A stretch of DNA of 64,000 nucleotides from Rhodothermales bacterium. Its GTDB lineage: Bacteria; Bacteroidota; Rhodothermia; Rhodothermales; UBA10348. A program made the position numbers and the translations under genes. Position 1 is the first letter of the stretch. Each line of letters begins with the position of its first letter. The notes under the pieces were generated by a model. The model saw nothing but the letters and a program-made list of their open reading frames with translations. It was not told the DNA's origin and did no database searches. Shown here piece by piece: positions 1 to 64,000 of this stretch. Location of the stretch: NCBI GenBank assembly GCA_017643395.1, contig JAEPNP010000001.1, positions 1,075,806 to 1,139,805 of the forward strand. Direction: 5' to 3'.

Positions 1-2
1 CG

Positions 3-266
3 CCACTGGCGAAGCTGTGGAAATGGAGTCGACCACGACTCGATGTTGCCAGCCCGCCCGTGGACATTTCGGCCCCCACTGAGTGGACAGGATCCGGCCA
101 GGTCGAGGGGTGGTCGTCGGGTCTGCTCTGCCTGAAGGGTGGCGACCTGGCCAAAGAGATCCGCCAGGTCAGGAATGTGCGTGTCGAGCAATTCGACCTG
201 CAGGAAATAGCCGGCCCCTCCTTTGCCGAAAAGCATATTTTGCAGGTAACGCCGGCCTCTCGCTGA
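3..266 (+). CDS. possible 3' end of an upstream gene (partial, doubtful)
   Basis: A frame open from the window edge ends at a TGA at 264-266, about 50 bases before the WYL regulator. By eye its third positions are about 70% G/C, similar to genuine genes nearby. It shows no domain I recognise. The opposite strand is also open: a minus frame starting at ATG 236 runs off the window edge, but its third positions are less GC-rich. Only one of the two can be real, and perhaps neither is. The flanking sequence would decide. Confidence 0.25.
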   Translation, partial: PLAKLWKWSRPRLDVASPPVDISAPTEWTGSGQVEGWSSGLLCLKGGDLAKEIRQVRNVRVEQFDLQEIAGPSFAEKHILQVTPASR

Positions 267-316
267 GTCGGATCGCGATCACCCTCCAGACGCGAATGGG
301 TAACGAAGAACGTCGA

Positions 317-1276
317 ATGAACCGCACAGAGCGCCTGTTTGCGCTCGTGCTGCTGCTGCAGAATCGCCCGAATATGAGCTCGCGCGACCTCTCGGAGCAT
401 TTCGGCGTGTCTCGTCGCACGGTGTTCCGGGACCTCCGGGCTCTAACGGAATCTGGTGTGCCACTGACCTACGCCGAGGAGGGCGGCTACGAAATCCTGG
501 AAGGGTACCAGTTGCCTCCGCTGATGCTCACGGCGCGAGAGGCCGCCACGCTTCTGATGGGCACCGAGTTCATGAAGCTGCAGTCTGATGCCTCCATCCG
601 TACCGACGCGGATCAGGTTGGGCTCAAGATCCGGTCCGTGCTGCCCCGTGAGGTTCGCGAATACATCGACCGCCTGCGGGAAAAAACGGTGCTGGATCCG
701 TACTGGATTCATGCCGCGCAGGAGGAGGCCAAGGCAGACGAAGGTCGGTGGTACAAACTCAGCGAGGCGGTGGCGCGGGAGCGCAGGGTGATCATGTCCT
801 ACTTCGTAGAGTCCCGTGGTGAGTCGACCCGCCGCACGGTCGATCCACTCGGTCTCGTCTACTACACCGACCACTGGAATCTGATCGCCTTTGACCACCT
901 GCGCGGCGAGGTCCGAAACTTCCGTCTCGATCGCATCGAGCAGATGCATGTGTTATCGGAGGGTTTTGAGCGCCCCGAAGGGTTCGATTTGGTTCGTCAC
1001 CTGGAGGCCCGAGGTGTGCGCCAGGCCACGAAGCGCATCCGGCTCGGGTTTCGGGAAGAAGTCTACCGCAGGGCCAAACAGGGTATTCCCGCCCGTTTGG
1101 ATAGTGAGACCACCGAGAACGGGGCCGTAACAGTCAGCTTTCGCTTCGACAATTTGGAATACGTCGCCAACTGGCTGCTTCGATTCGGAACCGAAGTCGA
1201 TGTCAAGGAGCCCAAGGCGCTCAGGCAGGCGCTGGCCAAGGCCGCTCGGGCGGTAGCGGAAGCAAACCGCAGCTAG
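317..1276 (+). CDS. YafY-type HTH/WYL-domain transcriptional regulator
   Basis: This 319-residue protein has an N-terminal winged HTH of the HTH_11 type (about residues 1-60, containing LSEHFGVSRRTVFRDLRAL) and a C-terminal WYL domain (about residues 140-220), where the strand YYTDHWNLIAFDH carries the WYL-like core. A WCX-like C-terminal region follows. Family members are DNA-binding regulators whose WYL domain senses a ligand, often nucleic acid or nucleotide, and many act in stress or DNA-damage responses. I chose ATG 317 because the conserved HTH begins there; ATG 296, in frame, would add seven residues. It is convergent with mfd, 91 bases away. The target genes cannot be told from the sequence. 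Confidence 0.88.
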   Translation: MNRTERLFALVLLLQNRPNMSSRDLSEHFGVSRRTVFRDLRALTESGVPLTYAEEGGYEILEGYQLPPLMLTAREAATLLMGTEFMKLQSDASIRTDADQVGLKIRSVLPREVREYIDRLREKTVLDPYWIHAAQEEAKADEGRWYKLSEAVARERRVIMSYFVESRGESTRRTVDPLGLVYYTDHWNLIAFDHLRGEVRNFRLDRIEQMHVLSEGFERPEGFDLVRHLEARGVRQATKRIRLGFREEVYRRAKQGIPARLDSETTENGAVTVSFRFDNLEYVANWLLRFGTEVDVKEPKALRQALAKAARAVAEANRS

Positions 1277-1367
1277 CCGCCTGCAGGAGGCCCGAACGTT
1301 ATACCGCGGCGTCACAGTGGTGGCCTGCCCCTACGCGAGAACCTCCGGCAGGGCTGGCGAAGCCTTT

Positions 1368-4300
1368 TCAGGCCGAAGAAGCCGGAAGCGCTGATCGATC
1401 CAACTCCCGCAGGATCTCCATCGCCGCATCCAGATCGGGCACATCCTGCACGATGGCCCGCAGACGCCCGCTCCTGGACTCCTTCAGTGCCACGCGTCGA
1501 TCCAGTCCGTCCAGTGCCTGCAACAATGGCTGGAAAATGTGCTCGTAAAAGTGGGGGTCAGCCTTGTCGTCGGGGACAGAGAGGAACAACCGCTCGTTCT
1601 TGAAGACCACCCGCGGAAGACGGAGGCGTTCGCCCAGCAACTTGATGGACGCAGATCGAAAGAGCCCCTCCGTAGCCTCGAGAACCGGTCCGAAACGGTC
1701 CTCAAGCTCTTCCCGAATTGCCTTGAGAGCCTGCTCGCTGTCGGCCTCGGCAATACGGCGGTAGATATTCAGGCGCTCGACCCGGTTGGAGAGGTACTCG
1801 TCCGGAATGAATGCGTCGACCTCGACTTCCACGGTCGTTTCCCCTACCCGGGGTGCCTCCTGCTCTCCAAACAGTTCGCCAAACTCTTCGCGTCTCAACT
1901 CCGCCACAGCCTCATCCAGAATGCGGTGATACGTCTCGAACCCGACGTCTTCGATTACCCCACTCTGTTCGGCCCCCAGCAGATTGCCGGCTCCTCGGAT
2001 ATCGAGATCGCGCATGGCGAGTTGGAAACCGGAGCCGAGGTCGGAAAACTCCTCCACGGCCTGCAGCCGCTGCTTTGCCTCACGGGTCAAGCCGTGTATG
2101 GACGGGACCAGCAGGTAACAGAAGGCCTTTCGATCCGAGCGGCCTACCCGACCGCGCAGCTGGTGGAGTTCAGCAAGGCCGAAGTGACTCGCCCGGTCAA
2201 TGATGATGGTATTGGCATTTCCGATATCGAGCCCATTTTCAATGATTGAGGTCGATACGAGTACATCTGCCTTGCCGGAGACGAATTGCTTCATCACCCG
2301 CTCCAGCTCCTGGCCCTTCATTTGACCGTGGCCGACCACAATCCGGATGTCCGGAATGATGGAGCGAATCATGTCCGAAACCTCGTAGATGGACTGGACA
2401 CGATTGTGAATGAAGAAAACCTGTCCTCCGCGCCCGGTTTCGTACAGGATGGCGCCGCGAATAAGGTCCTTGCTGAAGGTGTGGATCTCTGTGACGATGG
2501 GCTGCCGGTTTGGCGGAGCGGTCGCAATAATGGAGAGATCTCTCGCCCCCATCAACGAGAACTGGAGCGTGCGCGGGATTGGGGTGGCGGTGAGTGTCAA
2601 CGTGTCGACGCTGACGCGCAGTTCTCGCAGCTTCTCCTTGGCGCCTACACCGAAGCGCTGCTCCTCGTCGACGATGAGCAGCCCGAGATCCTTGAACTTG
2701 ACGTCCTTCGAAATCAGGCGATGGGTGCCGACGATGATGTCGACTTTGCCCTCGGCCAGCCTGCCCAGCACCTCCTTCTGCTCAGCGCTGGACTTGAACC
2801 GGGAGAGCTGTTCGATGCGCACCGGAAACTGCCGAAGGCGCTTCCGGAACGTGCGTTCATGCTGCGCTGCCAGAATGGTCGTCGGCACGAGCACCGCCAC
2901 CTGCTTTCCGTCTTGCACCGCTTTGAAGGCCGCTCGCACGGCAACTTCAGTCTTTCCAAAGCCGACATCCCCACATACCAGCCGATCCATGGGCTGTGCA
3001 TCCTCCATGTCGGTCTTTACGGCTTCTGCGGCCAGGGCCTGATCGGGCGTGTCCTCAAACTCGAAGGAGGCCTCGAGTTCTCGCTGCCAGATGGAATCGG
3101 AGGCAAATGCGTATCCGTCGGAGCGCTTGCGCTTCGCGTACAGCTTGATCAAATCGCGGGCTATATCCTTGACGCGGCGTTTTGTGCGCGCCTTCTTCTT
3201 CTCCCACTGCCCTGAGCCCAGCTTGGTGAGCTGAGGCTGATGCCCCTCCTTGCCCTTGTACTTGTGGAGCTTGTGCAAGGCGCTGACATTGACGTACAGC
3301 ACATCCCCGTTGTGGTACACGAGACGGACCGCCTCCTGCTTCTTCCCACGGACCTCGATCTGTTCCATGCCGGCAAACCGGCCAATGCCGTAGTCGACAT
3401 GAACCACAAAGTCGCCCGGGGTCAGCTGTTGCAGCTCCCTCAGCGAGATGCCCCCGAACTTGCTTGTCGCCTTGCGAGAGGTTGGCCGGTGGTACCGATT
3501 GAAGATCTGGTGGTCGGTGTACAGGGCGATGCCGAGGTCGGGAATCTCAAACCCCTCGTGCAGAGACTCGACCACCACGCGCACCCCGAACTGCTCCAGG
3601 TCCTTGTCCAGCAACTCAAGAAGCCTGGCTTCCTGCCCCCGCGAATCACAGAGAATGGTGGTGTTCAGGCCGTTTCGACTATTGCGAGCCAGACGCTTCC
3701 GTACTTCAGCCAGTGAGCCGTTGAAGGTTGGCTGGGGCTGTGCGGCCAGATTGACCACCTGTTCGCCTCGTTCCGTCAGAAAGGCACCCGTGATAATTCG
3801 ACGGTAGTCGAGGGTCGTACGCTCGAAGGCGACCGGATCCAGGTACCAGTAGCCCGGATCCCGGGGGCGAGACTGCTCGTCCAGGGCATCGTAGTCGGAT
3901 ACCCAGTCCGCCCACAGGGCCTCAGCCTTCTCGACGGTTTCGGCGGGGTCAACAAGCACGATCAGGGTATCGTCCGACAGGTACGCAGAGACGGGAGACC
4001 TCTCTCCATGCTCGGAGGCATCCAGATTGGGTACGAGCCGGGCCGTGGTCAGCCTGCTGACGGACCGCTGAGTGTGGATATCGAACTCCCGAATCGAGTC
4101 GATTTCGTCCCCGAAATACTCGAGCCGCACAGGGTAGTCGCCTACGTAGGGAAAGACGTCCAGAATTCCGCCGCGAAGGGCCAACTCGCCAGGCTGCTCG
4201 ACAAACTCCACGCGGTCAAAACCGGCCCCGACCAGGCGTTCAATCAGGGCTTCCGGCGGAAGGCTGTCCCCGGATTTGAGGGAAATCGTGGAGTCAGCCA

Positions 4301-4715
4301 GTGCACTCGAGTCTGGAACCTTCTCCAGGAATGCCTCGACAGCAGTGACCATGGCCCCCTGCCACCCCTCTCGCATGCGCTCCAAGACGTCCGCTCGCTC
4401 GATGGCGGGGGCAGGATCGGGTACATGCTCAGGATCAAACGGCCGATGGTCGCCGGGCGGCAGTAGCTGGACCTGCTGATCCCCCTTGAGGACCTGCTGC
4501 AGGTCGCTCGTCAGATAGGCCGCCCGGTCATGGTCGGGCAATACACAAAGCAGGCTGTGGCCCTGCCTGACCATGTCCGACAGCAGAAATGCCAGAGACG
4601 AGCCGGCCGCTCCGCGCACTTCCACCACGCCTCCGCCTGCATCGGCTGCCCAGTCGCGGAGCGCGGCTGCTGCCTCGGATTCCCGGATGCTATCGTAGGA
4701 CTGTCCCAGTGACAC
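1368..4715 (-). CDS. mfd: transcription-repair coupling factor Mfd
   Basis: Mfd is an SF2 DNA translocase that removes RNA polymerase stalled at lesions and recruits UvrA through its N-terminal UvrB-like module. The 1115-residue length is normal. Visible in order are the UvrB-like N-terminal domains, the RNA polymerase interaction domain (around residues 460-530), the RecG-like helicase core with Walker A GDVGFGKT (K588) and a DEEQ box (683-686), and the C-terminal TRCF domain. The start is GTG 4715; an in-frame stop lies two codons upstream, so no longer form is possible. The first base of the gene is also the last base of a parS site. It lies 15 bases downstream of murQ and is probably cotranscribed with it. 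Its partner UvrA is encoded about 10 kb away. Confidence 0.97.
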   Translation of the reverse strand: MSLGQSYDSIRESEAAAALRDWAADAGGGVVEVRGAAGSSLAFLLSDMVRQGHSLLCVLPDHDRAAYLTSDLQQVLKGDQQVQLLPPGDHRPFDPEHVPDPAPAIERADVLERMREGWQGAMVTAVEAFLEKVPDSSALADSTISLKSGDSLPPEALIERLVGAGFDRVEFVEQPGELALRGGILDVFPYVGDYPVRLEYFGDEIDSIREFDIHTQRSVSRLTTARLVPNLDASEHGERSPVSAYLSDDTLIVLVDPAETVEKAEALWADWVSDYDALDEQSRPRDPGYWYLDPVAFERTTLDYRRIITGAFLTERGEQVVNLAAQPQPTFNGSLAEVRKRLARNSRNGLNTTILCDSRGQEARLLELLDKDLEQFGVRVVVESLHEGFEIPDLGIALYTDHQIFNRYHRPTSRKATSKFGGISLRELQQLTPGDFVVHVDYGIGRFAGMEQIEVRGKKQEAVRLVYHNGDVLYVNVSALHKLHKYKGKEGHQPQLTKLGSGQWEKKKARTKRRVKDIARDLIKLYAKRKRSDGYAFASDSIWQRELEASFEFEDTPDQALAAEAVKTDMEDAQPMDRLVCGDVGFGKTEVAVRAAFKAVQDGKQVAVLVPTTILAAQHERTFRKRLRQFPVRIEQLSRFKSSAEQKEVLGRLAEGKVDIIVGTHRLISKDVKFKDLGLLIVDEEQRFGVGAKEKLRELRVSVDTLTLTATPIPRTLQFSLMGARDLSIIATAPPNRQPIVTEIHTFSKDLIRGAILYETGRGGQVFFIHNRVQSIYEVSDMIRSIIPDIRIVVGHGQMKGQELERVMKQFVSGKADVLVSTSIIENGLDIGNANTIIIDRASHFGLAELHQLRGRVGRSDRKAFCYLLVPSIHGLTREAKQRLQAVEEFSDLGSGFQLAMRDLDIRGAGNLLGAEQSGVIEDVGFETYHRILDEAVAELRREEFGELFGEQEAPRVGETTVEVEVDAFIPDEYLSNRVERLNIYRRIAEADSEQALKAIREELEDRFGPVLEATEGLFRSASIKLLGERLRLPRVVFKNERLFLSVPDDKADPHFYEHIFQPLLQALDGLDRRVALKESRSGRLRAIVQDVPDLDAAMEILRELDRSALPASSA

Positions 4716-4730
4716 GTTTCACGTGAAACA
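4715..4730. other. parS-like ParB-binding site
   Basis: The 16-mer CGTTTCACGTGAAACA matches the ParB/Spo0J consensus TGTTTCACGTGAAACA at 15 of 16 positions, including the whole 14-base palindromic core. It fills the gap between the murQ stop codon and the mfd start codon. ParB loads at parS, spreads with CTP and recruits SMC to organise and segregate the origin region. I found no second copy in the window. parA and parB are not in the window. Confidence 0.85.
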
Positions 4731-5669
4731 TCAGAAGTCAGGTGTGTACGCGTCACCAGCAACGGCGGGGCGGACGAATCCTGAGGCTCGATCCAGCCGA
4801 CTCTTGGCTTCCGGAAGCGCGACATCGGCGAGAATCATCACAAGGGCCGTCTTGACGTGCCCTCCGGTCTGCGCAAGCACGCCGGATACCTGGTCGTAAC
4901 CAAGACCGGTCACCTGCATAACCGTGCGCTTGGATCGCTCAACCAGCTTGGCGCTGGTCATCTGCAGATCCACCATCATATTCTCGTAGACCTTGCCCAT
5001 GCGCACCATGGACGCGGTCGTCAGCATGTTAAGCACGAGCTTCTGGGCGGTGCCGCTCTTCATCCGCGTACTGCCCATGATGACCTCTGGACCGACGACC
5101 GGGCAGATCGCTACATCCACCGGGATGTTGAAGCCACTTCGTGGGGTGCAGGTAACGAACAGCGTCGCGCACCCCATCGTCCGGGCATGTTCAACGGCGC
5201 CAACGACATATGGCGTTCTCCGACTTGCCGCTATCCCGCATACGACGTCGACACTCTGCAGGTCTATCGCGTCGAGGTCCCGGGCTCCGTCCTCCTTGCG
5301 ATCCTCCGCACCTTCCTGGGAGCGAAACACCGCCTCCGGGCCCCCGGCGATAAGACCCTGCACGGTCTCCGGATCCGACCCAAAGGTGGGAGGACATTCC
5401 GACGCATCCAGCACCCCAAGCCTGCCAGACGTTCCTGCGCCGACGTAGATCAGGCGACCACCAGTGCGGAATGCCGTGACGATCAGCTCGACCGCACGGG
5501 CGATATATGGAATCTCCTGCTCGACGGCCCGGGCAACCAGTGCGTCCTGTCCGTTGATTACCCGCAGGACATCCTCTACCGGAAGCGTGTCAATCTCCGC
5601 TGAGGCGGGATTTCGCTGCTCCGTAGCAAGGTCCTTGAGTTCGTCAAACAGCCGCGAGTTGCTGCTCAT
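4731..5669 (-). CDS. murQ: N-acetylmuramic acid 6-phosphate etherase MurQ
   Basis: MurQ cleaves the lactyl ether of MurNAc-6-phosphate to give GlcNAc-6-phosphate and D-lactate in cytoplasmic wall recycling. The 312-residue protein is a single SIS-domain protein with the family's opening (LATEQRNPAS), the sugar-phosphate loop YVGAGTSGRLGVLDASECPP, and a later RMKSGTAQKLVLNM segment. I chose ATG 5669 because the conserved N-terminus begins at once; a longer in-frame form to 5756 would add 29 residues without resemblance to the family. It is divergent from recF, with 85 bases between them, and is followed by parS and mfd in the same direction. No MurNAc transporter or kinase (AnmK) is adjacent. 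Confidence 0.95.
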   Translation of the reverse strand: MSSNSRLFDELKDLATEQRNPASAEIDTLPVEDVLRVINGQDALVARAVEQEIPYIARAVELIVTAFRTGGRLIYVGAGTSGRLGVLDASECPPTFGSDPETVQGLIAGGPEAVFRSQEGAEDRKEDGARDLDAIDLQSVDVVCGIAASRRTPYVVGAVEHARTMGCATLFVTCTPRSGFNIPVDVAICPVVGPEVIMGSTRMKSGTAQKLVLNMLTTASMVRMGKVYENMMVDLQMTSAKLVERSKRTVMQVTGLGYDQVSGVLAQTGGHVKTALVMILADVALPEAKSRLDRASGFVRPAVAGDAYTPDF

Positions 5670-5754
5670 GGATGAGGTTGGTCGTGCATTCCGAGGGACA
5701 GACCGCTCCCGAACGATTCCAGGCCCCTGGCGTTCTCCCGCCGCCTTCAAACCC

Positions 5755-6897
5755 ATGCAGATTCGCTCACTTCACATCCAGGGCCTGCGCGCTCACGTCG
5801 ACTCGCACCTGGCGTTCTCGCCGGGAGTCAACCTGATCCACGGGCCAAACGGCGCGGGCAAGACCAACATTCTGGAGGCCGTGCACTATGCATGCCTGGG
5901 CAAGTCGTTTCTGGCATCATCAGACCGGTACGCTCTGACGCGCGGAGCCGATCGCATGCAGATCGACATGGAGGTGGACACGGAGCGCCGATCAACCGAA
6001 AAGGTTCGACTGATCTACGTGCCCGGCGAAGGAAAGCGGGTCTTTGTAAACGGTGCCCTACTGGATCGCCTGGTCGACGTAGTAGGCCGATTTCCAGTCG
6101 TCGTGCTCGCGCCCTCGGACCATCGGCTCACCGAGGACGGTCCGGATGAGCGTCGGCGGTTTCTCGACGCGATGCTGTGCCAGGCATCGCCCGCCTATCT
6201 GAACGCGCTGATTGCCTATCGGCGCGTCTTGAAGCAGCGTAACGAACTGCTTTCGCGGAGGCAGCACATGCGTGGGGAGATGATGGCCTCTTACGACGAT
6301 GCCCTGGTGCAGCATGGCAGCCGGCTCATCGCACGCCGGGCTCGATTCGTGCGAGAGTTTGGCGAACACCTGGAGCGAGCCTATCAGCTGATGGCCGAGT
6401 CCAGCGAAGAGCCCTCCATTGAGTACCGCGGCCTTTCGCATCTCGAAGATGAGCCGGCTGTAGCGAACGTCTATCGCGAAAGACTCGTCGCTCGCTTCGA
6501 TGACGCTTGCGCCCGCGGCGTCACATTGACCGGTCCGCACCGGGATGATCTGATATTTCGCCTCGATGACATGCTGGTCCGGCGCTACGCATCGCAGGGT
6601 CAGCACCGAACATTCGTCATGGGCCTCAAGCTGGCGCAGTACTTCTACCTCGAGGAACGACTCGGGGAACGGCCGCTGCTTCTCCTGGACGACGTGTTCG
6701 ATACGCTCGACCCAGACCGCATGGCGACCATTGCCCGCCTGCTTTCCGGAGACGCCGTCGGCCAGTCGCTGGTGACCTCGGCGCGCGCAGATGTATTCTC
6801 CGAGGTTCTACAGTTCGATGGGACCCGTGCTGCGGCCCTGGCCGTGAAACGCTACAGTTCCACAGAATCCGCCGAGACAGATGAAACTGTTCCATAA
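5755..6897 (+). CDS. recF: DNA replication/repair protein RecF
   Basis: RecF is an SMC-like ABC ATPase that helps load RecA at single-strand gaps. The 380 residues include Walker A GPNGAGKTN (30-38), the ABC signature region with SQGQHRTF, and Walker B LLLLDDVFDTLD near the C-terminus. The start ATG 5755 gives the standard opening, with the first beta strand at residue 2. In many bacteria recF follows dnaN; here it is divergent from murQ and not linked to dnaA or dnaN. Its 3' end overlaps the next gene by 17 bases, which suggests translational coupling. Confidence 0.96.
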   Translation: MQIRSLHIQGLRAHVDSHLAFSPGVNLIHGPNGAGKTNILEAVHYACLGKSFLASSDRYALTRGADRMQIDMEVDTERRSTEKVRLIYVPGEGKRVFVNGALLDRLVDVVGRFPVVVLAPSDHRLTEDGPDERRRFLDAMLCQASPAYLNALIAYRRVLKQRNELLSRRQHMRGEMMASYDDALVQHGSRLIARRARFVREFGEHLERAYQLMAESSEEPSIEYRGLSHLEDEPAVANVYRERLVARFDDACARGVTLTGPHRDDLIFRLDDMLVRRYASQGQHRTFVMGLKLAQYFYLEERLGERPLLLLDDVFDTLDPDRMATIARLLSGDAVGQSLVTSARADVFSEVLQFDGTRAAALAVKRYSSTESAETDETVP

Positions 6898-8428
6898 GCT
6901 CGGCCTCGAAAAATTCTCCGGGGCCGCCCGGTCGGTACTGATTCGCCGACTGACCGTCATGCTGCTGCTGGTTGCAGGAGCGATTGAACTTACCGGCTGC
7001 GTAACGACGGACCGCAGCCTGATTACCGGCCGAAAGCGCGCATACGCCTATTCCTGGGCTGAGGAAGTGAAACTGGGCCAGGAGGCGGATCAAAGTATCA
7101 TCGCGCAGTATGGCCTGTACGACGACCCGGACCTGACGCACTATGTAGATAGCCTCGGGCAGGTCCTGCTTCGGTTCTCGGAGGCGCGAGCGCCGGGCGC
7201 ACCGCAGGAGGTGCGCGCTACGCCATTCACGTTCCGGGTGCTGGACAGCCCCGTGGTCAACGCATTCGCCCTGCCGGGCGGATTCGTGTATGTCACACGC
7301 GGGCTGATGGCGCACCTGGAGAATGAGGCCCAACTCGCCGTCGTGCTTGGTCACGAAATCGGCCATGTAGTGGGCCGACATGCCTCGATCCGCGCCGTCA
7401 ATCAAACGTTTGGTCAGGCGCTTGTTCTTGGAGGGGCGATAGGCGGACAGGTTCTACTCGGTGGCGATGCGGCGAATACCATTCTTCAGGGAGGAAGTAC
7501 AGTCGCGCAGCTCGCATTCCTGAGCCACGGACGTGACGCCGAACGGGAATCGGACCGCCTGGGCGTCGAGTACGCCATTCAGGCCGGCTACAACGCGGAG
7601 GAGTCGGCGGAATTCTTCAATTCCCTCAAGCGGCTGTCAGGCGACAGTGGCAGCTCCATACCCTCGTTCCTGAGCACGCACCCGGATCCCGGCGAGAGGG
7701 AGCAAACCATCTATGAGCTTGCCGCAGAGTGGGCAAAGACCCATCCGGTCGGCAAGGATGGCCGCGATGCGCTCCTTGCGAGGGTAGACGACATCGTCGC
7801 AGGCGAGGACCCGCGTCAGGGTTTTGTGGAGGCCAACACGTTTTTCCATCCTGGCCTGGCCTTCCAGTTCCCCATCCCCCAGGGATATCAGACCATCAAT
7901 CAGCCCAGTCAGGTGGTGCTGATCGCAGAGGACGAGCGCTCCGCCATCCGCTTCTACCTGGAGTCCGGCGTTTCCACTCCGCGCGAAGCGGCGGAGCGTT
8001 TCGCGGCGCAGGACGGGCTGCAGGTGGTGCAATCGGGCCTGGGTAGCTCCTACGGATTGCCGGCACAGTTCGTCATTGTCGACGCGCCGGACCAGAACGG
8101 AAACGTGACCCGCGCTCGTGCCCATTTCGTCCAGTACAACGGCCAGATCTACGGCTTCCTGGGATTTGCGGCGCAGGCAGACTACGCCGCCCGGGAGCAA
8201 GGCTTTGTGCAGGCCATGCAGGGCTTCGCTCCGTTGCGCGATCCGGCCCGCCTGGCAGTAGAGCCGCTTCGGGTGGACGTCCGTCAGGTATCCCAGCGCA
8301 CCACGTTCGCTGGTCTGGTGCCGAGCGGCGGCGTCAACCAGTTCTCCGCAGACGAGCTGGCCATTCTGAACCAGCTGCAACTCGACACCGTGCTCGAGGT
8401 AGGGAGCAGGGTGAAGCTGGTGCGCTAG
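6881..8428 (+). CDS. M48-family zinc metalloprotease, lipoprotein
   Basis: This 515-residue protein has an N-terminal hydrophobic signal ending in a lipobox-like LTGC (Cys40), so it is probably an envelope lipoprotein. The catalytic HEIGH motif is at 158-162, and a downstream AERESD segment supplies the third zinc ligand (around Glu221). This is the M48B/BepA-LoiP type of quality-control protease, which degrades misfolded outer-membrane proteins. The C-terminal half (about 310-515) is an extra domain, and its last residues resemble the short C-terminal module seen in related M48 lipoproteins. It overlaps recF by 17 bases. The protease assignment is firm; the substrate is inference. Confidence 0.9.
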   Translation: MKLFHKLGLEKFSGAARSVLIRRLTVMLLLVAGAIELTGCVTTDRSLITGRKRAYAYSWAEEVKLGQEADQSIIAQYGLYDDPDLTHYVDSLGQVLLRFSEARAPGAPQEVRATPFTFRVLDSPVVNAFALPGGFVYVTRGLMAHLENEAQLAVVLGHEIGHVVGRHASIRAVNQTFGQALVLGGAIGGQVLLGGDAANTILQGGSTVAQLAFLSHGRDAERESDRLGVEYAIQAGYNAEESAEFFNSLKRLSGDSGSSIPSFLSTHPDPGEREQTIYELAAEWAKTHPVGKDGRDALLARVDDIVAGEDPRQGFVEANTFFHPGLAFQFPIPQGYQTINQPSQVVLIAEDERSAIRFYLESGVSTPREAAERFAAQDGLQVVQSGLGSSYGLPAQFVIVDAPDQNGNVTRARAHFVQYNGQIYGFLGFAAQADYAAREQGFVQAMQGFAPLRDPARLAVEPLRVDVRQVSQRTTFAGLVPSGGVNQFSADELAILNQLQLDTVLEVGSRVKLVR

Positions 8429-8458
8429 AAGGGCAAGCTGATCACTGGATGAGAGCTA

Positions 8459-8884
8459 TCAGTCGCCGGCCGGTGGCGGCGGAATGAGCACCGCCTCGCC
8501 CGCCAGCGCCATTTTCTTGGCGAGGTAGACGTACACCTTCATCTTGATGTGCCTGTACTTCTCGAGCTTTTCCGCGACACGGACCTCTACGGTGATGGTG
8601 GAACCCACCGGGACAGGCCTCAGAAACTTGGATGAGATCGAGACTGCAATGCAGCCGGGACCGGGGAAGTCACGACCCAACACCTTCGAGATAATGCCGA
8701 GCAGCAGCACGCCGTGCACCACAGTTTTTCCGAATCTGGTCCCGGCGGCGAACTCCTCATCAATGTGGATGGGGTTGTCGTCTCCGGTCAGGTCGGCAAA
8801 GGTTCGTACGTCTTCGGCTGTAATGAGTCGGTCCACTGAATAGGACTGACCTACTTCCAGGGCATCGTACGTGTTAGGATTCAT
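8459..8884 (-). CDS. MaoC-like (R)-specific enoyl-CoA hydratase
   Basis: The 141-residue protein has a single hot-dog fold. The MaoC catalytic signature is visible as FADLTGDDNPIHIDEEFA (active-site Asp and His) followed by VVHGVLLLGIIS. Family members hydrate enoyl-CoA thioesters in fatty-acid or polyhydroxyalkanoate metabolism, or act in fatty-acid synthesis. I chose ATG 8884; a GTG at 8920 in frame would add 12 residues. It is convergent with the M48 gene, 30 bases away. Its leader contains a perfect inverted repeat (8917-8936). No fatty-acid gene adjoins it, so the substrate is open. Confidence 0.85.
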   Translation of the reverse strand: MNPNTYDALEVGQSYSVDRLITAEDVRTFADLTGDDNPIHIDEEFAAGTRFGKTVVHGVLLLGIISKVLGRDFPGPGCIAVSISSKFLRPVPVGSTITVEVRVAEKLEKYRHIKMKVYVYLAKKMALAGEAVLIPPPPAGD

Positions 8885-8916
8885 GATGGCATACGGGGTC
8901 TCAGATAGCGGCGCCT

Positions 8917-8936
8917 GCACCGCGGGTCCGCGGTGC
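8917..8936. repeat. perfect 9-bp inverted repeat in the leader of the MaoC-like gene
   Basis: GCACCGCGG and CCGCGGTGC are separated by two bases. The element lies 33 bases upstream of the chosen start of the minus-strand gene, just downstream of a promoter-like sequence. It could be an operator or a hairpin at the 5' end of the transcript. It has no T-run, so it is not an intrinsic terminator. Confidence 0.5.
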
Positions 8937-8947
8937 GCTCATCGCGC

Positions 8948-8982
8948 GCAAGGTACGCAAGTCCGAGGTTGACTCGCGCAAA
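8948..8982 (-). promoter_or_regulatory. possible promoter of the MaoC-like gene
   Basis: On the minus strand TTTG (8982-8979) is followed after 23 bases by TACCTTGC (8955-8948). This partly fits the Bacteroidota pattern TTTG-N(17-23)-TAnnTTTG. The predicted start of transcription falls just before the 8917-8936 hairpin. The match is weak and rests on the pattern alone. Confidence 0.22.
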
Positions 8983-9116
8983 CCCCGCCCGGGCGCGGTG
9001 CGGATCCTTGCTGCATTCAAGCCCGCCGAGCGCCGGTCCTGTGCAAATGAGACGACGAACGGCGAGACAGAACGGCCTCAATCCGCGTTTGTGGCCCCAG
9101 TCACAAAGACAACCGA

Positions 9117-9830
9117 ATGAGACGAAGATCCCTGATTCTACTCGTGCCGCTGCTGCTCTGGGCGGACCTGGATGCGGGGGCGCAGACCCAGCGCATCGAT
9201 GATTTCCAGGCATACGAAGACGGTGGCCTGCCGACGTCGTGGCAATACCTCGTGGATCGCAGGCACCTGGTACCCGTCAGCGAACAGTACATGGCCCCTC
9301 GGGAGCGATTCACCGTCAAGAGCGAGGGCGGGAACAGGTTCGTCCGGGTGTACACGGAAGGGGAAGCCGTGCACCTTACGCTTGCCAATGACGGCGAACG
9401 CATCCTCGATTGGAATACCTCATCGCACCCGGTGCTATCATGGGACTGGCGAGCACTGAGACTGCCCACCGGAGCGCGGGAGGACGTAGATCGACTGAAC
9501 GACACCGGAGCCGGGGTCTACGTGGTCTTCAAGATGGACGGCTTCCTGATCAAACGCCCCAAAGCCATCAAGTACACCTACTCATCGAGCCTGCCTGTCG
9601 GCACGGTCGTGTCGTACGGCAGTCTGCGCGTGGTGGTCGTCTCCTCTGCACGGGAGGGTTACGGTGCCTGGGAGCACATCGAACGGAACGTGGTGGAGGA
9701 CTACAGGCGACTCTTCGGCGAAGACCCACCCGATCGGCCCCTCTCCCTCCGCCTCTGGGGAGACTCGGACGACACCGGGGGGATTGGTGAGGCCGACTTC
9801 GACAATATCCAGGTTCTGCCATCGCGATGA
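9117..9830 (+). CDS. DUF3047 family exported protein
   Basis: This 237-residue protein begins with a signal peptide (about residues 1-23, hydrophobic core ILLVPLLLW, then DAGAQ). The rest fits DUF3047: conserved LSWDWRAL, a KYTYSSSLPVGT segment, and a C-terminal GIGEADFDNIQV strand of the carbohydrate-binding jelly-roll type. The molecular function of DUF3047 is unknown. Its stop overlaps the start of the downstream MMPL gene in ATGA (9827-9830), so the two are coupled and may act together at the envelope. The 230 bases upstream contain no gene I can support. Confidence 0.8.
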   Translation: MRRRSLILLVPLLLWADLDAGAQTQRIDDFQAYEDGGLPTSWQYLVDRRHLVPVSEQYMAPRERFTVKSEGGNRFVRVYTEGEAVHLTLANDGERILDWNTSSHPVLSWDWRALRLPTGAREDVDRLNDTGAGVYVVFKMDGFLIKRPKAIKYTYSSSLPVGTVVSYGSLRVVVVSSAREGYGAWEHIERNVVEDYRRLFGEDPPDRPLSLRLWGDSDDTGGIGEADFDNIQVLPSR

Positions 9831-12412
9831 GCGCTCTGGGTCCTGTTAATCGCCTGTTTGACCGCTTGCGACCGGTGATTCGGTTCGTCGGCGCGCACCC
9901 GGCCACCGTGCTCGTGGTAGCGCTTCTCCTGTCGGCCCTTGCGTTCAGTCAGGCGCGCACCCTGCGAATCGATACGGACATAGCCAATCTGATTCCGGAC
10001 GATTATCCGAGCAAGGTTGCGCTGGAGCGGCTGCGGGCGACCGTCGGAGGCGAATCGGAAGCGGAAGTCGGCATCGTGAGTCCGAGCTTCGAGGCCAATC
10101 GAGCCTTCGCCGAGGACTTCATTGAACGGGCGATGGCCCTGCGGCCCGACCCGTCCGCCGAGCCGTATCTGACCGGTGTGGAGTACCGGCAGGACACAGA
10201 ATTCCTGAAGTCCAACGCCCTCTACTTCGCTTCGGAGGCCGAGTTGAATCTGCTGGAGGACTGGCTGGCGGACAAGATCGAGGAGTCGCGTCTGGAGGCG
10301 AACCCCTTCTTTTTTGATCTCGGCGAGGACGAGGAAGGGACAGAGACCGATTCTGTCGCCCAGGAGCTGGAGAACATCTACGACAACATCGTAGCCAAGG
10401 AATATCCGGTTTCCGAGGACAGCACCGTCATGGCGCTCAAGTTCTACCCGTCCGGTTCACAGACGGATGTGAGCTTTACGAGGGAATTGTATGCGGCTCT
10501 GGAGGGGCTGGCGGCCAATCTCGAGCCGTCGAGCTACCATCCCGAGATGGAAGTGGTCTTTGCCGGGCGCCTGCTGCGAAGCATGGTGGAGGTCGAGACC
10601 ATTCAGGAAGACGTCCTGGGTTCCTTTGGAGCCGGCGCGCTCGCCGTGCTGTTGATGGTACTGGCCTACTTCGCGTACAAGGCCTATCGGGCGCGATCCC
10701 TGGGCGGTCTGGAGTGGCGCGTTGTCGGATCCACCCTGCTGCGCCTGCCGGTTCTGGCACTCGTCGTGGGAATACCGCTCCTGATGAGTCTGTCGTGGAC
10801 GTTCGGCGTAGCGGCTCTTCTCTTTGGCACGCTGAATCTGATGACGTCGACACTGGGGCTTGTGTTGTTCGGCCTTGGAATCGACTTCGGGATTCATTTC
10901 TACGCACGGTATACGGAGGAGCGCGCCGAAGGCAGGGCCCCCGAGCCGGCCATCGAACACACGTTCGTCTCCACCGGCATGGCGATCGCCGTGGGGGCCG
11001 TAAGCACCGCCGCCGCACTGCTGGTCCTGGTGTTTGCCGATTTCCGGGGTTTCAGTCAATTCGGCGCGATGGCGGGCATGGGCATCCTGTTCGCCCTGCT
11101 GGCCATGATGCTGATCATGCCGGCCCTCCTGGTTCTCTTCGAGCGCCTTCGGCTTCTCAACCTGGGTCAGGGCCAGGGCACGGCTCCCCGGAAGGTGGAG
11201 CGAGGCTCCACCCGGTGGGCCAAGCCCATTCTGGCTGGCTCAGCCGCTGCAATCATTGCGGCCGTCGCGGCGCTGGGACTGGTGGAGTTCGAGTACCGAT
11301 TCGGAGAGCTCGAACCCACCTACGCCGAATACAACGAGAAGGCGGAAATCATCCGTCGGGTGCACGACGACAGCAACAACCGCAATCCGGCATATATCGT
11401 GCTGGATGAGCCCGCCGAGGTACCCGCGGTGGTGCGTGCGCTCAGGCAGCAGGTGGCCGCCGACACCACCTCACCGACTGTGGACCGGGTAGAGTCCCTC
11501 CAGGAGCGCTTTCCAACCGCGCCCGCCGATCAGCAACGCAGACTGGCGCGCATTGCCGACATTCGCGCTGCCCTGGCCGATCCGTTCCTCGAATCAGACG
11601 ATTCAGAGGACATGCAGCGGCTCAGGCGGGCGGCCGGCACCACAGAGCCCATCGCCCTGGAACAGGTTCCAGATTTCCTGGTGGAGCGATTCTCCGCCAA
11701 GGACGGCACACTGGGCAATTTTGTGATCATCTACCCCGCCGTCGGCCTGTCGGACGGCAGGCAGTCCATCGCCTTCGCAGAGGATATCGGAAGGGTCGAA
11801 ACCGAGGACGGCGTCTACCATGCAGGGTCGTCGTCCCTGGTGGCGGCGGACATGTTGAAACTCATGCAGCGGGAGTCGCCCTGGATGGTGCTCGCCACCC
11901 TGGTTATGGTGGTGCTGCTCATGTGGCTGACTTTCGGACAGATTCGGTGGGCCATGCTCGCCGTGCTTCCGCTGTTGGTGGGCGTGCTCTGGATGCTGCT
12001 TCTCGTAGAGGTCCTGGGGCTCCGCATCAACTTCTACAATCTGATCGTGCTTCCGGCGGTGCTCGGAATCGGCAACGATGCAGGCGTGCATCTCGTCAGC
12101 CGCTACCGGGAGAAAGGGCGTGGCTCCATGCCGAGCGTGCTGCGAACGACTGGAGAGCACGTCTCGATGGGCTCACTGACCACCATGGTCGGATTTGCCG
12201 GGCTGCTGCTGAGCTTTCATCCGGGCTTGCGCAGTATCGGCGAACTGGCGGTGGTCGGGATCGGCGCGACGCTGGCAGCCGCGCTGCTGTTTCTGCCTGC
12301 GCTGATCAGTGTGCTTGAGGGTCGTCAGTCCGACGCTTCCGATCCCATCGCTCCCGAAGCACGTCGACGTATTCAGCGGCGACGCTTTTCCACGAAAAGC
12401 GGGAGCGAGTAA
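9827..12412 (+). CDS. MMPL/RND-superfamily membrane transporter
   Basis: This 861-residue inner-membrane protein has two repeats of one TM helix, a large periplasmic domain and a block of about five TM helices (blocks at roughly 265-445 and 685-830). The sequence around GLGIDFGIHFYARYTEE and its second-half counterpart GIGNDAGVHLVSRYRE is the characteristic charged TM4 region of MMPL/HpnN-type proteins, which move lipids such as hopanoids or glycolipids. The opening IDTDIANLIPDDYPS is also typical. It is translationally coupled to the DUF3047 gene. The last 35 codons, a basic tail after the final helix, lie antisense to the 3' end of the next gene. The substrate is not evident. Confidence 0.88.
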   Translation: MSALGPVNRLFDRLRPVIRFVGAHPATVLVVALLLSALAFSQARTLRIDTDIANLIPDDYPSKVALERLRATVGGESEAEVGIVSPSFEANRAFAEDFIERAMALRPDPSAEPYLTGVEYRQDTEFLKSNALYFASEAELNLLEDWLADKIEESRLEANPFFFDLGEDEEGTETDSVAQELENIYDNIVAKEYPVSEDSTVMALKFYPSGSQTDVSFTRELYAALEGLAANLEPSSYHPEMEVVFAGRLLRSMVEVETIQEDVLGSFGAGALAVLLMVLAYFAYKAYRARSLGGLEWRVVGSTLLRLPVLALVVGIPLLMSLSWTFGVAALLFGTLNLMTSTLGLVLFGLGIDFGIHFYARYTEERAEGRAPEPAIEHTFVSTGMAIAVGAVSTAAALLVLVFADFRGFSQFGAMAGMGILFALLAMMLIMPALLVLFERLRLLNLGQGQGTAPRKVERGSTRWAKPILAGSAAAIIAAVAALGLVEFEYRFGELEPTYAEYNEKAEIIRRVHDDSNNRNPAYIVLDEPAEVPAVVRALRQQVAADTTSPTVDRVESLQERFPTAPADQQRRLARIADIRAALADPFLESDDSEDMQRLRRAAGTTEPIALEQVPDFLVERFSAKDGTLGNFVIIYPAVGLSDGRQSIAFAEDIGRVETEDGVYHAGSSSLVAADMLKLMQRESPWMVLATLVMVVLLMWLTFGQIRWAMLAVLPLLVGVLWMLLLVEVLGLRINFYNLIVLPAVLGIGNDAGVHLVSRYREKGRGSMPSVLRTTGEHVSMGSLTTMVGFAGLLLSFHPGLRSIGELAVVGIGATLAAALLFLPALISVLEGRQSDASDPIAPEARRRIQRRRFSTKSGSE

Positions 12413-13475
12413 AGTCGTAGGCACGCTCTGAGGCCTGGTCCAGCAGGGCGGGTTCCCCGTGGAACTGCATGACGGCCTGGGTAAAGGCCTGCGTATCGCC
12501 AGATTCCACAAGGCTCCCGTTCTGTCCGTCTTCGATGACCTCTGCGATACCCTCCAGTCGGGATCCGACAGTCGGCATGCCGTTCATGCCCGCCTCAAGC
12601 ATGACCACGCCGAAGCCTTCCATGTCCCCCTCTACCGGCACGTTGGGCATCACAAACAGGTCCGCTCCCCGATACAGGGCTTGCAGGTCTTCTTCGGAGA
12701 CCCGGCCAAGCAGTTCCACCCGGTCCGTCAGGCCGGTTTCGCGGACCGCCTCGACAATGCGGGGAGTCTCGGGGCCGTCCCCGGCGAGCCAGTAGTGCAC
12801 GTTTTGCGGGAGGAGCGGCATAACGTTTCGGATGAACCAGTCGAAGCCCTTTCGACGGACCTGCCGACCCACGCTGGCCAACACCAGAGTGTCTGCTTCG
12901 GGGGCTTCGGCGGCGGTCACCGCGTTCAATGCCTCACGTCGCTCCTGACGAAGAAAGCCGGGGGTCTCGAAGCGACTGACATCTACGCCGTTGCGCACGG
13001 GACGGAGCTTCTCCGGATCCAGGCCACGCTCCAGGCAAGCCTGACCCGTGGCCTCACTGACCGGCATCACCAGGTCCAGCGCATCGAACACACGAGGCAC
13101 GAACCGCTGGTAGATGCGTGACGGCGTCGTCACATCCAGTCCGTGAACGATCGCGGCCGCGAGAACGCCGCTACGGCGAAACGCCCCTTTGAGCAACACC
13201 ATCAGACCGGCCGTCACCATCGAGGAGAAGAGCACCACGTCCACGTCCCCGCGACGTGCGCGCCGCCTGAGCAGAGGCAGCGTGCGCAGCAGGAAGCCGA
13301 CGCTGCGAATGTGAACGGTTGCCCACGGTGCGCGCAGGAATCGAGTCTCGTAGGCGATATCGCCGCGTTGCGCGAGCTCGGTATCCAGCTCCAGCGCAAC
13401 ACGCTGCATGCCGCCCAGATTGTCGAGCGGCCGGTCGAGGGGCGGCAGGGAGTGGGATACGAAAAGCAGTCTCAT
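12306..13475 (-). CDS. GT4-type glycosyltransferase
   Basis: This 389-residue GT-B glycosyltransferase has an N-terminal Rossmann domain beginning MRLLFVSHSLPPLDR and the C-terminal nucleotide-sugar domain with SVGRQVRRKGFDWFI, then EGDMEGFGVVMLEAGMNG, the E-x7-E region typical of GT4. The start ATG 13475 overlaps the stop of the preceding glycosyltransferase (ATGA), so the two are one coupled unit. A longer open frame to 13718 lacks family resemblance. The pair probably adds successive sugars to a lipid or surface glycan; the acceptor is unknown. Its 3' end overlaps the MMPL gene by 107 bases on the opposite strand. Confidence 0.9.
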   Translation of the reverse strand: MRLLFVSHSLPPLDRPLDNLGGMQRVALELDTELAQRGDIAYETRFLRAPWATVHIRSVGFLLRTLPLLRRRARRGDVDVVLFSSMVTAGLMVLLKGAFRRSGVLAAAIVHGLDVTTPSRIYQRFVPRVFDALDLVMPVSEATGQACLERGLDPEKLRPVRNGVDVSRFETPGFLRQERREALNAVTAAEAPEADTLVLASVGRQVRRKGFDWFIRNVMPLLPQNVHYWLAGDGPETPRIVEAVRETGLTDRVELLGRVSEEDLQALYRGADLFVMPNVPVEGDMEGFGVVMLEAGMNGMPTVGSRLEGIAEVIEDGQNGSLVESGDTQAFTQAVMQFHGEPALLDQASERAYDFTRSRFSWKSVAAEYVDVLRERWDRKRRTDDPQAH

Positions 13476-14668
13476 GCCACGGCCGCCTCCTGGTTGCGCA
13501 ACACGCTCAGGTATTCGTCTACCATGCCGTCGAGAATCACGGGCCAGGCATAGGTGGCAGCCTCCTGCCGGGCGGCCTGGGACATTCGGTTTCGCAGTTC
13601 GTCGTCGGTGACCAGGCGCTCTACGTGCTCGGTAAACCGTGCTACATCCATGGGCGGTGCCAGAAACCCGGTGACTCCCGGTTTGACCAGGGAGCGGCTT
13701 CCGGTGGCGTCTGCACATACGGTCGGCAGGCCGGATGCCATCGCCTCCAGAGTGACGTTGCCGAACGTTTCGGTGTAGCTCGGGAAGACGAACACGTCTG
13801 AGGACGCATACGCCCGCGACAGGTCGCTGCCGGTCTGGTGGCCCAGAAATATGGCGCCCGGCAGGGATTCTTCCAGCATGGCGCGAGCCGGGCCCTCGCC
13901 GACAATCAGGCAGCGCACGGGCACACCCCGGGCCGTCAGTTCCTGAACGGTGTCTGCAAACACGTCCAGCCCCTTCTCAACCACGAGTCGGCTGACGAGG
14001 GTGACCACCACATCCTTGTCCGCGAATCCGAGATCACGACGCCACGACATATCGCGGTGGGCGGGGTCGAAACGATCAAGCTCCACCCCGCGCTTCCAAA
14101 GACCGACATTCCCCTGAATGCCGTGCTCGGCCAGCACATCGGCCATTGACCGGGAGGGGACCAGCACCCTGTCACAACGCCGATAGAAATTCCGCAGGTA
14201 CCGCCACAACAGCCCCTCGAGCCAGCCCATGCGGTAGTAGGACAGGTAGGACGTAAAGTGCGTGTGGTAGGAGGCCACCACGGGCAGCCCGCGGGAACGG
14301 GCCCACCGCAACGCCTGTGCGCCCGGAATATCCGGCGTCGCGAGGTGTACCAAATGAGGATCAAACGACTCCAGTCGGGCGATGTGGTCCGCAGTCAGTC
14401 GGCGGCTGATGCGATACTCCTCGCGCCCGGGCATGGCGATTGAAGGAACCGGATCGAGTTCGCCTGCTCCTTCGAGGGCCGGTTGCTCAATGGTCGGCGC
14501 GAGCACACGCACCAGGGCCCCTCGCGCCTCGAGGTGGCCCACCAGCCTGTTCAGCGTCAGGGAGACACCGTCGGCGATGTGATCATAGGCGCCGCTGAAA
14601 AGAGCGACCCGCACCCCTTCCAGGGTTCGATCAGCAACTGATGGTATGGATTGGGAAGCCGGTAGCAC
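13472..14668 (-). CDS. GT4 glycosyltransferase of the MgtA/SqdX-like group
   Basis: The 398-residue GT-B protein starts its Rossmann fold at VRVALFSGAYDHIADGVS, close to the opening of lipid glycosyltransferases such as plant and bacterial SQD2/SqdX and mycobacterial MgtA. The C-terminal domain has SRLVVEKGLDVF and FPSYTETFGNVTLEAMASG with the E-x7-E region. These enzymes often glycosylate diacylglycerol or polyprenyl phosphates at the inner face of the membrane. It is the first gene of a two-gene unit, coupled by ATGA to the next glycosyltransferase. The choice between glycolipid and cell-surface glycan cannot be made here. Confidence 0.9.
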   Translation of the reverse strand: MLPASQSIPSVADRTLEGVRVALFSGAYDHIADGVSLTLNRLVGHLEARGALVRVLAPTIEQPALEGAGELDPVPSIAMPGREEYRISRRLTADHIARLESFDPHLVHLATPDIPGAQALRWARSRGLPVVASYHTHFTSYLSYYRMGWLEGLLWRYLRNFYRRCDRVLVPSRSMADVLAEHGIQGNVGLWKRGVELDRFDPAHRDMSWRRDLGFADKDVVVTLVSRLVVEKGLDVFADTVQELTARGVPVRCLIVGEGPARAMLEESLPGAIFLGHQTGSDLSRAYASSDVFVFPSYTETFGNVTLEAMASGLPTVCADATGSRSLVKPGVTGFLAPPMDVARFTEHVERLVTDDELRNRMSQAARQEAATYAWPVILDGMVDEYLSVLRNQEAAVA

Positions 14669-14745
14669 GGAGGCTGGGTGCCTCGGGAGGGTTGTGGGTT
14701 ACACCAGGAAGGACTCAGACCGGTAGAAGCCGCAGCGGCAGGGTC

Positions 14746-17562
14746 TCAGGTAACGGGGTGTCCGTCGGGAAGCAGATCCCGCAGAAAACGCCCGGTGTGA
14801 CTCTCGTCCACGCCTGCGACCTGCTCCGGGGTGCCGGTCGCCACGACAAACCCGCCACGCACCCCTCCCTCGGGGCCCATGTCGATGAGGTGGTCGGCAC
14901 ACTTGATGACATCCAGGTTGTGCTCAATGATCACAACGGCGTGGCCTGCCTTCACCAGACGGTCGAACGCGCCGAGCAGCTTGCGAATGTCATCGAAGTG
15001 CAGGCCGGTTGTCGGTTCGTCAAAGAGGTAGAGGATGCGCTGTTTCGATTTCTTGGCCAGATGGGCGGCCAATTTGATGCGTTGCGCCTCGCCTCCGGAC
15101 AGCGTATTGGAGGGCTGTCCCAGGGAGATGTAGCCGAGGCCGATATCCTGAAGAACCTTCAGCTTGCGCTGCAGCTGATTGGATTCGCTGAAGAAGTCGA
15201 CGCCCTCATCGACCGTCATCTCCAGCACCTGATCAATGCTTTTGCCCTGGAAACGGATTTCCCGAGCGTCCTGCTTGTAGCGGGTTCCCTTGCACGCCTC
15301 GCATTCCAGATACAGATCGGCGAGGAACTGCATTTCCACTTTCACCTGCCCTTCGCCCTGGCAGGTCTCGCAACGGCCGCCCGGCACGTTGAAGGAGAAG
15401 TATCCGGGCTTCAGACCACGAATCTGTGCCTGATGCGTGTCCGCAAACAACTGGCGTATGTGATCAAATGCCTTGATGTATGTGATCGGATTGCTCCTGG
15501 GCGAGCGGCCGATTGGCTGCTGGTCAACCAGTTCGACGTGGTCCACCAGGCGGTGCCCGCGAATCGCATCATGTGCGCCTACCTTGTCGTCGCCGAGCTC
15601 CAGACCCAGCAGCCTGGCCAGTCCCAGGTAGAGGATGTCGTGGATCAGTGTCGACTTGCCGGATCCTGATACGCCGGTCACGCAGGTGACCATGCCCAAG
15701 GGAATGGTGACGTCGATGCGCTTCAGATTGTGCTGGCGCGCATTCTCGATCACGATGCAGTCCCGCTCGTCGACAGCCCGGCGCCGGCTGGGTACCGGAA
15801 TCTGCTTGCGCCCCGACAAATAGGCGCCGGTAAGCGAGGCGGGATCAGCCAGCACCACATCCGGCTCTCCCCGCGCGACCACCTGGCCACCGAGCCGGCC
15901 GGCACCGGGGCCCATATCGACGAGGTAGTCCGCCCGGCGCATCATGGCTTCCTCATGCTCGACAACCAACACGCTGTTGCCGATGTCGCGCAGGTTTTCC
16001 AGAATGTCAATCAGCCGGTCCGAATCCCTGGGATGGAGCCCGATTGAAGGCTCGTCCAGTACGTAGAGAGATCCGACGAGGGCGGAGCCGAGGGAGGTGG
16101 CCAGATGGATACGCTGGCTTTCGCCGCCGGACAGCGTCTGGCTCAGGCGGTCCAGCGTGAGGTAGTCGAGTCCGACATCGACCAGGAATCGAAGCCGCTT
16201 GGTGATCTCGTGCACGATGCGTTCGGAGACCTCATGCTCGAACGGGGTCAGCTCGAGCTCCTCGAAAAACCGGTGCGCGTCGCCGACCGTCAATTCACAT
16301 ACCTGGCCGATGTGAAGGCCACCGATGCGCACAAAACGGGCATCCTCACGAAGGCGGTATCCCGTGCAGGACGGGCAGCGCGTATACCCGCGGTACCTCG
16401 CATGCAGGATGCGATAGTGCATCTTGTAGTTCTGCTTCTCCAGCATGGAGAAGAAGCCGTTGATGCCCCCGTACTCTCCGTGACCCTGCCAGACAACGCT
16501 CTGCTCACGCTCGGACAGGCTTTGGTACGGCGCGTCGATCGAGACCCGGGCTTCCGATGCGGCCCGGATCAGCTCCCGAAACCAGGAACTCCACTGGTCG
16601 GTGCGGAACGGGGCGATCGCACCCTGACGGATCGACAGCTGCGGCTTGGGAATGATCAGGTCTGGATCCAGCCCGGTAACCCGCCCGAAGCCCTGGCACT
16701 CCGGGCACGCGCCCAGGGGAGAGTTGAACGAAAACAGGTTGGGGCTGGGCTCCTCGAAACGCCTGCCGTCCCGCTCAAAGAACTCGCTGAAATCCAGTGT
16801 CGGGCCACCACCGGCCACGTGAACCACGGCGCGTCCGCTTCCCTCCCGGAATGCCATCTCAACGGAATCGGAGATGCGCGCCAGGGCCTTCTCGTCGCCC
16901 TTGCGAACCGCCAGGCGGTCCGCGACGACCAGAATGCGTTTGCGTGCCGCTCGCACGGAGGCCGGATCTATCTCGTTGAGGTCGACCACCTCCTCGCCCC
17001 CCTTCTTCGTGACCAGGATGCGAAAGAAGCCACGTCGTTTCAGCACATCCAGTTCTGCCGCGACCGTGGTTCCCTTGCGCTCGGGCAGCCGGAAGCACAG
17101 ATAGAACCGTGTTCCGTCATCCATCTCGCTGACCAGCTGGTTGGCCACCGACCGCGGCGTATCCCGGGTGACCGGTTCGCCAGACTCCGGACTGAAGGTG
17201 GTGCCGATACGCGCGAACAGCAGTCGCAGGTGATCATATACCTCCGTCTGGGTGGAGACGGTGGAGCGCGGATTACGGGTGGTCGTTTTCTGCTCGATGG
17301 CAATGGCCGGCGCCAGCCCTGCGATGAGATCCACGTCAGGCTTGTCCATGCGCTCCAGAAACTGCCGCGCGTAGGCGCTCAGGCTCTCCACATAGCGACG
17401 TTGCCCCTCCGCGTAGATGGTATCAAAGGCCAAGGACGACTTGCCGGATCCGGACGGGCCTGTGAACACCACCAGTTTGCCGCGCGGGAGGTCAAGATCG
17501 ACGCTCTTCAGATTGTGCTGGCGTGCACCCCGGATGGTGATCGTTCGTTTTCTCGAAGGCAT
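14746..17562 (-). CDS. uvrA: UvrABC excinuclease subunit A
   Basis: UvrA is the damage-sensing ABC ATPase dimer of nucleotide excision repair and the partner of Mfd and UvrB. The 938 residues include two ATP-binding halves: Walker A GPSGSGKS (K41) with signature LSGGESQRIHLA, and GVSGSGKST (K636) with signature LSGGEAQRIKLA. The C-terminal zinc finger is intact (C731, C734, C754, C757). In the N-terminal zinc module only the second pair, ACPECQG, is present; the first cysteine pair of E. coli UvrA is replaced by DFSEFFERDGRRFEEP, as I recall for Bacteroidota-type UvrA. The start ATG 17562 matches the family N-terminus. It is divergent from the BatA-like gene, 93 bases away. Confidence 0.96.
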   Translation of the reverse strand: MPSRKRTITIRGARQHNLKSVDLDLPRGKLVVFTGPSGSGKSSLAFDTIYAEGQRRYVESLSAYARQFLERMDKPDVDLIAGLAPAIAIEQKTTTRNPRSTVSTQTEVYDHLRLLFARIGTTFSPESGEPVTRDTPRSVANQLVSEMDDGTRFYLCFRLPERKGTTVAAELDVLKRRGFFRILVTKKGGEEVVDLNEIDPASVRAARKRILVVADRLAVRKGDEKALARISDSVEMAFREGSGRAVVHVAGGGPTLDFSEFFERDGRRFEEPSPNLFSFNSPLGACPECQGFGRVTGLDPDLIIPKPQLSIRQGAIAPFRTDQWSSWFRELIRAASEARVSIDAPYQSLSEREQSVVWQGHGEYGGINGFFSMLEKQNYKMHYRILHARYRGYTRCPSCTGYRLREDARFVRIGGLHIGQVCELTVGDAHRFFEELELTPFEHEVSERIVHEITKRLRFLVDVGLDYLTLDRLSQTLSGGESQRIHLATSLGSALVGSLYVLDEPSIGLHPRDSDRLIDILENLRDIGNSVLVVEHEEAMMRRADYLVDMGPGAGRLGGQVVARGEPDVVLADPASLTGAYLSGRKQIPVPSRRRAVDERDCIVIENARQHNLKRIDVTIPLGMVTCVTGVSGSGKSTLIHDILYLGLARLLGLELGDDKVGAHDAIRGHRLVDHVELVDQQPIGRSPRSNPITYIKAFDHIRQLFADTHQAQIRGLKPGYFSFNVPGGRCETCQGEGQVKVEMQFLADLYLECEACKGTRYKQDAREIRFQGKSIDQVLEMTVDEGVDFFSESNQLQRKLKVLQDIGLGYISLGQPSNTLSGGEAQRIKLAAHLAKKSKQRILYLFDEPTTGLHFDDIRKLLGAFDRLVKAGHAVVIIEHNLDVIKCADHLIDMGPEGGVRGGFVVATGTPEQVAGVDESHTGRFLRDLLPDGHPVT

Positions 17563-17655
17563 TTCGTCGCGATTGGGCAAGGCATGCTTGTACGCGCATG
17601 AGGGGATGGGGATCTGCCGGAACGGCCCCCAAACGCCCTCGTTGTAGCGCCCCCG

Positions 17656-19743
17656 ATGACGTTTCTGAACCCACTTATTCTGCTCGGACTGGTGGCGGCG
17701 GCGGTGCCGCTGATCATCCACCTGTTCAATTTTCGAAAGCCCCGGCGCGTAGAGTTCTCTTCGCTGGAGTTTCTGAAGGAGGTCGAGCGCTCCACCATGC
17801 AGCGTGTGCGCATCAAGCAGTGGCTTCTGCTGGCCCTGCGTACGCTCGCCATTGCATGCATGGTGATTGCGTTTGCCCGACCCACGGTGCAGGGGTTTCT
17901 CGGAGAAGCGTTCGCCGGTGCGGCCCCCGTGGCAATCGGTGTAGTGGTGGACACGTCCCCGTCCATGAACCAGCGGGACGCCGGTGGCAGTTACCTGGAT
18001 CAGGCCCGTGCGCTTGCCCGGCAGATCCTCTCGGACACCGACGCGAGGGATGAGGTAATTGTAATGGGTACGGGCGCGGAGACCGCCACGCTCGGGCCGG
18101 GCGGCCAGCCGGCGCTGACCCGCCTGGAGGAACTTACGATGGGGTCCTCGCGGGGCTCACAGCTCGATGCGCTGGCGCGCGCAGCCGACATCCTGGGACG
18201 CGCCGCGGCCACCAACCGGGAGCTCTACCTCATCGGTGACCTCCAGGCGAGCTCTCTCCTGGATTCTACCCAGCTGCGCGTGTCGGACCACGCTCCCGTG
18301 TTTGTGACACCGGTTGGTACCGGTCCCTCGGAAAACGTGGCTGTGGGCCAGGTCCGGGTGCGCTCGCGCATCGTGGAAGCAGATCAGCCGGTTCGCCTTT
18401 CTGCCCGCCTGACCAACTACGGCTCCACTCCCGCTGCGTCCTATGTGACGAGTGTATTCCTGGGTGGGGAACGCGTGGCACAGTCAACCGCAGACCTCCC
18501 TGCAGGAGCGGTGACCGAAATCGAGTTTTCGGTGACGCCTTCCGCGCGCGGCTGGCTGGCCGGTGTGGTCGAAACCGAAGACGATGCGTTCCCGGGAGAC
18601 AACCGGGCGTATTTCACCCTGCACGTGCCCGAGGAGCGGGATGTTTTGCTGGTCGCGGGAGACGGCCAGGACGTGCGTTTTGTGCGAGCCGCACTCGGCG
18701 CAAATCCGCGCATCTCTCTCGATGTACAGACGGTGCCCGAGTCGCAACTGGCGGCGCTGGATCTCAGCGTGTTCGATCTGGTCATCCTGGCGGGTCCAGC
18801 CTCGCTCTCGACCGGTGAGGTGCGCCGCGTGGCAGACTTCACAAGGGCGGGTGGGGGCGTTCTGTTCTTCCCGGGCTCGAACGGGTCCGTCGCAGATTAC
18901 AACGCGCTCTTCGCGGAGGTAGGCGCCGGAAGAGTGCGAAGTCTGCCCGGCCCTGCTACGGGCCAGGCTGTGGACATAGTGGATCGCATTGACACCGAGC
19001 ATCCGCTGTTTGACGGTGTGCTGGACACGGCCGCGGGGCAGATCGAGCGCCCCACGGTTTTTCGGCGCATGGCCTACGAGCCTGGCGCAGGTGCCGAAGC
19101 CACCGTGATGGCGTTGAGCTCCGGATCACCGTTTCTCCAGGAGGTCCGGACCGGAGGGGGCAGCATGCTCATCGCTGCCGTCGCACCTGATCCGACCTGG
19201 TCCGACCTGCCGACACGTGGCCTGTTCATTCCCCTCATGTACCGTGCGCTGTTCCTGCTCTCTGCCAGCGGGGACATCACCGGTGAGGACCTGCGGACCG
19301 GCGCCGGTGCCGAGGTCCTGATTCCGGGACTGCAGCAGTCGGGAACCGTCATGTTGCTCGATCCTCAGGGCAACGAGGCCATCCCGCCGGCGCGAACTGG
19401 GGTCGGGGGCACGGTGCTGGACCTTGAGGGCTTTCTGACGATTCCGGGACACTACACACTGCAGGACGACGGCGTGCTGCTGCGCCGGTTCGCGGTGAAT
19501 CCGGACCAGGCGGAGTCCGATCTGCAACGGATGCCCGTTGACGATGCGGTTACCGCACTCGCCAATCGTTCCGATGCTCCGGTTCAGGCATTGGACCTGA
19601 CACTCGATCGCGCCGCAAGGCTTGTCGACGCAAGGCGGGGCGCCGAGCTCTGGAACGTGTTTCTGGCGCTCGCGTTGCTCTTTTTGGCAGCCGAGATGGT
19701 TGTGGCCAAGCAATGGAAGCCGGAAACGGCTGCTGCAGCCTGA
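17656..19743 (+). CDS. BatA-type membrane protein with vWA and amidotransferase-like domains
   Basis: This 695-residue protein begins with the BatA N-terminal motif (NPLILLGLVAAAVPLIIHLFN), a double-TM anchor around residues 5-23 and 57-75. A von Willebrand A domain follows with the MIDAS sequence D99-T-S101-P-S103, then Ig-like strands and a class-I glutamine-amidotransferase-like fold (about 330-440), with a final TM helix at about 669-687. Such proteins occur across Bacteroidota, often with MoxR ATPases and the Bat aerotolerance cluster; here no MoxR adjoins. It is the first of three same-strand genes leading to hflX. The biochemical role is unknown. Confidence 0.85.
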   Translation: MTFLNPLILLGLVAAAVPLIIHLFNFRKPRRVEFSSLEFLKEVERSTMQRVRIKQWLLLALRTLAIACMVIAFARPTVQGFLGEAFAGAAPVAIGVVVDTSPSMNQRDAGGSYLDQARALARQILSDTDARDEVIVMGTGAETATLGPGGQPALTRLEELTMGSSRGSQLDALARAADILGRAAATNRELYLIGDLQASSLLDSTQLRVSDHAPVFVTPVGTGPSENVAVGQVRVRSRIVEADQPVRLSARLTNYGSTPAASYVTSVFLGGERVAQSTADLPAGAVTEIEFSVTPSARGWLAGVVETEDDAFPGDNRAYFTLHVPEERDVLLVAGDGQDVRFVRAALGANPRISLDVQTVPESQLAALDLSVFDLVILAGPASLSTGEVRRVADFTRAGGGVLFFPGSNGSVADYNALFAEVGAGRVRSLPGPATGQAVDIVDRIDTEHPLFDGVLDTAAGQIERPTVFRRMAYEPGAGAEATVMALSSGSPFLQEVRTGGGSMLIAAVAPDPTWSDLPTRGLFIPLMYRALFLLSASGDITGEDLRTGAGAEVLIPGLQQSGTVMLLDPQGNEAIPPARTGVGGTVLDLEGFLTIPGHYTLQDDGVLLRRFAVNPDQAESDLQRMPVDDAVTALANRSDAPVQALDLTLDRAARLVDARRGAELWNVFLALALLFLAAEMVVAKQWKPETAAAA

Positions 19744-19777
19744 CCCGGTTGCGGTCCGGAATTCAACGGGCCAAACC

Positions 19778-20335
19778 ATGGAAGTGATTACGCTGCTACA
19801 CACTACACTCGTTCTGGCCTTCATTGCTGTGACGGCCGTGCTGCTCGCGGTCACGCTAACCCAGCGTGCACGTGTGCGTGATGTCGTCATGACATGGCCT
19901 CGCGTTTCGCCAGCGTCGGCATGGCCGGTGGTGTTTGTAGGTGTCATCGTGGTCCTGGCGGTTTACTCGAGCAACACCGGGGGCACCTTGCCGGTCTGGA
20001 TATTCGGCGGTTACGTCATGGGCGGAGTGCTCTGGTTCGCAGCGTCGGTCATTGCATCGGCGATTGTCGTTTCGCGCCACGGAGTGGTCTGTGGCTTCAC
20101 GCGTCGCCAGCACACGGTGGCGTGGGTGCAAGTCACAGACTATTTCGAGACTTCCGACGGGAGAAAATCCGTCTTCGTGTTTCTGTACCGCCAGGCAGAC
20201 GGCGAGCGCGGCAGACTCGAGGTGCCGGTTCCCCGCGCTGACATGGAGCGCCTGCGTTTTCTGGTAGACGAGAGCCTGGAGCACCGCCCGACTGAATCGG
20301 CACATCGCGTGCCCGGAAGGAGAGCAACCAGCTGA
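19778..20335 (+). CDS. small integral membrane protein with a C-terminal PH-like region
   Basis: This 185-residue protein has three hydrophobic segments (about residues 2-24, 43-60 and 64-90). A C-terminal soluble part begins [21 protein letters not shown] and resembles the beta-rich bacterial PH-like domains of YdbS/YcxB type. I do not recognise the family with certainty. I chose ATG 19778 because the first TM helix begins directly; the upstream frame overlaps the previous gene. It lies 34 bases after the BatA-like gene and touches hflX, so it is probably part of that operon. Confidence 0.72.
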
Positions 20336-21633
20336 AGAACTCGTTGACAGACACGCAAACCCGGCGCGTTGAACGCGCCATCCTGGTTGGCGTCGTTACG
20401 CAGGACGTGCGGCGTTGGGAGGTGGAAGACTCACTGAAGGAGCTCGGGCTGCTTGCCGACACCGCAGGCGCCCGTACCGTGGGCACCATGATTCAGCAGG
20501 TCCGCTCCATCAATGCCGCCACGTATGTGGGCAGTGGCAAGGTGGAGGAGCTGCGACAGTTGGCCGAAGCCGAAAAGGCGGATCTGGTGATCTTTGATGA
20601 TGACCTGTCGCCAAATCAGCTGCGCAACCTGGAAAAATCCATCAAGTGCAAGCTGATAGACCGCAGTGCGCTCATTCTGGACATCTTTGCCCGCAACGCA
20701 CGAACGGCTACGGCAAAGACGCAGGTTGAACTGGCACAGCTGGAGTACCTGCGCACCCGGCTGACCCGGCATTGGACGCACCTTTCCAGGCAGAGCGGTG
20801 GTATCGGCACGAAGGGTCCGGGTGAAACGCAGATCGAGACCGACCGCCGACTGATTGGTCATCGCATCTCCACGCTCAAGTCACGCCTGGAGCGCATCGA
20901 CCGTCAACGTACCACCCAGCGAAAGGGCAGAAACGACTACACGCGGGTCTCGCTGGTCGGATACACGAACGCCGGCAAGTCGACGTTGATGAATGCCCTG
21001 GCCGACACGAGCGTTCTCGCCGAAAACCGGCTGTTCGCAACGCTGGATGCCACCACCCGGCTCGTGAAAATCAGCGCGAACAAGGAGATTCTCCTGTCGG
21101 ATACGGTGGGATTCATCCGGAAACTGCCGCACCGCCTGATCGAGAGCTTCAAGAGCACCCTGGATGAGGTCCGCGAGAGCGATGCGCTCCTTCACGTGGT
21201 TGACTGTTCGCATCGGCAATTCGAGGAGCAGATCCAGGTGGTCGAGGAAACCCTCAAGGAATTGGGCGCCGTGGATAAACCAACGCTGTTGGTTTTCAAC
21301 AAGATCGATGCGGTGAACAGTGAGGTCCTGATGCGGCTGCGCTCGGAGCATGAGGGCGCTGCTTTCGTGTCTGCTGCGCGCGGCATCGGCCTTTCCGGAT
21401 TTCGGGACGCGGTTGTGGCACTCCTGGAGGCCGATTACGTGGAGACGGAGGTGCGCATTCCCGTGACTGAGGCGGAGGCCATAGCTCACGTGCGCCGCAT
21501 TGCAGACGTTCTGGAAGAAGAGTACCTCTCGGAAGAGCCGCATCAGGCTATCCCCGTGGCGCGCATGCGGATTCGCGTGGCGCGCAGGCATCACCCGGGA
21601 CTCCGGCGGCTGATAGGCAACCCTACGGACTGA
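20332..21633 (+). CDS. hflX: ribosome-associated GTPase HflX
   Basis: HflX is an OBG-HflX GTPase that splits stalled or hibernating ribosomes, for example after heat shock. The G1 motif GYTNAGKST lies just past residue 200, G3 is [11 protein letters not shown] and G4 NKID. The N-terminal HflX domain contains the glycine-rich [11 protein letters not shown]. The usual start would be TTG 20344 (429 residues). However, the only Shine-Dalgarno-like stretch, AAGGAGAG at about 20317-20324, lies some 7-8 bases from an in-frame CTG at 20332 and 20 from the TTG. A CTG start would overlap the stop of the previous gene (CTGA). I give the longer form (433 residues), but the start is unsettled. Confidence 0.9.
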
Positions 21634-21727
21634 GGGAATTGCCCAGGCGTCTCGCGTCGCGTAGCCGCCGCCTGCAGCAACTCGACTCGGGCAGTCGATT
21701 TGGGTCTGCCGAAGGCGTCGATTGTAC

Positions 21728-21735
21728 TATCTTCG
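21728..21735 (+). promoter_or_regulatory. promoter-like TATCTTCG upstream of the CBS gene
   Basis: In the 223-base gap between hflX and the CBS gene, TATCTTCG differs by one base from the Bacteroidota -7 consensus TAnnTTTG. The nearest TTTG (21699-21702) is 25 bases away, slightly too far. The same variant, TAnCTTCG, precedes the cobalamin riboswitch at 49542. The rest of this gap shows no gene and no terminator that I can support. Confidence 0.25.
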
Positions 21736-21856
21736 CTGCCGCACCCGACCACTCATCAGGACAGTTTCACACCAGAACCACTGCGGAAACCGCCCTGCGA
21801 AGGCCGGCACGCAGATTGGGACTTACATCGGCACACCGGACGCCGAAACTACCCCT

Positions 21857-25531
<3,675 letters not shown>

Positions 25532-25539
<8 letters not shown>

Positions 25540-26635
25540 GTCAGGCCGCGTGACCCTGCTCGGACCGTTTGCGCCCTTCCGCGGCGGCATCGCTCAGTTC
25601 AACGATCGATTGCGTGCCGAACTGGAACTGCAGGGTCATGAGGTCCAGGCCGTTTCCTTCAGCCGGCAGTACCCGGATCTGTTGTTTCCCGGGACCACAC
25701 AGTTTGATCCTTCGCGAGAGGGAACCGCGCTGCGTGTGATCGACTCCCTGAATCCGCTTTCCTGGCGTCGTGCGGGCAGGCTCATCCGTGATTTTAGGCC
25801 GGACCGTGTGATCGTGGCGTACTGGACACCCCATCTGGCCCCTGCCCTTGCCGGCACCCTCCGCGCGACTGGAGGTAGCGCAGTCGGGCTGGTGCACAAC
25901 GCGCGCCCGCACGAAAACAGTCTGCTGGCGTCCCCACTGGCTCGCCTGGTGCTGGGCCGATGCGCCTCTGTCGTGACGCTCTCCGAGTCGGTTGCCCGCG
26001 ATGTTCGTGACCTCGGTTTTTCCGGTGCGCTGGCCACCTTCGAGCACCCGGTATACGACCATTTCGGACAACCCCCGGAACGAGCCTCGGCCCGGAGGGC
26101 GCTGGACCTCGACGCCCAGGGCCCGGTTTTGCTGTGTCTCGGCCTTGTGAGGCCTTACAAAGGATTCGACGTGGCACTGGAAGCGTTCGCTGCAATTCGC
26201 GCCGCGCACCCCTCGGCGACGCTGATCATTGCCGGGGAGGCGTATGATGATGCCCTGGATGGCCTGCTGAACGACGGCCGCCATATAGGCGTGCGGCGTG
26301 AGAACCGATACATTCCTGACGCAGAACTGCCCCGCTATTATGCGGCGGCAGACGCGCTGCTTCTTCCCTATCGGTCCGGCACGCAGTCAGGCGCTCTTGC
26401 AGCCGCGGCCCACTTCGGTCTCCCGGTGGTTGTGACGCCCGTCCCGGGACTCGCCGAGCCTGTCCGCACCTTTGCCATGGGGCAGGTTGCCTCCGGGCAT
26501 GATCCCGCCCAGTTCGGCGAGGCCGTGCTTGCCGCACTTCAGCCCGACCAGCTGGTCCAGGCCTCGCACGGTGCCAGAAACATGGCCCGGACCCGTTCCT
26601 GGGCAACCTTTACCCGAAACCTGCTCGCGGCCTGA
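25532..26635 (+). CDS. GT4-type glycosyltransferase
   Basis: This 367-residue GT-B enzyme has the N-terminal opening RVTLLGPFAPFRGGIAQFNDRL and the C-terminal domain with CLGLVRPYKGFDVALEAFA and YAAADALLLPYRSGTQSG. In the usual E-x7-E position it has RSGTQSGALAAAAHFG, so the first glutamate is not obvious; several GT4 members share this. Codon use resembles that of its neighbours. The start ATG 25532 overlaps the previous gene by 8 bases. Together with the GT2 upstream and methyltransferase downstream it suggests assembly of a lipid-linked or surface glycan. Confidence 0.88.
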
Positions 26636-26636
26636 C

Positions 26637-27461
26637 ATGGACTACGACCCGATCAAGGACCGGCTCATCCGCGGGTTCGAAGGCTCCACGACGGGTCACC
26701 GCGTGTTTTTCTGGATTCTCCACAGGGTCTTTCTCCGTTCCTGGTATGTGCGCCGAGCGCTGCGCCGACACCTGTCGGGCACAGACGCCCATGTGCTGGA
26801 TGCCGGAACCGGGTTTGGGCAGTACACGGACTGGATGCTCCGTCGATTCGAACGGGTGCGCGTCACCTCGGTCGACATCAAGCGGGACTATCTGGACCGG
26901 CTTGGGAGCTATCTGAACCGGACGGGACTTTCCGACCGCGCGGCTGTGCGCTATGGGGACCTCGTCAAGCTCGAAGAGACCGGGCCGTATGACCTCGTGC
27001 TTTCCGTGGATGTCATGGAGCACATTGAAGAGGACGAGACCGTGTTCGCACACTTTGCCCGCGTGCTGCGTCCCGGCGGGGTGCTCATCGTCAATACCCC
27101 CTCGGATCAGGGCGGCTCCGGGGTCACGGAGGAGGGAGAGGAGTCGTTCATCGGCGAGCATGTGAGGGACGGCTACGGGGTAGCCGAGATTACAGACAAG
27201 TTGCAACGCGCCGGTTTCGACAAGGTGCACACAGAGTTCGGCTACGGATTCTGGGGCAGCCTTGCCTGGCGTCTGCTCGTCCAGGTCCCCATGCGCCTGT
27301 TGTCCACCTCCATGGTGCTGGTCGTACTCCTGCCGCTCTGGTATCTGCCGGCCTTGCCGCTGGGTCTCCTGCTCAACGCCATCGACCTGAAGGTGCAAAA
27401 CAGTACCGGCACGGGGCTCACCGTCACCGCCGTGCGCGTCCAGGGCGGGAAGGTCGCTTGA
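26637..27461 (+). CDS. SAM-dependent methyltransferase with C-terminal membrane segment
   Basis: The 274-residue protein has a class-I Rossmann methyltransferase fold. Motif I is VLDAGTGFGQYTDW, followed by VTSVDIKRDYLDRL, LVLSVDVMEHIEEDE and the post-motif RVLRPGGVLIVNTP. A hydrophobic stretch near residues 220-250 (MVLVVLLPLWYLPALPLGLLL) probably anchors it at the membrane. It starts one base after the glycosyltransferase stop. The context suggests methylation of a glycan or lipid; the substrate cannot be told. A 135-base gap follows before pyrG, with no gene in it. Confidence 0.88.
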   Translation: MDYDPIKDRLIRGFEGSTTGHRVFFWILHRVFLRSWYVRRALRRHLSGTDAHVLDAGTGFGQYTDWMLRRFERVRVTSVDIKRDYLDRLGSYLNRTGLSDRAAVRYGDLVKLEETGPYDLVLSVDVMEHIEEDETVFAHFARVLRPGGVLIVNTPSDQGGSGVTEEGEESFIGEHVRDGYGVAEITDKLQRAGFDKVHTEFGYGFWGSLAWRLLVQVPMRLLSTSMVLVVLLPLWYLPALPLGLLLNAIDLKVQNSTGTGLTVTAVRVQGGKVA

Positions 27462-27596
27462 AATGCGTGCGATGCGGTTTCAGCCGCAGCCGCATTTCCG
27501 TAATTTCTTCGGGCATCTCATGCAGATTTGCCCGACCGGATCGTCCCGCCCCTGGCCCCGATCCGGGTGATTCCACGTACAGTCCGGCTATCTGCA

Positions 27597-29285
27597 ATGC
27601 CCACCAAGTACATCTTCGTCACCGGCGGCGTCACGTCGTCGCTCGGGAAAGGGATTATCTGCGCCTCTTTGGGCCGGTTGCTGGAGGCCCGCGGCCTGCG
27701 GGTCACGATCCAGAAGTTCGATCCCTACATCAACGTCGATCCGGGCACCATGAATCCCTACGAACACGGGGAGGTGTACGTGACCGATGACGGGGCAGAG
27801 ACGGATCTTGATCTCGGCCACTATGAGCGGTTTCTGGGCATTCGGACCACCCAGGCCAACAACGTCACGACCGGCCGGGTGTATCTGGAGGTGATCACCA
27901 AGGAACGAGCCGGTGCCTACCTGGGCAAGACGGTTCAGGTGGTGCCCCACATCATCGACCAGATCAAGTCGTGGATGCTCAAGCTGGGCGAGACTGGCGA
28001 ATACGATGTGGTCCTGACAGAGATAGGCGGCACGGTTGGCGATATCGAAGGCCAGCCGTACCTGGAGGCCATTCGCCAGCTTCGCTACGATATCGGCGCC
28101 TCCAACGCGCTCAGCATCCACCTCACGCTGGTCCCCTATTTGGAGGCGGCCGGCGAGGTCAAGACCAAGCCGACACAGCACTCGGTAAAGACGCTGCTAT
28201 CCTTTGGTCTACAGCCGGACATCCTGGTCTGTCGCACGGACCGGCCGCTGGACGAGGATGTGCGTCGCAAACTGGCGCTGTTCTGCAACGTGGATCCGCG
28301 TGCGGTTGTAGCGTCGCGCGATGCCGAGTCCATCTACGAGGTCCCGCTCCTTATGCAGGAGGAGGGTCTCGACGAGATCGTGATAGACCGGCTGCGAATT
28401 GATCGGGAGCATGAGCTGCCCGAATCGGACATGGGTGAGTGGATCGACTTCCTCCGGGATCTAAAGGAGCCGTCAGGTTCTGTACGCATTGCCCTGGTCG
28501 GGAAATATGTGGCCCATCAGGATGCCTACAAGTCGATTTCCGAGAGCTTCATCCTGGCCGGGGCCGCGCATGGCATCCACGTAGACGTGCGGTACGTGCT
28601 CTCGGACGACATCACGGCCGACAACGTCTCCGAGCTGCTTGGAGATGTCTCAGGGGTGCTGGTAGCTCCGGGATTTGGCGGGCGGGGCATCGACGGCAAG
28701 TTGGAGGCGGTGCGGTATGCGCGAGAGAACGATGTCCCGTTCCTGGGAATCTGTCTCGGCATGCAATGCGCGGTCATCGAGTTCGCCCGCAACGTCTGCA
28801 AGTGGGACAACGCTCATTCGACAGAATTCGACCCGGAGACCGAGAAGCCGGTGATCGACCTCATGGAAGAGCAGAAGCGCATCGCCGACATGGGCGGTAC
28901 CATGCGTCTGGGCGCATACGACTGCTACCTGCTCGAAGGGTCGCTGGCGCGCTCCATCTACGGGGTGGAAGAGGTGCAGGAGCGGCATCGTCATCGCTAC
29001 GAGCTGAACAATGTGCTGCGCTACAAGCTGCTGGAGAACGGCATGAGCTTCACCGGGATCAACACCACACGTGATCTCGTGGAGATTGTGGAGTTGGCCG
29101 ATCATCGCTGGTTTGTTGGAGTGCAGTTCCACCCGGAGTACCGAAGCGTGGTCGGGAGGCCGCATCCGCTCTTCTACTCCTTTGTGGAGGCGGCAATCAG
29201 TTATGCCGAAGAGCGGGACCAGATCGGCAAGCCACGCCCCCGCAAGACGGAGAAGAAGCTGCAGCTCGCGTCGGTGAAGGTCTGA
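27597..29285 (+). CDS. pyrG: CTP synthase
   Basis: PyrG makes CTP from UTP, ATP and glutamine. The 562 residues contain the amidoligase domain ([18 protein letters not shown] at the start, then the [19 protein letters not shown] substrate loop). The class-I glutamine amidotransferase domain has nucleophile C386 in GICLGMQC and the H512-P-E514 pair. ATG 27597 is the family start; a longer frame from 27528 adds only unrelated residues. A strong terminator follows 28 bases after the stop, so pyrG closes this transcription unit before the dcw cluster. Confidence 0.97.
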
Positions 29286-29313
29286 GCCCCCCACCTTCCC
29301 CCACAATCTTAAC

Positions 29314-29348
29314 AACCCGTCCGGAGACGTTCTCCGGGCGGGTTTTTT
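29314..29348 (+). terminator. strong intrinsic terminator after pyrG
   Basis: A 14-base stem, AACCCGTCCGGAGA pairing with TCTCCGGGCGGGTT (one G-T pair), has a 3-base loop and ends in six Ts. It separates pyrG from the dcw promoter about 60 bases downstream. This is the clearest rho-independent terminator in the window. Confidence 0.92.
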
Positions 29349-29404
29349 CGTTACCGGGAGCGTCGAAAGTCGTTGCCTAGAAACAACTTGAAGGACGCCT
29401 GCAC

Positions 29405-29434
29405 TTGACATTCACACAACTTCCCGTACATTTG
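29405..29434 (+). promoter_or_regulatory. dcw cluster promoter
   Basis: TTGACA (29405-29410) and TACATTTG (29427-29434) sit 16 bases apart. The second element matches the Bacteroidota -7 consensus TAnnTTTG exactly, with TTG of the -33 element 19 bases before it. The TTGACA also fits a classical sigma-70 -35 box. The predicted transcription start falls among the MraZ boxes, about 100 bases before mraZ. Confidence 0.65.
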
Positions 29435-29468
29435 GGGGATGTGTGGGGCAAAGTGGGGAATTTCCCCA
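29433..29468 (+). promoter_or_regulatory. MraZ-box repeats (autoregulatory operator)
   Basis: Three TGGGG units start at 29433, 29444 and 29454, a spacing of 10-11 bases. MraZ of E. coli and other bacteria binds TGGGN repeats separated by five bases, i.e. 10-base periodicity, in front of its own gene. The third unit is also half of a near-palindrome, TGGGGAATTTCCCCA (29454-29468). The array begins inside the -7 element, so binding would block initiation. Confidence 0.75.
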
Positions 29469-29543
29469 TGGTTCAAACGACGACTCGCCAGGGAGTAACA
29501 CCAGGTGATCTGACCTGAACCATGCCCGCTGCAGCTCACAGTC

Positions 29544-29987
29544 ATGGCAACGTTCAAGGGTCAGGCGGAATTCTCGGTCGACAGCAAGGGTCGTGTAGCG
29601 ATCCCTGCCAAGATGAGGAACGCCTTGAGCCCCGCCGCAAAAGGCACGTTCACCATGACCCGTGGGTTCGAAAAGTGCGTGTTTCTCTATCCCATGGACG
29701 AGTGGGAGCGCATCGAAGAGCAGATCGGCGGGCTGAACATGTACAGTCGCCAGAGTCGAGACTTCGTGCGCACCATTCTGATGTGGGCAGACGAGGTGGC
29801 ACTGGACGGACAGGGACGAGTCAGCCTCACACGGCCCCTCATGGAGTTCGCCGGGATCTCGGAAAAGGTTCTGATCATCGGCGCGCTCGACCACATTGAA
29901 ATCTGGGACCCGGAAACGTTTGGCACCTACATGGGCGGCCAGCAGGACGATTACGAAACGCTGGCTGAACGAGTAATGGGGCAATGA
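29544..29987 (+). CDS. mraZ: MraZ transcriptional regulator of the dcw cluster
   Basis: The 147-residue protein has two SpoVT/AbrB-like halves: FSVDSKGRVAIPAKMR and VALDGQGRVSLTRPL, each with the DxxGR-x-xP/L core. MraZ forms ring oligomers and represses or activates its own promoter and the division genes by binding TGGGN repeats; those repeats are seen at 29433-29468. The start ATG 29544 gives the canonical opening MATFKGQAEFSVD; no Shine-Dalgarno precedes it. It is followed 40 bases later by rsmH, the usual partner, whose overproduction phenotype it counteracts in E. coli. Confidence 0.95.
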   Translation: MATFKGQAEFSVDSKGRVAIPAKMRNALSPAAKGTFTMTRGFEKCVFLYPMDEWERIEEQIGGLNMYSRQSRDFVRTILMWADEVALDGQGRVSLTRPLMEFAGISEKVLIIGALDHIEIWDPETFGTYMGGQQDDYETLAERVMGQ

Positions 29988-30027
29988 CGGACCGGATTTC
30001 CTTAGCGCCATTCGTTCGGATTCCGGT

Positions 30028-30963
30028 GTGAACCCCTACGCATCGGGTTATCACGAACCTGTTCTTTGCAAGGCTGTCGTTAACGGACTCGTCGGGAAGA
30101 CCGACGGGTACTTCGTGGACGCCACGCTCGGTGGCGGGGGCCATACGGCGGCTCTCCTCGACGCGCTGGATCCTGCAGGAACCGTAATCGGCATCGATCA
30201 AGACGACGATGCCATTGCGGCCGCCTCACACCGACTGCAGGATGCCATTGCCGAGGGACGTCTTCAGATACTCCAGGGCAATTTCGCCGACCTGGAGGAC
30301 CTGCTCTCCGCCATCGGGGTGACACAAGTCGACGGCATTCTGCTCGATCTGGGGGTTTCCTCCCATCAGTTTGATGCAGGACAGAGGGGGTTCAGCCACA
30401 GGCTGGACGGGCCGCTGGACATGCGCATGAGCGCGGATATGTCCGAGTCGGCTGCGGACCTCCTGGACCGTCTAACCGAACGCGAGCTTCGCCGACTCCT
30501 CCGGGAGTTCGGGGAAGAACCCAGGGCGGGCGCCATTGCCAGAGAAGTGATCCGGTCCAGGCCGCTTACCCGCACGTTTGATTTGGTGGGGATCATCGAG
30601 CGTGTGGTGCCGCCACCGGACCGATCCAAGGCATTGGCGCGGGTGTTCCAGGCATTGCGCATCGAGGTAAATGATGAGATGCGCGTGCTGGAAAACGTGC
30701 TCGCTGCTGCTACGGCCCTCGTCCGCCCCGAGGGCAGGATAGCGGTCATTTCGTACCACTCCCTGGAGGACCGAAGGGTCAAACGGTACCTCCGTTACGG
30801 CAACCTGGAAGGCACCCCCCGCCGGGACATTATGGGCAATCTGCTGGCGCCATGGAGGCCGCTGAACAAGAGGCCCATCATTCCCGATGCCGCGGAGGTT
30901 GCGGCCAACCCGCGGTCTCGAAGCGCGCGCCTCCGCCTGGCCGAACGACTGCCACTCCCCTGA
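30028..30963 (+). CDS. rsmH: 16S rRNA m4C1402 methyltransferase RsmH
   Basis: RsmH (MraW) methylates N4 of C1402 in 16S rRNA. The 311 residues show YHEPVLCKAVVNGL at the N-terminus, motif I DATLGGGGHTAALL, the DLGVSSHQFD segment, and the C-terminal ISYHSLEDRRVKR. The start is GTG 30028, supported by the family N-terminus a few residues later. It sits between mraZ and ftsL, the standard dcw order; the stop is 8 bases before the ftsL start. Confidence 0.96.
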   Translation: MNPYASGYHEPVLCKAVVNGLVGKTDGYFVDATLGGGGHTAALLDALDPAGTVIGIDQDDDAIAAASHRLQDAIAEGRLQILQGNFADLEDLLSAIGVTQVDGILLDLGVSSHQFDAGQRGFSHRLDGPLDMRMSADMSESAADLLDRLTERELRRLLREFGEEPRAGAIAREVIRSRPLTRTFDLVGIIERVVPPPDRSKALARVFQALRIEVNDEMRVLENVLAAATALVRPEGRIAVISYHSLEDRRVKRYLRYGNLEGTPRRDIMGNLLAPWRPLNKRPIIPDAAEVAANPRSRSARLRLAERLPLP

Positions 30964-30971
30964 CCCCAAAC

Positions 30972-31484
30972 ATGCCAGAACCGAAAACCCGCAGAAAGAG
31001 CAAGCGTCCAGTTCGCTTCGTGAAGGCAGCCCCTGCCCCTCGAAAGAGTGGCAAGCGGGCCGTCTCCCGAAAGGCGTCGGCGCGGCCGTCAGCCGTGCGA
31101 CGGCGAGTGGCAAGGGCCCCGCGCAGCGAGCACGACGAGGGGTATCCCTCATGGAACGAACTTTCCGGAAGCGATACCGGGAGTGCTTCTCGCAGGGACT
31201 TCGGTGGCCTTTTCGCGACCGTCTCCACGCTCAGGCTGGCACTGATGATCATGGCGGTGTCCGCAGTGGTGACGCTTTATGTGGGGCACGTGTACGCAAC
31301 GGCCGACCTCCTCGGGGAGGTCGATACGCTGCGCCGAGAAAATCTGGAGCTTCATCTCGAGCGGAACCAGGTGAAGGCAGCCTATGACCGTGCATCGAGT
31401 CCGTCACGCATCACCGCCCGGGCTCGAGCCCTGGGCCTGGTTGAAGCGGTTCCTTCCGGCTCTCCCATCCGGCTGAGGCCCTGA
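30972..31484 (+). CDS. ftsL: FtsL-like divisome protein
   Basis: The 170-residue protein has a long, very basic cytoplasmic N-terminus (about residues 1-50, rich in Arg, Lys, Pro), one TM helix (about 87-106) and a periplasmic coiled coil (about 110-140, LLGEVDTLRRENLELHLERN). The region SPSRITARARALGLVEA near the end is the typical FtsL/DivIC closing motif. With FtsQ it bridges to FtsI-FtsW and activates septal synthesis. Sequence similarity in this family is low, so the call rests on topology and position between rsmH and ftsI. The basic tail is longer than in E. coli FtsL (121 residues in all). Confidence 0.85.
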   Translation: MPEPKTRRKSKRPVRFVKAAPAPRKSGKRAVSRKASARPSAVRRRVARAPRSEHDEGYPSWNELSGSDTGSASRRDFGGLFATVSTLRLALMIMAVSAVVTLYVGHVYATADLLGEVDTLRRENLELHLERNQVKAAYDRASSPSRITARARALGLVEAVPSGSPIRLRP

Positions 31485-31493
31485 CCCCACTGC

Positions 31494-33560
31494 ATGCCGA
31501 TCCGCGACGAGATTCTGGCGAGGATGTATGTGATGCTTACCCTGCTGGCCCTGGTGCCGGCGGCGGTTGGCTTGCAGGTGGTGCGTGTAGGCCTTGTAGA
31601 CGCGGAAAACCTGAAGGAGGCCGGTGACCGGCAAACCGCGCGTGTAGATCCGATTCCGGCCATGCGTGGTGCCATTGTGGACAGGAAGGGACGCACACTT
31701 GCGGTCAACACCGCTCGATTCGACATCGCGGTTGATCCCAGCGTGCCCGGCTTCGCAGGTGCAGCGGAGACGCTCTACGCGTCCCTGGCCAACGCGACCG
31801 GGCGGCCAACGGCCTACTTCCGGCGTCGCGTACGGACATCGAGCAGCGAACGCTACGCCCTGTTGGCGCGAGGCCTCGACACCACACAGCTTGCCGATCT
31901 AGACCGGTCCGTGCCCGGGCTGATCGTGCAGGAAGGACACAGTCGCACGTACAACTACGGCCGAATCGGATCGCATGTGCTCGGACATGTTGGCGCAGCG
32001 CTGGAGGGACTGGCGGGTCTCGAGCAATTCTACGATCGCGACCTGACCGGCACGGCCGGCCGGCGCGACATGGTCGCAGACCGACTGAAGCGTCGCCGCC
32101 CGGCCGCCGACGGGGAGTTTGTCCTGCCGGATCACGGGGCAACCGTGGTGACTACCATCGATCTGGTGCTGCAGTCCATACTGGAGGAAGAGCTGGCCGC
32201 GGGTACGGCCTATGCAGGAGCCAAATGGGCCACAGCCGTCGCCATGGATCCGAAGACCGGGGCCATTTTGGCAATGGCCAATGCTCCCACCTACGACCCT
32301 CACCAGGCCGGCGCATTTGGTTTCGGGGCCCGGCGCAACCGCGCGATCGCCGACGAGGTGGAGCCCGGCTCGACGTTCAAACTGGTCACAGCCGTCAGTG
32401 CGCTCGAACAGGGCCTTGTGTCCATGTCGGATACCGTGGACACCGGCAACGGCACGGCGATCTTTCAGGGGCGTCCGGTCCGGGACACGCGCGGCTACGG
32501 ACCCATTCCCTTTTCTCGGGTAATCGCGGTCTCCAGCAATATCGGGTCCGCCCGCGTTGCAGAGCGAGGCACCAAGGGCGGGTTCTACCAGACCGCCAGG
32601 GCGTTCGGGTTTGGCATGGACACCGGAATCGATCTCCCCGGCGAGGAGGACGGTCTGCTGGAGCGCATCTCTGAGTGGAAGGGCTCCACACTGCAAGCCA
32701 TGAGCCGCGGCTACGGGGTTGCGGCGACACCCCTGCAGCTACTGAACGCCTACGCCGCCCTGGCCAACGGCGGCTTGCTCATGCGGCCCCACGTGGTCAA
32801 GGAGATCCGGGATGTTCGCGGGGAGACCATCTGGCGAGCCGAGCCCGACTCGATCAGGCGCGTAATGACTCAAGAAACCGCAGGCCTGCTACTGCCGGCA
32901 TTTGAAGAGGTGGTCACCGACGGCACGGCCAAAAAGGCGGCCATTCCGGGTGTCCGAGTCGCGGGCAAAACAGGCACAGCGTGGAAGGTCGTGAACGGAG
33001 CCTACTCCTCGGGACACTCAAGGGCCACCTTTGTCGGGTTCTTCCCGGCAGAGGACCCGGTTGTGGCCCTGCTCGTCATGATGGACGAGCCGAGGGTGTC
33101 CACCTACGGCGGCGACGTTTCGGCTCCCGTGTTTGCGGCGGCAGGCCGCAGGTGGCTACCAACCCTCTTTGAGGATCGCCGCCCGGCAGCGCTTGCGGAA
33201 GCAGATACAGTCCGGGTGCCACAGCTGATGGGGCTGCCTCCCACAGTCGCCGAGCGTCGCATTCTCGCGGCCGGCCTGGAAACCAGCGAGTTTCCCCAGG
33301 CGGTGGCCGCGGTTTCGAAAGTCACGCCCGTGGAGGGCTCGAATGCGGCCCTGCGCGAACGCATACGCGTTTCGATGCAGGAGGCATCGGTCGACGAAAC
33401 CATGCCCGATCTCACCGGATGGACGGTCCGGGATGCGGCGTTCTGGTTGCGGGAGCGAGGCGTTGATGTACGGGTAGAGGGCACTGGAGCGGTTCGGGGT
33501 CAGCTCCCGGCCGCAGGAGTCGGGCTTCCAAGCATAGCACGCCTGCGCGCCGGTGACTGA
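31494..33560 (+). CDS. ftsI: septal class B penicillin-binding protein (FtsI/PBP3-like) with PASTA repeats
   Basis: This septal transpeptidase cross-links peptidoglycan with FtsW. The 688 residues contain an N-terminal TM helix (about 10-30), the pedestal domain with RGAIVDRKGRTLAVN, and the transpeptidase domain with active-site STFK (293-296), SSN (347-349) and KTGT (492-495). Two C-terminal PASTA-like modules follow (about 573-629 and 636-686: VPQLMGLPPTVAERRILAAG; MPDLTGWTVRDAAFWLRERG). PASTA tails are classic for Firmicutes and Actinobacteria but also occur in Bacteroidota FtsI; E. coli FtsI has none. The stop overlaps the GTG start of murE by 8 bases. Confidence 0.94.
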   Translation: MPIRDEILARMYVMLTLLALVPAAVGLQVVRVGLVDAENLKEAGDRQTARVDPIPAMRGAIVDRKGRTLAVNTARFDIAVDPSVPGFAGAAETLYASLANATGRPTAYFRRRVRTSSSERYALLARGLDTTQLADLDRSVPGLIVQEGHSRTYNYGRIGSHVLGHVGAALEGLAGLEQFYDRDLTGTAGRRDMVADRLKRRRPAADGEFVLPDHGATVVTTIDLVLQSILEEELAAGTAYAGAKWATAVAMDPKTGAILAMANAPTYDPHQAGAFGFGARRNRAIADEVEPGSTFKLVTAVSALEQGLVSMSDTVDTGNGTAIFQGRPVRDTRGYGPIPFSRVIAVSSNIGSARVAERGTKGGFYQTARAFGFGMDTGIDLPGEEDGLLERISEWKGSTLQAMSRGYGVAATPLQLLNAYAALANGGLLMRPHVVKEIRDVRGETIWRAEPDSIRRVMTQETAGLLLPAFEEVVTDGTAKKAAIPGVRVAGKTGTAWKVVNGAYSSGHSRATFVGFFPAEDPVVALLVMMDEPRVSTYGGDVSAPVFAAAGRRWLPTLFEDRRPAALAEADTVRVPQLMGLPPTVAERRILAAGLETSEFPQAVAAVSKVTPVEGSNAALRERIRVSMQEASVDETMPDLTGWTVRDAAFWLRERGVDVRVEGTGAVRGQLPAAGVGLPSIARLRAGD

Positions 33561-35037
33561 GTCGATGCCTCATATCCGGACTCTCGGTGGCCTCGTGGAA
33601 CGCCTGTCGACATCGGGCCTGCTGGTTACTGCGAGACCGCAAGCCGAAGACCCGTCTGCCAGCCCGGTCGAGGGCATCACGTGCGACTCCAGGGAAGTGC
33701 GGCCCGGCTGGGTTTTCGTGGCCATTCGCGGGCACGCTACGGACGGACATGCCTTCATTCCGGACGCTCTGGAGCGCGGGGCGGTGGCCGTTGTTGTGGA
33801 GGAGCCGGTCGCCGCGGAGGTGCCGGTGTTTGAGGTCGAGAGTTCTCGAAGCGGACTGGCGCGGCTCGCAGCTGCGTTCTATGGAGACCCCTCCCTGGAC
33901 CTGACTACGTGTGGTGTAACGGGCACCAATGGCAAGACCACGACGGCGTGGCTCCTCTCCCAGGCCCTGACCGCGGCCGGACACCGCTGCGGGTACATGG
34001 GTACCATCGGGTATGGGCTGCCAGGGAAGCTTGAGGAGACGGCCCACACCACCCCCGACGCCGTGCGCGTGCAGCGAGCGCTGGGACACATGAGACAGGC
34101 GGACTGCGACGGTGTCGCCATGGAGGTGTCGTCCCACGCCCTCGACCAGCGACGAGCCGAAGCGGTGGACTTCGACGCCGCGGTGTTCACCAACCTGACC
34201 CGGGACCACCTCAACTACCACGGATCGTTCGAAGCCTACTTCGACGCCAAGGCGCTGCTCTTCGAGGGCCTGCGGCCCGAAGCGCTCGCGGTCATCAATA
34301 TGGATGATCCGGCCGGCACCGCGATGGCGGATCGTGCAACCGGCCGCACACTTTCGTACGGCACCACGGGTACCGAGGACGTGTCGTTCACCGTGCGCTC
34401 GGATCTGGGACATGGAATCCGCATGCGACTCGACGGACACGATGCGACGTTCCGTCTTTCGGGGTCATTCAACGCCTACAACCTGGCAGCGGCCTATGCG
34501 GCCATGGAGGCATACGGCGTAGCAGCGCGGGAACGGCTGGATGCCCTGGCCGAAGCCCGGCCGGCTCCGGGCCGCTTCGAGATCATCGACATAGGCCGCG
34601 AACGGTCCGTGGTGATAGACTTCGCCCACACGCCGGACGCGCTCAGAAACGTACTCAGCGCCGCCCGCGGGATCGTGCCCGCGGGTGCCAACCTTTGGTG
34701 CGTCTTCGGTTGCGGAGGTGACCGGGACACGGGCAAGCGGCCGCTCATGGGCGGCATTGCGGAAGAGCTCGCAGATCGGGTCATCGTCACCAGCGACAAC
34801 CCTCGCACGGAAGATCCGGAGGCCATCCAGGCCGACATCAGAAGCGGAGTGAGTCACCCCGAGCGCATGCACTGGATCGTCGACCGGAGGCAGGCCGTAC
34901 ATCGCGCCGTCGAGACGGCCGGTCTGGGTGACGTAATTGTGCTCGCGGGCAAGGGCCCTGAGCCCTACCAGATCATCGGAACCGAGAAACGCCCCTACCT
35001 GGACGAGGCGGTAGTGCGGGAGGCAGCTGGAGTCTGA
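33553..35037 (+). CDS. murE: UDP-MurNAc-tripeptide ligase MurE, meso-diaminopimelate type
   Basis: MurE adds the third stem residue to UDP-MurNAc-L-Ala-D-Glu. In the 494-residue protein the P-loop is GTNGKTTT (K128) and the carbamylated-Lys region is FEAYFDAKALLF. DNPR (415-418) is the motif that selects meso-diaminopimelate over lysine, so the wall is predicted to be the Gram-negative DAP type. GTG 33553 is the longer start, overlapping ftsI; ATG 33565 is an alternative. The stop overlaps the mraY start (TGATG), and no murF lies between them. Confidence 0.96.
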   Translation: MTESMPHIRTLGGLVERLSTSGLLVTARPQAEDPSASPVEGITCDSREVRPGWVFVAIRGHATDGHAFIPDALERGAVAVVVEEPVAAEVPVFEVESSRSGLARLAAAFYGDPSLDLTTCGVTGTNGKTTTAWLLSQALTAAGHRCGYMGTIGYGLPGKLEETAHTTPDAVRVQRALGHMRQADCDGVAMEVSSHALDQRRAEAVDFDAAVFTNLTRDHLNYHGSFEAYFDAKALLFEGLRPEALAVINMDDPAGTAMADRATGRTLSYGTTGTEDVSFTVRSDLGHGIRMRLDGHDATFRLSGSFNAYNLAAAYAAMEAYGVAARERLDALAEARPAPGRFEIIDIGRERSVVIDFAHTPDALRNVLSAARGIVPAGANLWCVFGCGGDRDTGKRPLMGGIAEELADRVIVTSDNPRTEDPEAIQADIRSGVSHPERMHWIVDRRQAVHRAVETAGLGDVIVLAGKGPEPYQIIGTEKRPYLDEAVVREAAGV

Positions 35038-36194
35038 TGCTTTACTGGCTGTTCCAATACCTCGAAGACCTGTTTGCGCCGCCCGGATTCCAGGTGTTCC
35101 AGTTCATTACGGTACGCGCCTCCCTGGCCGCGATAACCGCACTGGTCATCTCGACCATCATCGGCCGACGCATCATCCGCTGGCTCGCGGCCCAGCAGAT
35201 CGGTGAAGAGGTGCGTCAGGATGTCGATGCCGGGGCGGTCGATCATAGCCACAAGCGGGGAACGCCGACGATGGGGGGTGTGATCATCCTGTTCGGTGTG
35301 CTGGGATCCACTCTGCTCTGGGGTGCAATCTGGGAGCCCTGGGTCTGGTTGGCCATGCTTGCAACCGCCTGGATGGGTGCCTTCGGCTTTGCGGACGACT
35401 ACATAAAAGTCGTCAAGAGAGACAAGTCGGGACTCCCGGCGCGCATCAAGCTCATCGGCCAGATATCGCTGGGACTGCTGGTAGGTACCGTCATCTACGT
35501 GCAGCCCGCGTTCGAGGAATTCAACACGCTCACCTACCTGCCCTTCGTCGCAGAGGAGTCGTTGGACTACAACTTCCTGGCCGGCTGGATTCCGGGCGTC
35601 GATTTGGGCTGGCTCATCTACATCCCGGTCACGGTGTTCATCGTGACGGCACTCTCCAATGCCGTCAACCTTACCGACGGCCTGGACGGGTTGGCTGCGG
35701 GCGTCACAGGCATTGTGGCGCTTGGTCTGACCGCGCTTTGCTACGTCGCTGGCAACGTGAATATCGCCGAATTCCTCTCCGAGATGTACCTGGTCGGCGC
35801 AGGTGAACTGACGGTGTTCACACTTGCGCTCGCCGCGGCATGCTTCGGCTTTCTCTGGTACAACGGATATCCCGCCCAGGTCTTCATGGGTGATACCGGG
35901 GCGCTGGCACTGGGTGCAGCGGTAGGCACGGTGACCCTGCTGATTCGCAAAGAGCTCTTGCTGCCGCTCCTTTGTGCCGTGTTCCTCGCAGAATCGCTCT
36001 CGGTGATCATCCAGACTACCTGGTTCAAGTACACGCGCAGGAAGTACGGCGAGGGAAGACGCGTCTTCCTGATGGCGCCCTTTCATCACCATTGGGAAGC
36101 GAAGGGACTGCACGAAGCCAAGATTGTCGTGCGATTCTGGATAGTCACGGCAGTGACTGTCGTGGCGGCCCTGCTCATCCTCCGCATTCGATGA
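35037..36194 (+). CDS. mraY: phospho-MurNAc-pentapeptide translocase MraY
   Basis: MraY makes lipid I from UDP-MurNAc-pentapeptide and undecaprenyl phosphate. The 385-residue protein has about ten TM helices. The family signatures are HSHKRGTPTMGGVIILFG, FADDYIKVVKRDKSGL, NAVNLTDGLDGLAAG (catalytic Asp pair region), FMGDTGALALG and the C-terminal APFHHHWEAKG. It overlaps murE by one base and murD by four (ATGA), so all three are coupled. Confidence 0.97.
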   Translation: MLYWLFQYLEDLFAPPGFQVFQFITVRASLAAITALVISTIIGRRIIRWLAAQQIGEEVRQDVDAGAVDHSHKRGTPTMGGVIILFGVLGSTLLWGAIWEPWVWLAMLATAWMGAFGFADDYIKVVKRDKSGLPARIKLIGQISLGLLVGTVIYVQPAFEEFNTLTYLPFVAEESLDYNFLAGWIPGVDLGWLIYIPVTVFIVTALSNAVNLTDGLDGLAAGVTGIVALGLTALCYVAGNVNIAEFLSEMYLVGAGELTVFTLALAAACFGFLWYNGYPAQVFMGDTGALALGAAVGTVTLLIRKELLLPLLCAVFLAESLSVIIQTTWFKYTRRKYGEGRRVFLMAPFHHHWEAKGLHEAKIVVRFWIVTAVTVVAALLILRIR

Positions 36195-37552
36195 GGGCAG
36201 CACTGAGATACAAGACCCGCGGCGCCCGGACCACGGTGGTTGGTGCAGCCCGAAGCGGCGTTGCTGCCGCGCGGCTGCTCAAACGCCGCGGAGCACGGGT
36301 ATTCGTCACGGACCACGGACGCATTCCGGCCGAAACCGAGCACGAGCTGCGGGAAATGGGCATCGGGTACGAATTCGGCGGACACACCTCCACCGCGCTG
36401 GAGGCAGATTTTGTGGTCACCAGCCCCGGAGTTCCTCCCGAATCCTACGTCTTGTCGGAGGCGCGCCGCACGTCGATTCCTGTCTATTCGGAGATCGAAG
36501 TCGCGTCGTGGTTCTGCACGGCTCATGTGGTCGGCATAACCGGATCCAACGGAAAGACCACGACGACCTCGCTAACAGGCCATGTGTTTTCACGCTCCGG
36601 GCGACGGACCTGGGTCGCGGGCAACATCGGCCTGCCCTTCGCGGACATCGTGAGTCGGGTCGAAGACGAGGACATCGTGGTCCTGGAAGTGTCCTCGTTC
36701 CAACTGGAACAGACCGCCACCTTCCGTCCGGACATCGCCATCCTTCTCAACATCACCCCGGACCATCTGAACCGCTACGGCGGAAGCATGAAGCGGTACA
36801 TCGAGACGAAGTACCGCCTCTGCGCCCATCAGCGTACCGGAGACACCCTCATCTACAACCTGGACGACCCGAACCTCGCAGATCTGGCCTATCGCACCCC
36901 TCAGGTGCGCCGCCTGGGCTTTTCACTGGAGCACGAGGATGCGGCCGCTTTTGTCCGGGACAACACCATTCATCTGCGCTTGAACGGCAACGAAGAACCT
37001 CTCATGCAGACCGAACAACTGGCGCTTCGAGGCAAGCACAATCTGTACAACTCGCTGGCGGCCGCCGTGGCGGCACGGGTGATGGAGGTACGGAGCGATG
37101 TGGTCCGGGAAAGCCTGGCCACGTTCGAGGGCGTGCCGCACCGGCTCGAGACCGTACGCGAAGTAGACGGAGTGCGCTATATCAACGACTCCAAAGCGAC
37201 GAACGTCAATGCGGTCTGGTATGCGCTGGAGAGCATGCGGGAGTCCGTGGTGCTGCTGGCCGGCGGCCGGGACAAAGGGAACGACTACACCCCACTGAAG
37301 CCTCTGATCAGTGCGAAAGTCCGCACGCTGATCACGTTTGGCGAAGCATCCGGATTGATTTCCGATGCGCTCGGCACCTCGGCAGAGCGCGCCTTGCGCG
37401 CGCGAGACCTCGAAGAAGCCGTCCAGCTGGCCCATGAAGAGGCCCGCACGGGCGATGTGGTCCTGCTGAGCCCTGCCTGCGCCAGCTTCGACCAATTCGA
37501 CAACTACGAACAGCGAGGCAACGCCTTCAAACGACTGGTGAGCAACCTCTAG
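36191..37552 (+). CDS. murD: UDP-MurNAc-L-alanine:D-glutamate ligase MurD
   Basis: MurD adds D-glutamate to UDP-MurNAc-L-Ala. The 453 residues have the N-terminal Rossmann UDP-binding domain (TTVVGAARSGVAAARLL), the central ATPase with GSNGKTTTTSL and LEVSSFQLE, and the C-terminal domain with INDSKATN and LLAGGRDKGNDY. ATG 36191 overlaps the mraY stop (ATGA); the longer open frame to 35972 lies inside mraY and is not used. It ends directly against ftsW. Confidence 0.96.
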   Translation: MRAALRYKTRGARTTVVGAARSGVAAARLLKRRGARVFVTDHGRIPAETEHELREMGIGYEFGGHTSTALEADFVVTSPGVPPESYVLSEARRTSIPVYSEIEVASWFCTAHVVGITGSNGKTTTTSLTGHVFSRSGRRTWVAGNIGLPFADIVSRVEDEDIVVLEVSSFQLEQTATFRPDIAILLNITPDHLNRYGGSMKRYIETKYRLCAHQRTGDTLIYNLDDPNLADLAYRTPQVRRLGFSLEHEDAAAFVRDNTIHLRLNGNEEPLMQTEQLALRGKHNLYNSLAAAVAARVMEVRSDVVRESLATFEGVPHRLETVREVDGVRYINDSKATNVNAVWYALESMRESVVLLAGGRDKGNDYTPLKPLISAKVRTLITFGEASGLISDALGTSAERALRARDLEEAVQLAHEEARTGDVVLLSPACASFDQFDNYEQRGNAFKRLVSNL

Positions 37553-38689
37553 ATGGCCGTCTTGAGCCGCATACTGGTTCGGGAGCCGCTGGACAAATAC
37601 GTGGTCTGGCTGGTGCTCGCGCTCTCCGCTGTGGGCGTGGTGACGGTCTACAGTGCCATTGCGTACCTGGCAGACACGAAGGCCGGCGGAGACACCTCCG
37701 GCCTGCTGTTGGGTCACGTGATGAAGCTTGGGCTGGCCCTGACCGTGATGTTGGCTGTCAGCTACATCGACTACCGGCTGATTGCCCAGTTCGCCAAAGC
37801 GTTCCTCATAGGCAGCCTGGTGCTACTGGTCGTCGTCAAGCTGGCCGGCGTCGCAAGTGGCGGCGCCACTCGATGGTTACGCATCGGCGCATTCGGGTTC
37901 CAGCCGTCGGACCTGGCGAGGTTCTCGCTGATTCTCTACGCGGCGTCCCTGCTGGCACGCAAGCAGACGTACATGGAGAGCTTCAGTCGCGCTTTTGCGC
38001 CACTGTTGTTCTGGATGCTGGTCACGGGAATCCTGATCGGCATGGAGGACCTGTCCACGGCGCTGGTCGCGCTGGCCGTGGTGGGACTGATGGGCTTCGT
38101 GGCCCGCGTGCGGATCTGGCAATTGGCGGCGGTGGCCGGCATCGTACTGACGCTTGGGTACGCGCTTCTGCTTACGTCACCCCACCGGGCCGCGCGTGTG
38201 GAGTCCTTCGTCGGCGTCAAGATCTTTCCGCACACTTCCGCAGAAGAGGTGTTTTCGGAACGTGACGAAGGCTACCAGTCCCGACAGGCTCGCATCGCGA
38301 TGGCCATGGGAGGCCTGACCGGCAAGGGACCCGGCAAGAGCACGCAACGCAACTTCCTCCCGGAGGCCTATAACGACTTCATCTTTGCCATCATTGCCGA
38401 GGAATATGGCGCGCTCGGGGCGCTGGCCATCCTGGCCATGCTGATGGCATTTCTCTTCCGGGGTTTCCTGCGTATCGCGAGATACGCCCCCGACCCACTG
38501 GGGCTCTTCCTGGCGGTGGGACTCACCGCGGCGATTGCCATCTACGGTTTCGCGCACGCGGGCGTGGTTTCGGGAGTGCTTCCGGTAACCGGACTCCCCC
38601 TACCGTTCGTGTCCTACGGCGGTACATCCATGCTCATTTCGGGTGTGATGGTGGGCATGCTTCTGAATATCTCCCGCCAGCTCCGATGA
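37553..38689 (+). CDS. ftsW: FtsW, SEDS-family septal glycosyltransferase
   Basis: FtsW polymerises lipid II at the septum together with FtsI. The 378-residue protein has about ten TM helices and the SEDS signatures: TRWLRIGAFGFQPSDLARFS, the extracellular loop with KSTQRNFLPEAYNDFIFAI (including the catalytic Asp), and the C-terminal LPFVSYGGTSMLISG. It begins on the base after the murD stop and overlaps murG by ATGA. Its place next to murG and with ftsI upstream favours FtsW over RodA. Confidence 0.95.
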   Translation: MAVLSRILVREPLDKYVVWLVLALSAVGVVTVYSAIAYLADTKAGGDTSGLLLGHVMKLGLALTVMLAVSYIDYRLIAQFAKAFLIGSLVLLVVVKLAGVASGGATRWLRIGAFGFQPSDLARFSLILYAASLLARKQTYMESFSRAFAPLLFWMLVTGILIGMEDLSTALVALAVVGLMGFVARVRIWQLAAVAGIVLTLGYALLLTSPHRAARVESFVGVKIFPHTSAEEVFSERDEGYQSRQARIAMAMGGLTGKGPGKSTQRNFLPEAYNDFIFAIIAEEYGALGALAILAMLMAFLFRGFLRIARYAPDPLGLFLAVGLTAAIAIYGFAHAGVVSGVLPVTGLPLPFVSYGGTSMLISGVMVGMLLNISRQLR

Positions 38690-39795
38690 GTAGACCCGCC
38701 CGCATACTGATCGCAGCCGGAGGCACCGGTGGACACGTGTACCCGGCCATTGCCGTGGCGGACGCGGTCAAACGAAAGGAGCCGGCCTCTGCACTGGCAT
38801 TCGCCGGCACGACGGACCGGATCGAGTGGGAGGCCGTGCCGCGGGCAGGCTATCCCATCTATCCCATCACAGCCGCGGCGCTGAACCGAGCCGACAAATT
38901 GGCCAACCTCCGCGTACCCGGTCGGCTTGCCAAGGGCCTTTACCAGAGCTACCGGCTTGTGCACGAATTCGATGCGGACCTGGTATTTGGAGCCGGCGGC
39001 TTTGTGGCCGGTCCCGTCGGTGTCGCGGCGTGGATGGGAAAACGGCCCCTGGTGCTGCAGGAGCAGAACGCCTACGCGGGCGTCACCAACAGACTGCTCG
39101 GGCGGCTCGCAGAACAAGTGCACATCGCGTTCCCGGAAGCAACTGAAGCGTTTCCGGAAGGTCGTGTGCTCCTGTCAGGCAATCCCACCCGTTCAGCCCT
39201 GAAAGGGGTGCAGCAATCGCCGGCTCGGCGCCGGATGGGGATCCCGGAGGATGCACGCGTGCTGCTGGTGTTCGGAGGCTCTCTGGGCAGCCAGGCCCTG
39301 AATGAGGCGCTCATGGAGACCGTTCATCTCTTCCTCGAGGGAACCGATGCCCATCTGATCTGGCAGACTGGACGCCGATACCATGAGCGCGTGCGTGCGG
39401 CGATAGCGCCCACTGATCGGCTGCACATCCTGGAATATCTGCACGATATGCCGGCCGCGTATGCCTGTGCCGACCTGGCCATGTGCAGGGCCGGCGCCAG
39501 TACCTGCGCAGAGCTCTTGGTCACCGGTACGCCGGCCATTCTGGTTCCGAGTCCGAACGTTGCCGAGGATCACCAGACGCACAACGCGCGCTCGGTGGTC
39601 GCTGCAGGAGCAGCGCGAATTCTGCCGGAGCCTCAGCTGGTTTCGGAATGGGTAGCAATGGCTTCTTCCCTGCTGGATGATCGGGATGCGCGTGAAGCCA
39701 TGAGGAGCGCGGCCCGCCGACATGCGGTGGAAGATGCCGCAGAGCGCATCGCCACGTCCCTGCTGGACCTTGCAGGACGGAGGGCAGCAGCATGA
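38686..39795 (+). CDS. murG: lipid II synthase MurG
   Basis: MurG transfers GlcNAc from UDP-GlcNAc to lipid I at the inner face of the membrane. The 369 residues open with ILIAAGGTGGHVYPAIAVAD, the first glycine loop, and contain FGGSLGSQALNEAL (third glycine loop) and the UDP-GlcNAc-binding MCRAGASTCAELLVTGTPAI. Both ends overlap neighbours by ATGA (ftsW and murC). Confidence 0.97.
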   Translation: MSRPARILIAAGGTGGHVYPAIAVADAVKRKEPASALAFAGTTDRIEWEAVPRAGYPIYPITAAALNRADKLANLRVPGRLAKGLYQSYRLVHEFDADLVFGAGGFVAGPVGVAAWMGKRPLVLQEQNAYAGVTNRLLGRLAEQVHIAFPEATEAFPEGRVLLSGNPTRSALKGVQQSPARRRMGIPEDARVLLVFGGSLGSQALNEALMETVHLFLEGTDAHLIWQTGRRYHERVRAAIAPTDRLHILEYLHDMPAAYACADLAMCRAGASTCAELLVTGTPAILVPSPNVAEDHQTHNARSVVAAGAARILPEPQLVSEWVAMASSLLDDRDAREAMRSAARRHAVEDAAERIATSLLDLAGRRAAA

Positions 39796-41195
39796 GCACA
39801 CGACGCCTCGAAATACTTGGTCGCTTCCAGCGCATCCACATGGTCGGCATCGGCGGGATCGGGATGAGCTCGATCGCCGAAGTCCTGCTCACACGGGGTT
39901 TCCAGGTATCCGGGTCCGACCTGGCGACCTCAGACGTCACCGAACGATTGGAGAGTCTGGGGGCGAAGGTCTATAAGGGCCACGACGCCGCACAGGTCGG
40001 CGATGCGCAGCTGGTCGTCTACTCGTCTGCGGTGAAGCCGGACAGAAATCCCGAAACCAAGGAAGCGACCCGGCTGCGCATTCCGCTGATTCCGCGATCC
40101 GTGATGCTCGGCGAGCTCATGCGCATGAAGTTCGGAATCGGGATCGCCGGCACCCACGGAAAGACCACCACAACCTCCATGGCCGGCCTGGTCGTGGAAT
40201 CAGGCGGTTTCGATCCGACGATCATCGTCGGGGGCAAAGTGTCCGTCTTCGGCTCAAATGCCGTGACCGGTGAGGGCGACGTCATTCTGGTCGAAGCCGA
40301 CGAATACGACCGCACCTTCCTTCGCCTGACCCCCTCTCTGGCGGTGATCACGAACATCGAGGAGGAGCATCTGGACATCTACAGGGATCTTGACGATCTC
40401 CTGGAGGCGTTCGTTCAGTTCGCCAACTCGGTGCCGTTCTTCGGCGCGGCGATACTCTGCCTGGATGACGCCAATGTGCAACGCATCGTGGGACGCATCG
40501 ACCGCCGGGTGGTGACCTACGGAACCAGCCGGCAGGCGGACGTGCGGGCTGACCGCGTGCGGCAGGATGGGCTGTCCATGGTGTTTGACGTGGTGCACCG
40601 GGGCAAACGCCTGGGTGAGGCGCGCGTCAACCAGCCCGGTATGCACAATGTGCAGAACGCGCTGGCCGCCATCACGGTGGGGCTTGAGCTCGAAATCGAT
40701 TTTGAAGGCATCGTACGAGGGCTCGACCGCTTCTCCGGAGTGCAGCGGCGGCTGCATGTGCTGGGCGAGGCCCGCGGTGTGCTGGTCGTCGACGACTACG
40801 CGCATCATCCGACGGAGGTGGTCGCCACGCTGGACGCCGCCGTCAACTCCTGGCCGGACCGGCGCATCGTGGCCGCCTTCCAGCCGCACCTGTATTCGCG
40901 CACGGCGGACTTCAAGGAGGGCTTTGCCCGCGCGTTCTTCAACGCGGACGTGTTGGTTCTGACAGAGATCTACGGGGCCAGGGAGTCCGAGGAGCAGGAG
41001 ATCTCCGGTCAGACCGTCGCGGACCTGGCCGAGCAGTTTGGTCACCGGTCGGTCCACTACATCGAGGACAAGAAGGCCCTGGCCACCGGCATCAACGAGT
41101 TGGTTCGCGAGGGCGATGTCGTCATCACGATGGGTGCGGGAGACATCTGGCGCAGTTCGCGCGAACTCCTCGCCATGCTGGAGGAGGGCGCATGA
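39792..41195 (+). CDS. murC: UDP-MurNAc:L-alanine ligase MurC
   Basis: MurC adds the first residue, L-alanine, to UDP-MurNAc. The 467-residue protein has the N-terminal Rossmann loop IHMVGIGGIGMSSIAEVL, the ATPase motif IAGTHGKTTTTSM, EADEYDRTF, and the C-terminal VVDDYAHHPTEV and FQPHLYSRT signatures. It overlaps murG and ftsQ by ATGA. In many bacteria murB and ddl follow murC; neither is here. Confidence 0.97.
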   Translation: MSTRRLEILGRFQRIHMVGIGGIGMSSIAEVLLTRGFQVSGSDLATSDVTERLESLGAKVYKGHDAAQVGDAQLVVYSSAVKPDRNPETKEATRLRIPLIPRSVMLGELMRMKFGIGIAGTHGKTTTTSMAGLVVESGGFDPTIIVGGKVSVFGSNAVTGEGDVILVEADEYDRTFLRLTPSLAVITNIEEEHLDIYRDLDDLLEAFVQFANSVPFFGAAILCLDDANVQRIVGRIDRRVVTYGTSRQADVRADRVRQDGLSMVFDVVHRGKRLGEARVNQPGMHNVQNALAAITVGLELEIDFEGIVRGLDRFSGVQRRLHVLGEARGVLVVDDYAHHPTEVVATLDAAVNSWPDRRIVAAFQPHLYSRTADFKEGFARAFFNADVLVLTEIYGARESEEQEISGQTVADLAEQFGHRSVHYIEDKKALATGINELVREGDVVITMGAGDIWRSSRELLAMLEEGA

Positions 41196-41926
41196 GACGA
41201 GGAGTGATACTGTGCGTGCTCCTCGTCGGAGCTGGAGTGGCTGGATATATGGGATGGCGCTGGCTGGACCGGGCGCAGGTCGAGCGTGTCCTTGTTCGTG
41301 GCGCCGTGTACGCTGACACGAGTGCGGTCACGACGTTGGCAGGTGTTGTCGTGGGAGATCCGCTTGCGCGGGTCTCCACGGAGGTCGCCGCGGACCGGGT
41401 CCGTCGACATCCATGGATAGAACGCGCCTCCGTTTCGGCCCAACCCACGGGCTCGGTGATCATCTCGGTCAGGGAGAGAGAACCCGTAGCCCTGGTGATG
41501 GACGGAGACGGCCGGCCGGCCTACTACCTGGACCGGTTTGGCTTTCGCATGCCTGCGGTGGCTACGGCCGTCTACGACGTGCCAGTCGTGCGCGGGCTCA
41601 TCGACGCCTATCACCCCGTCACTCCCGTCGAGAGCCGGCCCGTGCTGGAGCTGATGGCCCTGCTCCCCGATCTGGAAGCGCGAAAGGATGCGCTGTTGTC
41701 CGAGATCCACCAGACCCGATCGGGAGACATAGAACTACGCACGGCGGTCTCGCCGGCCGGCCAGTCCATTCGAGTTCGGCTTGGCCAGGACCGGTTCGAG
41801 GAGAAACTGGATTTGCTGCAGGCCTACTGGATGCAGGCCGTGCTTGCCCACCCCGAAAAACGCTACGAGTGGCTGGACCTGCGATTCCGCAATCAGGTCG
41901 TGGCTCACGAACGCTCAAACACATGA
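41192..41926 (+). CDS. ftsQ: FtsQ/DivIB cell-division protein
   Basis: The 244 residues comprise a short basic N-terminus, one TM helix (about 5-24), a POTRA domain (about 28-95, QVERVLVRGAVYADTSAV... RVRRHPWIERASVSAQ), and a beta domain whose YYLDRFGFRMPA matches the usual FtsQ 'vD..G..f' strand. FtsQ scaffolds the FtsL-FtsB complex. The position between murC and ftsA is the standard one. It overlaps both (ATGA). Confidence 0.93.
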   Translation: MRRGVILCVLLVGAGVAGYMGWRWLDRAQVERVLVRGAVYADTSAVTTLAGVVVGDPLARVSTEVAADRVRRHPWIERASVSAQPTGSVIISVREREPVALVMDGDGRPAYYLDRFGFRMPAVATAVYDVPVVRGLIDAYHPVTPVESRPVLELMALLPDLEARKDALLSEIHQTRSGDIELRTAVSPAGQSIRVRLGQDRFEEKLDLLQAYWMQAVLAHPEKRYEWLDLRFRNQVVAHERSNT

Positions 41927-43215
41927 GGAACCCGATGGAGGAGATCAACGATCGCATAGTAGTCGGCCTGGACATAGGCACCACGAAAGTGTGTGCGGTC
42001 GTGGCGACCACGGACGAGCTGGACCGCATCAACGTGCTTGGCGTCGGAATGGCCGAGTCCGACGGTCTGAACCGTGGGGTGGTCGTCAACATCGACAAGA
42101 CAGTGGCGGCCGTTCGGGTCGCCGTCGGCGAAGCCGAGCGCATGGCCGGAGTCACGGTCAACAGCGTGATTGCGGGGATCGCCGGAGACCACGTGCAGAG
42201 CTTTCAGAGTCGCGGCGTGGTTACGATTTCCAACCGCGACGGCGAGATTACCGAGGGCGACGTGCAGCGTTTGCTGGAGGACACCACCCACGTGGCCATG
42301 CCCGCGGATCGGGAAATCCTCCATGTCATCCCACAGGAGTTTATTGTCGATGGGCAGGATGGCGTGGCCGACCCCGTAGGCATGTCGGGGGTGCGGCTCG
42401 AAGCCAACGTGCACATCATCACGGGCCTGGTCTCGGCGGCGAAGAACATCTACCGCTGCATCGAGAAGGCCGGCTACGAAGTCGCGGACATCGTACTCGA
42501 GCCCCTGGGCTCGTCATTCTCCGTGCTGCACCCGGATGAGAAGGAAGTCGGCGTAGCTCTTATCGACATCGGCGGAGGCACGACGGACATCGCCGTGTTC
42601 GAGGACAATACAATCCGTCACACCGCCGTCATCGCCGTGGCCGGCAACAAGGTCACTGATGACGTGCGCAAGGGCCTCGGTTTGATGCGCGACCAGGCGG
42701 AGCGTCTGAAGTGCGCCTACGGATCCGCCCTTGTGGATCTGGTGGATCACGATGAGCAGATCGCCATTACCGGCATCGGTGGTCGCGGCGAGAAACTCGT
42801 CGGCAGATCGACGCTGGCGCAGATCATCCAGCCGCGCATGGAGGAAATCCTCGAAATCGCCGCCATCGAGATCAAGCGCAGTGGCTACGGCCGACACCTG
42901 TCGGCAGGCGTTGTGCTTACGGGCGGCGGATCCCTGGTAGCAGGTGCCGACGCGCTCGCTTCGGAGATCCTGGGGCTCGAAGCCCGGATCGGCAAACCCA
43001 TGGGCCTCGCGGGAGGCATGGTACGCGAGGTTTCCGACCCCAAATTCGCGACGGCCGTGGGCCTCGTGCTCTACGGCCTTCGCCCCGAGATGATTGGCGG
43101 CACCCCCTTCCGGTCCGACATGGTCTCCAGGGAACAGGAGGAACCCTCTGTGGCAGGCGAAAGGCTTGTCGCCAAGATCGCCGGCCGCATGAAGACCTGG
43201 TTCGACGAACTCTGA
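41923..43215 (+). CDS. ftsA: FtsA, actin-like FtsZ membrane tether
   Basis: FtsA is an actin-fold ATPase that anchors FtsZ to the membrane. The 430-residue protein shows VVGLDIGTTKVCAVVA (phosphate 1), the 1C SHS2 domain, VALIDIGGGTTDIAVFED (phosphate 2) and SAGVVLTGGGSLVAGADAL (adenosine). The C-terminus, VAKIAGRMKTWFDEL, is a good amphipathic membrane-targeting helix. ATG 41923 overlaps the ftsQ stop; ATG 41935 is an alternative. A gap of 104 bases to ftsZ contains a hairpin (43241-43261) without a T-run. Confidence 0.96.
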   Translation: MRNPMEEINDRIVVGLDIGTTKVCAVVATTDELDRINVLGVGMAESDGLNRGVVVNIDKTVAAVRVAVGEAERMAGVTVNSVIAGIAGDHVQSFQSRGVVTISNRDGEITEGDVQRLLEDTTHVAMPADREILHVIPQEFIVDGQDGVADPVGMSGVRLEANVHIITGLVSAAKNIYRCIEKAGYEVADIVLEPLGSSFSVLHPDEKEVGVALIDIGGGTTDIAVFEDNTIRHTAVIAVAGNKVTDDVRKGLGLMRDQAERLKCAYGSALVDLVDHDEQIAITGIGGRGEKLVGRSTLAQIIQPRMEEILEIAAIEIKRSGYGRHLSAGVVLTGGGSLVAGADALASEILGLEARIGKPMGLAGGMVREVSDPKFATAVGLVLYGLRPEMIGGTPFRSDMVSREQEEPSVAGERLVAKIAGRMKTWFDEL

Positions 43216-43319
43216 TTTAACCCCTATCCAATCACCCCCGGGTCCGGTCGCTCGCCGGACCTTCAGCCGGCGTCCGTTCCGGTGACGCCACCTACAGCCC
43301 AAGTACAGGAGGTTATCCG

Positions 43320-44582
43320 ATGACCAATTTCAGCTCACATTTCGCGTTCGACGACGCGCTCAACGACGAGGCCAAGATCGCAGTGGTCGGCGTCGGAGGT
43401 GGCGGAGGCAACGCCGTCAACAGCATGATTGAGAAGGGTATCCACGGTGTGGAGTTCTTCGCAATCAACACCGACTCGCAGGCGCTGTCCATGAATCTGG
43501 CACCCACCAAGATTCAGGCGGGTCGGGATCTGACCAAGGGCCTTGGCGCGGGTGCCCGTCCCGCAGTGGGAGCCCAGGCGGTTCAGGAGACGAGGGAGGA
43601 TCTCACGGAGAAGCTGCGCGGCTTCGACATGGTCTTTATCACAGCAGGCATGGGCGGAGGTACCGGCACGGGCGGAGCACCGATTGTGGCCGCCATCGCC
43701 AAGGAACTCGGCATCCTGTCTGTGGCAATTGTCACGAAGCCCTTCGACTGCGAAGGGCGGCGACGTCACCAGGCCGCGGATACCGGCATCCAGTTGCTAA
43801 AGGAGAATGTGGATACGCTCATCATCATTCCCAATGAGCGACTTCTGGATATCGCGGACGTAAACACCACGCTCATGGACGCCTTTGGAAAGGCAGACGA
43901 GGTGCTGTACAACGCAACACGCGGGATCAGTGACCTGATCACCGTGCATGGTCTGATAAACCTCGACTTCGCCGATGTGCGCACCACCATGAAGGAAGGT
44001 GGCACCGCTCTTATGGGCGCCGCTATGGCCTCCGGGGAGGGCCGAGCGGACAAGGCGGCCACCGAAGCGCTTGCGAGTCCGCTGCTGGACGGCCTGTCCA
44101 TCCACGGAGCCCGCAACGTGCTGGTGAACATCACCGCCGGCAAGTCCCTTGGAATTCGTGAGGCGACAGCAGCAACCAGTATCATCCAGCGCGAGGCCGG
44201 GGATGATGTCGAGGTAATCTTCGGAACGGTCATCGACGAGGAGATGGGCGATGAGCTCCGTATCACGGTAATCGCAACCGGCTTCGATTCGGCGGTCCGT
44301 CCGGAGCAGCAAGCCCAGAGTCGGCGTCGCACGCTTCCACTGGACGAAACGGGCCCGGTGATCCAGTACAAGGGCGAAGAAGCTCTCCAGAAGCTGGACA
44401 TGCCCGCCTACCAGCGGCGCACCGCTTCGCTATCGGTTGAGCCGCCCGCTCCCAATCCGACCGGCGATGGAGCGCCTTACCGGGTCCGCAGGCTTCAGGT
44501 CGAGGACATTGAAAAACGGGCCGAGCCTGTGAACACGGAGAAGGAGGAAATGCCGGCGTTCCTGCGCAAAATGTTGGACTGA
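43320..44582 (+). CDS. ftsZ: FtsZ, tubulin-like division GTPase
   Basis: FtsZ polymerises into the Z ring. The 420-residue protein has the GTP-binding loops VVGVGGGGGNAVNSMI and GMGGGTGTGGAP, the T7 synergy loop NLDFADVRTTMKEGG, a linker and the conserved C-terminal peptide EEMPAFLRKMLD that binds FtsA. It has the best ribosome binding site in the window: AGGAGG (43307-43312), seven bases before the ATG, which fits high expression independent of ftsA translation. Confidence 0.98.
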   Translation: MTNFSSHFAFDDALNDEAKIAVVGVGGGGGNAVNSMIEKGIHGVEFFAINTDSQALSMNLAPTKIQAGRDLTKGLGAGARPAVGAQAVQETREDLTEKLRGFDMVFITAGMGGGTGTGGAPIVAAIAKELGILSVAIVTKPFDCEGRRRHQAADTGIQLLKENVDTLIIIPNERLLDIADVNTTLMDAFGKADEVLYNATRGISDLITVHGLINLDFADVRTTMKEGGTALMGAAMASGEGRADKAATEALASPLLDGLSIHGARNVLVNITAGKSLGIREATAATSIIQREAGDDVEVIFGTVIDEEMGDELRITVIATGFDSAVRPEQQAQSRRRTLPLDETGPVIQYKGEEALQKLDMPAYQRRTASLSVEPPAPNPTGDGAPYRVRRLQVEDIEKRAEPVNTEKEEMPAFLRKMLD

Positions 44583-44700
44583 TACCAGCACCCGCGCTCT
44601 CTGGAGCGCGCTACCTGCCTGTCTTTCCATCCGGGTCCTGAGCAAACCCGGTCATCGCCGCGGGCTGTCGGCGTGGAAAGTTTCCGGGTTCGGTCGGAGT

Positions 44701-44740
44701 GAGCCGCGTCCTGAGGGGCGCGGCTCGCTCTGTTCTTCTA
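44701..44740 (+). terminator. probable terminator or attenuator after ftsZ
   Basis: An 8-base stem, GAGCCGCG (44701-44708) pairing with CGCGGCTC (44719-44726), with a 10-base loop, is followed by the T-rich GCTCTGTTCTTCTAG. It would end the dcw transcript, but it lies only some 10 bases before the next gene's start, so it could be an attenuator for that gene. A smaller hairpin, GCGCTC/GAGCGC, lies at 44594-44609. Confidence 0.5.
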
Positions 44741-44750
44741 GTTTTCCCCG

Positions 44751-46253
44751 GTGAGAAGCCTGTTCCTCATACTAGTCCTCGGGCTGGCCATGCCCGCCCG
44801 ATCCCAGCCTGTCGGAGTGGTGTGGGATACACCTTCCGATGGGATCAGGGCATCGGCAGACTTGCTGTCCATCGCAGATCTGGGTCTGAGCGCTGTACGA
44901 GCGCCGTTCAACGTTTCTGCCGATGTGCGCCGCCAGGCCGACACACTCGGGATCAGCCTGTTTCTGGAAACAAACGTGCTGTTTCCGGTCGCTTCGACCC
45001 TGGCCGACACGGCGGGCTGGATTCGCGCACAGGGTTCCCGCCTCAGCACCGAAGGCGGGGCGGCTTCCTTTGGTCTGGCCTACGCGCCGGACACAAGGAA
45101 AGCGGAGGTCTGCGCACTCCTTGCCGAGATCGCGGCGGCAGTCGCCCCCATTAAGACGCACTTCGTGTCGGCCTACCCGCACCCCGATCCCTGCGAGGAT
45201 GCCGTTGATGTGGTGCTCTACCGGGGCGGTACAGTTGCCGGAACTGCCCTGGCCGGGGTCGGTCATCCGGCCGGCTTCGGCTTGGGGTTGCAGGAACAGG
45301 CCTATGCCCGATTCATGCCCGACCTGCTGGGGCGCGAGGCCGTGGTCTTTCTATACCGCTGGCGGGACGGCACGCCCTCATCGTTTGCACCAAGACCGCT
45401 GCGTGAGCACTGGGGACTGCATGCTGCAGACGGCAGTGCCCGTCCGGCGGTGGCAGTGGTGGGCGGCGCGCTGCGTGAAGGGCGCACGGTCTTTGACAGG
45501 CCTGCAGCAGAGCGTGCCAGTCGCCCCGCGAGCCGGTACGTGCTCATCGGCTGGATACTCATCATCCTGCTCCTGTTGGCCGATTTGCGCTCGCTCCGGT
45601 TTCGGGCCATGGTCGCCCGCTATTTCACCGCGCACGGCATCTACAGGCAGTCGGTCGCAGACGGTCGAGACAGCCTGGCCCTCGCGAATCTGGTGCTGTT
45701 GGTCTCCATTGCGGTTCTGATCGGGCTACTGGCGCACCTCACGAACTCCCTGGTCCGCTCCGGTCCGGTTGTCGCTGCCCTCTGGAGTTGGGCCGGACCC
45801 GGCCAGCGCGCCGTATTGGACGTGCTGCTGACCCGTCCCGTTCTGTTGAGCGCCGCGGTGGCAAGCCTGGTCGCGATATCCCTGGTAGCCTGGGCAGGTT
45901 TGCTCTATCTGACCGCCGTGCGCCCGTCACGGGGCCGGTTCGGTCAGGCGCTCACCCTGGCACTGTGGCCGAGATGGCCGGTTCTCCTGACGCTGCCCTG
46001 CGTCATGTTGGTGGGCTCCGGCCCATGGTCGGAAGTCGCCATCTTAGCCGCGTGCGGATTCGTCGCAGCTACGGGAATATGGAGCTACGTGAGGACCAGC
46101 ATCGACACCGTCTCCTGCATGCGACCGGGTCCGGTCCGGGCCGTGCTGGTCTGGCTACTGGCCCCCGAGGTGGTTGCAGGGGTCGCCGCATTGGTTGCTT
46201 TGTGGAGCTTCGGCGAGGAGTTCAGCTTTCTGCGCAGTCTCGCTGGCTCCTGA
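44751..46253 (+). CDS. exported TIM-barrel-like protein fused to a multi-TM domain, function unknown
   Basis: The 500-residue protein has a signal peptide (about 1-18). An extracytoplasmic region (about 20-255) resembles a glycoside-hydrolase TIM barrel: it opens VGVVWDTPSDGIRASADLLSI and ends HWGLHAADGSARPA, like the last strand of GH5/GH17-type barrels. A TM helix (263-279) and about five more TM helices (310-332, 365-390, 408-425, 428-448, 463-486) follow, in the manner of a Yip1-like domain. I cannot identify a pair of catalytic glutamates with confidence, so it may not be an enzyme. The start is GTG 44751, right after the hairpin following ftsZ. I do not recognise the family. Confidence 0.7.
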   Translation: MRSLFLILVLGLAMPARSQPVGVVWDTPSDGIRASADLLSIADLGLSAVRAPFNVSADVRRQADTLGISLFLETNVLFPVASTLADTAGWIRAQGSRLSTEGGAASFGLAYAPDTRKAEVCALLAEIAAAVAPIKTHFVSAYPHPDPCEDAVDVVLYRGGTVAGTALAGVGHPAGFGLGLQEQAYARFMPDLLGREAVVFLYRWRDGTPSSFAPRPLREHWGLHAADGSARPAVAVVGGALREGRTVFDRPAAERASRPASRYVLIGWILIILLLLADLRSLRFRAMVARYFTAHGIYRQSVADGRDSLALANLVLLVSIAVLIGLLAHLTNSLVRSGPVVAALWSWAGPGQRAVLDVLLTRPVLLSAAVASLVAISLVAWAGLLYLTAVRPSRGRFGQALTLALWPRWPVLLTLPCVMLVGSGPWSEVAILAACGFVAATGIWSYVRTSIDTVSCMRPGPVRAVLVWLLAPEVVAGVAALVALWSFGEEFSFLRSLAGS

Positions 46254-46265
46254 GGAATCGGGTGC

Positions 46266-47255
46266 TCAGGCCAGAGCACTGGAGGCAATGTGCTCGCGCT
46301 GTGTCAGCCGCTTCCATGTCCGGTTGGCGAATTCCATGTAGGGCTGCTTGTGCCGAAGCCAACCAAAATGCAGTGCGTAGGGCGTCACATCGAGATGATC
46401 ACCGCGTCCGGGCAGTCGGCTCACAAGGCCCGTCAGAAATCGGCGTAAGCCGGCTGAAGGAATCCCGCGGAGTGATTGCACCGTGTGGTCGGTGTAGTAG
46501 CGGCAGCGCACGGTCCGGAATTCGAGATCGTACTCCACAAGGCCCTCAACAAAATCGAGTTGCGGACTCTCCTGGGCCTGAAACCAGGGAAAGACGGGCA
46601 TCTCGTAGTAGGCCATCGCTGCAGCCAGACTCCACTCGCACGACTCCTCGGATCGCCCTTCGGCGAGCCGCGATCTGAAATGCGTCTCGTCCCGACGTGC
46701 GAGAAACTCGCGGGCCTTGCTGCAGACGCGCTCTGCCGCCGCGCTTGTGGAGGCGTAGATCATACCGGCCTGCACGCGAGGCAGATACCGGATTCCCAGG
46801 TTGGCCATTGTGCGCCGCCTGCGGTCAAGCACATAGTCACCGACGATGCCGAGGCCCTTTGGACCCCCAAACCAGAAATCCGCCCGCTCCAGTCCGGTGG
46901 CAGTGAAGTCGAACGAACTCAGCTTCAGCCAGAGGGGGTCCGGATCCCGGCACCAAACCATGTCCGCATCCACGAACAGGTTTGCATCGAACGGCATGAA
47001 CCGCTCCAGGTGATGTTTGAACCCGACAATCGAACGATGTGCCTCCGGGAGCACGGAGCGAACGGCGAACAGGTCCGTCAGTCCCTCACGCTCGAGGGCT
47101 GCCAGCTGATTCTCCGAAGCGTAGAGCGCCAGGGGACGCGTGCGATCGTGGCGTCGGATGGAAACCGCACTGGCGACTGCCTGCCGGAGATACTTCTCCG
47201 GGCCATAGGTATGGAAGACATAGCCCTCGGTCATCAGGACGCGCGGATTGGACAT
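46266..47255 (-). CDS. GT8-like nucleotide-sugar transferase
   Basis: The 329-residue protein has a GT-A fold with a DXD motif in NLFVDADMVWCRDPDPL (D96 and D98), like glycogenin/LgtC-type GT8 enzymes or related nucleotide-diphospho-sugar transferases. The N-terminal MTEGYVFHTYGPEKYLRQAV and the region FKHHLERF before the DXD agree with this. I chose ATG 47255; an in-frame TTG at 47273 would add six residues. The gene is convergent with the barrel/TM gene, 12 bases away. It lies 145 bases downstream of the MlaC-like gene. Donor and acceptor are unknown. Confidence 0.75.
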   Translation of the reverse strand: MSNPRVLMTEGYVFHTYGPEKYLRQAVASAVSIRRHDRTRPLALYASENQLAALEREGLTDLFAVRSVLPEAHRSIVGFKHHLERFMPFDANLFVDADMVWCRDPDPLWLKLSSFDFTATGLERADFWFGGPKGLGIVGDYVLDRRRRTMANLGIRYLPRVQAGMIYASTSAAAERVCSKAREFLARRDETHFRSRLAEGRSEESCEWSLAAAMAYYEMPVFPWFQAQESPQLDFVEGLVEYDLEFRTVRCRYYTDHTVQSLRGIPSAGLRRFLTGLVSRLPGRGDHLDVTPYALHFGWLRHKQPYMEFANRTWKRLTQREHIASSALA

Positions 47256-47311
47256 CGCCAGAATCCGCTGCAACGCCCTGTGGCTCAGACGGGTTCGATG
47301 AACTTCACGTC

Positions 47312-47328
47312 AGCGCCTCGCAGGCGCT
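47312..47328. repeat. hairpin AGCGCCT-cgc-AGGCGCT
   Basis: A perfect seven-base inverted repeat with a three-base loop lies in the 145-base gap between the MlaC-like gene and the GT8-like gene, both on the minus strand. No T-run follows on either strand. It may stabilise the 3' end of the upstream transcript. Confidence 0.4.
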
Positions 47329-47334
47329 CAAGGA

Positions 47335-47398
47335 CCCGAGTGCCAGGCCGCCCCTAGCTGGCTGACCCGCGCAGGTGGCCCGAGTGCCAGGCCGCCCC
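47335..47398. repeat. 20-bp direct repeat pair
   Basis: The sequence CCCGAGTGCCAGGCCGCCCC occurs identically at 47335-47354 and 47379-47398, 44 bases apart from start to start. It lies just past the 3' end of the MlaC-like gene. No other copy was noticed in the window. There is no coding potential across it. It could be a genome-wide interspersed repeat or a slippage product. Confidence 0.8.
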
Positions 47399-47400
47399 GG

Positions 47401-48003
47401 TCAGGTGGTCAGTTCGTCCCGGCGCGCCCGCAACCGCTCCATGAGCGTCTCGAAACCGCGCTTCCTGATCATGGTGCGGAATGAGCGCGAGTAGCCTTCT
47501 ACCGTGCTGACCTCATCCACGATGATGTCGGTAGCCTGCCAGGTGCCTCCCGCCCGACGCAGTTGGTATTCGATAACCATGGGCACATCGTCAACCACGG
47601 TGCTGGTAACCACGCGGGCATCGTTGCCGGTAACGGTGATCTGGTCATAGTTCACCCGCGCCCGAAACGGATCGAGATTGGTCAGTGACTGCGACCGGAT
47701 GATGTCGGCAAACACCGTGACGAACTCACCCTGCTGCTCGGCCGACAAATCGCTCCAATGCGGTCCGAGTGCCGCTTCGCCCATCGCCCGGAAATTCAGG
47801 AAGCCGTTGATCTCATCACGAAGAATGGCCTTTCGGGACTCGGGCACATCGGAGCCTTCAGGACCGAGCAATTCCTTGATGCCGGCATCGCGCTCCACAA
47901 GAAGCGCACGCACCTCGGCGTCGGCCTGGGCCAGGACCATAGCCGGCGCTGCCAGAAGTAGCGCCAGGACGGCAGCAGTGTTCAGAAAACGGGACAGTAA
48001 CAT
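47401..48003 (-). CDS. MlaC/Ttg2D-family exported protein
   Basis: The 200-residue protein has a signal peptide (about 1-24, LLALLLAAPAMVLAQ). It fits the MlaC family (tolerance_Ttg2D): FLNFRAMGEAALGPHW, then LSAEQQGEFVTVFADIIRS, and the closing DIIVDEVSTVEGYSRSFRTM. MlaC shuttles phospholipids across the periplasm between an outer-membrane complex and the MlaFEDB ABC transporter. Here no mlaD, mlaE or mlaF adjoins; instead it lies 51 bases downstream of a TolC-like gene and is probably cotranscribed with it. I chose ATG 48003 because the signal peptide begins there. Confidence 0.85.
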   Translation of the reverse strand: MLLSRFLNTAAVLALLLAAPAMVLAQADAEVRALLVERDAGIKELLGPEGSDVPESRKAILRDEINGFLNFRAMGEAALGPHWSDLSAEQQGEFVTVFADIIRSQSLTNLDPFRARVNYDQITVTGNDARVVTSTVVDDVPMVIEYQLRRAGGTWQATDIIVDEVSTVEGYSRSFRTMIRKRGFETLMERLRARRDELTT

Positions 48004-48054
48004 GATCAGAAAGGCGGTGGGTGGGTCTTGTTCAATCACCCGACACCCATTCAA

Positions 48055-49431
48055 CTAGTATGCCAGTAGCGGTTCCAGGAGCCCGGAGCTGGTGTGAAGC
48101 CGCAGAATCGCCATGTTCAGGTCAAAAACAGCCTGGTGGCGGCCGGCCTCCAGTTCGAGCTTGGCCTGTACAGCCTTGATGAGGTCATCCGTGTCGCCCA
48201 ACTCCAGTTCGAAATTGTTGTACTCGGTCAGCAGCCATTCCCTGCTCAATCGGAACGCCTCTTCGGCCGCGGCCAACTCCTCCTGACGGATCCGCACGGC
48301 GCGCCAGGCCTGCTCCACCTCAAAGAGGACCAGCTCCCGCGCGCCCGTCTCCAGATGCTGCACTTCGGCGAGATTGGCGCGGGCCTGCTCTACCCGGGCC
48401 CGGGTCTGGCGAAAGTTCAGCTGCAGGCGCATGCCGAGCCCGGCTTCCAGTGAACGGGACAGAAACGAGTCCCCCACGTAGGGATTGCGTTGCCGGAACC
48501 GGTCTGCCGTCGTTCCTGAGTAGTGCATGTGCGCACCAAGGAACAGCTTGGGGAAGTAGTCGGAGCGGGCGACGTCCACCAACGCTTCGCGGGCCTCGAC
48601 ACCCGCCTGCGCCTGCGCAACCTCAGGCCGGTGCCGGAGTGCCAACTGCTCGTACACCTCGAGCGCGTCCAGCTGGAAGCCAAGCGGCTCCAGGTATCTG
48701 TCTTCGGTCTCGAGCGCGATTCCAGGCGGGAGCATCAACTGGCGTGTAAGCCCGGATCGCGCCGTGGCCATCTCTTCGCGCACTCTGGCCACCCGCTTCC
48801 GCACCTCCTGCTCCGTGATGAGCACCTGGAACAGGTCGGCATCACCCACATCCGCAGATCCTGCCTCCAGCTGTTTTTCGACCTCTTCCTTTGCCCGGGA
48901 AACAGCATCCCCGGCCTCTGATGCCAGGCGATCGAGTACGTTCAGAAGGAGCATGCTGAAGTACAGCTCCCCGGTTCGCTCTACCACGACATACTGTGAT
49001 TCCTGCACGGCGGCCTGCTCCAGTTCGACACCGGCCCTCGCCGCGTCGATACTGCGGCCGATCTGCCCCCAGGTCCATAATGGCTGGATCACGTCGACAT
49101 CCAACCGACTGAAGGGGTGAAGGCGCTCCCAATCGTTGCGAACGTCGGGGTCCAGGTACAGACGATCCGTCGCCGTGCTGTTGGGGTTGTCCAGGGCGGG
49201 GGCGAAGGCGTGTGCCGTTGTGGCCCCGGCATCGGTCAGGAGGCGGCTCGCCCGTGCATGACCTAGCCGACCTTCTGCGAACTGAAGACCGGCCTGCTCG
49301 GCCAGGATGTCGGGGCTGACCTCAAGGGCCCTGGAGAGCGCCTCGCCAAGTCCGACGGTTAGCGTGTCCTGCGCGCCGGCCGGCCGCCAGGCCAGGGCCG
49401 ACACGGCGAGGAGAAGCAATAGGCGATTCAT
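48055..49431 (-). CDS. TolC-family outer-membrane efflux protein
   Basis: The 458-residue protein has a signal peptide (about 1-20, ending PAGAQ) and the TolC/OEP pattern: two repeats of long alpha-helical hairpins with alternating short strands, for example QPLWTWGQIGRSIDAARAGVE and LRHRPEVAQAQAGVEAREAL, the 'RPE' motif typical of OEP repeats. It is predicted to form a trimeric outer-membrane channel. No membrane-fusion or RND partner adjoins; the neighbouring gene is MlaC-like, which suggests lipid or small-molecule export. I chose ATG 49431 at the signal peptide. It is divergent from the cobalamin-riboswitch operon. Confidence 0.88.
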   Translation of the reverse strand: MNRLLLLLAVSALAWRPAGAQDTLTVGLGEALSRALEVSPDILAEQAGLQFAEGRLGHARASRLLTDAGATTAHAFAPALDNPNSTATDRLYLDPDVRNDWERLHPFSRLDVDVIQPLWTWGQIGRSIDAARAGVELEQAAVQESQYVVVERTGELYFSMLLLNVLDRLASEAGDAVSRAKEEVEKQLEAGSADVGDADLFQVLITEQEVRKRVARVREEMATARSGLTRQLMLPPGIALETEDRYLEPLGFQLDALEVYEQLALRHRPEVAQAQAGVEAREALVDVARSDYFPKLFLGAHMHYSGTTADRFRQRNPYVGDSFLSRSLEAGLGMRLQLNFRQTRARVEQARANLAEVQHLETGARELVLFEVEQAWRAVRIRQEELAAAEEAFRLSREWLLTEYNNFELELGDTDDLIKAVQAKLELEAGRHQAVFDLNMAILRLHTSSGLLEPLLAY

Positions 49432-49518
49432 GACGCGAAGGACGATGCGCGCGCAGGGACGTTCCCGGCGACGAGGGCAGGACGCCGGCCCCTGTGTCGC
49501 ACGGCGAAGATTCTGCCA

Positions 49519-49549
49519 TTGTGCGACCAACGGCGGCCGTGTACCTTCG
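49519..49549 (+). promoter_or_regulatory. possible promoter of the cobalamin operon
   Basis: TTG (49519-49521) and TACCTTCG (49542-49549) are 20 bases apart, fitting the Bacteroidota pattern TTG-N(17-23)-TAnnTTTG except for one base. Transcription would begin about 25-35 bases before the riboswitch aptamer, as expected. Confidence 0.4.
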
Positions 49550-49585
49550 CCGTGTTCTTTTCAATCACGCGCTCGGTCCACACAC

Positions 49586-49750
49586 GTGGCGAAGAGGGAA
49601 TCCGGTGCCCGCCCAGGCGGAACTCCGGAACTGTACCCGCAACTGTAGCCGATCCGCCCGACCAAGGACGTCTGCCCCACTGCTCGCGTGGGAAGGTGGC
49701 AGACTGAGGTCGGGATGCACGGGTCGGAAGTCAGGAGACCTGCCGACTGC
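49586..49750 (+). promoter_or_regulatory. cobalamin riboswitch (B12 box aptamer)
   Basis: Conserved blocks of the adenosylcobalamin-type aptamer occur in order: GAATCCGGTGC (from about 49598), ACTGTACCCGCAACTGTA (49630-49647), CCACTG with GGGAAGG (about 49677-49696), and the B12 box AAGTCAGGAGACCTGCC (49728-49744). Cobalamin binding normally turns down uptake genes. The 3' end is approximate. Confidence 0.95.
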
Positions 49751-49805
49751 GAAGCCAATGCGACCTCCGGGAAGAGGGGTGTGCGGCCATGTCGACCGTC
49801 GATCT

Positions 49806-49832
49806 GGGCCCGCATCTCCATGAGGTGGGCCC
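49806..49832 (+). promoter_or_regulatory. ribosome-site hairpin, likely riboswitch expression platform
   Basis: GGGCCC (49806-49811) can pair with GGGCCC (49827-49832), extended inward by a few more pairs. The 3' arm holds the Shine-Dalgarno GAGGTG (49822-49827) and ends one base before the ATG of the receptor gene. No T-run follows, so control is more likely translational than by termination. Confidence 0.55.
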
Positions 49833-51647
49833 ATGTTTATATCTCCCAGATTCTTGGGGGCCGCCCTCCTGATGGCGGCGTCCACCAGCGCTGACCCGGT
49901 CCTCGGCCAGAATGCCGAGGACTCCGTGCGGGTGATTCTGGACGAGATTCAGGTGAGCGCAATCGCGTCGGGGCCGGTACGCTATGTCGAGCTGCGCTCC
50001 CCGCAGCACGTTGGCGGGGGCGATTTGGCGGCCGCCCTCTCGGGCGAGTTGGGACTATTCGTTTACCGCCGCAATCCGGGAGGGCCGGCAACGCCCCGGA
50101 TTCGGGGCTGGGACGGCTCTCAGGTGGCAGTGGTGCTCGAGGGCGTTCGACTGATCGAGCCCCAGAGCGGGCAGGTGGATCTGTCCATGATCCCGGCGGC
50201 ATTTCTCGAACGCGCGCGTCTTGTCCGCAGTACGGCCACCGATCAGGGCGCGATGGGTGGACAGGTCGACATGACGCTGCTTCAGGCCAGTGACGGGCTG
50301 ATGGTGCGTCTCGCGGGCGGAGGCGGAGCGTTCGGGGCACGACACGGCGCCGTGGTGCTGGGCGGCGACAGGCGCCGGGCCGGCGTGACGCTGGGATTGC
50401 ACGCGTCCCGGGCCCCAGAGTCATGGCCCCTCGCCGAGAATCGCCGTCGCATCGGTGCCGGTCGGGAGCGACAGAGTGCGGTGGCGACCCTCAACTGGCG
50501 CACCGGCACGGCCCGGTGGACGATCAGTCATCTTTCGTCGCACGCGGACACGGCGCTTCCGGGTCCCGCGAACGGAAGGCCACTGCGTGCCAGCCAGGAG
50601 GACCGACTCGGTGTGACTGCTCTTGGGGCCTCCGGTGTGCGGGAGCGCACCCTGTGGCGTGCCCAGGCCGTCTGGCAGACTTCGGGAGCAACCTTCAGAG
50701 ACGCCGACGCAAATCTCGATCGGAGCAGCCAAACCTCCAGAGCCTCGCTCACCGCAACCTTCGGGCGTGAACGATGGGACCTGCAGGGCGGAGTCGACAC
50801 GCAGTACCTGAAGGGCGGTCCTGAAACCGAAACCGGCGGGTTCGTGGATATCTCGACACGGCAGCCCACCAGCCGTCTCGTGATATTCGCGGGCCTGCGA
50901 CAGGAAGTGCGCACGGCCCGGTACCGGGCCGTGCCCCGCGTTTCGGTGTCCACGAGAGGGTCCGGATTGCTGGTTTCGGTCAGTGCGGGCCGAAGCGTGC
51001 GACATCCCACTTTTGTGGAGCGCTATTGGCAGCCCGGAGGCAATCCGGACCTGCGTCCGGAAGTCGGCTACACGGTGGACGCGGGGCTGGAATCCCGCCT
51101 CGGAGCGCTGGTGCTGAAAACGACGGCTTTCGCCGCGTGGCTCGACAACCGCATCGTCTGGCAGCCCTCCCTCGTCATGTCCGGCCTCCAGGTATGGACG
51201 CCGACCAATGTTGGTCGCGCGCGATCGACGGGTCTCGAATGGCGTGCCCTCTGGGCCGGGAACCGTGTGGCCGTCGGAATCGACGGCAGCTACACCCGCG
51301 CCACGGACCGCAGCGATTCCCGATCTGCATCCTTCGGGCACCAGCTCAGATACGTGCCCCGCACGGTCATCGCGGTCCCGGTGCGATGGGCCGTGGGGGC
51401 CGTGGAGCTGTCCGCCTCGGCACGCTACACCGGCCATCGCCCGATTGCGTCCGATGGTTCATTCGAGGAGCCCCCGTACACCGAGCTCGACCTGGCACTG
51501 CGCACGACTCGTCGGCTCGCACAGGCCGACGCCACCCTGTCAATCATGCTGCACAACGCGCTCGACATCCCTTTTGAAACCGTGCGGCTCTATCCGATGC
51601 CGGGCCGACATCTGACTCTACACCTCAACATCGATCTCTCCTCATGA
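49833..51647 (+). CDS. btuB: BtuB-like TonB-dependent cobalamin receptor
   Basis: The 604-residue outer-membrane protein has a signal peptide, a plug domain (about residues 35-140, with GGPATPRIRGWDGSQVAVVLEGVRL) and a beta barrel ending in an aromatic-poor strand HLTLHLNIDLSS. The cobalamin riboswitch directly upstream makes B12 or another corrinoid the likely ligand. Around the start the sequence resembles BtuB-type plugs more than SusC; there is no carboxypeptidase-regulatory domain. It overlaps the next lipoprotein gene by ATGA. Short length agrees with BtuB (about 600 residues). Confidence 0.88.
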   Translation: MFISPRFLGAALLMAASTSADPVLGQNAEDSVRVILDEIQVSAIASGPVRYVELRSPQHVGGGDLAAALSGELGLFVYRRNPGGPATPRIRGWDGSQVAVVLEGVRLIEPQSGQVDLSMIPAAFLERARLVRSTATDQGAMGGQVDMTLLQASDGLMVRLAGGGGAFGARHGAVVLGGDRRRAGVTLGLHASRAPESWPLAENRRRIGAGRERQSAVATLNWRTGTARWTISHLSSHADTALPGPANGRPLRASQEDRLGVTALGASGVRERTLWRAQAVWQTSGATFRDADANLDRSSQTSRASLTATFGRERWDLQGGVDTQYLKGGPETETGGFVDISTRQPTSRLVIFAGLRQEVRTARYRAVPRVSVSTRGSGLLVSVSAGRSVRHPTFVERYWQPGGNPDLRPEVGYTVDAGLESRLGALVLKTTAFAAWLDNRIVWQPSLVMSGLQVWTPTNVGRARSTGLEWRALWAGNRVAVGIDGSYTRATDRSDSRSASFGHQLRYVPRTVIAVPVRWAVGAVELSASARYTGHRPIASDGSFEEPPYTELDLALRTTRRLAQADATLSIMLHNALDIPFETVRLYPMPGRHLTLHLNIDLSS

Positions 51648-52732
51648 GACTTCTCCCCTGTCTGATTCTTGCCGGTCTGCTCCTTGCCGGCTGCGATTCA
51701 AACGACTCCGGCATGGAGGGTGCGCCCGCGGCTCGCGCCGTGCTGGTCGCCAACGGCGGCAATTTCTCGGACCAGAACGGGTCCGTCTCCACCCTGAACC
51801 TGGAAACCGGTGGGACCTCCACAGGACCCGCGATGGACGGCTTTGTCCAGGCCGTCGTGCCGGCAGACACGCTGCGGCTGGTGCTGGTCAACACGTTCTC
51901 TGGCGGGAGAGTGGACATCACCGGTCCGGACGGCACCGTACTCGCCTCTCTGGAGGACATTGATGCGCCGCGCGCAGCTGCGATCGTGGACGGCACGGCC
52001 TACGTCACCACCTTCGCCTTCGACGGCTCCGGAAACGTGCTGGCCATCGATCTCGCGACGGCCGCGTTGACGTCAACCTTTGCAACGGGCAGCTATCCGG
52101 AAGGCATCGCTCATGCGTCCGGTCGACTCATCATCGCCAACTATGGCTACATCGGCAGCGGCCGCTCTGTCACGGTGATCGACCTGGCGGACGGCTCCGC
52201 GCAGGAACGTTCCATTGCGTGCGATGGGCCCCGCGACGTCGTAGTCTCCGGTGAAATATTGAACATCGTCTGCCTTGGCAAAACCGTCTACAACGACGAT
52301 TTCAGCCAGATTCTGGAACAGACCGGCGGGCAGGTTCACTTTCTGAATGCCGTTTCCCTCACCGAGCTGGATCGCATCGAGTATGACCACCAGTTTGGTT
52401 CTACGGGTGGCGGCCAGGGTGCGGCCGCATCGGCCTCGGAACTCGCCGTTCTGGATCCTCAGTCAGAGATGATTCGACGGTTCGAGCTGGAGACGCGCAC
52501 TGAGCTGTCCGCGTGGAATTTTGACAATGAAGGCACCTACGTGGGCCTGTCCGGTATTGGATTCGGGTCAGATCGGTGGTTCGTCGGCCGCATGGCCCGA
52601 TCGGCCGGTGGTCCGTTTCCGGACTATACGGCTGCCGGTCAGCTTGTCGAAGTTCGCGCTGCGGACGGGTCCGTACTGGCCGAGCATGGTGTGGGTCAGG
52701 CACCTACGCATGTCGCCGTCATCATTCAATAG
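51644..52732 (+). CDS. beta-propeller lipoprotein, BtuG-like
   Basis: The 362-residue protein begins with a lipoprotein signal and lipobox LLAGC (Cys17). The rest is made of repeated four-strand blades of the YncE/seven-bladed type, e.g. RAVLVANGGNFSDQNGSVST and GRLIIANYGYIGSGRSVTVI. Bacteroides BtuG proteins are surface lipoproteins of this fold that bind cobalamin with very high affinity and sit on BtuB. Here the gene is coupled to the riboswitch-controlled receptor (ATGA overlap), so the same role is probable. Direct sequence similarity to BtuG was not tested. Confidence 0.78.
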   Translation: MRLLPCLILAGLLLAGCDSNDSGMEGAPAARAVLVANGGNFSDQNGSVSTLNLETGGTSTGPAMDGFVQAVVPADTLRLVLVNTFSGGRVDITGPDGTVLASLEDIDAPRAAAIVDGTAYVTTFAFDGSGNVLAIDLATAALTSTFATGSYPEGIAHASGRLIIANYGYIGSGRSVTVIDLADGSAQERSIACDGPRDVVVSGEILNIVCLGKTVYNDDFSQILEQTGGQVHFLNAVSLTELDRIEYDHQFGSTGGGQGAAASASELAVLDPQSEMIRRFELETRTELSAWNFDNEGTYVGLSGIGFGSDRWFVGRMARSAGGPFPDYTAAGQLVEVRAADGSVLAEHGVGQAPTHVAVIIQ

Positions 52733-52739
52733 CGCAATC

Positions 52740-52952
52740 ATGCACATAGACCGCTGCGTCTGTGAAGGCGTCACGTTCAAGGTCCTGAAGGAGGTGGCAG
52801 ACCGTTCAGGCTGCCGCACCCTTCAGGACCTGCGGGACGAAGCCCGGTTTGCGACCGGGTGCGGTTTGTGCAGACCGTACGTGGCCGAGATGCTGCGCAC
52901 CGGCCGGACCTCGTTCAGCGAGATCATCGTGGAGAAGGCTGCGGAGGAGTAG
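52740..52952 (+). CDS. BFD-type [2Fe-2S] protein
   Basis: The 70-residue protein has four cysteines in the pattern C6-x-C8 ... C41-x2-C44, the [2Fe-2S] ligands of the bacterioferritin-associated ferredoxin (Fer2_BFD) fold, with the typical C-G-L-C segment. It lacks a signal peptide and is cytoplasmic. It begins 7 bases after the propeller lipoprotein and is likely under the same riboswitch. Such ferredoxins release iron from bacterioferritin or serve other redox enzymes; no bacterioferritin is near. A role in cobalamin reduction is only a guess. ATG 52740 is chosen because the domain begins there. Confidence 0.85.
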   Translation: MHIDRCVCEGVTFKVLKEVADRSGCRTLQDLRDEARFATGCGLCRPYVAEMLRTGRTSFSEIIVEKAAEE

Positions 52953-52961
52953 GACCGCCCC

Positions 52962-54266
52962 CTACTGCCTGTACGACGCCGCAATCGATGCCAGGCGCTC
53001 CTGAATCGTCTCCTCTGCGTACCAGCGGCCACGAACCATCACCCCACCACGGTCGGCCACGTGGGCCAGGTCCTCCAGGGGGTTGCCCCGGACCAGGATG
53101 AGATCGGCCCGATGGCCGGCTGCCACCTGTCCGAACGTGTCCCAGGCTTCGAAGTACGTGCCGACCGCGACCGTGCCGCTCCTCAGCACCTCATAGGGCG
53201 ACATCCCGGCATCTTCCATGCGGGCCATCTCCCGGTGCAATGAGAAGCCGGGTACCGAGTACTGCTGAGGCGCGTCCGTGCCCATGAGGATACCGGCGTC
53301 GGCCTCGTTCAGTGCCGCCAGAACCTGCATGCGGGCATCGATGACCTTCCGGGACTGCTGCAGATCGAACTGGGGATTGGCCACCCGCTGGCGGAACGCG
53401 TTTTCCCATGAGGCCCGCGCCGAGGGATGCGCGTATTGCAGTTCCGGGAAGGCATTCAGATCGTCGAGGTCGTTCGTGCCATACAGCGTTTCCCACAGCA
53501 CCATGGTCGGCACGACCCAGGCGCCCATCGCTTTCGTGCGCGCCACGATGTCTGCCAGGGCTCCCGTGTCAACCGCGTCCGCATCGATCGAAGACAGGTA
53601 CTCGACGTAGCCATCCAGGTGGTCAAACGTCAGCTGCCCCATCTCGAGGGCGTGCACAAGACCTACATCCGCCGGAACGTGCCCACCGAAGTCGATTCCC
53701 GACCGGCGAGCAGTCACGGCCATGGAGTCAAACTCGGCCTTGCTCAGGCCCGGATGGATTTTCAGCAGGTCCCACCCCTCTTCCACCTGCCGCCTGACTT
53801 TGTCGGCCGCCTGTGCGGGCGAGTTCACCGAGCCGCCGTTGAAACTCGGGCCCGCCAGGTAAAGCGTCGGCGCGTCGATCTCGCCCGCGTTCGCGGCTGC
53901 CTTCAGATCCAGCTGCCCGGGATATCCGAGCATGCCGCGCACGGTGGTGATGCCGTTGGCCATGTAGAGAAAGAGCGTCTTCTCAATCTCCTCGGCGGGC
54001 TGGTTCGGCGGAGGGATGTGCCCATGCATTTCTGCGAGCCCCGGCATGAGGTACTGTCCTGAACCGTCTATGACCAGGGCCCCTTCCGGTACCTGAACGT
54101 CAGATCCGACGGCCACGATACGGTCGCCCTCGATCAATACGGTCTGGCCGGGCACCAACCGCTCGGCGTCCATGGGGACGACCGTGACGTTCACAAAGGC
54201 AGTGACATCTTCGGGGGCAGCGGCCGGGGACAGGGCCAGGGCAGCCAGCAGAAAGAGCGTGTTCAT
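52962..54266 (-). CDS. exported metal-dependent amidohydrolase
   Basis: The 434-residue protein of the imidazolonepropionase-like amidohydrolase group has a short signal peptide (about 1-18). Metal-binding features of the TIM barrel are visible: MHGHI after LMPGLAE, the KIHPG lysine, GGHVPAD and FDHLDG histidines, and the GTDAP aspartate. The outer beta sandwich flanks it (VNVTVVPMDAERLVPG, ADLILVRGNPLEDLAHV). Periplasmic members often hydrolyse dipeptides or lactams. It is convergent with the BFD gene (nine bases) and divergent from the AAA+ gene (48 bases). The substrate is unknown. Confidence 0.88.
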   Translation of the reverse strand: MNTLFLLAALALSPAAAPEDVTAFVNVTVVPMDAERLVPGQTVLIEGDRIVAVGSDVQVPEGALVIDGSGQYLMPGLAEMHGHIPPPNQPAEEIEKTLFLYMANGITTVRGMLGYPGQLDLKAAANAGEIDAPTLYLAGPSFNGGSVNSPAQAADKVRRQVEEGWDLLKIHPGLSKAEFDSMAVTARRSGIDFGGHVPADVGLVHALEMGQLTFDHLDGYVEYLSSIDADAVDTGALADIVARTKAMGAWVVPTMVLWETLYGTNDLDDLNAFPELQYAHPSARASWENAFRQRVANPQFDLQQSRKVIDARMQVLAALNEADAGILMGTDAPQQYSVPGFSLHREMARMEDAGMSPYEVLRSGTVAVGTYFEAWDTFGQVAAGHRADLILVRGNPLEDLAHVADRGGVMVRGRWYAEETIQERLASIAASYRQ

Positions 54267-54314
54267 GGCGATGCGGGGCTAGGCGGATTCAACTTAACTA
54301 TCAGCGGCGGAACG

Positions 54315-55844
54315 ATGGCGCAAACGCCGCGTGGGACGCGCATGAAGCACGAGCCCAAGCCTTCCATCCAAACGCTCGGAGCCCTGCGGGAGTCGGGGTA
54401 CCGGGTGCGCAGCGTCAAGGACGAAGTCCGGAGCAATCTCATCGCAGCGCTTCGTGACGGGCGAGACCCGTTCCCGGGTGTGCTCGGTTTTGAGCAGACG
54501 GTCATCCCGCAGATTCAGAACGCCATTCTGGGGCGCCACGATTTCATTCTGCTCGGACTGCGCGGGCAGGCCAAGAGTCGCGTTCTGCGCCTGCTTCCGG
54601 GCCTTCTCGACGCCTGGATCCCGGTTGTCGAAGGCTCCGACCTCAACGACAACCCGTTCGCTCCGGTATCCAAGTACGCTCGCGATCTGATGGAACAAGC
54701 GGGAGACGAGACGCCCATCAGCTGGCTGCCACGTGCCGAGCGCTACGGAGAGAAACTGGCGACTCCCGACACGTCCATTGCCGACCTCATCGGAGACATC
54801 GACCCCATCAAGGCGGCGCATCGCAAGCTGACCTACGCGGACGAAGAGGTCATTCATTTTGGCATCATCCCGAGGACCAATCGCGGCATCTTCGCCATCA
54901 ACGAACTGCCCGATCTGCAACCGCGCATTCAGGTGGGTCTGCTCAACATCATGGAGGAGCAGGACATCCAGATTCGCGGATTCAACATCCGGTTTCCCCT
55001 GGATCTGTTGATGGTATTCTCGGCGAACCCCGAGGACTATACCAACCGGGGCAGCATCATCACGCCGCTCAAGGACCGCATCGACAGCCAGATTATCACG
55101 CACTACCCCAAGAGCGTGGAAACCGGTATCGCCATTACCGATCAGGAGGCCTGGCAGGATCGTGATTCCGCGGTCAGCGTGGAGGTACCGCACCTGTTTC
55201 GTGAGATCATAGAACAGGTGGCGTTCGAAGCCCGGGCGTCCGAGTACGTGGACCAGAACTCCGGCGTGTCCGCTCGCATGACCCGTGCGGCGCTGGAGAA
55301 CCTGATCTCGGCGGCCGAGCGTCGGGCCCTGCTGGCCGGCGAGCGGGAGACCTACGCCCGCGCTTCGGACCTGTGGTTTATCGAGCCGGCAGTGACCGGC
55401 AAACTCGAACTCGTTTACGAAGGCGAACAGGAGGGTGCCCAGACGGTGGCCCAGGTACTGACCGGCCGAGCCCTGAAAGCGACCTTCTCACGTCACTTCC
55501 CGGCTCCGGATACCGATCGCGCGCTGTACCAGAAGGTGCTGAACTGGTTTGCCTCCGGCGGCACGCTGAACCTGCACCACAACATGGCTCTGTCCGAGTA
55601 TGCCTCGGCCCTGGACACGGTCGATGGGCTGCGCGACCTGGTGGACCGCATCGCCAAACCGGACTCTCCGGAGGCGAGGGCCACCATGATGGAACTCGTC
55701 CTCGAGGCCTTGCACCAGCACTCCATGCTGGGCAAGGAAGTGGCTGGAGCGGCCCGAAGTTTCGTGGACATGATGGGTTCCATGCTGTCGGGAATCGGGT
55801 CTGCTGACCCGGACGAGTTTGACGAATTCGACGACGAACTCTGA
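54315..55844 (+). CDS. MoxR/magnesium-chelatase-type AAA+ ATPase
   Basis: The 509-residue protein belongs to the Bacteroidota-wide 'magnesium chelatase' AAA+ family: the P-loop is LGLRGQAKSR (Ala in place of Gly before the Lys, a family trait as I recall), with NELPDL in the Walker B position and sensor FSANPEDYTNRGSIITPLKDR. The C-terminus is acidic (DPDEFDEFDDEL). These ATPases usually pair with a vWA/CoxE-like protein, and together remodel a target; no such gene lies next to it here. It overlaps the M1 peptidase start (TGATG), which suggests cotranscription. ATG 54342 is an alternative start. Confidence 0.87.
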   Translation: MAQTPRGTRMKHEPKPSIQTLGALRESGYRVRSVKDEVRSNLIAALRDGRDPFPGVLGFEQTVIPQIQNAILGRHDFILLGLRGQAKSRVLRLLPGLLDAWIPVVEGSDLNDNPFAPVSKYARDLMEQAGDETPISWLPRAERYGEKLATPDTSIADLIGDIDPIKAAHRKLTYADEEVIHFGIIPRTNRGIFAINELPDLQPRIQVGLLNIMEEQDIQIRGFNIRFPLDLLMVFSANPEDYTNRGSIITPLKDRIDSQIITHYPKSVETGIAITDQEAWQDRDSAVSVEVPHLFREIIEQVAFEARASEYVDQNSGVSARMTRAALENLISAAERRALLAGERETYARASDLWFIEPAVTGKLELVYEGEQEGAQTVAQVLTGRALKATFSRHFPAPDTDRALYQKVLNWFASGGTLNLHHNMALSEYASALDTVDGLRDLVDRIAKPDSPEARATMMELVLEALHQHSMLGKEVAGAARSFVDMMGSMLSGIGSADPDEFDEFDDEL

Positions 55845-57817
55845 TGCGCACGCGGCGCGCCGCCTCACTCGCGGTACTCGCCGCGACCGTGGCCTGTGTG
55901 GCAGGCGTCGAGGCACGGCAAGCGGCCCGCATCCCTGCCGATAAGGCCGTGGCCTGGCCCGCCGCTGAGCACAAGCACGCCGTGCGGACTTCCGCACTGC
56001 CTGGCTCCAGGGCCTCTACGTCGTTTGACGCAGTCCACTACGGGCTGGATTTCGAGATCAGTCTGACTCCAAATTATCTGCTCGGTGTGGCGGTGGTCAC
56101 TGGTCGGGCGCTCGACAGCATGTCCGAACTCGCCCTCGATCTGGACGAGAACATGCAGGTCGATTCAGTAACCACCGCCGCCGGCGAACACCTCACGTTC
56201 TCACACGCGGACCAAACCCTGCGCATCCAGCTTGCGACTCCCGCTGCCGCAGGAGAAATGGTGCGGGTGACGGTGCACTATCAGGGCTTGCCCCGCGAAT
56301 CGGGTCTTGCCGGCTTTGTGTTTACGGAGGTGTCAGGCAATCCGGCTGTATGGACCTTGTCGGAGCCCTACGGGGCACGCACCTGGTGGCCAGGTCGGGA
56401 CCATCCGTCGGACAAGGCTGATTCGGTGTCCCTGGCCATCACCGTGCCGAAGCCGATGACGGCCGCGTCCAACGGACTGCTCATCGGTACAGACGACCTG
56501 GGAGACCGACGGCGCTTCCGTTGGGAGCACAGCTACCCCATCGCCAGCTATCTGGTCTCGATAGCGGCGGGCGTCTACGACATCAATTACCAGATCTACG
56601 ACCGACCGCCGGACCTGGCGCATGACCTCGGGCCCCTGAGTCTACCGATGGAGCACTACTCCTACGCGGGAAACGGGGCGTTTGAAGGCAATCACCCGCA
56701 GTTCGGCTTTCGCTTCATTCAGGACATATTCCCGGTGATGGAGCGCTGGTTCGGGCCGTACCCGTTTGCGCGTGAGAAGTACGGACACGCCCAGTTTACC
56801 TACGGGGGCGCCATGGAGCACCAGACGCTGTCCTCCATGACGACGAACTACCAGGGCACCATGGCGCATGAGTTGGCGCATCAGTGGTTCGGAGACAAGA
56901 TCTCGCCCGGGTCCTGGCGGGATCTGTGGCTGAATGAGGGGTTCGCCACGTTCGGGGAACTGGCCTACTGGAAAGAGTCCGCCTTCCCGGAGGTGTACCA
57001 GCAGGTGTTCGACATCTATTACAACCGGGCCCTGGAGGCGCAGGGCACGCTGGTGGTGCAGGACACGGTGGACGTGACCGGCATGTTTGCGCACAGCCGG
57101 GTGTACAGCAAGGGCTGGATGGTACTCCGCATGCTGCGAGGCATGCTCGGCGAGTTTCAGTTTGCCGCGCTGATGCGTGCTTGGGCAGACGATCCGCAGG
57201 CTGGTTTCGGGGTAGCGTCCACATCGGACTTCCAGCGTGTGGCGGAGACGGTCAGCGGACTCGACCTGGGTACCTTCTTCCGTCAGTGGGTGACCGAGGG
57301 AACGGGTTTTCCCGTCTATGCGATTCGATGGGGCAAGCGAGCAGACGTGAACGGTTGGGTGACCGAAGTCACGGTTGAGCAGACCCAGCCCGAGCCGGTG
57401 TTTCAGATGCCGCTGGACCTCCGGGTCGGCTCGGGCTCCGATTCAGAGAACGTCATCGTGTTCAACCAGAGTCGATTGGCCACCTACTTCGTGAGGACCG
57501 ATTTCGAGCCTGCTACCGTCGAGCTTGATCCGGAGCGCTGGGTTCTGCGTGCTCCGGAGGTGCTCGTCACCGGGCTGGAGTCGGCACCCAAGCCCTCGGA
57601 GCTCCTGAGCGTCTACCCCAACCCGGCGCGGTCCCGGATCCACGTGCACGCGGCGGAGCCGCGTTCGGTTATCGAGCTGGTCGATGGGCTCGGTCGCGTG
57701 ATCCGACGCGAGAGGGGCAACGCTTCAGGTCAGGTTCAACTCGACGTTTCTGGTCTGCCCCCTGGCGTGTACGCCGTACGCACGTCTCGGGGCACGAGAC
57801 TGTTCGTACACTTCTGA
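55844..57817 (+). CDS. M1-family metallopeptidase with T9SS C-terminal sorting domain
   Basis: The 657-residue protein has a signal peptide, the M1 N-terminal beta domain, the exopeptidase segment GGAMEHQT (around 320-327) and the zinc site HELAH (342-346) with downstream glutamate in NEGFA (E365). The last 70 residues, starting LSVYPNPARSRIHVHA and ending LPPGVYAVRTSRGTRLFVHF, are a type-A Por secretion sorting domain, which sends the protein through the type IX secretion system to the cell surface or medium. It probably trims peptides outside the cell. It is coupled to the AAA+ gene and followed after one base by a GNAT gene. Confidence 0.93.
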   Translation: MRTRRAASLAVLAATVACVAGVEARQAARIPADKAVAWPAAEHKHAVRTSALPGSRASTSFDAVHYGLDFEISLTPNYLLGVAVVTGRALDSMSELALDLDENMQVDSVTTAAGEHLTFSHADQTLRIQLATPAAAGEMVRVTVHYQGLPRESGLAGFVFTEVSGNPAVWTLSEPYGARTWWPGRDHPSDKADSVSLAITVPKPMTAASNGLLIGTDDLGDRRRFRWEHSYPIASYLVSIAAGVYDINYQIYDRPPDLAHDLGPLSLPMEHYSYAGNGAFEGNHPQFGFRFIQDIFPVMERWFGPYPFAREKYGHAQFTYGGAMEHQTLSSMTTNYQGTMAHELAHQWFGDKISPGSWRDLWLNEGFATFGELAYWKESAFPEVYQQVFDIYYNRALEAQGTLVVQDTVDVTGMFAHSRVYSKGWMVLRMLRGMLGEFQFAALMRAWADDPQAGFGVASTSDFQRVAETVSGLDLGTFFRQWVTEGTGFPVYAIRWGKRADVNGWVTEVTVEQTQPEPVFQMPLDLRVGSGSDSENVIVFNQSRLATYFVRTDFEPATVELDPERWVLRAPEVLVTGLESAPKPSELLSVYPNPARSRIHVHAAEPRSVIELVDGLGRVIRRERGNASGQVQLDVSGLPPGVYAVRTSRGTRLFVHF

Positions 57818-57818
57818 G

Positions 57819-58331
57819 ATGCCTGTTATCCTGCGCGACGCGAAACCAGAAGACGCTCCAGTGCTGGTGGAGCTGATTCGCCGCCTGGCGGATTACGAAC
57901 GATTGGCCCATGAGGTTGTGGCCGACGCGGACAAGCTGGCCGCCCATCTCGCAGATGACGCGCAGCCCCGGTGCCATGCAGTGCTCGCCGAGGCGGACGG
58001 GGAGCCCACCGGATTTGCCTTGTACTACTGGACGTATTCCACCTTCTTGACAGACTGGGGCATCTATCTGGAGGATCTGTTTGTTCGGGAATCGTTCCGA
58101 GGCCAGGGCATCGGGTTCGCGTTGCTGGCCGAGTTGGCCAGACGAGTGCAGGAGGTCGGCGGACACCGACTTACCTGGCAGGTCCTTGACTGGAATGCGC
58201 CTTCGATCAGCTTCTACGAGTCCCTGGGCGCACGAAGCCTGGAGGAATGGAAGACCATGCGGTTGGAAGGGGAAGCCCTCGAACGCGTGGCGTTCCGGGC
58301 CCAGCACGCGCTGCGCCGACTTGACGACTGA
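57819..58331 (+). CDS. GNAT-family N-acetyltransferase
   Basis: The 170-residue protein has the GNAT fold: ILRDAKPEDAPVLVELI at the N-terminus and the acetyl-CoA pyrophosphate loop LFVRESFRGQGIGFALLAEL. The motif YLEDLFVRESFRGQGIG and the length resemble spermidine/thialysine acetyltransferases (SAT2-like). It follows the M1 peptidase by one base. The substrate is not proven. Confidence 0.9.
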   Translation: MPVILRDAKPEDAPVLVELIRRLADYERLAHEVVADADKLAAHLADDAQPRCHAVLAEADGEPTGFALYYWTYSTFLTDWGIYLEDLFVRESFRGQGIGFALLAELARRVQEVGGHRLTWQVLDWNAPSISFYESLGARSLEEWKTMRLEGEALERVAFRAQHALRRLDD

Positions 58332-58345
58332 ACGTCTGGTCTTGT

Positions 58346-58588
58346 CTACTCCGGCAGCGGAACGATCTGGCCCTGACAGTCCACCGTCTGGCCTGGCCCC
58401 GGGCGGGTGGTGGGCGCCTGCGAGACGGGAAGTGCGGGCTCGCACTCCTTGGGCACGTAGTGGGTGTGGTTGCCGTGCGGGACTTCGAAGTAGGGCCGGT
58501 CGTCGAACACTCCCATGGAATCGAGAACGGCCAGCGCGAGGAAAACGGCCAGGATCCCGATCAGTATGTTTCGCGTCCGGTTTTTCAT
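58346..58588 (-). CDS. small single-pass membrane protein, unknown
   Basis: The 80-residue protein has one N-terminal TM helix (about 8-24, ILIGILAVFLALAVLD), a short charged linker FDDRPYFEVPHGNHTHYVP and a Pro-rich C-terminus with two cysteines (C49 and C71). It is predicted to face the periplasm. I do not recognise the family, but the composition and the high GC at third positions suggest a real gene. It is convergent with the GNAT gene (14 bases) and divergent from the TonB receptor (79 bases). ATG 58588 is chosen because a TM helix begins directly. Confidence 0.6.
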   Translation of the reverse strand: MKNRTRNILIGILAVFLALAVLDSMGVFDDRPYFEVPHGNHTHYVPKECEPALPVSQAPTTRPGPGQTVDCQGQIVPLPE

Positions 58589-58667
58589 GTGGGCGTGCAG
58601 TCTCAAGTAGCGACCGCAGCGACCAACCGACACCCCCCAAACAAGTTCGCAGGCAGACCGGCAACTG

Positions 58668-60932
58668 ATGCGCTGGCCCGTCATTCTGGCTTTCCTCCTG
58701 GTCCTGGCACCCCTGTCGGTCCGTGCGCAGTTTGCGGCCATCACGGGTACCATCACCGAACAGGCGAACGGCGATGCGCTGCCAGGCGCCTCGGTCGTGG
58801 TGCGTGATGATGCCGGTACAACACGCGGTACCCTGACCGACGTCACGGGCAGCTTCTTCCTGAATCGGTTGCGCCCGGGTACCTATGTGCTGTCGGTGTC
58901 GTTCGTGGGCTTCGCCACGAGGCAGGACACGCTGCAGCTCGGGTTTGATCAAACCGTGGTCTACGACGCTTCGCTTGAGGCGACCCGCGAGGTGCTGGAC
59001 GAGGTGGTAGTGCAGGAGCGGAGAGGGGTTGAAGCGAGGTCGACGGCCGGTCTGGAGGTGGTGCGCCCCTCGGACCTGGCGCGGGTACCCATGCCCGACG
59101 TTGCCTACGACCTGGCCGGCTATCTGCTGACGCTTCCCGGATTCGTCTCGACGGGTGATCGCGGTGGACAGCTGTTTGTCAGAGGGGGCACCTCCACGCA
59201 GAACCTGGTGCTCGTGGACGGCATCCCGGTATTTCAACCCTTCCACATCGTGGGGTTTTATTCGGCCTTCCCCGCCGACATCATTTCCTTTGCGGACGTC
59301 TATGCAGGAGGCTTCGGGGCTCGATATGGCGGGCGCATTTCCTCGGTGGTGGACATCACGACCACGAACGGCAACAAGGAACAGGCGGAAGGTGCGGCCT
59401 CGGTAGCTCCTTTTGTGAGCGGGCTGCGGTTCTCGGTACCCGTGGAGCCGGGCAAGGTGTCACTGACCGGCAGTTTCCGCCAATCGGTCATCGAGCAGGT
59501 AGCACCCGAGATTCTGGGCCAGGAACTACCCTTCAGCTTTGGAGACCGCTATCTGAAGCTGCACGCCTTCCTGAATCAGACCAGCAGTCTGTCCGTCACT
59601 GGTCTTCGCACGTTCGACCAGGGAAACCTGGGCAGCACGGAGGCCGAGCGGCCATCCCGCTGGGAAAATGATGCGTTCGGTTTCCGCTACACCTTCCTGC
59701 CGGAGACGCAGGCCGTGATGTCGCAGTTCGCCATGCACTATTCCCGCATGAAGAGCTCGTACCAGCCGGCTCCGGAGGTAGAGCAGCGCGCGGATGTGGA
59801 TGCGTTCACCATGGAAATCCTCATCGCGTACCTGCTTGGGCCCACCCGCATCAATCTGGGTCTGTTCGGTACGCTGAACCGCTTCGACTACGATCTCGGC
59901 GCACGGTCCCTGCCTGTGAGCGTTGGCGTGACCAGCGGCGGCGTTTATGCGGATACCCAGTTTGAGCTCAGCCCGAGCTTTCGCATCGAGCCGGGCATCC
60001 GGTACGAAGTGTTTTCCAGGGGAGTGCATGGCTCGGTGGCGCCACGGTTGCGGGCCATGTGGCTTCCGTTCGGCCCCGGATCAAGGCAGCAGGTGTCCTT
60101 TGCGTGGGGCCGGTACCACCAGCAGATCGTTGGCCTGAACAACGAGCAGGATGTCGCCGATGTGTTCACGATCTGGGCCCCGTCGCCGGCAAATGAACCG
60201 GTGCCGCAGTCCAGTCACTACATCCTCGGGATTCAGCAACGGGCTACCCGCTGGCTGGAGTTGTCGGCCGAGGCGTATCACAAGGACCTGAATCATCTGG
60301 CGTTTCCGGTCTTTGAGGATCGCCCGAACGGACTTGCCGGATTCTCGCGAGTCTCCGGATTTGCACGCGGACTGGATCTGCGCACACAGGTCACTCGACG
60401 CAATTTCTTTGCGTCCGTCGGATACACCCTCGCCAACGTGGAGTACACCTGGTCCGGTGTTCTCCGACCGGTAGCAAGCGGGATCGACGTGGTGCATCCC
60501 GCGGCCGGCGGCGCCTTCAATCCTCCGCACGACAGACGGCACACGGTGAACGCCTCATTCCAGGCTACACGGGGCCAGACCAGACTCAGCGCGCGGTGGC
60601 AACTGGGCTCCGGCCTGCCGTTCACCCAGATCGAAGGGTTCTATCGCGATTTTGCCCCTGACCCGCGAAATCCGGAAGGTCTCCTGACCACTACCGGCAC
60701 CACCCTTGTCGCCCGGGGAGAACCGTACAAGGCCCGTCTGCCGGCGTACCACCGGTTGGACGTATCCCTCGAGCATGACCTGGTCGGTCCGCGCACACTT
60801 ACCACCTTCCAGGCCGGCGTGATCAATGTGTATGACCGGGCCAACATCTTCCAGTACAACTTCTTCTCGGGGGAGCGCCTGAACCAGTTGCCGCTGGTAC
60901 CCTCCCTGGGACTCAGCGTGCAGTTTCGCTAG
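58668..60932 (+). CDS. TonB-dependent receptor with N-terminal regulatory-like domain
   Basis: The 754-residue outer-membrane protein has a signal peptide (about 1-21), a CarboxypepD_reg-like beta domain (about 25-105: TGTITEQANGDALPGASVVV ... GTYVLSVSFVGFATRQDTL), a TonB plug (GGQLFVRGGTSTQNLVLVDG) and a barrel that ends SLGLSVQFR. This is a common Bacteroidota receptor type without a SusD partner, often next to a DUF4249-like lipoprotein, as here. The ligand is unknown. The next gene begins on the base after its stop. Confidence 0.92.
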   Translation: MRWPVILAFLLVLAPLSVRAQFAAITGTITEQANGDALPGASVVVRDDAGTTRGTLTDVTGSFFLNRLRPGTYVLSVSFVGFATRQDTLQLGFDQTVVYDASLEATREVLDEVVVQERRGVEARSTAGLEVVRPSDLARVPMPDVAYDLAGYLLTLPGFVSTGDRGGQLFVRGGTSTQNLVLVDGIPVFQPFHIVGFYSAFPADIISFADVYAGGFGARYGGRISSVVDITTTNGNKEQAEGAASVAPFVSGLRFSVPVEPGKVSLTGSFRQSVIEQVAPEILGQELPFSFGDRYLKLHAFLNQTSSLSVTGLRTFDQGNLGSTEAERPSRWENDAFGFRYTFLPETQAVMSQFAMHYSRMKSSYQPAPEVEQRADVDAFTMEILIAYLLGPTRINLGLFGTLNRFDYDLGARSLPVSVGVTSGGVYADTQFELSPSFRIEPGIRYEVFSRGVHGSVAPRLRAMWLPFGPGSRQQVSFAWGRYHQQIVGLNNEQDVADVFTIWAPSPANEPVPQSSHYILGIQQRATRWLELSAEAYHKDLNHLAFPVFEDRPNGLAGFSRVSGFARGLDLRTQVTRRNFFASVGYTLANVEYTWSGVLRPVASGIDVVHPAAGGAFNPPHDRRHTVNASFQATRGQTRLSARWQLGSGLPFTQIEGFYRDFAPDPRNPEGLLTTTGTTLVARGEPYKARLPAYHRLDVSLEHDLVGPRTLTTFQAGVINVYDRANIFQYNFFSGERLNQLPLVPSLGLSVQFR

Positions 60933-61760
60933 GTGCGATTGCTGGTCCTCATAGCAGCTCTTGCGCTGTCGGCGTGCGACAACTCGGTGCAACCGCTGGT
61001 GGAAGGCGCCGAAGGGCAGTTCTCGGTGTTCGGCCACCTGGACTCGGCCGCCGACACGCAGTTTGTGCGTCTGGAGCCGGTACTGATTGCGCCTGGCGCG
61101 CCCCGCCCCTCCCTGAACCGCACCCTTGTCATCACGACGGATGACCAGGGCCAGGAGCAGGAATGGACGTATCGCGCGCAGACCCTGGAGGACGGCACCA
61201 TCGGAGACGTGTGGTTCTCGGAGTTCAGACCGATACCGGGCCACACATATCTGCTCGAGGCTCTCAGTGCGGAGGGTGTCTCGGTCACCGCTCGTGCCTC
61301 CATTCCGCAGGCGCCTCGCCTGGCACCGGGGCTTCCACGTGGCGACACGCTGACGCTCATGCAGAATGTTCGTCTTCTGGGGCAGGATCTCGATCCGCTG
61401 CGACTGACGGTACTCTATGATGTGCGGCTGCCAGATGAAGAGTTTCCCAGCCGCGTGCCGGTGGACTACGGCAAGGGGAACGGTCCGTCAGGCGAGGGAT
61501 GGGGGCTCGACGTGTTCCTTCGGCGCGATCAGGCTACCGTTCTCGCATCACTCAACCGGGCGGTTACCGACCGTGGCGTGACGCTTGTGCAAATCGGTGT
61601 GCGTGCGGAGCTGCTTAGCCCCGAATGGAGCAGCCCCGCTCCATTGCCCGCAAATATTTCAAACGGCCGGGGCTTTTTTGGTGCCATCGGGCGGTATGAT
61701 CTGACTTGGTCCCTGACGAGCGACGCAGTCGAAAGAATGGGCTTTCTGGACGGCCAATGA
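60933..61760 (+). CDS. DUF4249-like lipoprotein
   Basis: The 275-residue protein begins with a lipoprotein signal and lipobox ALSAC (Cys15). The rest is all-beta, with strands such as GQFSVFGHLDSAADTQFVRLE and FRPIPGHTYLLEAL, resembling DUF4249, a family found next to TonB receptors in Bacteroidota. It is probably a surface or periplasmic partner of the flanking receptors. The start is GTG 60933, directly after the receptor stop; with its basic residue and hydrophobic stretch this gives a normal signal. Family membership is from memory of pattern, not a search. Confidence 0.75.
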   Translation: MRLLVLIAALALSACDNSVQPLVEGAEGQFSVFGHLDSAADTQFVRLEPVLIAPGAPRPSLNRTLVITTDDQGQEQEWTYRAQTLEDGTIGDVWFSEFRPIPGHTYLLEALSAEGVSVTARASIPQAPRLAPGLPRGDTLTLMQNVRLLGQDLDPLRLTVLYDVRLPDEEFPSRVPVDYGKGNGPSGEGWGLDVFLRRDQATVLASLNRAVTDRGVTLVQIGVRAELLSPEWSSPAPLPANISNGRGFFGAIGRYDLTWSLTSDAVERMGFLDGQ

Positions 61761-61866
61761 CCCGCCCGATCCGGTCGGGAGGCACACACGCCCGATGGGA
61801 GTTTCTCCCTTTCGCCGCGATCGTGCTCGTCGTAACATCCGCGCTCTGCCAACCTACCCCTGATTC

Positions 61867-64000
61867 ATGACGCGATACCTGGCGGCCTTTGTCCTTTGTG
61901 CGACTCTGGCGGCGCCCGTCCTGGCGCAGAACGCGACAATCAGGGGGTTTGTGACTTCCACGTCGGACGGCCAGCCCCTGCCCGGCGTCAACGTGGTACT
62001 TCTCGATGCGGCCGGCGGACTCGTCACCGGCACCGCGACGGATGCCGACGGTTTCTACGCCCTCTCTCGGGTGACGCCGGGCTCGTACACCCTGCGGGCG
62101 ACATTCATCGGGTTCGAGACCTATGTGGAAGAGGTAACCCTGGCCGAGGGCATCGTCACGAACAACTTTGCTCTGGAGGAGGCCGCAGCCGAGCTGGAGG
62201 GCGTGGTCGTGGAGGTCGAGCGAGAAACCGCGGGGGCGGCGAACATCACGGCCGGACTGCAAACCGTGCGCCCGGCCGACATCGACCTCGTGCCGGCACC
62301 GGATATCTCAGCCGACCTGGTCAACTACCTGACGGCTTTGCCCGGTATCGTCTCCCAGGGCGACCGGGGCGGCCAGCTCTTTGTGCGCGGTGGGGAGCCG
62401 ACCCAAAACCTGGTACTGCTCGACGGCATGATGGTGTATCAGCCGTTTCACGTCGTCGGGTTCTTTTCCGCCTTTCCCTCCGAGATCATCAATACGGCCG
62501 ACGTATATGCGGGCGGCTACGGGGGCAAGTACGGCGGGCGATTGTCCTCCGTGATCGAAGTGGCCGCGCGAACGGGCAACAAGCAGCGCTTCGCCGCGAG
62601 CTTCTCGGCCGCCCCGTTTGTGAGCACCGCGCGCATCGAGGGTCCCATTGTCCCCGGCAAGGTTTCGCTGCTGGCCTCCGTGCGTGAGTCCGTAATCGAG
62701 CAGGGCGCATCGAAAATCGTCGATGAGCCCCTGCCGTTCTCGTTTGGCGACCAGTTTGCAAAGCTGCACGCCAACCTTGGCCAAAGCAGCCAGCTCTCGA
62801 TTACAGCCATCCACACCAACGACACGGGTCGCCTGGGTCTGGATCCGCTGTCTGAGGATGCGGCCCTCACCGAAGAAGAGGTGCAGTGGGAGAACCTGGC
62901 AGTCGGAACGCGCTTCATCTTCCTGCCGGCCACACTTCCCATTTTTGCCGAAGTGCTGGCTTCGATGTCGCAGCTGGAAAACGATTTCGGCCTTCCGGAC
63001 GCACCCGTGCGCTCCACCATGGCTCAGCGGTACAACTTCGCTGCCAACGTGACCCACTATCTGGGCAACACTGATTTTGCCTGGGGCATCTTCCTCTCTT
63101 CGGTCACGCTGGAAAGCGATCTGGGTGGCCAGTTCCAGAATCTGGACCTGAAGAAGGAGTTCGTAACGGAGGTCGGTGCCTACATGGAGCCCGAGTTCCG
63201 ATTGGCCGGTGGCTTGCGGATCCAGCCCGGAATCCGTCTCCAGTCCTTCCCGAGCAAGGGCCTCACGTTCTTCGAGCCCCGCCTTCGCGCGGTATGGAAT
63301 CTTGGCATCCATCGATTCAGCGCAGCCGGCGGCGTCTACCACCAGGAAATCGTCGGCCTGAACGACCGTCGCGATGCCGGCGACGTGTTTACCGCGTGGG
63401 TCGCCTCCCCGGACGGCATCATTCCGGAGGCCATCCACGGCATCGCCGGGTGGTCCATTCGGCCCACGCCGTGGCTGACGTTTTCCGCGGAAGGCTTCTA
63501 CAAGCAGTTGAAGGACCTGATCGTGCCTGAATGGACGGCATTCCCGCGCTTCACCACTCGCATACAGGGCGCAGACGGCGAGGCCCTTGGTGCCGACATC
63601 CGCCTGGAGGTCGGTTCGGGCGATGCTTTCTATGGAGTGGTCAGCTACGGCCTCTCGGACGTGCGGTACAACGCTGAAATCCGGGCCCTGCAGATTCTCA
63701 CCGGCGAAGAGTCCATCGACTACGCACCGCCCCACGACCGGCGCCACCAGCTGAATGCCATGACGAGTATTTCGGCCCGTGGGTTCAATCTGAACGTGCG
63801 CTGGCAGTTCGGCTCCGGCCTGCCCTACAACCAGTCGCTGGGCTTCGACCGCTACGTGCTGATGGATACACTGGTCAACGTGGTGGAGACCCCCGGAGAC
63901 GAACGGGTGCTTTACGGCCGTCCCTACACGGGGCGCCTGCCCACCTACCATCGACTCGATGTCTCGCTGGACAGGGAGTTCGAGTTCTCGCGGAACGCTA
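61867..64000 (+). CDS. TonB-dependent receptor with N-terminal regulatory-like domain (partial)
   Basis: An open frame from ATG 61867 runs to the window end (711 codons, no stop). It has a signal peptide (ending APVLAQ), the regulatory-like domain (TIRGFVTSTSDGQPLPGVNV), the plug GDRGGQLFVRGGEPTQNLVL and most of the barrel. It is clearly a paralogue of the receptor at 58668: the plugs share GDRGGQLFVRGG, VYQPFH/VFQPFH and YAGG-YGGR patterns. The gap before it, 106 bases, shows no gene. The C-terminal strands lie outside the window. Confidence 0.92.
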   Translation, partial: MTRYLAAFVLCATLAAPVLAQNATIRGFVTSTSDGQPLPGVNVVLLDAAGGLVTGTATDADGFYALSRVTPGSYTLRATFIGFETYVEEVTLAEGIVTNNFALEEAAAELEGVVVEVERETAGAANITAGLQTVRPADIDLVPAPDISADLVNYLTALPGIVSQGDRGGQLFVRGGEPTQNLVLLDGMMVYQPFHVVGFFSAFPSEIINTADVYAGGYGGKYGGRLSSVIEVAARTGNKQRFAASFSAAPFVSTARIEGPIVPGKVSLLASVRESVIEQGASKIVDEPLPFSFGDQFAKLHANLGQSSQLSITAIHTNDTGRLGLDPLSEDAALTEEEVQWENLAVGTRFIFLPATLPIFAEVLASMSQLENDFGLPDAPVRSTMAQRYNFAANVTHYLGNTDFAWGIFLSSVTLESDLGGQFQNLDLKKEFVTEVGAYMEPEFRLAGGLRIQPGIRLQSFPSKGLTFFEPRLRAVWNLGIHRFSAAGGVYHQEIVGLNDRRDAGDVFTAWVASPDGIIPEAIHGIAGWSIRPTPWLTFSAEGFYKQLKDLIVPEWTAFPRFTTRIQGADGEALGADIRLEVGSGDAFYGVVSYGLSDVRYNAEIRALQILTGEESIDYAPPHDRRHQLNAMTSISARGFNLNVRWQFGSGLPYNQSLGFDRYVLMDTLVNVVETPGDERVLYGRPYTGRLPTYHRLDVSLDREFEFSRNA

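Follow-up and report, generated by a model that had tools for sequence, protein, structure and literature searches.

The best-described counterpart of the locus reported here is the BtuB–BtuG complex with which Bacteroides captures vitamin B12, as set out in two reports (PMC10404256, PMC6143338). Other systems deliver electrons to corrinoids and comprise the flavin-dependent corrinoid reductase CobR (PMC7242693), the corrinoid reductase PduS (PMC2982820) and the corrinoid/ferredoxin pair HgcA–HgcB, of which HgcB is a dicluster ferredoxin (PMC7305189). No report of a B12 operon that includes a BFD gene appeared among the titles and abstract openings retrieved by our literature search. To our knowledge, the reduction of imported oxidized or cyanated B12 before use has been described for few species, and for most bacteria we know of no physiological electron donor for the cob(III) to cob(II) step.

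The locus described below resembles that of Bacteroides in being headed by a riboswitch and in encoding a BtuB-type receptor and a seven-bladed propeller, predicted to be a lipoprotein, with a very similar fold. It differs in the sequence of the propeller, which shares ~14% identity with BtuG in structural alignment and, in a profile alignment read by eye, does not keep the aromatic BtuG2 residues Trp194, Trp272 and Tyr316, to which the narrowness of its upper-ligand cavity is attributed. It also differs in the propellers of some relatives, which carry a T9SS sorting domain in place of the lipobox, and in the addition of a BFD gene. By analogy, the transfer of electrons to a corrinoid effected by CobR, PduS and HgcA–HgcB would be the job of this BFD protein, which, unlike CobR, the Fe–S flavoprotein PduS and HgcB, consists of one [2Fe-2S] BFD domain, encoded downstream of a B12 riboswitch.

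Organization of the locus

We analysed a window of 64,000 nucleotides from a Rhodothermales bacterium (contig JAEPNP010000001.1), with a GC content of 63%. On its + strand, a cobalamin riboswitch aptamer (RF00174, 49557..49761) precedes genes for a BtuB-type TonB-dependent receptor (604 aa, 49833..51647), a BtuG-type seven-bladed propeller and predicted lipoprotein (362 aa, 51644..52732) and a BFD-type [2Fe-2S] ferredoxin (70 aa, 52740..52952). The aptamer aligns with the full covariance model (positions 1-189) at 84.7 bits, against a gathering cut-off of 31.5 bits (E = 1.9e-19), and a genome-wide search found one riboswitch copy in the genome. Reading of the sequence places an ATGA overlap between the receptor and propeller genes and 7 bp between the propeller stop and the BFD start, with position 52952 at the end of the BFD stop codon. 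These data bear out the earlier note on this DNA, which had described a cobalamin riboswitch heading three tightly coupled genes. A TTG ORF start lies at position 49519, 38 bp upstream of the aptamer; the promoter scan returned none on the + strand and the terminator scan detected none.

In the leader that joins the aptamer to btuB (49762..49835, + strand), a GC-rich hairpin lies just 3' of the aptamer, with similar sequence, by eye, in genomes G001 and G002, and a GGGCCC/GGGCCC stem touches the btuB start codon. From sequence and predicted folds, this hairpin and stem are a possible translational expression platform, the evidence for which is weak because the folding energy of the leader is no better than that of shuffled sequences (z -0.14).

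A putative BtuB–BtuG pair

The receptor contains plug (PF07715) and barrel (PF00593) domains that both score over the Pfam cut-off, and its four matches in the PDB are all Bacteroides BtuB proteins. The BtuB equivalog TIGR01779 is its best-scoring NCBIfam model, at 77 bits against a cut-off of 599.7. We therefore designate it BtuB-type, since this cut-off is missed although the nearest solved structures are Bacteroides BtuBs, and regard it as a putative corrinoid importer.

The propeller has no Pfam family over cut-off and, as a single sequence, no match in the PDB. The propeller profile (A2) aligns with BtuG entries 8p97_B (E = 4.4e-37, positions 2-357 of 364) and 3dsm_A (E = 6.6e-33, nearly full length); the top profile match, the archaeal repeat propeller 1l0q (1.2e-46), is summed over five short repeats. 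Rows 1-16 of a Foldseek search with the predicted model (pLDDT 91.7) are all BtuG (best E = 2.3e-16), and the model superimposes on 3dsm with a Z-score of 35.2 and an r.m.s.d. of 2.0 over 298 aligned residues; non-BtuG propellers reach Z-scores of about 29-34 (33.8 for 1l0q). The propeller is linked to btuB in the window and in relatives. Profile and modelled fold thus identify it as a BtuG homologue, in agreement with the suggestion of a BtuB–BtuG pair in a distant high-GC relative, and its probable function is B12 capture on the cell surface.

The lipobox at the propeller N-terminus was read by eye. Among the A2 relatives, eight carry a C-terminal extension, and all seven of those tested passed the cut-off for a T9SS sorting domain. 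Our analysis extends putative BtuG-type capture beyond gut Bacteroides and points to two apparent modes of surface display. The propeller profile is unspecific, in that once iterated it picked up long M1-peptidase ORFs as well (for example L066:6126-8186), probably through a shared T9SS tail, and the receptor profile likewise took in other TonB-dependent receptors; the identities of key neighbours were confirmed separately, by blastp with the window genes and, in the distant relative G343, by profile comparison.

The BFD-type protein

The third gene encodes a small protein that scores 34.9 bits against the Pfam model PF04324 (cut-off 26), as expected from its initial description as a [2Fe-2S] BFD protein, and in which we saw no signal peptide by eye. 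None of the 33 aligned homologues departs from the four cysteines, and the CxC...CxxC motif is kept in all 65 homologues scoring over 50 bits, to which that count is confined. The protein shares these cluster ligands and its helical fold with Pseudomonas aeruginosa Bfd (4e6k/6e6r; TMq 0.59-0.62, r.m.s.d. 1.4-1.7, E 0.04-0.09, probability 0.99-1.00). It differs from P. aeruginosa Bfd in its place in a B12 operon, in missing the cut-off of the Bfd equivalog model NF007803 (17.3 versus 75 bits) and in its genomic company: bacterioferritin, the textbook partner of Bfd, was found over cut-off in none of 40 chosen genomes (own genome, no match), in a search confined to the bacterioferritin model TIGR00754, whose cut-off was passed by 2 of 14 control genomes. 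Weak BFD matches also occurred within ORFs of 1170-1200 aa; the one checked (L116) proved to be a fusion resembling nitrate reductase (Molybdopterin, Pyr_redox, Fer2_BFD) and was set aside.

Linkage of BFD to B12 uptake genes

BFD is carried by 73 of 100 genomes of the order. In 54 of these 73, a riboswitch precedes it at a distance of 2.1-5.0 kb, and in 10 more it is the gene that follows btuG where the contig is interrupted. The co-occurrence check suggested in the earlier note thus shows it to be a regular third member of the operon in this order. A gene placed at random would fall on the right strand within the 5.1 kb that follow a lone riboswitch with a probability of about 0.0006-0.001 per genome, a figure with which the 54 of 73 is to be compared bearing in mind that related genomes are not independent. 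The searches for riboswitches in relatives, within and outside the order, used stricter filters by which weak riboswitches are lost.

Counted by family, the riboswitch precedes BFD in 10 of the 15 families sampled, and in an eleventh BFD comes after btuG. The trio is kept while the flanking genes differ: at the level of blastp query coverage of at least 40% and within the fetched stretches, the examined operon loci of families f2-f13 showed none of the tested window flank genes, apart from a 25% M1-peptidase match in L082 and a 66% match in L073. The linkage was inspected at 60 chosen loci (L061-L120). In L090, a Peripla_BP_2 gene, BtuF-like by eye, stands between btuG and BFD, which speaks for a B12 role. 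Against such a role, genome G003 keeps btuB–btuG beside a BFD-like remnant of 19 bits without the Cys motif. BFD is no chance passenger of the B12 operon.

In 9 of the 73 genomes, BFD stands away from B12 uptake genes. Eight relatives have no detectable btuB and yet keep BFD beside its ancestral neighbours; MetH and class II NrdJ domains occur in all eight genomes of the window's own family with BFD away from uptake genes, so that the data still fit a BFD role after import. The 20 genomes of families f14 and f15 have a riboswitch in 17 cases, MetH and NrdJ domains in all 20 and BFD in none, which indicates that B12 use in these families does not depend on BFD.

Outside the order, only 3 of 52 BFD-type genes lie at most 8 kb downstream of a riboswitch. 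The earlier note had named BFD genes without a B12 context as evidence against its reading; such evidence is thus present in part, in the 9 of 73 genomes of the order and in the rarity of riboswitch linkage outside it. A riboswitch search of 12 loci out of a set of 49 found none at L128 or at five loci outside the phylum. Gene neighbourhoods were inspected at those five loci and in 20 of the 52 genomes that represent BFD at class or phylum level. In the distant relative G343, a riboswitch, a BtuG-like propeller (profile comparison, probability 98.9, E = 2.6e-17), btuB (E = 2e-56), DUF6580, metH, BFD, a kinase, dCMP deaminase and cobA lie on one strand.

Proposed role of BFD and alternatives

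Besides MetH and class II NrdJ, the genome encodes a methylmalonyl-CoA mutase and a transferase of the PduO type, with no match to CbiC, and is thus, by gene content, a B12 consumer without this corrin-ring marker. We propose that the locus combines a BtuB–BtuG capture system with a predicted cytoplasmic ferredoxin for corrinoid reduction, a reading evenly poised between right and wrong. Low intracellular adenosylcobalamin would lead the riboswitch to permit expression of the transcript; BtuG, anchored in the outer membrane and facing outwards, would catch corrinoids and pass them to BtuB for TonB-driven import. In the cytoplasm, BFD may, to judge from its gene context, pass electrons from some reductase to the newly imported corrinoid before its use by the PduO-type adenosyltransferase and B12 enzymes. 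This step would most likely be cob(III)alamin to cob(II)alamin, possibly with removal of the upper ligand. With potentials near -250 mV, Bfd proteins could not by themselves take the reduction as far as cob(I)alamin, which counts against a reductase role. The fuller proposal, that BFD is a dedicated riboswitch-controlled corrinoid-reducing ferredoxin and that the clade's propeller shifts between lipid anchoring and type IX secretion, is tentative and may well not hold as a whole. With its place in the B12 operon conserved across 11 of the 15 sampled families, BFD is a direct testable candidate for the reduction of imported B12.

The neighbourhoods outside the order would fit a broader function, in which BFD would be a general [2Fe-2S] carrier of electrons to several enzymes of the cytoplasm, such as those of deoxynucleotide metabolism or Fe–S repair, and would owe its place in the B12 operon to B12 enzymes among its clients. 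A dCTP deaminase gene adjoins BFD in 11 of 11 examined f17-f20 loci (by eye; checked with Pfam at L203 alone), and at 10 of these 11 an rsmE-like gene flanks BFD on the opposite side (by eye); in G351 BFD has a class II NrdJ gene nearby and in G222 one for a class I-type RNR large subunit, no B12 neighbours were seen at the other examined f40 and f43 loci or outside the phylum, and riboswitch linkage is rare outside the order. Against it stands the position of BFD after the riboswitch or btuG in 11 of 15 families of the order, amid changing surroundings, and we consider this explanation possible but unlikely. Release of stored iron by a classical bacterioferritin-associated ferredoxin, its operon place being incidental, is in keeping with the Pfam family and fold and with weak sub-cut-off bacterioferritin matches in 11 of the 40 genomes searched. 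It is at odds with the lack of over-cut-off bacterioferritin in those genomes, the missed equivalog cut-off and the conserved B12 linkage, and we regard it as very improbable.

BFD could alternatively serve a single B12 enzyme, either MetH or NrdJ, and reactivate it by bringing oxidized cobalamin back to its active state. The 5 bp gap between metH and BFD in G343, the proximity to NrdJ in G351 and the presence of the MetH activation domain and of NrdJ, each in 85 of 100 relatives, agree with such a role. It is rendered improbable by families f14 and f15, which have both enzymes and no BFD, and by genus g22, in which neither the MetH activation domain nor NrdJ was matched (0 of 10 each) and yet BFD is present in 9 of 10 genomes. 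Methylmalonyl-CoA mutase, searched for in 25 chosen genomes (further searches covered 15 and 23 chosen genomes), was found in 9 of 10 g22 genomes, and this combination of mutase and BFD without matches to the MetH activation domain or NrdJ speaks for the corrinoid-reduction reading proposed above, since it points to a step common to B12 enzymes.

Organization of the riboswitch-headed operon

Downstream of the single cobalamin riboswitch found in the source genome (49557-49761, + strand, 84.7 bits), and in the same orientation, lie genes for a BtuB-type TonB-dependent receptor (49833-51647), for a propeller lipoprotein (51644-52732) and for a 70-residue [2Fe-2S] protein, BFD (52740-52952). The receptor and propeller genes overlap by 4 bp, 7 bp separate the propeller and BFD genes, and 9 bp past the BFD stop codon lies the end of an amidohydrolase gene that converges on the operon. 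A second TonB-dependent receptor, SusC-like and with a carboxypeptidase-regulatory domain, is encoded at 58668-60932; a relative of it lies near BFD in four loci of the window's own family, f1 (L061, L064, L066 and L069).

The receptor and propeller resemble BtuB and BtuG

The four PDB chains matched in a search with the receptor sequence are all Bacteroides BtuB. We term the receptor BtuB-type because it falls below the BtuB equivalog cut-off. The propeller yielded no PDB match as a single sequence; a profile built from 31 relatives matched BtuG structures over nearly the full length, the top row of that search being the archaeal repeat propeller 1l0q, matched via short repeats. Using the predicted model of the propeller (pLDDT 91.7), Foldseek placed BtuG structures in rows 1-16, and comparison with 3dsm gave a Z-score of 35.2, with other propellers at about 29-34. 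Inspection of the profile alignment by eye identified GNF, QS and PRY motifs common to the window propeller profile and BtuG. In contrast, BtuG Trp194, Trp272 and Tyr316, named in PMC10404256 as narrowing the upper-ligand cavity, are not conserved in the window propeller family by the same inspection, so that the pocket may be shaped differently from that of BtuG.

Eight relatives in the propeller alignment carry an extra C-terminal domain, and all seven tested (L073, L084, L093, L101, L103, L110 and L114) pass the cut-off for a type A T9SS sorting domain (29.7-43.9 versus 23 bits); no lipobox was seen by eye in these T9SS-tailed propellers. In BtuG-type propellers, type IX secretion and lipid anchoring seem able to stand in for each other, and the sorting domains of the relatives, as an independent pointer to location, suggest from sequence that the family is surface-located. 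The source organism itself probably has type IX secretion, as the window encodes an M1 peptidase with a T9SS sorting domain (55844-57817).

Linkage of BFD to B12 uptake genes within the order

Among 100 genomes of the order (the source genome and 99 relatives), 86 have a cobalamin riboswitch and 73 a BFD match. BFD lies 2.07-5.0 kb (median 3.2 kb) downstream of the riboswitch on the same strand in 54 of these 73, directly follows btuG at a contig end in 10 more, and is unlinked in nine. Of the 15 families sampled, 10 show the riboswitch-linked arrangement and one more, f10, a btuG-linked one. Across the operon loci examined in families f2-f13, the btuB-btuG-BFD trio is conserved while the flanking genes vary, the tested window flank genes giving only two hits beside the operon. 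Variants include btuB-BFD lacking the propeller in family f4 (L082) and a Peripla_BP_2 protein gene between btuG and BFD (L090).

Eight f1 genomes (G006, G007, G010, G013, G015, G017, G020 and G024) retain BFD without the receptor-propeller pair, next to the intact operon's neighbours (TolC, MlaC and a nucleotidyltransferase-like gene). None has a BtuB match (E 1e-30) or CbiC, and seven have no riboswitch match; that of G024 (40.9 bits) is on a different contig from BFD. All eight encode the MetH activation domain and NrdJ, all seven tested encode mutases, and seven have a PduO-type transferase (no match in G006). Presumably, B12 enters these cells by a different pathway, or their assemblies lack a receptor gene that the genomes do contain. 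In G032, the last of the nine unlinked genomes, BFD lies apart from btuB-btuG. G003 keeps btuB-btuG and a BFD-like remnant (19 bits); this remnant, at L104:2834-3043 directly after btuG, has lost the cysteine motif. The 20 genomes of families f14 and f15 gave no BFD match, and all 20 contain MetH and NrdJ domains.

BFD contexts beyond the order

BFD of this type is present in 75 of 296 genomes sampled phylum-wide, 52 of them outside the order. Every one of these 52 has a cobalamin riboswitch, in a sample made up of BFD-bearing genomes only, and BFD lies within 8 kb downstream of it in only three: G114 and G165 (family f16), with btuB-btuG-BFD and BFD about 3.1 kb from the riboswitch, and G343, at 7.5 kb. 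G343 carries on one strand, in this order, the riboswitch and genes for a BtuG-like propeller, BtuB, DUF6580, MetH, BFD, an AAA kinase, dCMP deaminase and CobA/BtuR; a DUF6580 gene also follows BFD in the f16 locus L201.

In G351, BFD lies 0.55 kb ahead of class II NrdJ. A class II NrdJ near BFD at L212:1773-5495 contains an intein with a LAGLIDADG domain. In families f17-f20, by contrast, a dCTP deaminase gene adjoins BFD in all 11 loci examined by eye (L203-L210 and L217-L219; Pfam check in L203), and an rsmE-like gene occupies its other side in all except L208. A riboswitch was found in none of five BFD loci outside the phylum nor in L128; it precedes BFD in the six other loci searched alongside them. 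Elsewhere, cobalamin riboswitches precede genes for B12-independent isozymes, namely class I RNR (nrdB, nrdA) or metE with nrdB (L113:2860-7236, L115:2564-3643 and L227:1286-4651).

Putative function of BFD

Corrinoid reduction is attributed to CobR or free flavin in PMC7242693, and to PduS in PMC2982820. The BFD fold matches Bfd, and its four cysteines are conserved in all 65 homologues above 50 bits. Bacterioferritin exceeded the cut-off in none of 40 genomes, with weak matches in 11. That BFD is a general ferredoxin, a [2Fe-2S] electron carrier of broad use, is a serious rival to a role in B12 metabolism. In genus g22, probably Salinivenus, BFD and a mutase each occur in nine of 10 genomes, and none of the 10 has a MetH activation domain or NrdJ match; this pattern best suits a putative role in a step that B12 enzymes share, for instance the reduction of corrinoids ahead of adenosylation. 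Were BFD to act in corrinoid reduction, conversion of cob(III) to cob(II) would be the likelier step, since redox potentials favour it.
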